Both the position numbers and the translations under genes were made by a program. DNA of 39,054 nucleotides from Spirochaetota bacterium. Lineage in GTDB: Bacteria; Spirochaetota; UBA4802; UBA5550. The notes beneath the pieces are model-generated. The model did no database searches, was not told the DNA's origin, and saw nothing but the letters and a program-made list of their open reading frames with translations. This document shows positions 1-39,054 of the stretch, piece by piece; positions within the stretch are counted from its first letter, which is position 1, and every line of letters starts with the position of its first letter. The stretch spans positions 1 through 39,054 of the forward strand of contig QKCL01000007.1 of NCBI GenBank assembly GCA_003246895.1, written 5' to 3'.

Positions 1-113
1 AAGTTCAGTATATAGTATTCAGATATATTGAGTTATTTTATAACAGGCGTCGTATTCATAGTTTATTGAATTACATGACGCCTGCTGAATTTGAAGAAAA
101 AATAAGTGCTTAA
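1..113 (+). CDS. IS3-family transposase OrfB, C-terminal 36 residues (partial)
   Basis: Reading the frame that ends at TAA 111-113 gives a peptide ending RYIELFYNRRRIHSLLNYMT and then PAEFEEKISA. This is the classic end of the IS3 OrfB rve integrase domain: the Y-N-x-x-R-x-H-S-x-L motif followed by (T/S)-P-x-E-F. The catalytic DDE residues would lie upstream, outside the window. The reading frame is open to base 1, so the gene may be intact beyond the edge. OrfB is normally made with OrfA by -1 frameshifting and catalyses copy-out/paste-in transposition; that part is family knowledge. Confidence 0.85.
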   Translation, partial: VQYIVFRYIELFYNRRRIHSLLNYMTPAEFEEKISA

Positions 114-143
114 CTCAGTGTCCGGGGAAATGGGTAAAGTTCA
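1..143 (+). mobile_element. Right end of an IS3-family insertion sequence, cut by the window edge
   Basis: The window opens inside an IS3-type transposase (separate entry) that stops at 111-113. The bases just after the stop (CTCAGTGTCCGGGGAAATGG, ending near ...GTTCA at 143) look like the terminal sequence found right after orfB in many IS3 elements. The left end lies outside the window, so the inverted repeat and target duplication cannot be checked and the exact boundary is an estimate. Confidence 0.6.
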
Positions 144-183
144 TTTTCCCTGTCTAACAATGGGAAGTTGCGGTTGCTAATTT

Positions 184-218
184 CTCCCCCTTTTGTGAAG
201 AATGGGATTAAGGGGGAG
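184..218. terminator. Hairpin between convergent IS transposase and lipoprotein gene
   Basis: A perfect 9-bp inverted repeat (184-192 with 210-218, C-rich arm then G-rich arm) sits between the end of the IS and the stop of the minus-strand lipoprotein gene. There is no long T run on either strand, so it may be a weak or factor-assisted bidirectional terminator. Termination is inferred. Confidence 0.35.
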
Positions 219-237
219 TCAAACAGAAAGTTATGAA

Positions 238-858
238 TTAAATGCCTCTTGAGAGTTCATCATTTAGTCTGACAGGCAGGTTTTTTAAGTCCTCTTTTAT
301 TATTGCCTTTACAACATCAGTTACTGGAACTTGTCTTTTCTTTGCAAAATTTATCGGAGTATAGCATTGCCCTTTTCCTGGCGGTGATGAAAAATACATA
401 TCTTTAGTTTTACCATCTGCTGATATAATTATTATCTGTGTACCTAACGTCAAACCAGTCTCGTGAGCGAATGTAAAACCGGAAACCTTGACTTCCCGAA
501 GGTAGTATATGATTTTAACCTGGTTAGAATTTTCTTTATTGATAACCCATTCAGGATTTTCATTTTTATTTAGTGAGTTTTCAAACTGGTTCGTCTCAAT
601 ACTGATTTTCAATTGTTCTGATATTGATTTAGAAAGATTTTTTACAGGCAGTGATTTCTGTACTATTTTTTTAAATGCATCCTCTTCAACACCAAGACCA
701 TCTGATAGAATATTCTTGGAAGAGCTACTTTTCACACTGACTTCTGTTAAGACAAAATTTCTGCTGGGTAGTTTAGATAGATCATTTCTGGTTAATTTGC
801 CAGCACCGCATGATGCAAAAAACAAAATTGAAATAGAAATGGCCAAAATTTTTCTCAT
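238..858 (-). CDS. Putative lipoprotein of unknown function (206 aa)
   Basis: I do not recognise the family. The start at 858 is preferred over an upstream in-frame codon at 921 because AAAGGAAACAACA precedes this ATG and the protein then begins with a compact signal, MRKILAISISILFFASCGAG. The cysteine at residue 18 with F-A-S before it fits a loose lipobox; F at -3 is unusual in proteobacteria but tolerated in spirochaetes (family knowledge). The mature part is Lys/Ser/Asn rich, with a predicted beta-rich stretch near 'VKIIYYLREVKVSGFTF' and a 'SSPPGKGQCYTP' segment. It stands alone between an IS and an OrfA stub and looks more AT-rich than most neighbours, consistent with acquired DNA. Likely an envelope-attached protein. 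Confidence 0.6.
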   Translation of the reverse strand: MRKILAISISILFFASCGAGKLTRNDLSKLPSRNFVLTEVSVKSSSSKNILSDGLGVEEDAFKKIVQKSLPVKNLSKSISEQLKISIETNQFENSLNKNENPEWVINKENSNQVKIIYYLREVKVSGFTFAHETGLTLGTQIIIISADGKTKDMYFSSPPGKGQCYTPINFAKKRQVPVTDVVKAIIKEDLKNLPVRLNDELSRGI

Positions 859-891
859 TGTTGTTTCCTTTAATAAAGTTTTTGTTAAATG

Positions 892-921
892 TTTGGTACT
901 AAATAGTTTGATCCTTGTCAA
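892..921 (-). promoter_or_regulatory. Candidate promoter/operator of the lipoprotein gene
   Basis: On the minus strand a consensus -35 TTGACA lies at 921-916. Downstream is the near-palindrome TTTAGTACCAAA (903-892). The same arrangement (TTGACA, GATC, then TTTAG-N2-YAAA) occurs upstream of the micro-ORF at 5346-5396. The -10 is poor, so I regard this as a regulated promoter or shared operator only tentatively. Confidence 0.35.
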
Positions 922-1028
922 TGATTAACCTCCGATTCAAGGAAAAGCTTCTGAAATATCCAAGTTATAGTGTTTACAACAGTATGCTGTTTATCTGAAT
1001 GGCGTTCATTGCATAAGGTAGCTGTTTT

Positions 1029-1160
1029 TTATTTCGGTACTATGTCTGATTCATAAGAGAGGGAGAAAGAGGGAGTAAAACAGTCTGATACAGGAGTGCC
1101 TTCTTCTGCTTCTTTCAATATTGAAATAATTTTTGAATCTGAATACTTAGATTTTCTCAT
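1029..1160 (-). pseudogene. IS3-family OrfA stub (N-terminal remnant)
   Basis: After a strong ribosome site (AAGGAGATTCT) an ATG at 1160 opens a 43-codon frame beginning MRKSKYSDSKIISILKEAEE and continuing GTPVSD. This is the start of the IS3 OrfA helix-turn-helix protein (usual form M-R-K-S-x-[FY]-[ST]-[DE]-x-Q-I-[IV]-x-I-L-K-E-A-E-x-G-x-x-V-x-[DE]-[LV]-C-R). Similarity breaks after V-S-D at about residue 26; the remaining 17 residues are unrelated and end at TAA 1031-1029. The rest of the HTH, the leucine zipper and OrfB are gone. It is on the opposite strand to the IS at the left edge, so it records a separate insertion, later deleted. Confidence 0.75.
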
Positions 1161-1204
1161 AGAATCTCCTTCTTTTTTATTAAGAAATTCTACTTAAAAA
1201 AGCA

Positions 1205-1381
1205 ATGGTTTTTTGGGGGGATTACATTCTGGATGAGAAAAAAACCGGCAATATTAAAATGTTCAGATTAGCCGAATCAACAAATGTAATACTTCTTCAT
1301 GAGTCTTTACGTGATATGCTTATCGAAAAGGGTTTTGGCTCGGATATTGCATTTTATGATTTGAAGGATGCAGCTATTTAG
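1205..1381 (+). pseudogene. 3' remnant of an unknown gene beside the OrfA stub
   Basis: The plus strand is open from about 1184 to TAG 1379-1381, giving 58 residues from the ATG at 1205: it starts MVFWGDYILDEKKTGNIKMF and later has NVILLHESLRDMLIEKGF. There is no ribosome site before the ATG. The pattern 'V-x-x-x-E-x-L-[KR]-x-x-L-x-x-x-G' near the end is common at the C-terminus of small Imm11/DUF1629-like proteins, but the match is weak and I do not assign the family. It begins close to where the IS3 left end should lie, so the 5' part was probably lost with the insertion or deletion. Its last codons overlap the end of the convergent acetyltransferase gene. Confidence 0.45.
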
Positions 1382-1856
1382 TTCTGTCAATCTGCATGCT
1401 TGCTCTCTGCTTCTTCTCAAGACAGGTATATCTCGGATAAAAACTGAACTTCTCATAGAAACCTGATACAGATTCATCCCTGTATGAAACAGCAAGCAGA
1501 ATCCTGGTGCATCCTTTTGTTTTCTTCAGCCAGTGGAGAGACCTTCCTATCAGTTCTCTGCCAATGTTCCGGTCGCGAAGTTCAGGGCTCATATATATTG
1601 AGTCAATCTCTCCCTTTCCTGCGCTGAATGAAGATATGCAGTAGCCCGGAGGTTTATCCTCGCAAAAAATCATATCTATATTGAGGTCTTTATCACCTGA
1701 CTGTAGTATTTTCTCAGCCCGGTTCTCAAAGGTGAAAGCTTCAAAGTGATCCCTGAAACAGGGTGACTCTTCCAAATGAATAGGGTTCAGCTCTTCTCAT
1801 AGGTTCTTTATTATATTGAGATCTGATCTATCTATTGTTTTTACTGTGAGGTTCAT
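1374..1856 (-). pseudogene. GNAT N-acetyltransferase interrupted by an in-frame TGA
   Basis: A strong ribosome site (GGAGGAGAAGAC) precedes ATG 1856. The frame reads MNLTVKTIDRSDLNIIKNL, meets TGA at 1799-1797, and continues in the same frame as EELNPIHLEESPCFRDHF to the stop at 1374. GNAT proteins of this type usually read 'L-W-x-x-L-N-x-x-H' here, so the TGA sits exactly where a Trp (TGG) is expected. The rest looks complete: the acetyl-CoA-binding pattern 'MSPELRDRNIGRELI' (consensus V-x-x-x-x-R-x-x-G-x-[GA]) and a C-terminal 'FYEKFSFYPR' motif. A downstream restart would need a TTG at 1775 with no ribosome site. It lies 24 bp after the ABC-F gene, probably in its operon. Most likely a recent nonsense mutation or a sequencing error; TGA is a normal stop elsewhere here. 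Confidence 0.75.
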
Positions 1857-1880
1857 GTCTTCTCCTCCCGCCTTTTTTAT

Positions 1881-3365
1881 TTAACTCTGATCCAAATGAA
1901 ATTCATTTTTTGAACCGGTACTTTTCGTTATTCTCCACCTCTTTTTACAGATAGCCTCAATGAAATACCTGTCATGACTGATGAGAAGAAGCCCTGAACT
2001 GCATTGTCTTAAGGCCTTTTCAAGACATTCAACAGATTGAATATCCATGTGGTTTGTGGGTTCATCCATGATAATCAGTTCAGCATTCAGTGCAATGCCC
2101 CTTGCCAGCATTATCTTTCTTATCTCACCGGGGCTTGGCTCATCTGTATGAAAAAGGCTTTTCGGATTTGACCCAAGGCTTCCGAATACGGTGAGAATCT
2201 CTCCCTTTGTTTCATTGGGCAGAGACATTATCTCCTTCATGATTTTCTTTGAGTCGCTGGCAGAAATTTCCTGTGGCAGATACATGATCCTTGTATTCTC
2301 TATTTCTGAAAGTATGTATTTTATGAGAGTGCTCTTGCCGCTTCCGTTTTCGCCGGTGATGGCAACCCTGTCACCCCGGTTCATGAAGAGAGAACTGAAT
2401 TTCAGAATCCTGTCACCCATGGCAATGCTGTTCGCTTCAATGCTGAATAGAAACCTTCTTCTAGAGGCCTCTCCGGTAAGTACATAGGCTGCCGTTCTTC
2501 TGCTTTTGACATTGAGCTCACTTAATTTGTTCTCCTCATGCCTGATTCTGCCCTCGAGCTGATTGAGTAGTTTACCCTGTACACCGTCCTTCCCGGTAAC
2601 CCTTGCAAGGTTTATCTTTGATTTTGCATCATGATCTTTTCGCGGGATGCCTTTCTTTGAACGCATGCTGTTTGCCTGTGATGCGGAGTTTCTTTTAGTC
2701 TGAGCCTCACTTTTCAATTGAGAAATCTTCCTGTTCAGGCTCTTCTTCTTTTCCATGGAGGAGGTTATCTCGAGTTCTTCCTGTGCAAGTCCATCTCTGT
2801 ACCTGCCTGGCCTTAACCGCACTTCATGGCTGTCAATGAAGAGACACTGATTGGGCAGTTCATTCAGAAGAGTTCTGTCATGGCTGACTATGAGTCCTGC
2901 TCCTTTATATGCCGAAAGGGTCTGCATTATCATCTTCACAGCCTCTGTATCGAGATGATTGGTGGGTTCATCAAGAGCCAGAAAGTCCGGGTTTTGCCAC
3001 AAAGATACTGCAATCTGGATTCTCTTCCTCTCTCCATGACTCAGCGTATCCCACCGGTAGAACCATTCATCTTCAATGGCAAGTCTGGTTTTCAGTATGG
3101 AGCTTTCTTCACAATATGAGAAGAAAAATTCTTCAAAGAGTGCAGGGGGGCTGTCTGTCCGTTGAGAGCAGTATGATGATGACCCCTTAAGTGAAATCGT
3201 GCCCTCCGTGGGAGTGAGATGGCCTGATGCCAAGAGAAGCACCGTGGTTTTGCCTATGCCGTTTGGGCCCACGATTGCAGTCCATCCTTTGGAAATGTGG
3301 AAGCTGAAATTTTTTATGATTGTTTCATTGTAACCAAATGATACATTGTTAAATATTAAACTCAT
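1881..3365 (-). CDS. ABC-F family ATPase (possible antibiotic-resistance/translation factor type)
   Basis: Two ATP-binding cassettes on one chain of 494 residues with no membrane segment: Walker A GPNGIGKT (33-40), signature LSHGE (108-112), Walker B ending LDEPTNHLD (131-139); then Walker A GENGSGKS (338-345), a degenerate signature PSPGE (410-414) and Walker B MDEPTNHMD (433-441). 'DEPTNH' in both halves is typical of ABC-F. A charged linker of about 100 residues (190-290) sits where the ribosome-contacting interdomain linker lies in ABC-F proteins. The compact size resembles resistance ABC-Fs (Vga/Lsa/Sal type) rather than Uup or EttA, but subfamily cannot be settled by eye. A GNAT gene follows at 24 bp. 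ATG 3365 has GAGGG seven bases upstream. The long leader with a short ORF suggests attenuation control. Confidence 0.85.
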   Translation of the reverse strand: MSLIFNNVSFGYNETIIKNFSFHISKGWTAIVGPNGIGKTTVLLLASGHLTPTEGTISLKGSSSYCSQRTDSPPALFEEFFFSYCEESSILKTRLAIEDEWFYRWDTLSHGERKRIQIAVSLWQNPDFLALDEPTNHLDTEAVKMIMQTLSAYKGAGLIVSHDRTLLNELPNQCLFIDSHEVRLRPGRYRDGLAQEELEITSSMEKKKSLNRKISQLKSEAQTKRNSASQANSMRSKKGIPRKDHDAKSKINLARVTGKDGVQGKLLNQLEGRIRHEENKLSELNVKSRRTAAYVLTGEASRRRFLFSIEANSIAMGDRILKFSSLFMNRGDRVAITGENGSGKSTLIKYILSEIENTRIMYLPQEISASDSKKIMKEIMSLPNETKGEILTVFGSLGSNPKSLFHTDEPSPGEIRKIMLARGIALNAELIIMDEPTNHMDIQSVECLEKALRQCSSGLLLISHDRYFIEAICKKRWRITKSTGSKNEFHLDQS

Positions 3366-3391
3366 TGTTACCCTCGTTTTGTCTATTTATT

Positions 3392-3462
3392 TCGGGGCAC
3401 AAAAAAACACGGTATAACCTTGGCATGGTGTTTTTCAATTGCAGATAATTTTAATGCCCCGA
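3392..3462 (-). promoter_or_regulatory. Candidate attenuator in the ABC-F leader
   Basis: On the minus strand TCGGGGCA (3462-3455) pairs perfectly with TGCCCCGA (3399-3392). Nested inside, AAAAACAC (3435-3428) pairs with GTGTTTTT (3410-3403), and the T run on that 3' arm makes it terminator-like. The 5' arm of the outer stem overlaps the last codons of the leader ORF 3451-3483, so ribosome position on that ORF could change the folding. ABC-F resistance genes of other bacteria (vmlR, lsa, msr types) are controlled by leader attenuation. That function here is inferred. Confidence 0.45.
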
Positions 3463-3483
3463 TGAGTTGAAAATGGCAGACAT
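3451..3483 (-). CDS. Short leader ORF (10 codons) upstream of the ABC-F gene
   Basis: CCGGAGGAAG directly precedes ATG 3483, the strongest Shine-Dalgarno in this 230-base leader. The peptide is MSAIFNSSGH, ending at TAA 3453-3451. Its stop lies in the 5' arm of the outer leader stem. Spacing between GGAGG and ATG is short (3 bases). A second possible leader peptide (MISALKHIIK) lies further upstream near 3575. Its role as an attenuation sensor is inferred from its position. Confidence 0.4.
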   Translation of the reverse strand: MSAIFNSSGH

Positions 3484-3602
3484 CTTCCTCCGGAGCTGAT
3501 GAGTTAAGAAATTGTATCAGTTGTTAAGGGTGGGCCTGTCATTATTTTATGATATGTTTTAGTGCTGAAATCATTCCTCATTACCTCGAAGTTTATTGTT
3601 AT

Positions 3603-3632
3603 ATAATAGCAGAATAATAGAGTAAATGTCAA
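3603..3632 (-). promoter_or_regulatory. Promoter of the ABC-F/GNAT operon
   Basis: Minus strand: TTGACA at 3632-3627, an 18-base spacer, then TATTAT at 3608-3603. The -35 is perfect and the -10 differs at one position. It would give a leader of about 230 bases before ATG 3365, unusually long for this window. Confidence 0.6.
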
Positions 3633-3694
3633 TACATTTACAAAAACGCTGTAGGGTGTCACTGGCGACTGTTCCTTTATCTAATGCGGGGAAT

Positions 3695-3721
3695 CCGGGG
3701 GGCATTAAAAACGCCCCCCGG
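3695..3721 (-). terminator. GC-rich hairpin 3' of rsgA
   Basis: A perfect 9-bp stem, CCGGGGGGC (3695-3703) with GCCCCCCGG (3713-3721) and a 9-base loop, begins 6 bases beyond the rsgA stop. No T run follows on the minus strand, but the stem is very stable and correctly placed to end the RNHCP-rsgA transcript. Confidence 0.6.
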
Positions 3722-3726
3722 TCACT

Positions 3727-4791
3727 CTATTTTTCCCTGTAATAGTTTTTGATTCTCCTTGAAAGGTCCTTTTCTTTCTTCTTCCTTTCGAGACGTCCCT
3801 TTTCAGTCATCCTGCTCTCCATGTATGACAGTTCAGAACGCATATCAAGATAGTTCTGATAGCGGCCAATATCAAGTGATCCCTCTACGAGCATATGCTG
3901 TACCGCGCATCCAGGTTCTCCCTGATGGGAACAGTTTTTGTAGCGGCAGTTCCCGGCCGCTTCAGATATCTCACTGAAAGTGGTATCAATACTTTCAGTG
4001 CTTCCCCATAGCTGCAGTTCTCTCATGCCCGGTGTGTCTATTACCATTGCTCCTCCAGTGAGAAAGAACATTTCCTTGTGAGTAGTTGTATGCCTGCCTC
4101 GCAGGTCACTTTCCCGCTGAACTCCTGTTCTCTGGATTGTGTTTCCGGACAGAGCATTAAGAAGAGCAGATTTACCCACACCTGAAGGGCCTGTGAAAGC
4201 AAGCGTTGTCCCTGTTTTAAATGCAGATGAAAAACTTTCGATACTTTCACCTGTAAGAGCACTTACCATAAAAAGCGGTACCCCTCCGGAAACTGTTTCA
4301 GCCTCCAGTCTTGCCGCCTCCCTGTCTGCACAGAGGTCTGCCTTGTTCAGTACGATAACGGGCTTGACTCCTCCTTCGTTGGCCATTGCGATGTAGCGCT
4401 CAATGCCGCGGAGACTGAAATTGCGTCCGCCGTCGAGCCCGGCTACAATGCAGACATAGTCGATATTGGAAGCCACGATCTGCTGTTCTGTTTCGTTGCC
4501 TGCAGTTTTTCTCGAGAAAAAAGTCTCGCGTCTGAGAACCCTCTCTATAAGACCAAGGTCTTCGGATCTGCGGATGATTACCCAGTCTCCCACCGTTGGG
4601 TAATCAGATTTTTCCACGGCTGTATAATGTAAGTACCCGGATGCTTTTGCCTGTATGGGGTCCTCTTCAGTAAAAACCTGATAGATGTGCCGTGACTCTT
4701 TTATTATCCTGCCTACAGTGAGGCCTTCCTGTTTAAACATATTAAACTGGTTTTCGAAATATTCATTCCATCCCATTGCTTTCAGATTCAT
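3727..4791 (-). CDS. rsgA: Ribosome small-subunit-dependent GTPase RsgA
   Basis: A circularly permuted GTPase that checks late maturation of the 30S subunit and releases on GTP hydrolysis (family knowledge). The motif order shows the permutation: G4 NKAD (149-152) and G5 SAL (177-179) come before G1 GPSGVGKS (201-208) and G3 DTPG (252-255). An N-terminal OB-fold is followed by 'TVGDWVII', as usual. The C-terminal zinc knuckle is intact: C282, C287, H289, C295 in NCRYKNCSHQGEPGC. Length (354 aa) is at the long end, with a Lys/Arg-rich tail that may contact rRNA. Its ATG overlaps the TGA of the RNHCP gene (ATGA, 4791-4788), so it is translationally coupled to it. Confidence 0.95.
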   Translation of the reverse strand: MNLKAMGWNEYFENQFNMFKQEGLTVGRIIKESRHIYQVFTEEDPIQAKASGYLHYTAVEKSDYPTVGDWVIIRRSEDLGLIERVLRRETFFSRKTAGNETEQQIVASNIDYVCIVAGLDGGRNFSLRGIERYIAMANEGGVKPVIVLNKADLCADREAARLEAETVSGGVPLFMVSALTGESIESFSSAFKTGTTLAFTGPSGVGKSALLNALSGNTIQRTGVQRESDLRGRHTTTHKEMFFLTGGAMVIDTPGMRELQLWGSTESIDTTFSEISEAAGNCRYKNCSHQGEPGCAVQHMLVEGSLDIGRYQNYLDMRSELSYMESRMTEKGRLERKKKEKDLSRRIKNYYREK

Positions 4792-5186
4792 TTTATTTCC
4801 CCGTGTGGTGTATTCTTTTTCAACTGCTCCAGAAGAAATTCAGATGGAAACGGGAGCTGTATCATGGGCTTCAGGGCCAGTGAAAATAGCAGCATCTCGC
4901 TGTCATCAGGGGCAATGCGGTTTATACGGATAAATCCGCATTTTCTGCAGCGGTGAATCAGGGACCATTCCTTGTTTTTGTCGACCCAGATGCCGATAGG
5001 TTCCATGAGCCCCTTGCATCCTGAACGCCTGTCTCCGGTTCTCATATCAACATGTTTGCTGTAGCAGCAATGAGGACAATGATTGCGGTGTTCTGTGCCG
5101 CTTTCAGGAGGCATAACTGAACATCCGCAATGTTCACATATAAATGGTAAGTTCTCATTATGAACCTGTGTAAGATTTCTGGACAT
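4788..5186 (-). CDS. RNHCP-domain zinc-ribbon protein
   Basis: 132 residues with the hallmark 'RNHCPHCCYSKHVD' and two Cys pairs: CEHCGC (residues 17-22) and CPHC, plus a distal C-R-K-C in 'HRCRKCGFIRINRIAPDD'. This is the RNHCP family, small soluble zinc-ribbon proteins of unknown biochemical role. Here it is coupled to rsgA by a 4-base overlap, suggesting a role near ribosome assembly or RNA; that is inference. The start has an AGGAGAAGATAT ribosome site. Confidence 0.85.
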   Translation of the reverse strand: MSRNLTQVHNENLPFICEHCGCSVMPPESGTEHRNHCPHCCYSKHVDMRTGDRRSGCKGLMEPIGIWVDKNKEWSLIHRCRKCGFIRINRIAPDDSEMLLFSLALKPMIQLPFPSEFLLEQLKKNTPHGEIK

Positions 5187-5345
5187 ATCTTCTCCTATGG
5201 TGCTTATGCACCTGTCGTTATTTCATAAAATGTAAAAAGTAATTATCGAAAAAATATACGTGCAGGAACCTGTTCGTGTAGATCACGGAACAATAAAAGA
5301 ATGATATGTTCTACTGAGGGATGAATACTGAGAATAGAATTTTGC

Positions 5346-5396
5346 TCAGAAGTCAAATCCCTTGAACAGGAACCAGCTTCTCACATAATCCAACAT
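5346..5396 (-). CDS. Micro-ORF (16 codons) with strong ribosome site
   Basis: AAAGGAGATTTT precedes ATG 5396. The peptide MLDYVRSWFLFKGFDF ends at TGA 5348-5346. It has its own candidate promoter (5421-5456). It lies 160 bases upstream of the RNHCP gene on the same strand, so it may be a leader peptide, a small aromatic membrane-active peptide, or the stub of a deleted gene. I do not recognise it. Confidence 0.4.
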   Translation of the reverse strand: MLDYVRSWFLFKGFDF

Positions 5397-5420
5397 AAAA
5401 TCTCCTTTATATAATATTAG

Positions 5421-5456
5421 TTTAGTGCTAAATACTATGATCGGACTCTTTGTCAA
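5421..5456 (-). promoter_or_regulatory. Candidate promoter with palindromic TTTAGCACTAAA box
   Basis: Minus strand: perfect -35 TTGACA at 5456-5451, a possible -10 TATTTA at 5434-5429, and the near-palindrome TTTAGCACTAAA (5432-5421) overlapping the -10. The same elements occur before the lipoprotein gene (892-921), with a GATC between box and -35 in both. An operator for a repressor encoded elsewhere is a reasonable guess. Confidence 0.4.
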
Positions 5457-5768
5457 GAAAATAATTATAGTCTTTGGAATTTTCAGAATGTTATGAATAA
5501 ATGAAAGCAGTTTTTACCTATCATTTATCTCTCTACCTCTGAAAGGGTTTTTGAAACATTCAGGCATGACCGGCTAAATAGGAACCAGGGATCTGAAAAA
5601 GTCTTTATCATAGCTGTATCCTCTGAGTAACGGAGAGGCATCGAACCTGCATGCTCTCTGATAAAGAAGAAAAGGTCAGGGAGGAGATTTTATTAAAACT
5701 TTCATGAACTTCCAGTGTAGCTGTCCAGGGTTTTCAGAATATGACTGTTCAGTGCATATTTATTTAAA
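5457..5768. other. Gene-free stretch with a structured element at 5603-5666
   Basis: No ORF with a ribosome site was seen. CTTTATCA (5603-5610) pairs with TGATAAAG (5659-5666). Inside, two stems compete for the same bases: CCTCT/AGAGG around 5620-5638, and a bulged GAGAGCAT/ATGCCTCTC hairpin on the minus strand. It follows the kinase stop by about 100 bases, and the minus-strand 3' side has a TTTTT, so it may be the kinase terminator or a small structured RNA. It matches no riboswitch I know. Confidence 0.3.
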
Positions 5769-8381
5769 TTATTCTTCAGGTGTTTTTATCTCAAGAATCT
5801 CTGCTATTGTATGGCTGAGTCTGACAATATTGTACGGCTTGTGAAGGAATGCGTTGAGTCCGATCTTATTTAATTCTTCAAGCTCTGCTTTGTATGAGAA
5901 ACCTGACGAAACAATAATTGGAATATCAGGCATGATGGATCTTATTTTTTTAAAGCAGTCAACACCGCTCATTACCGGCATTATCATGTCCAGTAAAACC
6001 ATATCAATGTTCTCCTTGTTCTCTGTAAAAATTTTTACTCCTTCCATGCCGTTTTCTGCAGTCATGACTTCATATCCCAGGCTCTGTAGCAGACTCTTTG
6101 TGGTTATGCGTATTGTTTCCTCGTCCTCCACAAGCAGTATTGTGCCTGAACCGGTCCTTGGTTTTACTGTATTATAGGAAATTGCTTTAGCTTCACCCTG
6201 TGCCACTGGAAGATATATATTAAAAGATGTTCCGCTGCCCTGGTCGCTGTAGACATTTATTACACCCTTCATCTGTTTAATAATGCCGTATACCTGAGAC
6301 AGTCCGAGTCCTGTCCCTTTGCCGCGTTCTTTTGTCGTGAAGAATGGGTCGAAAATTTTGTCCAGTATTTCAGGGGATATGCCTGATCCGTTGTCCGATA
6401 CTTTTATCAGAACGTAGGGACCCGGTTTCATTTCGCAGGAATGGGCTGCACAGAAATTTGCGTCTATATTTTCAAAAAATGTAGTAAAAGAAATTTCCCC
6501 GGTGCCTGAAATGGCATGACTGGCATTAATACCCATATTCAGGAAAACGGTCTGAAGCTGTGAACCATCTCCAATGACGGTGCTGAATTCAGCATTCAGT
6601 TCAGTACTGATGGAGATCCGCTTGTCAATGGTGTTCTCCAGCAGTAAAATTGTGTTACTGATTATATCATGAATATTTATGAGGCAGTAATTTTCCGTTT
6701 CATTTCTTGAAAAACTCATGAGGTTGGAGATCAGATTCTTTGCCCGTTCAATTGATGTTTCAATCAGTGAAAGATATTTTGATGTTTTCGGGTCAGGGGC
6801 AATGAAATGTTTCAGGAGTTCTGTGGAACCGTACATTCCTGCCAGTATATTGTTGAAGTCATGGGCAATCCCTCCTGTTAGCTGGCCGATGGCATCCATT
6901 TTCTGGGAATGGAGGAGCTGTTCCTGCAGCTTGACCCGCTCAGAGATGTCGTCTATTCTGATAATTGCATCTGTATCATTCCCCTCTTTTAAGGGAAAAA
7001 TGGTAATATCCTTGTATCTCTTTTTCCCATTTACGATACTTTCCTGTCTTTCTCTGATTATTATTCTTTCAGTTTCGGTTACTTCATTTACAAAATCTGT
7101 TATGTAGCTGAGTCCGGGTATTATTTGGTCAATTTTTTTACCGATGGATAACTCTGATGTGATATTATTATTAACCTCGGCAATTTTGTTTAACAGTGAG
7201 ATTTCCAGGTTTTTCTTTACTACAATTATTTCTGACGGCATGGAGTCTATTATATTTTTCATGTAGTTTTTGAGGTTTTCATGAAGCCTTCTTGCGGTAT
7301 CAATCTCATCCTCCCTGTGATGCAGTCTCTTTACCATATCCTCAAATGACATGAAAAGATGGTGAAATTCAAGAGGCATGTTTTTTTCAGCACTTTGCAG
7401 GTTCAGGTTCCCATCCTTTATCTGATGTGTCCTGTAGAGGAGGTTGCCAATGGGCCTGATCAGGAGATATTTTCCAAAAAGCCATGAGAAAATTAAAGAA
7501 AGAGTAAATACAATCGCAAGCAGTAGAGTATTGTTCCAGAATGTCCTTTCCACAGTGGCAAATAGTGATTTTTCGGATACTCCGATGAATATGCAGATCT
7601 GGTTTTCTTTAAGGCCTATGGATAGTTTTTCATACCAGTAAAGTCTGTTTGTTCCGTTTTTTTCTGAAACTGAAAATTTGCCTGCCATGCCTTTGGGGAT
7701 ATCGAAATTTTTGAACTCCGATATATGAATGCCGGGGTTTATTTTTTCACCCGATGACTGATAAAGAAGACGGCCTGTTCTGTCAGTTATAGTGATTGAA
7801 GAATCATCAGGCAGATGTATACCTGTAAAAAAGTTTTTATAATATTCAAGGTCGAATGCGGCACCGATTGCAGATGATAACTTTCCATTTCTATCTAATA
7901 CCGGCAGGGCAAATGGAAGCGAAGCTTTTTTTGATGAACGGCTGATGATGAAGTTATCTATAATAAATCTTTTATCTTTTTTTATTCTCATAAACCAGCT
8001 TCTGTCCCTGACATTTATGGTTTTTATCAGTGGTATTGCGCAGCATCTGATAAATCCTCTGGAATCTACTGCCACAATGGTTGAATACTGGGAGTTGTTT
8101 TTGTGAATTCCCTGTAGAAATTTGTTGCACTCCATGACATTAAGATTCCTCACAGACGGTACCTCCGATATGACCTTGAGAAACTGGCGGGTCTGGTTTA
8201 TCAGTTTTGTCTGTTCATCGCCGAAGTGATGAATAAAATTCTGAATCTCCGTTTCGGCATTATTGAGGAGTTTATCCTTCTGCTCAAAATTGGTATAGAG
8301 GTGTGCACTAACTAACGGAACAAATATTATTGCCTCAAGTATGAGCAGTATATTTTTTAATTTAGGTGTTTTTAAATTCAC
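5769..8381 (-). CDS. Hybrid sensor histidine kinase: Cache-HAMP-PAS-HisKA-HATPase-REC
   Basis: 870 residues. TM1 at about 10-27 and TM2 at about 283-303 enclose a periplasmic double-Cache-like sensor ('[10 protein letters not shown]', '[15 protein letters not shown]'). HAMP follows, then a PAS domain (375-480). The kinase core has H507 in GGIAHDFNN, the N box around NMGINASHA (615-623), G1 DNGSGI (663-668) and G2 [11 protein letters not shown]-terminal receiver has acidic VEDEE (751-755) and phospho-acceptor D798 in LLDMIMP. The 'HDFNN' H box with a C-terminal receiver is typical of chemosensory-style hybrid kinases. No partner regulator is adjacent. The start is GTG 8381 with AGAGG about 14 bases upstream, so it is somewhat uncertain. 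It is divergent from katG; control of katG cannot be shown. Confidence 0.9.
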
Positions 8382-10945
<2,564 letters not shown>

Positions 10946-10958
10946 AACAAAACAGAGG

Positions 10959-10985
10959 GGCCCTGTTTACTCAGGGCCTTTTTTT
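10959..10985 (+). terminator. Rho-independent terminator of katG
   Basis: GGCCCTG (10959-10965), loop TTTACT, CAGGGCC (10972-10978), then seven T (10979-10985). Perfect 7-bp stem 13 bases after the stop. The next 277 bases to 11262 hold nothing I can identify. Confidence 0.93.
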
Positions 10986-11262
10986 CTTAATAGAATCTGC
11001 CGGAAAATAAAGCCCCCTGCACGTGCTGAGCCTGATGATGGAGTCTTGATAAACTCATATCCCATGAGGAATTGATAACAGTATATTTAAAAACCCTGCT
11101 GTAATACAAAAAAGAAGATCTGAAGTGGGTTTCAGAGCCGGGTTTGTACTGAGGGCTGATCCTTCCCGTACTTTTCCATTGTGTAAATCGGCTTTAGCCG
11201 TCCGGAATGTGGCATGCTGATAATTGAGGCCCGGCTTGTATTGTGCGGGTATGGAAGAGTTT

Positions 11263-12543
11263 TCACTCCATAAAATATTTGTCTGTGAGAGATTTTATTT
11301 TTTCTCTGAGAATGTCTGTGCTTAGGTTATATGCTTCATTGTACATTTTTTCCGCATTGCGGATAAATACATCCAGTATTTTCGGGTCAAAGTGCAGTCC
11401 GCTTCCCTGATTCATAATTTTGATTGTTTTGATAACTCCAAGCGGTTCCTTGTAGGGCCTCTTTGAGGTAAGGGCATCGAATACATCCGCTATGGAGAAT
11501 ATTCTCGCTGTAATGGGAATATCCTCTCCGGCAAGCCCCCTTATGTATCCGGTGCCGTCAAACTTTTCATGGTGGTATCTTATTACATCAAGGCCGTTTT
11601 CAAGCCAGGGGGAATCTGCCACGAGGGATGCTCCAAGTATTACGTGATCTTTCATTGTCTCATATTCTTCATAGTTCAGAGGACCATCTTTTAAAAGTAT
11701 TGTGTCGGAGATTCCTATTTTCCCGATGTCGTGAAGAAGCGCCCCTTTTATTACTGACCTGACAGTATATTTCTTCAGCCCCATCTCTTCAGCAAGCCTG
11801 ATGCTGTAAAACGTAACCCTGTAGTTGTGATCGTTGGTGTCACTGTCTCTCAGGGCAATGGCATCTCCAAGGGTCATGAGAGTGTGTATGTTTGTTTTGA
11901 TGAGTTCAAACCTGTTTTCTTCAATTTTGTTGTAGGATGTTTTTATTATTGGAAATATTATTATGGATAGTGCAAATACTGAAAAAATTACTGTTAATAA
12001 TGTGCTGATCAGATTGTCCTCAAAGTCCTTCACAATTCTTTTGTCAACACGTGATACACCGCCAAGGTAGCCTATAAGCTTATCCCCGGAATAAACAGGA
12101 TAGAGTATCTGCAGAAAAACGTTTTTATCATAATTCTGAAGCCGGTAAATCAGTCTGTGGGAATCAGGAAAATTCAGTTTCTCCAGAGTTTTTGTTATCC
12201 AGAGTTCCCTGTAGAGGCCTGAATAGCCGTCTCTGTCAATGGAGGTAAGTACCTCTCTGTCTGTGCTGAATACTGTAACATGTATGAAGTTCAGATTGTA
12301 GATGATATTTCTTGATATTTTGTTAAGTTTGTTTTTCAGTTTAATATCGTTGATGTCCAGCCGTCTTATTCCGTTCTCAGAGAGAAGATCATTGACGCTG
12401 CTGCTTATTGTAACTGACAGCCCGTTTGAGAATTCAGCTTTTTTGTATGAATAAATAATATAAAGACAAAAGATGCTTATTATTATAACGGAGAGAAATG
12501 TTCTTCTGTAAAATTCCCTGACTATGTTATTGTATCTTTTCAT
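11263..12543 (-). CDS. Membrane HD-GYP domain c-di-GMP phosphodiesterase
   Basis: 426 residues: TM1 about 16-33, an extracytoplasmic sensor of about 145 residues, TM2 about 179-200, then a cytoplasmic HD-GYP domain. Metal and catalytic motifs: H239 in DHNYR, HD at H271-D272 (LLHDIGKIGI), H300, HHE at 324-326, and DGTGY at 329-333. The signature reads G-Y-I instead of G-Y-P. The P to I change is seen in some family members and may alter regulation or partner binding rather than metal binding (inference). It likely lowers c-di-GMP in response to the periplasmic domain. Its start lies 17 bases inside the upstream YjdF-like gene, so the two are co-translated. Confidence 0.9.
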   Translation of the reverse strand: MKRYNNIVREFYRRTFLSVIIISIFCLYIIYSYKKAEFSNGLSVTISSSVNDLLSENGIRRLDINDIKLKNKLNKISRNIIYNLNFIHVTVFSTDREVLTSIDRDGYSGLYRELWITKTLEKLNFPDSHRLIYRLQNYDKNVFLQILYPVYSGDKLIGYLGGVSRVDKRIVKDFEDNLISTLLTVIFSVFALSIIIFPIIKTSYNKIEENRFELIKTNIHTLMTLGDAIALRDSDTNDHNYRVTFYSIRLAEEMGLKKYTVRSVIKGALLHDIGKIGISDTILLKDGPLNYEEYETMKDHVILGASLVADSPWLENGLDVIRYHHEKFDGTGYIRGLAGEDIPITARIFSIADVFDALTSKRPYKEPLGVIKTIKIMNQGSGLHFDPKILDVFIRNAEKMYNEAYNLSTDILREKIKSLTDKYFME

Positions 12544-13159
12544 TGTTTCTGTCTTTCATTTTTTTTAGATATGAGTCATGAATTTTGCTGAGCAGGATTA
12601 TGGCAAGCACTGAACCTGTCATTGCAAAGAACATATCGGATTGTGTATCCCAGACGTATCCCTGTGTTCCGAGAAACTCGTCCGACCCCTGCCCCATTAG
12701 AAGTGCAGCTGCCCACTCTATGAGTTCATAGGAGGCTGTTATGAAGGAGGCTATGCAGATGAGAATGAAGGCAAGCCAGCCCTTTCCCCGTACTATGCTT
12801 TTTCTGATGAGTATTTCCCTTGCCGCCATGGTTGGAATGAAGCCCTGTGCAAGATGTCCGAGCTTGTCATAGTTGTTTCTTTCAAGAGAAAGAATCTCCT
12901 TCAGCCAGTCAAAGAGGGGGTTATGGGCGTAGGTGTATTTACCCCCCACAAAGAGGATACAGCAGTGTATGAGAATGAGAGTGTAGACAAGTCCGGTAAA
13001 GGGGAACCTTTTCCATGTAAGGACAAGTATTACAAAAACTATAATTCCCGGGAATACTTCCATGGACCATGTGATGTAATCTTTTGGGTTTACGGCGGAC
13101 CATATCAGTACAGATAAAAACACCGCACACATGATAATGTGTTTTTTCTCAATTCTCAT
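12527..13159 (-). CDS. DUF2238 (YjdF-like) integral membrane protein
   Basis: 210 residues with about six membrane helices and the conserved family blocks 'GGKYTYAHNPLFDWLKE', 'RNNYDKLGHLAQGF', 'YELIEWAAA' and 'GTQGYVWDTQSDMFFA'. These polar blocks inside or between helices mark the E. coli YjdF family, whose function is unknown. The C-terminus overlaps the HD-GYP start by 17 bases, suggesting a shared membrane signalling role, which is inference. Ribosome site: AGAGAGATCTGAA before ATG 13159. Confidence 0.88.
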   Translation of the reverse strand: MRIEKKHIIMCAVFLSVLIWSAVNPKDYITWSMEVFPGIIVFVILVLTWKRFPFTGLVYTLILIHCCILFVGGKYTYAHNPLFDWLKEILSLERNNYDKLGHLAQGFIPTMAAREILIRKSIVRGKGWLAFILICIASFITASYELIEWAAALLMGQGSDEFLGTQGYVWDTQSDMFFAMTGSVLAIILLSKIHDSYLKKMKDRNNEKIQ

Positions 13160-13306
13160 TTCAGATCTCTCTGTAGCTGTATATTATCATTGTCTCCCTT
13201 GCGCCATTCAGGCTCCATAATAAATACATGGGGGCAGTACAGCCGGATATATGTACAGATATTTTTTTGGGGGAAAAAGTCAATGATGTTTCACTAAAGC
13301 ATGCAG

Positions 13307-13346
13307 CCCGGCATAACTGTTCAGTAACAGGGGTAAATATGCCGGG
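13307..13346 (-). terminator. Large two-part hairpin 3' of the flavodoxin-fold gene
   Basis: CCCGGCATA (13307-13315) pairs with TATGCCGGG (13338-13346). The loop holds a second perfect stem, CTGTT/AACAG around CAGT (13317-13330). It starts 8 bases beyond the reductase stop. No T run follows, so it may be a terminator, an RNA stabiliser or a protein-binding site. Confidence 0.5.
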
Positions 13347-13353
13347 TAAAGGT

Positions 13354-13908
13354 TTAGTCACGGGAAAGCCATTCTTCAGCAAGCTTTGATGCCTCATCTA
13401 TATACTGGTTAACATCCATTGACGGATCTGCGCTGCAGTTCGGGGCCCTTAATACTGTCACGTCAAAACCGTAGAGTTTCAGAAATGCGGTATATCTTTC
13501 ACATACATCGCCGTGCCTCTCCTCCCCGAAGCCCTGGGTTAGTATAAACAGGGCCTTTTTCCCGGGTTCAAGTTTGGATTTGAAATTCGGTTTAACATAT
13601 GACCAGGTCCGGTCTATGAAGCATTTGAACTGGCCTGTGGTGTCTCCGTAATAGACCGGTGATGCAAGAACGGCTATGTCGGCTTCTGCCAGGTCTTGCA
13701 GGAGATGTGAGAGGTCATCGTTTAGAACGCATACTGGTGATTTCATCTTACACCTGTTGCATCCCTGACACCCCCTGTAGTTCATTTCGTTCAGGTGGTA
13801 CCGGATAACCTCACAATCCATTTTTTCCGCAGCTGAGCTGAATCCTTCTGCTATGCGTGAACTTGCTCCGTTTTTTCTGGGGCTGCCTGTTATTGTAACT
13901 ATTTTCAT
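13354..13908 (-). CDS. Flavodoxin-fold NAD(P)H-dependent FMN reductase family protein
   Basis: 184 residues. The N-terminal FMN phosphate loop is G-S-P-R-K-N-G-A-S (8-16) and the flavin-contact motif 'ASPVYYGDTTGQFKCFIDR' is present. A 'GCQGCNRCK' cysteine cluster (47-55) with another Cys at 59-61 is common in the iron-sulfur flavoprotein and related NADPH:FMN reductase groups; it may bind a cluster or only be redox-active. Soluble, with no signal. It is upstream of yjdF-like/HD-GYP on the same strand but separated by 194 bases and a strong hairpin, so probably a separate transcript. Substrate unknown. Confidence 0.85.
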   Translation of the reverse strand: MKIVTITGSPRKNGASSRIAEGFSSAAEKMDCEVIRYHLNEMNYRGCQGCNRCKMKSPVCVLNDDLSHLLQDLAEADIAVLASPVYYGDTTGQFKCFIDRTWSYVKPNFKSKLEPGKKALFILTQGFGEERHGDVCERYTAFLKLYGFDVTVLRAPNCSADPSMDVNQYIDEASKLAEEWLSRD

Positions 13909-13995
13909 GAAGTTCTTCCCTCTGTTCTTTATTCATATATATTTGTACCGGGTTCCGGAATTCAATATTTTTATAAAAAAACATGGGAGGATAAT

Positions 13996-14238
13996 ATGAA
14001 TCTGAAAATAATTAGCAACTTTTTATTCTGGTCAATGGTTATAAATATTGCTCTCTTTTCATTGAGTGCATTTTTAATCATTTTCATGAGGGGGTTTATT
14101 GCCAGGATTCATGGAAAGATGTTCGGTGTTGATAAAAAGAGCCTGGATTCAATTCTCTATGGGACAATGGCGGTCTATAAGATACTGATCATATTTTTTA
14201 ATGTTGTGCCCTATTTTGTATTGAAGTTTCTGATTTGA
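13996..14238 (+). CDS. Small two-helix membrane protein (DUF6868-like)
   Basis: 80 residues: TM helix at about 9-30, a polar middle ('IARIHGKMFGVDKKSLDSI') and a second TM helix at about 56-78 ending 'VVPYFVLKFLI'. The pattern of a short H-G-K-x-F motif followed by 'Y-x-x-M-A-x-Y-K-I-L-I' resembles DUF6868 proteins, recalled from family knowledge without a search. Ribosome site GGGAGGATAAT is strong. It is 25 bases upstream of the TrhA-like gene and probably co-transcribed with it. Confidence 0.72.
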   Translation: MNLKIISNFLFWSMVINIALFSLSAFLIIFMRGFIARIHGKMFGVDKKSLDSILYGTMAVYKILIIFFNVVPYFVLKFLI

Positions 14239-14263
14239 ACAGGGGATTTGAAGGAGTTTTAAA

Positions 14264-14923
14264 ATGGACAGTACTTTTGTAAATGACAGGGGATTTCTTG
14301 AGGAAAGGTCAGAGGAGGTCCTGAGTGCAGTGACACATGGAATAGGAGCCATGCTGAGTATTGCCGCGCTTGTTCTGCTTGTGGTTTTTTCATCCCTCCA
14401 CGGAGGCACGCGCGAGGTAGTCAGTTCGGCTGTTTATGGCGCGTCTCTGATTATCCTCTATGGTGCATCAACTATTTATCACATATCAAGGGAATATTCA
14501 GTAAAGTCAAAACTTCAGGTTCTTGATCATGCGTCCATATTTGTTCTCATCGCGGGATCCTATACTCCATATACCCTTGTGGCCCTCGGCGGGGCATGGG
14601 GATGGAGCCTCTTCGGCGTGGTCTGGGGGCTTGCTGCTGCGGGGATTACAATGAAGCTTTTTTTTACGGGAAGGTTTGAAGTTTTATACACTATATGCTA
14701 TGTGGTAATGGGATGGATAATGCTCCTTGCAATCGGCCCCATGGTAAAGGCTCTTTCCGTTTCAGGTATTGTCTGGCTGTTTACAGGGGGAGGCATATAC
14801 ACTCTTGGTTCTGTCTTCTTTATACATGACAGGATTCCCTATAATCATGCCATATGGCATCTTTTTGTCCTTGCAGGAAGTATCTGTCATTTTTTCGGCA
14901 TACTTCAGCTGGTTAAGCCGTAG
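14264..14923 (+). CDS. Hemolysin III / TrhA family (PAQR-like) seven-helix membrane protein
   Basis: 219 residues, about seven membrane helices. Conserved PAQR/Hly-III metal-site residues are present: H25 (AVTHGIG), S69 and H73 (ASTIYHISR), D88-H89 (LDHASIF), and the C-terminal H195-x3-H199 (NHAIWH) with H209. In eukaryotic PAQR receptors these ligate zinc and support ceramidase-like activity; bacterial TrhA affects membrane lipid homeostasis. Whether it is haemolytic is unknown; the name is historical. It is likely second in a two-gene operon. No terminator hairpin was found after the stop; 14924-15158 contains nothing I can identify. Confidence 0.92.
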   Translation: MDSTFVNDRGFLEERSEEVLSAVTHGIGAMLSIAALVLLVVFSSLHGGTREVVSSAVYGASLIILYGASTIYHISREYSVKSKLQVLDHASIFVLIAGSYTPYTLVALGGAWGWSLFGVVWGLAAAGITMKLFFTGRFEVLYTICYVVMGWIMLLAIGPMVKALSVSGIVWLFTGGGIYTLGSVFFIHDRIPYNHAIWHLFVLAGSICHFFGILQLVKP

Positions 14924-15158
14924 CAGCCTCTCTCCTCCATGAAAATTAAATGGCCGATGTTCCGGTATGACCAGTGTGTTAAATATTTCATATTTGATTT
15001 TAAATTCAGGTTTAGAGATTGCAAATTGCCCAAATATGTGCTGAAATATTCAGTAATGGGGCTTTCTTTTTCTTTTTGTAATTGCCGGAAATGACGGACA
15101 ATCCGAAAATAAAAATGTAAGCTGTTTTTCTGAAGTAATGGTTTCATGTGGTGGATTT

Positions 15159-17405
15159 ATGCCTGAATTATATAATAATTATACAATACTTCTTGTGGAA
15201 GATGAATTATTAATTGCCCTGAATGAACAAAGCGGTCTGGAGGAACTTGGACACAGGGTAATATGCGCTCATGGCAGAGAAGAGGCTCTGAGATGCATTG
15301 ATGTGAATAGTGAGATAGACCTTATCCTCATGGATGTTGACCTCGGCCCTGGCCCCGACGGCATTGATACCGCATCTGAAATACTTCAGAAACGACACAT
15401 TCCTGTTATCTTCCTGTCATCCCACGACGAAGACACTATAGTTAAGAAAGCCATAGATGTATCTCCCTATGGGTATATTGCCAAATCTTCAGGCATCAAC
15501 ATGATAAATACATCCATCATGATTGCAATGAATCTCTTCAGTCAGAAAATGGATCTTAGGACTGCAGACAGGAGACCTGAGCCTGCCGGCCCTGAACCTG
15601 ATGGAAATGCAGGGATAATTAAAGACCAGGAAAAAGTGGCTGCCGATGCAGAGAAGAAGTTCAAAGACCTTTTTGAAATGACGCCTGATTGTGTGTTTGT
15701 CCATGACAGGTCATGGAGACTTCTCTATTACCATGTCCCGAAAGATTCGGTTTTCCCTGAGGATTTCAACGCTAAAATCGGCTGTCACTTAAGAGAAATT
15801 CTTAAAGATGATCATAATTCATTTTTGCCTGATAAGATCATTGATATGGTTAATTCATTCGAGGTAGGGGAGAAGAGTAAGAGTATAGAATTTGAGAATA
15901 TACTCGGCAACAGAAAGTATTTTTTTGAGGTGAGGGTTTTTCTTACAGAAGAGCGGATTTATGTAATAGTACGCAATATAACCGAGAGAAAGATCGCGGA
16001 ACTGAAAGTTGCTGAGAATGAAAAAAAATACAGAATCTACATGGAAAATTTTCCCGGCATTGCCTTTAAGGTTGTCAGTGGAGAGGGTATAATTTTTATT
16101 CACGGTGCAGTTGAAAAAATTACAGGTTACAGTGAAACCGATCTGCTCAGCGGGAATGTGAAACACAGTGATATAATCTTTCCCACTGATTTTGAGTCTT
16201 TTAAGAAAGCCATTGATATTATTACTAAAAATCCCGGTCTGTCACATGAATATGAACACAGAATAGTCAGGAAGGACGGTTTATGCAGGTGGGTTCATGT
16301 TAATGCCCAGAGCATGCGGGATGAAAACAGTTCTCTGGTGCATATTCAGGGGGTGATCATTGATATTACCGAACGAAAAGAGATGGAAGAGTCCCTGCAG
16401 AACAGCAAAACAATGCTGTCACAGACTGAGAAGCTTTCAAAAACAGGGAGTTTCAGCATTGATCTTGACACAGTAACCTATTCCTGGTCGGACGAGATGT
16501 ATCAGATTATGAACAGGGATAAATCTCTGGGGCCTCTTGATACCGATTCAATTCTCGAGAAATATGTTTTCCGTGAGGAGGACAGGAAGAGAGCATCGGA
16601 ACTCTACAGACAGACGGTAGAGAACGGCATGGCGATGAATGAAGTATATGAAATAAATATTGATGGATTTACAAAATTTCTTGATATCAGGGCCTTTCCC
16701 AAAAGAGATGAATCCGGTAAAATAACAGCCATCTTCGGTTACTTTCAGGACATTACCCGGATAAAAACAGCTGAGGATGCCCTTAAAAAGGCCCTGCGCA
16801 CAAACAGGGAATTGCTGCAGGAACTTCAGCACAGGGCAAAAAACAGTTTCAGCATGGTCTACAGCATGATAAGGCTCACCGCTCATTCTGAAACGGATAA
16901 TAACCTGAAAGATAAACTTCTGGAGGTTGCGAACAGGATACGGGCTGTCTCGGAGATGTATGACCTTCTGTACCAGACAGGTTCTGTGGAGAGGATTGAA
17001 CTGCACAATTATATAAAACGGGTTTCATCCTCCGTTCCGTTACCTTCGGGCAGGATAAAGGTAATGGACAGACTTGAGTCTGTAACCGTTCCGGTGAAGA
17101 TTGCAATCCCCATAGGCATAATTATTGTTGAGCTTATGACAAACTCCATCAAGCACGCCTTTAATGGGAAAGACGAAGGCATCATAGAAATTGCCATGTC
17201 CATGGGGGATGAGTCTCTGGATATAACCGTGTCAGACAACGGCACAGGAATTGAAAAGGGTTTAGAGGCCGGATCTGAAAAGAGTCTTGGCCTTAAACTG
17301 GTCAGGGCCCTTGTGGATACAATCAGGGGCGGTATGAATATCAGCTCCCCGGGCGGAACCATTGCAGTCATTACAGTTCCGGCAAGTGAGCTTAACAGTC
17401 TATAA
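15159..17405 (+). CDS. REC-PAS-PAS-PAS-HisKA_2 signal kinase, copy 1
   Basis: 748 residues, soluble. The start at 15159 is chosen over the ATG at 15138 because GGTGG lies upstream and it aligns with the start of the paralog at 17642 (749 aa). An N-terminal receiver (8-115) has phospho-acceptor D59 in ILMDVDLG and switch Lys in YIAKS. Three PAS domains follow ('GIAFKVVSGEGIIFIHGAVE' is the middle one). The kinase has HisKA_2-type H558 in ELQHRAKNS, N box VELMTNSIKHA and G1 DNGTGI (693-698). The HisKA_2/HWE-like group typically feeds stand-alone response regulators. A receiver in front suggests it acts inside a phosphorelay and is itself controlled by phosphorylation. No DNA-binding output is attached. 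Confidence 0.92.
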   Translation: MPELYNNYTILLVEDELLIALNEQSGLEELGHRVICAHGREEALRCIDVNSEIDLILMDVDLGPGPDGIDTASEILQKRHIPVIFLSSHDEDTIVKKAIDVSPYGYIAKSSGINMINTSIMIAMNLFSQKMDLRTADRRPEPAGPEPDGNAGIIKDQEKVAADAEKKFKDLFEMTPDCVFVHDRSWRLLYYHVPKDSVFPEDFNAKIGCHLREILKDDHNSFLPDKIIDMVNSFEVGEKSKSIEFENILGNRKYFFEVRVFLTEERIYVIVRNITERKIAELKVAENEKKYRIYMENFPGIAFKVVSGEGIIFIHGAVEKITGYSETDLLSGNVKHSDIIFPTDFESFKKAIDIITKNPGLSHEYEHRIVRKDGLCRWVHVNAQSMRDENSSLVHIQGVIIDITERKEMEESLQNSKTMLSQTEKLSKTGSFSIDLDTVTYSWSDEMYQIMNRDKSLGPLDTDSILEKYVFREEDRKRASELYRQTVENGMAMNEVYEINIDGFTKFLDIRAFPKRDESGKITAIFGYFQDITRIKTAEDALKKALRTNRELLQELQHRAKNSFSMVYSMIRLTAHSETDNNLKDKLLEVANRIRAVSEMYDLLYQTGSVERIELHNYIKRVSSSVPLPSGRIKVMDRLESVTVPVKIAIPIGIIIVELMTNSIKHAFNGKDEGIIEIAMSMGDESLDITVSDNGTGIEKGLEAGSEKSLGLKLVRALVDTIRGGMNISSPGGTIAVITVPASELNSL

Positions 17406-17641
17406 TCCGGCTCACAGGCGCTTCGTTTTTCTTCCTCTCCTCTGTTGCCGAATAGCAGTTTTTCTGAAAGTTTTTTTCGGAATTTTATTTGAAAACGGCT
17501 GAACGGGACGTTACTTTCATCTATTATGCGGCATCCGGTTGGCGTAAACAGGATTTTATGGAGATTTGTTCATACCCTGTTTTAAAAGGCTGCCAGTTAT
17601 CCTTTATTTTTACAATGAATTAGATATATTTCGGAGAGTAT

Positions 17642-19891
17642 ATGCCTAAGGGGAAAGGGGGATTTACTGTTCTTCTTGTTGAAGACGAGATTATAATTGC
17701 CCTCGATGAGAGCAGTGGACTCAAGCAGCTTGGCCATCATGTAATATGTGCTCATGGCGGAGATGAGGCCCTTGGAGTCATCAGGAACGCGGTTAACATT
17801 GATGTTGTTCTCATGGATATTGACCTCGGCACTGAAGCTGACGGGATAGACTATGCAAAAAAAATTCTGGAAATAAAAGATCTTCCCATTGTATTTCTTA
17901 CTTCACACGATGAAATTGAAATCATAGAGAAGGCCGGCAGTGTTTCCTCATACGGCTTTATCTCAAAAAATACAGGAATAGCAATAATAAGCACCTCAAT
18001 GAGAATTGCAGTGAAGCTCTTCAAACAGAACAGGGAGCTTCTGGAACAGCATAACCAGCTGTCCATTGCAAACAAGAGGCTTGAGATAGCAAACCTTGAG
18101 CTTGAGAGAAACGAAAGAAAGATACTGGACCGTGAGGACCTTGTGCATAGCATTGAGAAGAAGTACAGGGATATCATGGATATCTTCCCTGATTACATAT
18201 TTATATATGACAGTACCGAGAAATTTCTCGATTTCCATATTCCCCATGATGACCATAAATACCGGAAAATCTATTCCAGTTCCATAGGAAAAAAACTGAA
18301 TGAAATAATTCCTCCATGGCTTTACGCACTGACAAAGCCGTATATAGAGAAGTCCAGGGCCAGCGGCGGAATTGAGATAATGGAGTATGAGTATCATGAA
18401 GGGCCTGTTGCAAGATTTCTGGAGTGCAGAATCCTGCTATCGGGCGGACATATCTACATGATTGTCCGGGATATAACCGCGAGAAAACTTGCCGAGAAGA
18501 TGTATGTGGACAATGACAGGAGATACAAGGTTTTTCTGGAGAATTTTCAGGGCATAGCATTTCAGGGCGTCCTGGGTCATGGCCTGGTTTTTATCCATGG
18601 GGCAGTGGAGGAGATTACCGGATACAGTGAAGCGGAACTTACTTCAGAAGGGCGTCCATGGACAAGAATAATAAATGGAGAGGACCTTCCGGAATTTTTT
18701 AACAAGCTCGATTCCCTGAGAGCGGAATTCGGCAGGATCGTTAAGCATGAATACAGAATAACAAGGAAGGACGGAACAGAGAGATGGATCCATGTGACTG
18801 TGCATAATATTACAGAAAAGAAGGAGGGGCCTGTTCATATTCAGGGAATGGCCCTTGATATAACTGAACGCAGGAAGATGGAGGAGTCATTCAGAATCAG
18901 CAGGATGATGCTGTCCCAGACAGAAAGGCTTTCAAAAACAGGAAGTTTTGAGGTTAACTTTAATACAGGTGATATCCACTGGTCAGATGAAATGTATCTT
19001 ATTGTTAACAGAAAGTATGCAGATGGCCCGCTTATGCTGGATGATGTAATCAGCACATATATCATGGAGGATGGTGATGGGCTGAAGGAAAAATTTTACG
19101 ACCTCAGGAGAGAAGGGGTATCCATTAATGAGGTCGTGAAAGTATCTGTCCTTGGAGATGAAAAATACATGCAGCTCAGGGCATTCCCAAGGAGACAGGA
19201 AAACGGAACAGTAACGGGAATGTTCGGTTACTGTCAGGATATAACCAGAGTCAGGGCCACGGAGGATTCCCTGAAGGAGGCCCTTCGCGTAAATGTTGAT
19301 CTCCTCCGTGAACTCCAGCACCGTGCCAAGAACAGTTTCAGTATGGTATACAGCATGATACGGCTCACCGCCCAGTCTGAAACATCGGAAACTCTGAAAG
19401 AAAAGCTTTTTGAAATAGCAAACAGGATACGGGCGGTTTCGGAAATGTATGATCTCCTGTATAAATCCGATTCCGTGAATGAGGTTGAACTCCACAGCTA
19501 TCTCAGACGGCTCACGTCTTCGCTTCCCGTTTCTGATGAAAAGATAGAAATAGTGGCAATGCTTGATTCTGTGACATCTTCAGTGAAAACTGCAATCCCC
19601 ATAGGAATAATTGTTGTTGAACTCATGACAAATTCAATTAAACATGCTTTCATGGATGGGGAAGCCGGGAGAATAGAACTTTTCATGTCAGAGGACAGGG
19701 ACCTTCTGAAACTCAGGGTTTCAGATACCGGTTCAGGCATCGCGGATGACTATGAATCCTGGTCATCAGATGCACTCGGCATAAAACTGGTCAGAGCCCT
19801 TGTCGACAACATAGGAGGAAATATCGAATTTAACGGAAAGGCCGGCACGTCTGTATATATAGATATTCCAATGGCCAGCCTCGCTGTCTGA
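17642..19891 (+). CDS. REC-PAS-PAS-PAS-HisKA_2 signal kinase, copy 2
   Basis: Tandem paralog of the preceding kinase: 749 residues, same domain order, phospho-acceptor also D59 (VLMDIDLG), phospho-acceptor His H560 in ELQHRAKNS, N box VELMTNSIKHA, G1 DTGSGI. The kinase core is nearly identical between copies while the first two PAS domains and the linker differ; here residues 125-175 form a Lys/Glu-rich coiled coil. The intergenic gap is 236 bases with no clear terminator, and GGAGAGTAT precedes ATG 17642. Likely the copies share a partner but read different signals. No function for the input ligand can be read. Confidence 0.92.
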   Translation: MPKGKGGFTVLLVEDEIIIALDESSGLKQLGHHVICAHGGDEALGVIRNAVNIDVVLMDIDLGTEADGIDYAKKILEIKDLPIVFLTSHDEIEIIEKAGSVSSYGFISKNTGIAIISTSMRIAVKLFKQNRELLEQHNQLSIANKRLEIANLELERNERKILDREDLVHSIEKKYRDIMDIFPDYIFIYDSTEKFLDFHIPHDDHKYRKIYSSSIGKKLNEIIPPWLYALTKPYIEKSRASGGIEIMEYEYHEGPVARFLECRILLSGGHIYMIVRDITARKLAEKMYVDNDRRYKVFLENFQGIAFQGVLGHGLVFIHGAVEEITGYSEAELTSEGRPWTRIINGEDLPEFFNKLDSLRAEFGRIVKHEYRITRKDGTERWIHVTVHNITEKKEGPVHIQGMALDITERRKMEESFRISRMMLSQTERLSKTGSFEVNFNTGDIHWSDEMYLIVNRKYADGPLMLDDVISTYIMEDGDGLKEKFYDLRREGVSINEVVKVSVLGDEKYMQLRAFPRRQENGTVTGMFGYCQDITRVRATEDSLKEALRVNVDLLRELQHRAKNSFSMVYSMIRLTAQSETSETLKEKLFEIANRIRAVSEMYDLLYKSDSVNEVELHSYLRRLTSSLPVSDEKIEIVAMLDSVTSSVKTAIPIGIIVVELMTNSIKHAFMDGEAGRIELFMSEDRDLLKLRVSDTGSGIADDYESWSSDALGIKLVRALVDNIGGNIEFNGKAGTSVYIDIPMASLAV

Positions 19892-19960
19892 TTTTCTCTT
19901 CCTCTGCCATGCAGTGCCCTGGCATCTGATTTTATTTTGAATTTGAGGTCTGCTTTTTAG

Positions 19961-20353
19961 ATGAAGAAAGTTTTTATTATTATAATATCCCTTTCCGTTA
20001 TTCCTTTATATTTATTGAGAACCGAAATATTCGATACAGTAAAAAAAGTAAAGAACAGAATGTCCGGGCCCGGTGTTAGGGAATGCAGAAAAGTCCCCGG
20101 CCCGGGGAAGGTCAAGCCCGGGAGATGCAGACTCTTCGGGAAAATCCAGCTGGTGAACTGTTTCCCCGACGTGAAAGTGAAAGTTGTGAACTACTCCCCC
20201 GATGTGAGGGTACAGATCGTTGATTCATTACCGGATGGACCGGGGAAATGGCAGATTGTAACTTCAGATCCTGACTTCAGGGTGCAGATAGTAAGTTCAT
20301 CTCCTGACTATACAATGAGCTATGTTAAATCGTTTCCCGGCTGCAGGAAGTGA
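19961..20353 (+). CDS. Secreted protein of tandem 11-residue 'PD' repeats
   Basis: 130 residues, no family I can name with confidence. An N-terminal hydrophobic stretch (4-19) after MKK looks like a signal peptide or anchor. A Pro/Gly/Lys/Arg-rich segment (35-58) with C42 and C56 follows. From about 62 to 128 there are six units of about 11 residues with the pattern V-x-[IV]-V-x-x-[SF]-x-P-D-[VF]-[KR]: for example VKVVNYSPDVR, VQIVDSLPD, VQIVSSSPDYT and finally KSFPGC. One unit carries a 'GPGKW' insertion. Alternating hydrophobic residues with a P-D turn suggest a small stacked beta structure. Four cysteines could form disulfides outside the cytoplasm. It is 69 bases after the second kinase and may share its transcript; a weak ribosome site is present. 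Confidence 0.7.
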   Translation: MKKVFIIIISLSVIPLYLLRTEIFDTVKKVKNRMSGPGVRECRKVPGPGKVKPGRCRLFGKIQLVNCFPDVKVKVVNYSPDVRVQIVDSLPDGPGKWQIVTSDPDFRVQIVSSSPDYTMSYVKSFPGCRK

Positions 20354-20367
20354 CCTGCAGCGTTTGC
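20341..20367 (+). terminator. Hairpin spanning the stop codon of the PD-repeat gene
   Basis: CTGCAGG (20341-20347), loop AAGTGA containing the TGA stop, CCTGCAG (20354-20360): a perfect 7-bp stem, followed by CGTTTGCTTTT. A translating ribosome would melt it. Plausible terminator for the preceding genes. Confidence 0.45.
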
Positions 20368-20391
20368 TTTTATCTGCAAAGGGATTAATGA

Positions 20392-21030
20392 TCAGTTGTT
20401 TTTCTGCTCAGTCAGTGCAAGCCTGAACGCAAGGGCCATTAGTATGGATCCCTGCATCCGGTTCATGATAAGTGAGTATTTTTTGTTCTTCCTGAGCAGT
20501 CCTGTGGTACATGAAGCAGCCATTACTATGAAAAATTCGGTTATCACTGCCACCGCAATTACCATTATTCCAAGAATAATAATCTGCTGTGAGGTGCTTC
20601 CTGCACCGGGTCTTATGAATTGAGGGAGAAAGGCCATGAAAAAGACAGCAACCTTTGGATTCAGAATGTCAATGAGTATCCCCTGTCTGAAAGTGGACCA
20701 TGGACTTTTTTGGGGGGAGTTGTCTGAAAATTCAAAGGAATCCATCCCCGGCCTGAACGACTGAACTGCAAGGTATACCAGATAGGCCGCTCCCGCATAT
20801 TTTACTATTGAAAAGGCCAGTGCCGATGTGGCCAGAATTGCGGAAAGTCCAAGTGCCGCTGCAAAGACATGTACAAGTGCCCCGGTGCAAACTCCTGCTG
20901 AAGCGGCAAAACCGTTTTTTTTACCGCCCGTAACGGTCTTTGAAAGAATGTATATCATGTCCGGTCCCGGTGAGAGATTTATTGCCAGTGCCGCTGCAAA
21001 AAACATTAACCAGTATGCTGTTGAATCCAT
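20392..21030 (-). CDS. LysE/RhtB family amino-acid exporter
   Basis: 212 residues with about six membrane helices. The family signature 'N-L-S-P-G-P-D-M-I-Y' lies at 19-28 and is followed by 'GVCTGALVHVFAAALGLSAI'. RhtB-type proteins export homoserine, threonine, lysine or related compounds using the proton gradient; the substrate cannot be read from sequence. Start 21030 has AGAGGAACGGAT upstream. It is convergent with the PD-repeat gene and appears monocistronic, with no adjacent LysR-type regulator as often found for lysE. Confidence 0.92.
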   Translation of the reverse strand: MDSTAYWLMFFAAALAINLSPGPDMIYILSKTVTGGKKNGFAASAGVCTGALVHVFAAALGLSAILATSALAFSIVKYAGAAYLVYLAVQSFRPGMDSFEFSDNSPQKSPWSTFRQGILIDILNPKVAVFFMAFLPQFIRPGAGSTSQQIIILGIMVIAVAVITEFFIVMAASCTTGLLRKNKKYSLIMNRMQGSILMALAFRLALTEQKNN

Positions 21031-21449
21031 ATCCGTTCCTCTCTTTATCTGAAGTGATCCGGTGATTTTATTATCTGTAATGAGGATACTATCATTAATC
21101 TTGATGCTGTGTCCATTTTATTTCCGGTAAAGCAATGATTCGTGTAAAACGCTGCAGTCGGGGCATCTTTCGGCAGAACAAAGGCCAGGGGTTGATTGTT
21201 AATTATTTGTCATAGTTCATGATTATTGTAATATTTCTCTTTACTCAAAAAAGTCTAATAGTTCCCGTTGTAACTAGTTGTGTTTAATTTTAAAATTTGT
21301 ATTTAATCTGCATTTTATTGTTTCAATTTTTAGAGGTTTCTGGTTACCATAGAATTATAATAGAGTGTCAGATTGCAGATTTTAATGATATATTGAAACA
21401 TATTTTTGTTATATTAAATTTATGAAAACAATGAACATGGTGGTTTAAA
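21031..21449. other. Intergenic region upstream of the PhnD-like sensor kinase
   Basis: This 419-base AT-rich region separates two divergent genes. It has a good isolated -10 TATAAT (21356-21361) but no matching -35. An 8-codon ORF with no ribosome site (MKTMNMVV, 21422-21448) ends one base before the kinase TTG; I think this is chance. No repeat or RNA gene was recognised. Confidence 0.35.
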
Positions 21450-23753
21450 TTGAGGATGTATCTTGTCAAAATTGCGGCTTCGGTTTTTTTTCTGACAGTA
21501 TTTTTCCCTCTTCAGGTTTATTCAGACTCGATTTCTGCAAAAAAGGATGTGAAAATCGGTGTGCTTGCAAACCGGGGAAAGGAACAGTGCATGAAATCCT
21601 GGAGCCCCACAGCGGAATATCTTTCCTCGTCTTTAAGAAAATACAGGTTTACTGTTGTTCCTCTCGATTTTGATGAAATTCATGAAGCAGTAAAAACCGG
21701 TTCAGTTGATTTTATTCTATCCAATTCATCATTCTATGTGGCTCTGGAAAATCTTTACATGGCTAATCGTATTGCGACATTGAAGAGAAAAATTCCGGGA
21801 GGAGTAACAACATCATTCGGCGGGGTCATTTTTACGCTGAAGAACCGCAATGATATAAATAATTTTGACGACCTCGCGGGGAAAAGATTCATGGCTGTTC
21901 ACGAAAGATCTTTCGGAGGATGGATTGTTGCACTCAGAGAGTTAAGGGAGCAGGGCATCAGTCCCTTAAAGGATTTTTTCAGGGTCTATTTTGGAGGGAC
22001 ACAGGATGCTGTCGTCAGAGCTGTAATGGACGGAACTGTGGATGCAGGGGTCATAAGAACAGGTACCCTTGAAACGATGGCTGGAGAGGGGGCGATTAAT
22101 CTTTCAGATTTCAAGGTTCTCAGGATGTATGGAAGTGGTAATCCTGGTATGACACTGCTTCATTCAACAAGGGAGTATCCCGAATGGCCCATTGCAAAAC
22201 TTGCAGGTACCGATGATTCTCTTGCTGAAAAGGTGGCCATCAGACTAATTGAGATGCCATTGAATTCAAGGGCGGCCATGGCTGCAGGTATTGCTGGATG
22301 GACCATCCCAAAAAACTATCAGAAGGTTCATGAATGCCTCAGGTATCTGAAACTGTCTCCTTATGAGGATCTGGGTAAAGTAAGACTTAGAGATGTACTT
22401 ATGACCTACTGGCCCGTTATTCTCCTTGCTGCTGCACTGTTTTTTGTAATGATAATTTCAGTTTTGATCTTTGCTGTACTTAATAACAGAATCAGCCTAA
22501 CAAACAGAAATCTTGCCCGTGAGGTTCAGGAGCACAAGAGGACTGCGCTGCAGCTTGAAAACGCAAGAGTTGTGGCTGAATCGGCAAGTGATGCAAAAAG
22601 TGAGTTTCTGGCCAATATGAGCCACGAGATAAGAACGCCAATGAACGGTGTCATCGGTATGGCTGAAATACTGTCAACTACAGATTTAACCAAGGAGCAG
22701 AAAGAGGCTCTTGATGTAATTATTTCAAGCGGAAATTCACTCCTTGCCATAATAAATGATATACTGGATTTTTCCAAAATTGAAAGCGGCAAGGTTTTTC
22801 TTGAGAATGAAAAGTTTGAACTAAGAAGAATTATGGGATCTGTTGAGGGTATCGTAAAGATAAAGGCAAAGAAAAAGGGAATAGGCATGAATCAGTATAT
22901 TGATGAGAAGATTCCTGAGTTTCTCATCGGAGATCCAATCAGACTCTATCAGGTTCTGCTTAATCTGGCTGATAATGCCGTAAAGTTCACTGATTCAGGT
23001 GAGGTTTCTGTACGGGCCGATTATCTTGAAGAGAGGGGACACCGGATTTATGTTGAGTTTATTGTCGCGGACACCGGCAAGGGAATACCTGCCGAAGAGA
23101 GGGAGAAGATATTTGATAAATTTACGCAGGTGGATTCAGCAAGTTCCAGGGTACACGGCGGAACAGGACTTGGCCTGGCAATTTCCAGAAAACTTGTTGA
23201 GCTCATGGGCGGCAAGATAAGACTTACAAGCGGAAACAGCGGTTCTGTTTTCCGGTTCACCATAAAATTCAGGAAGTGTGACGGAACATGCATGGAGTCT
23301 GATAGCTCTGCAGGTAAAACAGGAGAGATTGTTAGTTATTCGGCGGATGAATCAGTTGAGGAGAGAGAACTGTCGGGGAAAAATAAAAGAATACTTCTCG
23401 CAGAAGATAATCTTGTGAATCAGAGGGTGGTACTCCGAATGCTTCAGAAGCTGGATTATTCTGTTGATTCTGTCATGAACGGGATTGAGGCATTGGAGTA
23501 TCTCAAAAAGTTCAGCTATGATATTGTTCTTATGGATTGCCAGATGCCGCTGATGGACGGATATGAAGCTACAAGAAGAATCCGGAACGGAGAGGCCGGC
23601 GATAAAAACAGGCACATCCCTGTGGTTGCCCTGACTGCACATGCCCTCAGGGAAAATGTGCAGATATGCCACGAATCCGGAATGAATGGGTGTATAACCA
23701 AACCTGTGAAGCTTAAGGAACTCTCCTACCTGCTGAAAAAATGGATGCAGTAA
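21450..23753 (+). CDS. Hybrid histidine kinase with PhnD-like periplasmic sensor
   Basis: 767 residues. Signal peptide (1-25); periplasmic solute-binding-like domain (33-300) with the PhnD/phosphonate-binding pattern: '[13 protein letters not shown]' start, '[18 protein letters not shown]' and '[17 protein letters not shown]'. One TM helix (320-345), then HisKA with H392 in [12 protein letters not shown] box [11 protein letters not shown]1 DTGKGIP, G2 GGTGLGLA. The C-terminal receiver has AEDN and phospho-acceptor D696 in VLMDCQMP. Such kinases sense small ligands bound outside the membrane; the ligand is not known and need not be a phosphonate. Start codon is TTG 21450 with GGTGG six bases upstream; the ATG two codons on has its GAGG too close. 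Confidence 0.9.
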
Positions 23754-23772
23754 AGGCAAACAAAAGGGAGAT

Positions 23773-23803
23773 CCGGAACTTCACATTAAATGATCGGTTC
23801 CGG
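23773..23803. terminator. Hairpin between convergent genes
   Basis: CCGGAAC (23773-23779) pairs with GTTCCGG (23797-23803) between the kinase stop (23753) and the minus-strand membrane gene stop (23818). The stem is symmetric for both directions but no T run follows. Likely a weak bidirectional terminator. Confidence 0.4.
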
Positions 23804-23817
23804 CTTTATGAAATCTG

Positions 23818-24219
23818 CTATTCCGGTTTTTTAATCCCGTCCTGGGAGAGGATTATTATTTTACCGAGAAGTATATATCCGAAAATTGCCATAATTGTGA
23901 AAATCACATAGAAAAAATTGTCATTTGTATATATAAATTCTTTTAACTGGTTTTTCCCGGTAAGGCTCGCATAGACTGTATACAATCCGAATGTAACAAC
24001 AACGGTATTAAAAAATTTTATGGAGCGTTTATAGTATCTGACAATGAGCCTTGATGTGACAAGAGCCAGAAAATAGCCGAATAATATAGCCATGGGATAT
24101 AAATTTGTTTCCTTGGAAATGAACCAGGCCGCGGCCGGAAGGAAGAAAAGGAGCCCGAACAGCAGGTATCCCTGAAAACCCGCATTATTTAGCAGATACT
24201 GTATTCTTGATTTTAACAT
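23818..24219 (-). CDS. Small multi-helix membrane protein, unknown
   Basis: 133 residues with four hydrophobic segments at about 17-34, 42-58, 70-88 and 102-122, and a polar tail 'LSQDGIKKPE'. A short 'SRLIVRYYKRS' positive loop lies between helices 2 and 3, suggesting a cytoplasmic side there. I do not recognise the family. AGGATAATTTC is the ribosome site before ATG 24219. It is divergent from the FecR operon across 259 bases and convergent with the PhnD-type kinase. No functional clue beyond membrane location. Confidence 0.6.
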   Translation of the reverse strand: MLKSRIQYLLNNAGFQGYLLFGLLFFLPAAAWFISKETNLYPMAILFGYFLALVTSRLIVRYYKRSIKFFNTVVVTFGLYTVYASLTGKNQLKEFIYTNDNFFYVIFTIMAIFGYILLGKIIILSQDGIKKPE

Positions 24220-24426
24220 GAAATTATCCTGAATTTTAGTTTCTGTTTCTGTTAATATGTGGAATTTATTTTGTCGAATATTTTTTAAAGGTTTTTAAAA
24301 AATTAAGGGTTGTTGCATTTTTGTACTTTTTTAAAAATATAAAAAAAGAAAGTAAATGTCATAAAAAAATAAAAATATCTTGCCAATAGTCTCATAATAG
24401 TGCATGATTGCATGGTGCGGTTTTAT

Positions 24427-24455
24427 TTGATATCCGTTAACGTTCTTTATATATA
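24427..24455 (+). promoter_or_regulatory. Promoter of the FecR/beta-barrel/lipoprotein operon
   Basis: TTGATA (24427-24432), 17-base spacer, TATATA (24450-24455), 23 bases before ATG 24479. The spacer holds the palindrome CGTTAACG (24435-24442), a possible operator. No other promoter-like site with good spacing was seen up to 31 kb. Confidence 0.5.
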
Positions 24456-24478
24456 AACCAGATTCAGGATAATCAGCT

Positions 24479-25408
24479 ATGGAAAAAACAAAAAATAATC
24501 TAAGTGTGTTTGTTATTTTAATATTTGTATTTTTGTCTGCAGTGACAGTTTCCTGCGGAGACAACAAAGGAAAGATCACATCAACTGAAGCGGTTGTTAC
24601 ATTTGTGGCCGGTGATGTTAAGGTAACATATCCGGGCAAGTCTAAAGCTGCTCTTCATGTGAATGATGTCATTGTTGACGGGGCAGTTATAGAAACAGGC
24701 AGTAAATCTGTTGCGACTGTCCAGATTAATAAAATAGGTCTTGTGAGGGTGGCCGAAAATTCGGTGCTTAATGCGTCTCAGATATTTTCCCCTGATAAAG
24801 GAACCTCTCTTAACCTTGAAAGCGGAGCGGTATTTTCTAAAATTATAAAGAACAAGGACATAAAATACAGGGTCACAACAAAGACTCTCGTTGCTTCTGT
24901 AAGGGGAACAGAATTTTTAACTGTTGCCTCAGATAAAGGGGGGAAGATTCTTGTCAGAAACGGAGTGGTAGCTGTTTCCGGGAGTGACCTTAAGAAAGAG
25001 GAAAAAATTACTGCAGATACCAATGCTCTGGTTGACGAAGCCGGTTCAGTAAAGGTTGTTAAACAGACCAGAGTGGAAAACCTTGTACTCGAGAAATATT
25101 CACTTCAGCCATATATTGAAAATGTTGAAAAAGGTGATAACAGTAAAATCAATGAGAAGTTCAGGGAGATAGAACCCAAGGAAATTGAACTTCAGAAAAA
25201 GATAGAAAAAACAGAGATGATGGAGCTGTCACCTCTTGACAGACTGAGAAAAATGGGCAAACCAATTGTGAAACTCTTTGTCAGGGACGGCAGCCAGCTC
25301 ATGGGAAATATTGAGAAAACAACAGATAAAGAAATATTTCTCAATACAGGCGAAAGCGTCATCACCATACCAAAGGGTGATATAAAACGGCGTATCCCTG
25401 TTAAATGA
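24479..25408 (+). CDS. FecR-domain lipoprotein with C-terminal Sm/SH3-like motif
   Basis: 309 residues. Signal sequence with lipid-attachment candidate C26 (V-T-V-S-C). FecR domain at about 55-170: 'ETGSKSVATVQIN', 'VRVAENSVLNAS', 'LNLESGAVFSKI' and 'VASVRGTEFLTVAS' are its typical strands. In spirochaetes such FecR proteins are surface or periplasmic lipoproteins (LipL45 type) rather than sigma-factor regulators. No ECF sigma gene is near. After a Lys/Glu-rich helical part (205-250), residues 263-305 carry a compact motif 'LFVRDGSQLMGNIEKTTDK' ending 'IPKGDIKRR', which recurs in the two beta-barrel proteins downstream. Its stop overlaps the next start (ATGA 25405-25408). First gene of a five-gene operon. 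Confidence 0.85.
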   Translation: MEKTKNNLSVFVILIFVFLSAVTVSCGDNKGKITSTEAVVTFVAGDVKVTYPGKSKAALHVNDVIVDGAVIETGSKSVATVQINKIGLVRVAENSVLNASQIFSPDKGTSLNLESGAVFSKIIKNKDIKYRVTTKTLVASVRGTEFLTVASDKGGKILVRNGVVAVSGSDLKKEEKITADTNALVDEAGSVKVVKQTRVENLVLEKYSLQPYIENVEKGDNSKINEKFREIEPKEIELQKKIEKTEMMELSPLDRLRKMGKPIVKLFVRDGSQLMGNIEKTTDKEIFLNTGESVITIPKGDIKRRIPVK

Positions 25409-26298
25409 TTTTCAGGTATACCATGTTTTTCAGAATCAAGGTGAATTTCCGGAGTTCGGGAATTTCCGTTATGCTAGCATGTTTTATATTCTTTTTCTCA
25501 GGTACCATGTTATCTGCGGAGATTGTCTATCTCCGCGACGGCAAGGTGCTTAACGGGGTTATAACCAGAGAGGGGAAAGACGGAATTTTTCTGAAATCGG
25601 GTGATTCTGAAAAAGAGATCCTCCAGAAAGACATTCTCCGTATTCTTTATGGGAATCAGGAGATGGAAGAGGTATATGTTCTCTTCAAGGACGGCAGAAT
25701 AACAAAGGGGTTTCTGGTGGACCAGGATGAGGAGAAAATAGTACTCCGCAGTGAAAGATATTCTCCAGACGAGAGAACCATACAGAGAAGGGACATACGT
25801 GAAGTTTCAAAGGATAATATATTTCCCGCCGACCTCGAGATTTTTCTGAAACCTATGTACTATCTTCCCGTGGATTCAGGCGGTGCTGACCTTGAACCGT
25901 CTCTGTCATTTCTGGCCGGTATGGGATTTAATTCCATGATCACATCGAATCTGAGAATAGTGCTTGAAACAGGCTATATCAAGTCCGAAAGCAGCACCAA
26001 CGACAAGCAGAGCTTTCAGGTAATTCCTGTTACATTCAGCTTTGAATACAGAATCGGGTCACCGGATTTTTTTGCTGCTCCGAGAATCGGAGCAGGCGTG
26101 GGCATCATGGAGTTTGATACCGGTGAAGGTGAAGTGAAAAAGTCAAATGCGCTGGATCTTGTGGCAGGTGCAGGTTTATACTTCAGGATGTTCAGCCGTG
26201 TTTATGTAGGACTCTTCTGTGATTACATGTATCTCTATGACGGTTCAGATTCCCTGCAGAATGTTCTGGCCGGTATCTCATGTGCATACAGGTTGTAA
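25405..26298 (+). CDS. Outer-membrane beta-barrel protein with two N-terminal Sm/SH3-like motifs, copy 1
   Basis: 297 residues. A signal peptide precedes 'SAEIVYLRDG'. Two copies of a short motif follow: 'VYLRDGKVLNGVITREGKDG' ending 'LQKDILRILYG' (40-85), and 'VLFKDGRITKGFLVDQDE' ending 'IQRRDIREVS' (92-140). From 150 to the end alternating strands rich in aromatics ('MYYLPVDSGGADLEPSL', 'PVTFSFEYRIG', 'FCDYMYLYD') form an about 8-stranded barrel ending ISCAYRL. Start may be 25405 (coupled by ATGA overlap) or 25423, which has AGG upstream. Three bases separate it from the next gene. Strong paralogy with the last gene of the operon. Confidence 0.8.
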   Translation: MIFRYTMFFRIKVNFRSSGISVMLACFIFFFSGTMLSAEIVYLRDGKVLNGVITREGKDGIFLKSGDSEKEILQKDILRILYGNQEMEEVYVLFKDGRITKGFLVDQDEEKIVLRSERYSPDERTIQRRDIREVSKDNIFPADLEIFLKPMYYLPVDSGGADLEPSLSFLAGMGFNSMITSNLRIVLETGYIKSESSTNDKQSFQVIPVTFSFEYRIGSPDFFAAPRIGAGVGIMEFDTGEGEVKKSNALDLVAGAGLYFRMFSRVYVGLFCDYMYLYDGSDSLQNVLAGISCAYRL

Positions 26299-26301
26299 AA
26301 T

Positions 26302-27015
26302 ATGTTTATTAAAAGAAAAAATATAATACTTGTTCTTGTCCAGATTGTACTTCTGCAGTTTTATGCATGTGAAGGAGACACTCTTTCCTCAATGAAAGAC
26401 TTTGAGGCAAATACACATCCGGTCATTACCGCGTTTACAGATGATATCGGTTCAACTGACGAAATTTATCCGGGTTTTCAGTTCAATCTCGAAGTTCAGG
26501 CCCATGATGTTGAGGGGGAGAGTCTTGAGTATGAATTTAAATCCGATTCCGCAACGTTCAGAAATATTGTTGTAACAGAAACAGGCGCTACGGTGGAATG
26601 TTTCATCAGGCCGGGATGCACCAGCAGTTCATCAATTGTACTTACAGTTGTTGTACGGGATGAGAAGGGAGCTGAATCGGAAAAGTCAATAGATGTCGGT
26701 GACGGTAGGTCATCTCCTTCCATCTCAGTCACGTGGCCATCGGATACCAATCTCAGTACAACCAGAAGTGTGGATATATCTGCAGACTGCAGCGGTTACT
26801 ATCAGGTGACCACTCTGAGTTATTTTGCAGATTCTGGTGTGGATTTGTATGACTATAGTTTTAATTATGCTTCTCCTCCAACGCATACAAGAACAGTAGG
26901 CACCGGTTCAGCGGATCTTGACCTGACGGTTTCCGGAACCTATACCGTTTATATCGTGTTCAAGGATCTCTTCGGAAGGGAGGTCTCTAAATCTGCCGAA
27001 TTTACGGTTCCATAG
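26302..27015 (+). CDS. Ig-like lipoprotein, short paralog
   Basis: 237 residues. Candidate lipid Cys C23 in QFYACEGD, a loose lipobox. The mature part begins 'NTHPVITAFTDD' and contains a cadherin/Ig-like module with the pattern Y-x-F-x-S-D-x-x-x-F (EYEFKSDSATF) and 'TVVVRDEKGAESEKSI'. A second beta module ('STTRSVDISADCSGYYQV' to 'YTVYIVFKDLFGREV') follows. The first module is clearly paralogous to the start of the next, much longer lipoprotein. All-beta and secreted; no enzyme motif. It follows the barrel gene by 3 bases. Probably a partner or surface subunit displayed with the barrel. Confidence 0.75.
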   Translation: MFIKRKNIILVLVQIVLLQFYACEGDTLSSMKDFEANTHPVITAFTDDIGSTDEIYPGFQFNLEVQAHDVEGESLEYEFKSDSATFRNIVVTETGATVECFIRPGCTSSSSIVLTVVVRDEKGAESEKSIDVGDGRSSPSISVTWPSDTNLSTTRSVDISADCSGYYQVTTLSYFADSGVDLYDYSFNYASPPTHTRTVGTGSADLDLTVSGTYTVYIVFKDLFGREVSKSAEFTVP

Positions 27016-27138
27016 CAGTAGAGATAATTATAAAAATATAAAATAAATACAGGCCGTGAGTATGAATATAAATAGAAGTTACTCCGGAATTTAGCAGAGA
27101 AAACAGTGAGCATGAGCAGAAAAAAAGAAGGGTTTTGT

Positions 27139-30126
27139 ATGAGACTACTCTGTTCTGGATTAATAAAATTATTAATGGAAGCTGCAATACTTCTGGCCCT
27201 GACAGGGTGCGGGGGCAGTGTAGTCGGACCTGTTCAGAACTACAGTGAAAACAAGTCCCCAGAAGTTGTTGATTTTAAAAGCGACCTTGTTGTTACTACG
27301 GATCTTGTTCCGGGTGCTGTTGTGACCCTTACAGTTGAAACTACAGATCCGGAAAATGACAGCCTGAAATATGACTTTGCTTCAGATGACGGAAGTTTCG
27401 GCTCTGTTTCAACTGAGCCTGGAAAGGCCACCGTTGAATTTATAGTAGGGGCTGGCATAGTTTCGGGACAGACTCTTACAGTAACTGTCAGTGTAAGTGA
27501 CGGACATCTTAATGCAGTAAAAAAAACGCTCATTGTGGGAACTGCCAAGGACGGGCCCATGATAAGCCTTGTTGGTGTGATACCTGCTCTTATGCGTCCC
27601 TCGGGCCAGAGAACTTTCAGCTTCAGGGCATCGGAAACAGGTTTCTATCAGATACATGTCCTGCCATCGGGATATTCCGATTCCTCTATTGCATGGGACA
27701 GCGCACTTCCTCAAAGACTCTATTATGTGGGAGAGACAATTACAGTAACAGTGGACGGTTCAGGTGTTGGTGTGTCGACTGCGAGTGTAAAAAAGGACAG
27801 CAGCAGCAACAGGATAGCTGTAGTCTTTAAGAACGCAATGGGAGATGAATCCCACGGAAGTTTTGTCATCAATGAAGACAGCACTGCTCCCATTCTGAAT
27901 ATAACTTCTCCGTCGGAACTTGCATCGGGAACCGGTTCATATAATTCAACAGGGCCCTTTGCGGTAACATTTTTTTCCACAGATATGGATGACTCTTCTG
28001 GTGCGGGATACGGAGGGGTTCAGCTTAGTTATACGACAAACGGAGATGATCCTGATTTTTCCGGACACGGAACAGTTGTTGCAATGACTGAGGCCGGTGG
28101 TTCCTGGTCGGCAGGTGTTACCGTTGGGAGTACAGTGAAGGGGAGCTATGTTCTGAAGTATATCGCACGGGACGGTTTCGGAAATACCGGAGTGGTGGAA
28201 AGTGTGAATTTTAGTATTGTAACTGAAACAGTACCCCCGGCTAATGTTACAGGATTTACTGTCACCGGAAAAACAGACAATACCTTAACACTGCAGTGGA
28301 CTAATCCGGGAGATGCGGATTATGACCATTTGGAGATATCCATGGATCAGGCAAACCGTGACGGCATCACTTTATTTACAGTGGGCAAGGTAAGTGAAAC
28401 CTTTACCATTGAAAAACTGCATGACGGCACTTCCTATTCCTTAAGTGTAAGAACCTTTGATGAGAACGGAAACTATTCGGAGTGGTATACTCTCCTGCCC
28501 GAAACAACAGATACCCAGGTTCCGGGGAAACCGGAAATTACTGTTATGGAAATAACCGGCAGCAGTGTTACCTTTAAAATCATACCTGCATCCGATGATG
28601 ATCTTCAGTATACTAAATACAGTATGATTGACAATTACTATGTAAATGCACCAGTTGATGGGTTGGTGACTTTTTCAGACTATAGTCCGGGTGATACCGT
28701 TTCAATATATACAAAATCTGTGGATTATTCAGGCAATGAATCTGAGCCTGCAAACATAAATATTGTGCTGCCTTCGTCAGGTTCATATTCTGTGGCCGAT
28801 GGTAATCTGCATGTAATTTCTGACAGCTCTGGCAGTGATCTCGTCGAAATGGCGGACAAGATAAATTCAGGTGAATGGAACGACCATTATTTTATTGTCA
28901 CTTCAGATATTGACATGTCAGGGGTAACCGGGTTCAGTCCCATAGGATTATACACTCTGAAACCCTTCTCCGGTGAATTTAACGGGGGCGGCCATACAAT
29001 AAGCAATCTTACAATCTCTACTTCCGATGTCGCCGGTTTGTTTGGTTATATAAATGGAGCCATAATCACCGGTATTAATTTCAAGGACTGCAGTATATCA
29101 GGAAACAATCGTGTTGGTACCGTAGCAGGGTCGGCAGAGGGATCTTCCATAAGTGACTGTCATATTTCGTTCACCGGTTCTTCAGGTGTTAGCGGCGGAA
29201 ACAATATTGGAGGTATAGCCGGGTCATTATCGGGTTCAGATATCGCAAACTGCAGTGTTGCTTTTTCAGGCGGAGGCGGTGGAATGGTATATGCAGCAAA
29301 TCAGTACGCAGGTGGAATTGCCGGATATGTATATTCATCATCTGAAATTTCAAACTGCTATTTTTCAGGAATTGTCAGATCTGCAAGCCACTATGCCGGA
29401 GGAATATCAGGATTGTTAAACAGTTCTTCAGTGCAGAATGGAATTGTGAGGAATAGCACTATACTCGGCTATAATTATATCGGCGGTATAGTTGGGAAAG
29501 GGGACCTGTCAAATATAATGACATGCAGGTTTGATGGCTCAATTACAGGTACTGAGAATGTAGGCGGAATATGCGGCAGCCTGACCGGAATGAGCAATAG
29601 CAATTATTTAAGTATAAAAGAGTGCGGATTTGAAGGTGTAATTCACATAGCCGCCGGTTCTGTGAGTATAGGGGCAGTAGGCGGTATAGTCGGTTATGCA
29701 ACTTATGTAAATATTTCGAACAGTTACAGTACAGGTACAATAGACTACGTTGACAGTGCTGCTTCAAAAAATACAGGTGGAATTATAGGATACACTCCGG
29801 GTCTTTATTATGATATTTCATTTTCATATTCTGCGGGAATGATCAATGCAGCAGGTACAAATCGTGGTACAATGGTTGGAAATGATACATCATCAGTGAC
29901 CAATTTTGGTGCCTTTTTTGATAGCAGAATTGTTGTGGGTGCCGAGGTCTGGAACATTGCACCTGGAACAATGAAAACAACTGCAGAAATGAAAGCTGCC
30001 TTCGGTGCAATGAATGATTCGTTTCTCATGGGCAGCAGCTGGGGAATAGACCCGGACTCATCAATAAATGACGGTTATCCATATCTCAGAGTGCTTAAAA
30101 CACTTGAAGAAAATATTACTCCATGA
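27139..30126 (+). CDS. Large lipoprotein with Ig-like, fn3 and GLUG repeats (adhesin-like)
   Basis: 995 residues from ATG 27139, chosen because AGAAGGG lies six bases upstream and gives a clean signal MRLLCSGLIKLL...; lipid Cys C24 in ALTGC. Order: Ig-like module shared with the previous gene ('YDFASDDGSF'), a second beta module to about 245, a third Ig-like (250-365), an fn3 domain (about 366-455, 'PPANVTGFTVTG', 'TLQWTNPGDADYDHL', 'SYSLSVRTFDENGNYSEW'), an fn3-like second copy, then from about 585 a right-handed beta-helix with at least seven GLUG motifs (IGGIAG, AGGIAG, AGGISG, IGGIVG, VGGICG, VGGIVG, TGGIIG). GLUG repeats occur in surface adhesins. Ends at 30126 overlapping the last gene (ATGA). 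Confidence 0.88.
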   Translation: MRLLCSGLIKLLMEAAILLALTGCGGSVVGPVQNYSENKSPEVVDFKSDLVVTTDLVPGAVVTLTVETTDPENDSLKYDFASDDGSFGSVSTEPGKATVEFIVGAGIVSGQTLTVTVSVSDGHLNAVKKTLIVGTAKDGPMISLVGVIPALMRPSGQRTFSFRASETGFYQIHVLPSGYSDSSIAWDSALPQRLYYVGETITVTVDGSGVGVSTASVKKDSSSNRIAVVFKNAMGDESHGSFVINEDSTAPILNITSPSELASGTGSYNSTGPFAVTFFSTDMDDSSGAGYGGVQLSYTTNGDDPDFSGHGTVVAMTEAGGSWSAGVTVGSTVKGSYVLKYIARDGFGNTGVVESVNFSIVTETVPPANVTGFTVTGKTDNTLTLQWTNPGDADYDHLEISMDQANRDGITLFTVGKVSETFTIEKLHDGTSYSLSVRTFDENGNYSEWYTLLPETTDTQVPGKPEITVMEITGSSVTFKIIPASDDDLQYTKYSMIDNYYVNAPVDGLVTFSDYSPGDTVSIYTKSVDYSGNESEPANINIVLPSSGSYSVADGNLHVISDSSGSDLVEMADKINSGEWNDHYFIVTSDIDMSGVTGFSPIGLYTLKPFSGEFNGGGHTISNLTISTSDVAGLFGYINGAIITGINFKDCSISGNNRVGTVAGSAEGSSISDCHISFTGSSGVSGGNNIGGIAGSLSGSDIANCSVAFSGGGGGMVYAANQYAGGIAGYVYSSSEISNCYFSGIVRSASHYAGGISGLLNSSSVQNGIVRNSTILGYNYIGGIVGKGDLSNIMTCRFDGSITGTENVGGICGSLTGMSNSNYLSIKECGFEGVIHIAAGSVSIGAVGGIVGYATYVNISNSYSTGTIDYVDSAASKNTGGIIGYTPGLYYDISFSYSAGMINAAGTNRGTMVGNDTSSVTNFGAFFDSRIVVGAEVWNIAPGTMKTTAEMKAAFGAMNDSFLMGSSWGIDPDSSINDGYPYLRVLKTLEENITP

Positions 30127-31013
30127 TTTATTGTAACAGTTATATGCGGGATATTATGAGAAAAAGAAAAAGTTTATTATTTATTGCCATTGTTATTATG
30201 CTCCGGGCTGCTATTCCGGCAGGAGCGGAAATTATTCACCTGAAAGATGGTCAGGTGATCCGTGGTGAGATAGTCAAAAAGGGTGACGGCTACATTCAGG
30301 TGAAGACCAGATATCAGGTGCGTCTTGTGCGGAAAAGCAATATAGAAAGAATTGAAGAGGGCGGGAACAGCCTTCGTAAAATATACATGCTCACAAGGGA
30401 GGGAGTCGTTGTTAAGGGGTATCTGGTTGAGCAGGATTCACAGAGAGTAGTTTACAAAAAAAACGAAACCTCCGTTGAAAACAGCACCATGTCAAAACTG
30501 GATATTTTGAGAATGTCAGAGGAGGAGATAAGACCCGTTGACCTTGAGTTCGCATTTAAGCCGGGCATATTCTTCCCCTTTAACAGCGGCGGTGCAAACC
30601 TTGCCCCTTCAACTGCACTTATGGCAAACCTGAGCTTCAATTCGATAGTGGTGCCGGGGCTTCGGGCGGAAATTGACTCAGGCTTTACAAGAACTGAAAA
30701 CAGCGATGATCCGGAGAGGTATATGCAGGTTATTCCTGTCACTGTAAGCGGAATATACCCCCTCAGAATATCCCGTTCGTTCACATTTTCTCCGAGGCTG
30801 GGGGCAGGGATGTCAATGGTAGAGTACAACAGCGGGCAGGGGGAGGAACTTGACGGTCAGATTTTTACTCTGACTGCTGGTCTTAAATTTCAGTACAGCC
30901 TCATTCAGAGAAGATTTTTCATTGGAGTATTCTTTGATTACTACATGCTATGGGATTCCTCGGGTATGCTTCATACAGGTATAGGCGGAGTTGCCCTTTC
31001 ATACAGGCTGTAG
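30123..31013 (+). CDS. Outer-membrane beta-barrel protein with two N-terminal Sm/SH3-like motifs, copy 2
   Basis: 296 residues, paralogous to the second gene of the operon: same size, signal peptide ending 'PAGAEIIHLKDG', two copies of the motif ('IHLKDGQVIRGEIVKKGDG' ending 'KSNIERIEEG'; 'MLTREGVVVKGYLVEQDSQ' ending 'SKLDILRMS') and a C-terminal barrel with shared blocks: 'FPFNSGGANLAPS' against 'LPVDSGGADLEPS', 'QVIPVT', 'PRLGAGMSMVEYNSGQGE' against 'PRIGAGVGIMEFDTGEGE'. Ends VALSYRL. Starts inside the ATGA overlap, or at 30156 where the signal begins MRKRKSLLF. Its last 43 bases overlap the convergent EAL gene. Confidence 0.8.
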   Translation: MIYCNSYMRDIMRKRKSLLFIAIVIMLRAAIPAGAEIIHLKDGQVIRGEIVKKGDGYIQVKTRYQVRLVRKSNIERIEEGGNSLRKIYMLTREGVVVKGYLVEQDSQRVVYKKNETSVENSTMSKLDILRMSEEEIRPVDLEFAFKPGIFFPFNSGGANLAPSTALMANLSFNSIVVPGLRAEIDSGFTRTENSDDPERYMQVIPVTVSGIYPLRISRSFTFSPRLGAGMSMVEYNSGQGEELDGQIFTLTAGLKFQYSLIQRRFFIGVFFDYYMLWDSSGMLHTGIGGVALSYRL

Positions 31014-32872
31014 TGGCTTTCCATATCCGGATTCAGAGGGTTGAGGTCGGGGGATGGCTCTCCTACATAATACCCCTGTGAATAGTCAACATTCATGTTT
31101 TTCATGAGTGCGAGTATGTTCTCGTTTGAAACGAATTCACCAATTACTTCCATATTAAGCCTGTGCGCAAATGATACAATTGATTTTACTATTATTCTTG
31201 ATTCAATTTTATCCTCGATATTCTGAATAAGTGAACCGTCGATTTTTATGTAGTCAGCCTGGAGGTCAAGGAGATAGTTGAAGTTTGAATAACCGCTGCC
31301 GAAGTCATCAATCGCTATCTGCACACCGTATGATTTAAGGAACGATATTGCCCTGGTTACCTGTGTGTTTTTCATTATTGATTCGCTTTCAACAATTTCG
31401 AGAATCAGTCTTCCGGACATGGAGTAGTCCTTGATGTTTTTTATCAGGGTCCTCACAACGGATTCGTTGAGTAGTTCTGTGGTGGTAAAGTTAAGTGACA
31501 CCATTACACTCGTGTGCTGAAATTTTTTACAGACCTCTTCAATCATGATCTTTGCCAGTTTCGGATAGAGTTTGGCAGTAACAGCAATATGAAGAAATTT
31601 GTCAGGAGTCAGAATTTCACCGTTTCTTTTTTTTATCCGTATAAGGGCTTCGTATTTTTTGATTTCCCCGGTACGTGTATTTATTATGGGCTGGTAAAAG
31701 GGGATTATTCTGGAGTTCTCAATGGCATGACGTATCTCCTCCAGAATTTCTATGTTCTTTCTGTAGTTCTTTTTAAGTCTTGAACTGTGATTCTGTATGT
31801 GGTATCCGCATTGAACCTCTTTGGCCAGATTCCTGGACAGGTTTGCGCTTGCGATGAGATCACTGAATTTTCTGAATTTCAGGGCTACCCCGGCTCTCAT
31901 GGTAACAAAGAGGTCGTTTCCGTCAATGTAGTATGACTCCTGAGATACCCTTTCCAGAATTTTTTCCGTGAGCTTTATGACCCTCTTGTTTGAAATGTTT
32001 TTTACTACAATGATGAATTCGTCCGCATTGAGTTTGTAAAAATCCATGCCTTCATAAAGGAGGGGCTTTACTGCATCTGCGATTTTTCTTAAAAGCTTGT
32101 CCCCTGCCTTTTGTCCGTAGAGGCTGTTTATCTGTGTAAACGAGTTTACGTCGAGCATTATGGCTGAAAGCGTCCCTTCTGTTTTGTTTTCCATATCAGC
32201 CATGAGCCTGTTTCTGTTATGCAGCCCCGTGAGGTGGTCGTGGTAAAGTTCATGGAGGAGATTTTTTTCTCTTACCCTGATGACTTTTCTGTAATAACAG
32301 AAAGCAGCAAATATGGGAAGTATCAGCAGAGTGCCTGTTACTATTGATTTTATCAGGGATATTCTATTGAAGGATGAAATCCTCCAGTACCTGTAATCCG
32401 CAGCCACTATGATTCCATCTTTTACTGGTGAATATATTGATCTGTAGAATATTCCGTTTGCTGAATGTGTTTTGAATACAGGAATTTGTAAATCAGCTGT
32501 TTCATTGAAAACGTTACTGTCCTGGATGTATATTTTTTTTCCGGAGTCAGTATTTTCGCCGGAGAAAAGATAATCATATGTGCCGCCTTTTTTCTGAACA
32601 GCATAGATTCTTTCAATGCCCATGGATTCGGAAAATTCTTTTATTCTTCCGGAGTATATAGCGTTTAACTTTTCCATATTTTTTCGTGACATGAAATTTT
32701 CGGGCATTTTTTCAACGGACATGACAGCAGACTTCAGCAGTGCATCTATCCTTTCTGTTTCTCCTTTCATTGACTGCTTGTGAAACATCCAGGAAAGAGA
32801 CAGTACAGCTGCCGCATAGAATATGCTGACCATGACAAGGAGTTTCTTTTCTTTCTTTATCAACATTGACAT
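30971..32872 (-). CDS. Membrane GGDEF(degenerate)-EAL protein, likely c-di-GMP phosphodiesterase
   Basis: About 633 residues from ATG 32872; a TTG at 32902 is also in frame but neither has a good ribosome site. TM at about 22-40 and 184-202 (numbered from 32902) frame a periplasmic sensor. The GGDEF site reads NADEF (292-296), so cyclase activity is doubtful. The EAL half keeps the catalytic set: E418 in YEALIR, N471, E502, DDFGSGYS (532-539), K553 in YIKID and E589. 'QGYYVGEP' closes the domain. It therefore probably degrades c-di-GMP, with the GGDEF half perhaps a GTP sensor. Convergent with, and overlapping by 43 bases, the last gene of the surface operon. Confidence 0.9.
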   Translation of the reverse strand: MSMLIKKEKKLLVMVSIFYAAAVLSLSWMFHKQSMKGETERIDALLKSAVMSVEKMPENFMSRKNMEKLNAIYSGRIKEFSESMGIERIYAVQKKGGTYDYLFSGENTDSGKKIYIQDSNVFNETADLQIPVFKTHSANGIFYRSIYSPVKDGIIVAADYRYWRISSFNRISLIKSIVTGTLLILPIFAAFCYYRKVIRVREKNLLHELYHDHLTGLHNRNRLMADMENKTEGTLSAIMLDVNSFTQINSLYGQKAGDKLLRKIADAVKPLLYEGMDFYKLNADEFIIVVKNISNKRVIKLTEKILERVSQESYYIDGNDLFVTMRAGVALKFRKFSDLIASANLSRNLAKEVQCGYHIQNHSSRLKKNYRKNIEILEEIRHAIENSRIIPFYQPIINTRTGEIKKYEALIRIKKRNGEILTPDKFLHIAVTAKLYPKLAKIMIEEVCKKFQHTSVMVSLNFTTTELLNESVVRTLIKNIKDYSMSGRLILEIVESESIMKNTQVTRAISFLKSYGVQIAIDDFGSGYSNFNYLLDLQADYIKIDGSLIQNIEDKIESRIIVKSIVSFAHRLNMEVIGEFVSNENILALMKNMNVDYSQGYYVGEPSPDLNPLNPDMESHYSLYERATPPIPV

Positions 32873-33006
32873 TGTGAATATATAGCCCTTTTCAGGCTTC
32901 AAGTCTTAAAAAAAAAATTTAAATTTGCAGGTCAAATGGGTTTTATGTAAAATAAATGTTAAGAAATTGTTGTGTCGCTGCCATTTGTTGCATGAACCCG
33001 TACTTA

Positions 33007-33048
33007 AAAAAAGTGAATAGGGGTTTTAGTTCCCCTATTCACTTTTTT
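33007..33048 (-). terminator. Strong bidirectional rho-independent terminator
   Basis: A perfect 17-bp stem (33007-33023 with 33032-33048), core GTGAATAGGGG / CCCCTATTCAC with an 8-base loop. A-tract on the left arm and T-tract on the right give a T run on both strands. It ends the minus-strand PepSY gene 16 bases upstream and would block read-through either way. Confidence 0.93.
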
Positions 33049-33063
33049 AATGAAGAAGTTTTT

Positions 33064-33582
33064 TTAAAAAAATAAGAGCAGTAACATGGTTGCTGCAATG
33101 CCTGTACCGGAAAGCACCAGCCCGCGTTTAAAAAATCTGCTTCCAGGCCTGTACATCCAGAAGGACGATACTGCAAGAAAGAGAAGCAGTACTCCATATA
33201 AAGCGGCCAGTATATGAACCAGGTTTCCGCTGGACTGCATATGGAATCTGTTCATTTTTTCAATAATCGATGGGTATGAACTTATGACAGCAGAAGTTTC
33301 TCCATTCTTTATATTATAGGTTCCCCCATGAAAGTAGAGTATTCCGTTTTCTTTATTGATTATTTTCAGTTTTCTCATGCCCAGGGCCTTTCCCAGATCA
33401 TTCGGTGCCAGATTGGCCTGAAGAGTGATGTTAATTTTTTTTTCTAATCTCATGAAACCCCTGTCCCTGTAGATGAGAACAAGTCCACTCACACAGTAGA
33501 CTATTGTAAGTCCAATGAGCAGAAAACCGATGTCACGGTGCAGGGATCTCATGAGATTAGAAAGGTGTCTTTTTTCAGTCAT
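33064..33582 (-). CDS. PepSY-associated transmembrane protein
   Basis: 172 residues: TM helix at about 17-38 (LHRDIGFLLIGLTIVYCVSGLVL is the conserved R-x-L-H-x-x-x-G family segment), a periplasmic PepSY-like middle, and two C-terminal helices (about 118-141 and 152-171) with 'SFWMYRPG'. Related PepSY_TM proteins often sit beside siderophore or haem uptake genes and may act as ferric reductases or transport helpers; the present neighbour supports this but does not prove it. AAGGAATCTGGA precedes ATG 33582. The gene is separated by 120 bases and an AT-rich hairpin from the ABC ATPase gene, so may be a separate or read-through cistron. Confidence 0.78.
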   Translation of the reverse strand: MTEKRHLSNLMRSLHRDIGFLLIGLTIVYCVSGLVLIYRDRGFMRLEKKINITLQANLAPNDLGKALGMRKLKIINKENGILYFHGGTYNIKNGETSAVISSYPSIIEKMNRFHMQSSGNLVHILAALYGVLLLFLAVSSFWMYRPGSRFFKRGLVLSGTGIAATMLLLLFF

Positions 33583-33659
33583 TCCAGATTCCTTGTTTTT
33601 TTATACCGGTTTGACCTTCCCTGTTAAGGTTTGGTTCCGGCTCCGGGCATAAATGTTAA

Positions 33660-33680
33660 AAATTTTTAAAATAAAAATTT
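33660..33680 (-). terminator. AT-only inverted repeat 3' of the ABC importer ATPase gene
   Basis: AAATTTTTA (33660-33668) pairs with TAAAAATTT (33672-33680) around a 3-base loop. All A/T, so weak as RNA. Could reduce read-through from the importer into the PepSY gene or be a protein site. Confidence 0.3.
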
Positions 33681-33703
33681 CAGGCAGGAAACTTTCTGGG
33701 ATG

Positions 33704-34486
33704 TTATGACTTCTGGCAGACGGAATCGGGCAGGAAATATCTGCCGTGACAGTGATCTGTAAATACTCTGGCGTTTATGCTGAATACATCCTTTAAGAGT
33801 GCTTCTGTAATTATGAGTTCAGGGCTTCCGTCTGCAATGATACTGCCTTCTTTCATGACCACAATATTGTCAGAGTAACGGGCTGCCTGGTTTATATCGT
33901 GAAGTACCATAAGAACTGTTTTGCCAAGGCCTGTCTTGAGTTTCTCTATGAGTTCAAGCACATGGAGCTGATGGTTTATGTCGAGAAAGGTTGTGGGCTC
34001 ATCGAGTATTATGGTTTCTGATTCCTGTGCTATTGCCATGGCCAGTCTTGCGCGCTGGAACTCTCCTCCCGAAAGATTATTTGCCGGCCTTTCCCTGTAT
34101 CTGGTAAGTCCCACTGATTCGATTGCCCAGTCTACAATTTCATTGTCATGGGGTGTCATCTTTCCGCTGAACTTCAGGTGCGGGAAGCGTCCGTAACCTA
34201 CTATATCCCTCACTGTAAAACCTGGAACGGTTTTTGAAACCTGAGGCATGAACGTGATCATGCGGGCCAGTTCCTTTGCCCTTACGGTTTTGATTTCCCG
34301 GTCACCTACGCTTACTGTACCGGTTCTGGCCTTCAGGTTCCCTGTGAGAATCCGAAGCAGTGTAGATTTTCCTGAACCATTTGGCCCGATGATTGTTGTT
34401 GTTTTCTTTTCCGGAAGGGAGAAGTTCAGTTCCCTTATGACAAGTTCTTTCCCGTACCCTCCGGTGACACCCGTACATTTAAGCAT
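33704..34486 (-). CDS. Iron-siderophore/haem-type ABC importer ATPase (FecE-like)
   Basis: 260 residues from ATG 34486, preferred over a GTG at 34498 because GGAGGAGCAA lies directly upstream. Walker A GPNGSGKST, Q-loop 'FMPQ', signature LSGGE, Walker B IILDEPTT, H-loop 'LHDINQ' are all intact. The 'PHLKFSGKMTPHD' segment after 'VRDIVGYGRFP' is typical of FecE/FhuC/FepC ATPases. The gene overlaps the permease gene by 8 bases, so the operon runs binding protein, permease, ATPase. Substrate is likely an iron chelate, haem or cobalamin and cannot be told apart here. C-terminal 'CHGRYFLPDSVC' is a usual BtuD/FhuC-type tail. Confidence 0.9.
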   Translation of the reverse strand: MLKCTGVTGGYGKELVIRELNFSLPEKKTTTIIGPNGSGKSTLLRILTGNLKARTGTVSVGDREIKTVRAKELARMITFMPQVSKTVPGFTVRDIVGYGRFPHLKFSGKMTPHDNEIVDWAIESVGLTRYRERPANNLSGGEFQRARLAMAIAQESETIILDEPTTFLDINHQLHVLELIEKLKTGLGKTVLMVLHDINQAARYSDNIVVMKEGSIIADGSPELIITEALLKDVFSINARVFTDHCHGRYFLPDSVCQKS

Positions 34487-35480
34487 TTGCTCCTCCACGC
34501 CTGAGAAGGTAGAGGAAGAAGGGACCGCCCAGTGCAGCCATTATTACTCCAACTGGAAGTTCAACCGGGTCCAGAATCATGCGTGCAAATGTGTCACAGT
34601 AGACTATGAGTGCAATTCCGATGAATGCCGATGCAGGGAACAGGTACCTGTAGTCTGAACCTACAAACATGCGGGCAACATGGGGCACTATGAGTCCCAC
34701 AAATCCCAGCAGTCCAACAATGCTGACAGATGCTGCAGCAAGAACAGATGATATTGTAATGAGAACTATACGGGTTCCTTCCACATTGAGTCCGAGACTT
34801 TTTGCCGTTTCATCCCCCATCATCAGTATGTTAAGCCTCTTTGACATTAGGAGAGCGAGGCATGTTCCGGCAGCGGCATATGGGACGAGTATGGAAACAT
34901 GTTCCCATGACCGTGCCGCAAGGCCGCCTACCATGAAACCTATTACGTTCTGCACTCTGTCAGGGAAAAAAATCATGAGGGATTGTATTCCGGCGCCTAG
35001 AAATGCCGATACTCCAACACCTGTAAGTATTAGCCTGTGTGGGTCTGACCCGCCCTTCCAGGCTATTGTATAAATGATAACAGTGGTGGACATGGCCCCA
35101 AGAAATGAAAACGGAACCAGGAGTGAAATATTTTCAGGAAAAGCTATAAGAAGGAGAATTCCTGCAAAACCTGCTCCTGCTGATACACCAATAATGTTTG
35201 GGCTCGCAAGGGGGTTTCTCATGATTCCCTGGAGTATACCACCGGAGAGGGACAGGGACATGCCCACAAGGGCTGCAACAACAGTTCTCGGCAGGCGGAT
35301 GTTCCATATTATCTGTTCATCTATTCCGCTGCCGCTGCCTGTGAGAACATTAAGGATGTTTGACAGTGATATCTTCACGGATCCCATGGAGAGACTGAGC
35401 AGCAGAGAAACAACCGCAAGCAGGGCAAAGAGAATTATCAGTAGTCTTCGTTTTGAGTTTCTGTTCCGGGATTCTGTCAT
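34479..35480 (-). CDS. FecCD-family ABC importer permease
   Basis: 333 residues from ATG 35480, which fits family length; the longer frame to 35558 would overlap the binding-protein gene by 65 bases. About ten membrane helices with FecCD blocks 'RLPRTVVAALVGMSLSLSGG', 'QGIMRNPLASPNIIGVSAGA', 'LGFVGLIVPHVAR' and 'ELPVGVIMAALGGPFFLYLL'. The 'GLIVPHVAR' loop couples to the ATPase. Only one FecCD gene is present, so the channel is presumably a homodimer. Translational coupling to the ATPase by an 8-base overlap. Confidence 0.92.
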   Translation of the reverse strand: MTESRNRNSKRRLLIILFALLAVVSLLLSLSMGSVKISLSNILNVLTGSGSGIDEQIIWNIRLPRTVVAALVGMSLSLSGGILQGIMRNPLASPNIIGVSAGAGFAGILLLIAFPENISLLVPFSFLGAMSTTVIIYTIAWKGGSDPHRLILTGVGVSAFLGAGIQSLMIFFPDRVQNVIGFMVGGLAARSWEHVSILVPYAAAGTCLALLMSKRLNILMMGDETAKSLGLNVEGTRIVLITISSVLAAASVSIVGLLGFVGLIVPHVARMFVGSDYRYLFPASAFIGIALIVYCDTFARMILDPVELPVGVIMAALGGPFFLYLLRRGGANA

Positions 35481-35493
35481 TTCTGTCTGCCTG

Positions 35494-36468
35494 TTATTTG
35501 AATGTGACCGGATAAAGTATTTTTGCAAGATATTCAAATGCTTCCGGATATTTTTCATTGGGCTTGTACATGAACAGCTCCCTTGGAAGATAGTAGACCC
35601 TGTCGTTCTTTACAGCCCTGATCTCCTTTAGTGAACTGTTTGACTTGAAATAATCCTTGAGTCTTGCCTGAACCGCATCCTGTGTGCCCATCATCTTTAC
35701 AAGCATGATATCAGGATTCATGGCTGTAATTTTTTCAATGCTCATGTCAATACGGGACCCGTTTTTTACAGGAGACGATGTGGCTATGTTTTTCGCCTTC
35801 AGCATTTTGAGTATTGTACCCGTGTCCCCGCCAGGAAGTTCAGCGGTTATGCTGTTGGCACTGGCAAAGGTGATCATGACCAGGGGATTACCCTTGTCCG
35901 GGCATTTTGAAACAATGCCGTTTATGTCAGATTTAATTTTTTCTATTTTTTTCAGGCCCTGAACACTGCCGTTTATGCGGCAAAAAAGGTCCGAGATGAA
36001 AAGAAAATCGTTGTAGTTTATATAGCTGATTTCGATGAAGGGGATGTCTCCTGATGTAAGGAAACTGTTTATCTTCCTCTGGTTCTTCATTTCACGGTTA
36101 ACAATTACAAGGTCAGGTTTCAGTGAAACAATCTTTTCCAGATTGGGATTCCCAAGGGTTCCCACAATTTCAACCTTTTCTGCGGCGGGAGGTACATTTA
36201 TCTCCCCCTTGACCCTGGCAACTGCCTTTCCGCCTGCAAAGTACCAAAGGTCCAGGAAGGAATTAAAAAGCACCACTACGCGTTTCGGGTGTTTTTTAAC
36301 TGTAACAGTTTTTCCTGAATAATCGCTGTATGAAACAGTATCTGCTGTCTCATTGAGGAGAACAGGTATCTGTGATTCCCTGCCTGTATTACCTTTCGAG
36401 CATGAAAGCAGTGCAGTAAGGCATATAGAAAGAATAATGACTGTTTTTTTTCTGTTTCCAGTTCCCAT
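35494..36468 (-). CDS. Periplasmic binding lipoprotein for iron chelate/haem (FecB/FepB-like)
   Basis: 324 residues. Signal with lipobox L-L-S-C, lipid Cys C23. The binding-protein fold begins 'VSYSDYSGKTVTVKKHPKRV' and shows the class III landmarks 'VGTLGNPNLEKIVSLKPDLV' and 'YYLPRELFMYKPNEKYPEAF'. Two lobes joined by a long helix are typical. The signal suggests an outer leaflet or inner-membrane-anchored receptor in this cell type. First gene of the importer operon. I saw no clear Fur box upstream (36469-36569). No TonB-dependent receptor is adjacent, so the outer-membrane step is encoded elsewhere or the ligand diffuses in. Confidence 0.9.
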   Translation of the reverse strand: MGTGNRKKTVIILSICLTALLSCSKGNTGRESQIPVLLNETADTVSYSDYSGKTVTVKKHPKRVVVLFNSFLDLWYFAGGKAVARVKGEINVPPAAEKVEIVGTLGNPNLEKIVSLKPDLVIVNREMKNQRKINSFLTSGDIPFIEISYINYNDFLFISDLFCRINGSVQGLKKIEKIKSDINGIVSKCPDKGNPLVMITFASANSITAELPGGDTGTILKMLKAKNIATSSPVKNGSRIDMSIEKITAMNPDIMLVKMMGTQDAVQARLKDYFKSNSSLKEIRAVKNDRVYYLPRELFMYKPNEKYPEAFEYLAKILYPVTFK

Positions 36469-36569
36469 TCCGGACCATCCTTTACTTTTTACATTGAAAA
36501 GCAGTAATGGAAATGGTCAAGAATTTAATGGGCTTTTTTCTGATATTGGGGTCTGTGTCTGCTTCGGAT

Positions 36570-37121
36570 TTATCGAAAATCCACCTCTTTATCTTTTATG
36601 AAAATTTTTGAGACTGCTGCCTCTCCGTTTTCAGATACTGAAATTTCCGCGGACGTATCAGCCATTTTGCGTTCTATATCCTTCCCCTTTCCCTGGGGAA
36701 CAAAATACTGTTCAATGCCGTATTTTACAGGGATTGTTTTGGCATTAAACCTGCTGTGGTAGTCTACTTTTCCCCTGATAACTACGGTGTAGGATTGTCT
36801 GAGTTTATCCGGATGCTGAGATACTGCCCCCGGAATATGGAACTTGTTTTGTTCGTCAGGCTTCAGTCCCACATATATGAACTCCCGGGATTTAGGAAGA
36901 AGTTTTGCTTCAGTGAAAAGTTCCATGGGGAGATTTGAAATTTTGTACCTCAGTATAACATAGTCGCCGCTGAAAAGGCTCCGGGGGTCAACAGGCTCAC
37001 ATTGAAGGAGAATTTTTTTCCCGTCCTCAAGGAGAGAAACCCGGTTTACAATCATGAAGGAGAGCACTCCAACCTGTAATAGAACGACTATTATGAAAAG
37101 AATTTTCTGCAGTCTTGTCAT
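36570..37121 (-). CDS. GDYXXLXY-domain protein
   Basis: 183 residues. One N-terminal TM helix (7-25), then the family motif G-D-Y-V-I-L-R-Y at 52-59 within 'PVDPRSLFSGDYVILRYKIS'. The remainder is beta-rich and extracytoplasmic, with 'VDYHSRFNAKTIPVKYGIEQ' and 'FVPQGKGKDIE' which are conserved family blocks. Function unknown. Its ATG overlaps the TGA of the DUF2157 gene (ATGA 37121-37118), so the two are translationally coupled; this DUF2157-GDYXXLXY pair recurs in many bacteria. The C-terminus is complete ('KDKEVDFR'). Confidence 0.9.
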   Translation of the reverse strand: MTRLQKILFIIVVLLQVGVLSFMIVNRVSLLEDGKKILLQCEPVDPRSLFSGDYVILRYKISNLPMELFTEAKLLPKSREFIYVGLKPDEQNKFHIPGAVSQHPDKLRQSYTVVIRGKVDYHSRFNAKTIPVKYGIEQYFVPQGKGKDIERKMADTSAEISVSENGEAAVSKIFIKDKEVDFR

Positions 37122-39001
37122 ATGGATTCTCCTGAGGCATTTCTGTTCATCCTGTCAATGAGTCTCCTTCTGTTTTTTTCGATAATCCATGCACCGGCAA
37201 AAAGTACAAGTGCCGTGATTATGAACAGCAGCGATCCTGAAAGCATATCCCAGAAAAGGTCAAAGTAACGGGTTCCGGTATGGAGAATGAATCCTGCGAT
37301 TGCAAGATTAAGGAGCATTCTGGAATGGATCTTTACACTGTAAAATATGAATGTTCCGGTCACTGCAAAGAGAAGCAGGTTAAACACAACGGAGTAAAAA
37401 ATCCATCCCCTTTCCGGTCCTGTGACAAAGAGTACAGCCAGAGAAACTGCAAAAACAAATGCAGAAAGTATGAGCATTGTACTCTCCTTTATAAATTTCC
37501 ATAGGGAAAGGTACAGGATTACTGATATTGCTATAAACAGGAAAAGCATTATAAGTACAATCGGTTCAGCCGTAAATATTGACTTCTGCTTTCCCATTTC
37601 AAAAGACAATGAGTATATGTTGAAGAACAGCAGTACTGCGGATACTGAGTTGAGAATTCCTCTTTTGTATGGAATATCCTTCCTTACCAAAATGGCCGAC
37701 AGTAACTGGTTAATAAGAAAACATACTGTCAGAAATATTACAAACCCTAGAAAGTATGCAACTCTGTAGTCATGATCAAGGATGCCTATGCCCATGAAAC
37801 CGAAAAATTTGAGAGTCATGAAAAAAATAAATGTCATAAATGCCATGACTTTTTCAAGATAATGTGACGCCATCCTTTCGTGTGTCAGATACAGAAATGT
37901 TGAAATATAGATGAGGATGGCAATATGTGAATAAACCATTCTGGTTGTTGTGTGTCCCAGTGGTAAAGCAAGAAACAGTACTGTGAAAAGAACAGTTTCC
38001 ATGAAAAAGATTACAGACTCACTTCTCCTGTAAAGAAGCCAGATTATGATTCCCGCAATAATAGTTAAAATAATTGCTTCACTGTATAGAATTTCAAGTC
38101 CCTTTATGAAAGTGAGGTTTAAATGGGTGTACTTGCCCGGCCATGAAAGTACAGCAAAGGGGGTGGCCATGAAAATATATCCTGCAACAGCCATGATCCT
38201 TGATGTGTATTTAAGGGTTTCATTTTTTCGGACAAGCCAGGCGGTTCCTGCTAATATGATTCCCAGAGGAAGATGTGAAATTGCAAATGTAAAGGCCCCG
38301 TATTCATCAGGCACTTTTACAACAGATTCTATCCAGTATGTATTTATCTGATAGAACCATGATATTGTAAATATGAAGGAGAAAATTACGGCAATGTTCT
38401 GTTTTCCTTTGTAGTAGAGCCAGCCTATAATTATCAGAGGTACAATAAAGACATAGTTTGGATTGTCGAATCCGCTGTATTCCCAGTTATTCCATATAAT
38501 AAAGAGTATGAAGGAGAGGTGGTAGCCCCATTTCTCCTTCATGACCGCTGACATGGCAAGGGTACCTGTTGCCCAAATGAGAAGCCCGTTTGTGGGATGT
38601 GCGCTTATGTGAAATATCTGTGCAATGAGCATAATTCCCGCGCCGAAGGAGATCATGGCCATCATGAGAAGTACTCTGCCCAGCTTTATGTTTTTTTTCC
38701 GTATTGCCAGATGATAGAATGAGAGCCCGTAGAGGGCGAATATCAGCAGATATACCTGAATTACCTTTGCGGAAACAGGCATTCTCTTCCAGTTTGCGGC
38801 ATAGAAAAGTATAACCCCCATGGAAAAGAGTACGGCTGCAAGGCCTACCATTACTGAAGCTATATTTATGCGGGAACTTTTTTCAGGTTTAGTTTTTTGG
38901 GGGGGATAGAGGCTGAGAATCCTCTCCTTCTGTTCCTCCGTGATTATCTCTTTTTCAACCCATCGGGCTGATTCCTTTTCCATGACTGAGCGGTTTATCA
39001 T
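37118..39001 (-). CDS. DUF2157-domain multi-spanning membrane protein
   Basis: 627 residues. A soluble N-terminal helix region (1-45, 'WVEKEIITEEQKERILSLYP') is followed by about sixteen membrane helices. The DUF2157 region (about 45-190) shows 'VLFSMGVILFYAANWKRMP' and 'SFGAGIMLIAQIFHISAHP', both typical. The C-terminal half resembles DUF4401-like segments ('LAIAGFILHTGTRYFDLFWD' is the usual end block). Unknown function; proposed membrane scaffolding or sensing partner of GDYXXLXY. The start at 39001 has a weak GAGAACGAT upstream, and an in-frame ATG six codons later is an alternative. The 53 bases to the window end are empty. Confidence 0.88.
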   Translation of the reverse strand: MINRSVMEKESARWVEKEIITEEQKERILSLYPPQKTKPEKSSRINIASVMVGLAAVLFSMGVILFYAANWKRMPVSAKVIQVYLLIFALYGLSFYHLAIRKKNIKLGRVLLMMAMISFGAGIMLIAQIFHISAHPTNGLLIWATGTLAMSAVMKEKWGYHLSFILFIIWNNWEYSGFDNPNYVFIVPLIIIGWLYYKGKQNIAVIFSFIFTISWFYQINTYWIESVVKVPDEYGAFTFAISHLPLGIILAGTAWLVRKNETLKYTSRIMAVAGYIFMATPFAVLSWPGKYTHLNLTFIKGLEILYSEAIILTIIAGIIIWLLYRRSESVIFFMETVLFTVLFLALPLGHTTTRMVYSHIAILIYISTFLYLTHERMASHYLEKVMAFMTFIFFMTLKFFGFMGIGILDHDYRVAYFLGFVIFLTVCFLINQLLSAILVRKDIPYKRGILNSVSAVLLFFNIYSLSFEMGKQKSIFTAEPIVLIMLFLFIAISVILYLSLWKFIKESTMLILSAFVFAVSLAVLFVTGPERGWIFYSVVFNLLLFAVTGTFIFYSVKIHSRMLLNLAIAGFILHTGTRYFDLFWDMLSGSLLFIITALVLFAGAWIIEKNRRRLIDRMNRNASGESI

Positions 39002-39054
39002 ATCGTTCTCATTAAAAAATTTTAGTTAATTGTAAGCAGATAATATTGAAAAAT

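Follow-up and report, generated by a model that had tools for sequence, protein, structure and literature searches.

A sigma-less operon of a FecR lipoprotein, tandem-Sm barrels and Ig-like lipoproteins in an uncultured spirochaete: a possible module of FecR-type cell-surface signalling

Introduction

A FecR-domain lipoprotein encoded beside predicted outer-membrane barrels, in an operon that has no sigma factor gene, raises the question of which partner such a protein could have and through which domain it would reach it. The locus considered here lies in a window of 39,054 nucleotides (the whole stretch analysed, contig QKCL01000007.1 of assembly GCA_003246895.1, Spirochaetota bacterium). 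A previous sequence-only reading saw in it an undescribed surface system, in which a short motif present in five copies would join a FecR protein, two barrels and two lipoproteins exported or displayed through these barrels. Our analysis gives roughly even odds (about 50%) that the operon encodes the outer-membrane part of a cell-surface signalling system of the FecR type, with Sm domains in place of the STN domains of TonB receptors.

Results

The operon consists of five co-oriented genes on the + strand at 24479-31013, with the following features:

24479-25408, +, FecR-domain lipoprotein, 309 aa, signal peptide and probable lipobox Cys26 (Pfam FecR 5.4e-11)
24587-25063, +, predicted FecR beta-solenoid, residues 37-195 (AlphaFold, pLDDT 89.5 for the whole model)
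25253-25405, +, FecR C-terminal Sm/Hfq-like unit, residues 259-309 (fold match, profile and reciprocal HMM matches)
25405-26298, +, barrel 1, signal peptide, two Sm units and predicted 8-stranded outer-membrane barrel (NF047433; AlphaFold pLDDT 85)
25513-25650, +, barrel 1 Sm unit 1 (HMM; strands 39-81 in the model)
25666-25812, +, barrel 1 Sm unit 2 (HMM; strands 88-135 in the model)
25822-26295, +, barrel 1, predicted 8-stranded beta-barrel
26302-27015, +, Ig-like lipoprotein, 237 aa (weak Big_7 and tandem-95 matches)
27112 or 27139 to 30126, +, large Ig/fn3/GLUG lipoprotein, fn3 (9e-11) and GLUG (2e-13) repeats after an N-terminal region
30123-31013, +, barrel 2, paralogue of barrel 1 (34% identity, E 6e-59)
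30222-30359, +, barrel 2 Sm unit 1 (HMM)
30375-30521, +, barrel 2 Sm unit 2 (HMM)

The coordinates bear out the tight packing described earlier, with a 4-base overlap between FecR and barrel 1, a 3-base gap between barrel 1 and the Ig lipoprotein, a gap of 96-123 bases before the large lipoprotein, set by the choice of its start (ATG 27112 or 27139), and a 4-base overlap between the latter and barrel 2. The single promoter that had been proposed could not be confirmed: near the operon start there are only 9-of-12 sigma-70-like sites, whose count in the region is no higher than in shuffled sequences, and sigma-70 promoter and terminator scans of the region were at about chance level. A link to iron through the downstream FecCD transporter of the window was rejected, that gene being on the opposite strand; no FecCD transporter was seen in the neighbourhood of the related locus L022 upon inspection of start sequences.

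The FecR protein passes the PF04773 gathering score (43.2 bits vs 24) and matches the Lsa33, LipL45 and LIMLP_03685 anti-sigma families, although it misses the cut-off of the LIMLP_03685 anti-sigma equivalog NF047528 (43.3 vs 200 bits, with model positions 134-345 of 347 aligned). By its sequence it is a lipoprotein and not a transmembrane anti-sigma factor with a cytoplasmic N-terminal domain, whereas sister proteins are transmembrane. The solenoid of its AlphaFold model superposes on the CSS domain of PupR (6ovk; Z 16.3, 140 residues, rmsd 2.7) and on the putative anti-sigma BDI_1681 (4m0n; Z 15.5), and residues 259-309 of the same model superpose on Hfq (Z about 8, rmsd 1.9 over 50 residues), with a sequence profile match of this unit to the like-Sm protein 4xq3 (E 0.015). 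The Sm domain is thus predicted by the model to occupy the position held in PupR by the STN domain.

Barrel 1 scores 54.3 bits against NCBIfam NF047433 (Lepto_7_Nterm), above the cut-off of 43, and barrel 2 only 29 bits, under it. In the fold comparison of the barrel 1 model the best 1000 chains were barrels (OmpA, NspA and OmpW with Z 17-19; Foldseek 9e-7), the Sm units being hardly compared there, and the model places the protein with the 8-stranded OmpA/OmpX type and not with TonB-dependent receptors carrying an STN domain. That both proteins are barrels, as claimed earlier, is backed by structure prediction for barrel 1 and by homology to barrel 1 for barrel 2. The N-terminal region of the large lipoprotein is homologous to the 237-aa lipoprotein (BLASTP to P0003, 8e-21).

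The motif of the sequence-only reading turned out to be a Sm (Hfq-like) domain of about 47 residues, with one copy at the C-terminus of FecR and a tandem pair at each barrel's head. Barrels 1 and 2 align unit by unit, at E 7e-8 for the first units and 1e-11 for the second, and the FecR tail matches unit 1 of barrel 1 (E 5e-6, 38% over 39 residues), all three E-values having been computed for a tiny sequence set. An HMM made from barrel units only matches the FecR tails of the orthologues L024, L025 and L026 (E 1e-5 to 2e-4), the window FecR tail not being among its matches, and an HMM made from FecR tails only matches barrel 1 at 4.7e-5 and the L025 barrel at 2.9e-10. The profile-profile comparison of FecR tails with barrel heads (hhalign) gave Prob 96.8 and E 2.9e-10, and the order of the five strands is identical in the AlphaFold models of the FecR tail and of both barrel 1 units. 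The five copies, their assignment to the Sm fold (through the Hfq match of the tail and the strand order of the barrel units) and the idea that these domains are the element common to FecR and barrels are all upheld by these comparisons. Cytoplasmic RNA binding of the Hfq type is not expected of these exported proteins.

The operon recurs among uncultured Spirochaetota, so that the FecR neighbourhood expected earlier is found in relatives, just as the motifs align and the barrels are predicted. The strongest clue lies in these relatives: in L023, L026 and L029 an ECF sigma gene (Sigma70_r2 5e-8 to 2e-11) stands directly upstream of a FecR of the transmembrane anti-sigma type, beside the orthologous barrel. 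The operons of the window and of L021, L022, L024 and L025 hold no sigma gene. In the window's own genome an ECF sigma gene lies at C70, next to a paralogous cluster of FecR and Sm-barrel genes (L028). It is the only sigma of this group with a strong match in the assembly (95.7% complete), and the FecR that sits with it has a tail of another subtype; no dedicated sigma with a transmembrane FecR of the window subtype was found in that genome. The FecR tree places the window protein in a clade of 10 (100/100), in which five lipoprotein and five transmembrane forms are intermixed.

Across the loci compared, a Sm tail is carried by 40 of the 44 complete FecR proteins encoded within 3 kb of a Sm-domain protein vs 17 of 43 others (p 4e-7), and eight of those 17 adjoin an ECF sigma gene. 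Conversely, a FecR gene is missing from the 3 kb around 40 of the 83 Sm-doublet proteins, a number to which contig ends contribute. In L070 and L081, anti-sigma-like proteins encoded behind sigma genes consist of an N-terminus, a transmembrane segment and a Sm unit, with no FecR domain, and the pairing of a sigma with a FecR bearing a Sm-like tail is found again in distantly related families of the phylum. The search for a promoter common to the sigma loci and the lipoprotein operons gave only AT-rich words and no bipartite ECF-type word clearly above shuffles.

Discussion

In regard to novelty, the earlier label "undescribed" has to be dropped, since the barrel domain is already NF047433, Leptospira is known to have FecR lipoproteins as well as FecR-like anti-sigmas, and a 2026 paper notes a Lepto_7 protein beside a FecR/ECF-sigma pair; the domain is named, yet barely described. 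The family entry (N-terminal domain of LA_0442-LA_0875), whose cut-off only barrel 1 passes, gives no function and does not list the window FecR tail. According to the excerpts of PMC12155086 and PMC13118517, LIC12757 is an ECF sigma, LIC12756 a FecR-like anti-sigma, and their neighbour LIC12758, with its Lepto_7 N-terminal domain, a suggested component of the system; in the same excerpts the outer-membrane input was sought among TonB receptors, and no Leptospira TonB receptor has the extension required for signalling to this anti-sigma. The window has the same kinds of parts, but differs in lacking the sigma, and these excerpts mention no Lepto_7-like unit in the tail of LIC12756. The identity of LIMLP_03685 with LIC12756 is not proven, as we found no paper linking the tags. 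Lsa33 (3.5e-26), LipL45 and Lsa19 of Leptospira are likewise FecR-domain lipoproteins, but the window FecR is far under their curated cut-offs and the matches stop before its Sm unit, at residue 267 at most.

Compared with FecI-FecR-FecA and PupI-PupR-PupB, the locus family shares the FecR beta-solenoid, a regulator whose terminal domain is homologous to the N-terminal domain of its outer-membrane partner and, in orthologous loci, the ECF sigma with a transmembrane anti-sigma-type form. It differs in having Sm instead of STN on both sides and a predicted 8-stranded OmpA-type barrel instead of a TonB-dependent receptor, and the window FecR is lipidated and has no sigma. The two small barrels would lie in the outer membrane, each with a pair of Sm units reaching into the periplasm, on which the solenoid and single Sm unit of FecR may dock, by analogy with the solenoid and STN of PupR on the N-terminal domain of PupB; the Ig lipoproteins could be surface or periplasmic partners of the barrels. 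Since the orthologous FecR is of the transmembrane anti-sigma type and lies directly behind an ECF sigma, the sigma there would be under the control of the barrel. In the window a lipid anchor would replace the cytoplasmic part and the membrane helix and, given that the operon has no sigma, this FecR is more likely an adaptor, competitor or scaffold than a direct sigma regulator. Our best reading of the window copy is a sigma-less, lipidated variant of an STN-free FecI-FecR-FecA analogue.

This signalling reading draws on the matches of the FecR model to PupR, BDI_1681 and Hfq, the homology of tail and barrel head, the sigma genes upstream of transmembrane FecR and at C70, the enrichment of Sm tails near Sm proteins, the minimal anti-sigma-like proteins, the mixed FecR clade and the recurrence in distant families. 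Against it count the sigma-less window operon, the different tail subtype at C70, the negative search for a common ECF-type promoter motif, and the Sm-tailed FecR and Sm-doublet proteins that stand alone within 3 kb; moreover, linked homologous domains can come from duplication without binding.

The sigma-less operons would also fit a purely structural module, a possible though less probable explanation, in which a periplasmic FecR/barrel scaffold based on Sm domains keeps the Ig lipoproteins on the cell surface, where they would serve in adhesion or matrix binding, and the sigmas of relatives regulate expression and receive no signal from the barrel. The related Leptospira lipoproteins Lsa33 and Lsa19 are annotated as adhesins, and of the 46 genomes of the order, 8 encode the window-type Ig lipoprotein and seven of these also a window-type barrel. 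However, a structural role leaves unexplained both the transmembrane anti-sigma-type FecR behind an ECF sigma beside the same barrel and the Sm unit of the minimal anti-sigma-like proteins. Possible too, though again less probable than the signalling reading, is that the lipoprotein FecR serves as a periplasmic relay or decoy, competing with a transmembrane FecR from another locus for the Sm domains of the barrels and so setting the threshold of a distant sigma. Two genomes (G027 and G036) do combine the lipoprotein operon with a sigma and a sister transmembrane FecR encoded separately (L084 and L085), and the sigma and both FecR forms lie side by side at L028, L045, L046, L167, L168 and L172, but the genomes of the window, G004 and G020 yielded no transmembrane FecR that shares the subtype of the lipoprotein.

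Translocation of the lipoproteins by the barrels, or their display, as proposed in the sequence-only reading, is very improbable. The adjacency of barrel and lipoprotein genes is conserved, but the predicted barrel is of the 8-stranded OmpA/OmpX type, a class that as a rule has no open channel, it gives no sign of a channel, and neither family nor fold matches link it to a known lipoprotein translocator. The "surface system" idea finds partial support, which does not extend to export through the barrels.

Returning to the signalling reading, we tentatively suggest for Spirochaetota a phylum-wide class of cell-surface signalling that is independent of TonB receptors and uses the Sm domain as its signalling domain, in which small tandem-Sm barrels talk to FecR or minimal anti-sigmas via the Sm unit. 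The locus family gives a concrete candidate, the tandem Lepto_7/Sm barrels, for the outer-membrane partner of the Leptospira FecR/ECF-sigma pair, together with a candidate docking surface and minimal constructs. If true, phylum-wide Sm signalling would supply the missing outer-membrane partner in Leptospira, and would show that the design in which the regulator's tail resembles its partner's head has been built twice from different folds. It suggests a route by which surface signals may travel inward in spirochaetes that lack the usual TonB-type sensors.

Operon layout and surrounding genes

Five genes occupy 24479-31013 of the window on the + strand, in the order FecR lipoprotein, outer-membrane barrel, Ig-like lipoprotein, large fn3- and GLUG-repeat lipoprotein, and second barrel. 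The first and the last pair of neighbours each overlap by 4 bases; the second pair is 3 bases apart, and the third 96-123 bases, according to which start codon (27112 or 27139) is taken for the large lipoprotein. By sequence comparison the two barrels are paralogues (34%, E 6e-59), and the two lipoproteins are likewise paralogous over their N-terminal regions (E 8e-21); the simple inference from these similarities is that a barrel-plus-lipoprotein pair was duplicated. Its surroundings are as follows:

21450-23753, + strand: upstream of the operon region, a hybrid histidine kinase whose periplasmic domain is of the phosphonate-binding type
30971-32902, - strand: convergent 643-aa ORF, whose 3' end shares 43 bases (30971-31013) with the 3' end of barrel 2
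33064-36468, - strand: downstream of the operon, genes for a PepSY_TM protein and a FecCD-type transporter

A second large reading frame (1045 aa; G000:C59:2193-2867, locus L328), kin of the Ig lipoproteins, lies elsewhere in the genome.

An Sm domain shared by FecR and the barrels

The motif that the sequence-only reading had noted at the FecR C-terminus and twice at each barrel head is a genuine domain, since profiles of the barrel units and the FecR tails align (Prob 96.8, E 2.9e-10). The barrel-unit-only profile retrieves 169 non-FecR domains among the 76 loci examined, with exactly two units in 78 of 83 Sm-domain proteins, and also reports the FecR tails of the orthologues at L024, L025 and L026; the window FecR's own tail, the weak case of the set, is not reported by it. 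Reciprocally, the FecR-tail-only profile picks up barrel units. Four units arranged as two pairs were seen at L079:1176-3266, L091:6547-7284 and L098:17099-17830.

In the AlphaFold models, the FecR tail (residues 263-308) consists of five short strands, the last preceded by a short helical turn, and the strand order is identical in both barrel-1 units. The "Sm" label chosen by that reading was correct, given that the tail superposes on Hfq (Z about 8, rmsd 1.9, 50 residues) and that a FecR-family sequence profile has a weak hit to a like-Sm protein (E 0.015). The barrel domain is not nameless, being already catalogued as Lepto_7_Nterm; it was detected in 107 of 393 Spirochaetota genomes, against none of the 14 controls. 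The FecR Sm unit also has a structural match in the Kuenenia cytochrome Kustd1711 (PDB 7zs1, residues 232-288; Z 9.0), and thus kindred exported Sm-like domains may occur outside spirochaetes.

Barrel 1 (residues 142-297) resembles OmpA, NspA and OmpW (Z 17-19; Foldseek 9e-7), and FecR residues 66-242 resemble both the anti-sigma regulator PupR, in its periplasmic signalling domain (Z 16.3), and the putative anti-sigma BDI_1681 (Z 15.5). The design is that of PupR, a regulator with a solenoid and a terminal domain, a related domain heading the outer-membrane partner; unlike PupR/PupB, however, the window uses Sm on both sides, with solenoid plus Sm in FecR and Sm pairs heading the barrels.

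Neighbourhoods and FecR anchor types

The neighbourhood is conserved in relatives: genomes G027 and G036 (loci L022 and L021) have the full two-barrel operon, and G003, G004, G006, G020 and G038 a form with one barrel. An ECF sigma gene lies directly upstream in G003, G006 and G038 (Pfam Sigma70_r2, 5e-8 to 2e-11), where FecR, at about 390 residues, has a transmembrane segment as well as an N-terminal part. No sigma gene adjoins the operon in the window, G004, G020, G027 or G036, and the FecR encoded there is a lipoprotein; in G027 and G036 a sigma gene and a sister transmembrane FecR are located elsewhere (L084, L085). The only strong match to the relatives' ECF sigma in the window's genome is at C70, next to FecR lipoproteins that are paralogues and Sm barrels that contain fn3. 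The clade of the window FecR (n=10) is fully supported in the FecR tree and comprises lipoprotein and transmembrane forms, five of each, intermixed; well-supported branches of the whole tree force at least four anchor changes. Beside one one-barrel operon lies a 1391-aa lipoprotein (L025:5543-9715, - strand) with OmpL47-type and LipL53-type SBBP propeller matches.

Of the 87 complete FecR proteins, 44 have an Sm-domain protein no more than 3 kb away, and 40 of these possess an Sm tail, against 17 of the remaining 43 (Fisher p 4e-7), figures that describe an association, with kinship left in, rather than a random sample, because most loci were picked via Sm matches and 40 via FecR matches. By row count, 8 of the 17 Sm-tailed FecRs that have no Sm-domain protein within 3 kb adjoin an ECF sigma gene. 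A FecR gene lies within 3 kb of 43 of the 83 Sm-doublet proteins and is adjacent and co-oriented for 33. Minimal anti-sigma-like proteins of about 190-210 aa were found directly behind ECF sigma genes:

L081:7653-8282, - strand
L070:11305-11865, - strand

Both have an anti-sigma-like N-terminus, a membrane segment and an Sm unit without a FecR domain, which suggests that the Sm unit rather than the FecR domain is the indispensable periplasmic part of the anti-sigma. Small proteins with one membrane segment and a single terminal Sm unit are also encoded at L045:7910-8335, L167:5213-5740, L168:7009-7482 and L068:902-1396 (all - strand), the first three near FecR and sigma genes.

Families outside the order again show an ECF sigma together with FecR-like proteins whose tail is Sm-like (L300, L301, L302, L305, L311), with no Sm barrel directly adjoining these pairs within the stretches fetched. 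In Leptospira interrogans, according to three papers (PMC12155086, PMC12655853, PMC13118517), the ECF sigma LIC12757 and the transmembrane FecR-like anti-sigma LIC12756 interact experimentally, the extension needed for signalling to LIC12756 is absent from all Leptospira TonB receptors, and LIC12758, with a Lepto_7 N-terminal domain, was named in 2026 as a possible component. The last 42 positions of NF047528 (LIMLP_03685 family) weakly match a barrel 2 Sm unit (E 0.0012), so the LIC12756 tail may bear an Sm unit, if the presumed identity of LIMLP_03685 with LIC12756 holds.

Proposed mechanism

FecR would dock on the barrels through Sm domains, in a modified form of FecR-type cell-surface signalling; this is the reading preferred here, at about even odds (roughly 0.5). 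That a signal reaches a sigma in the window's own case is doubtful, since its FecR has the sequence of a lipoprotein and the assembly (95.7% complete) yielded no sigma of the matching subtype; it is more likely that this FecR acts as an adaptor, competitor or scaffold. The display of lipoproteins through the barrels, which the first reading had proposed, found no support. The component families and the named barrel domain are already known, and a Leptospira paper has touched on the same idea. As far as the literature searched shows, three things are new here: that FecR and barrel have an Sm domain in common, that this domain is conserved together with ECF sigma loci, and that lipoprotein and transmembrane forms of FecR interchange.
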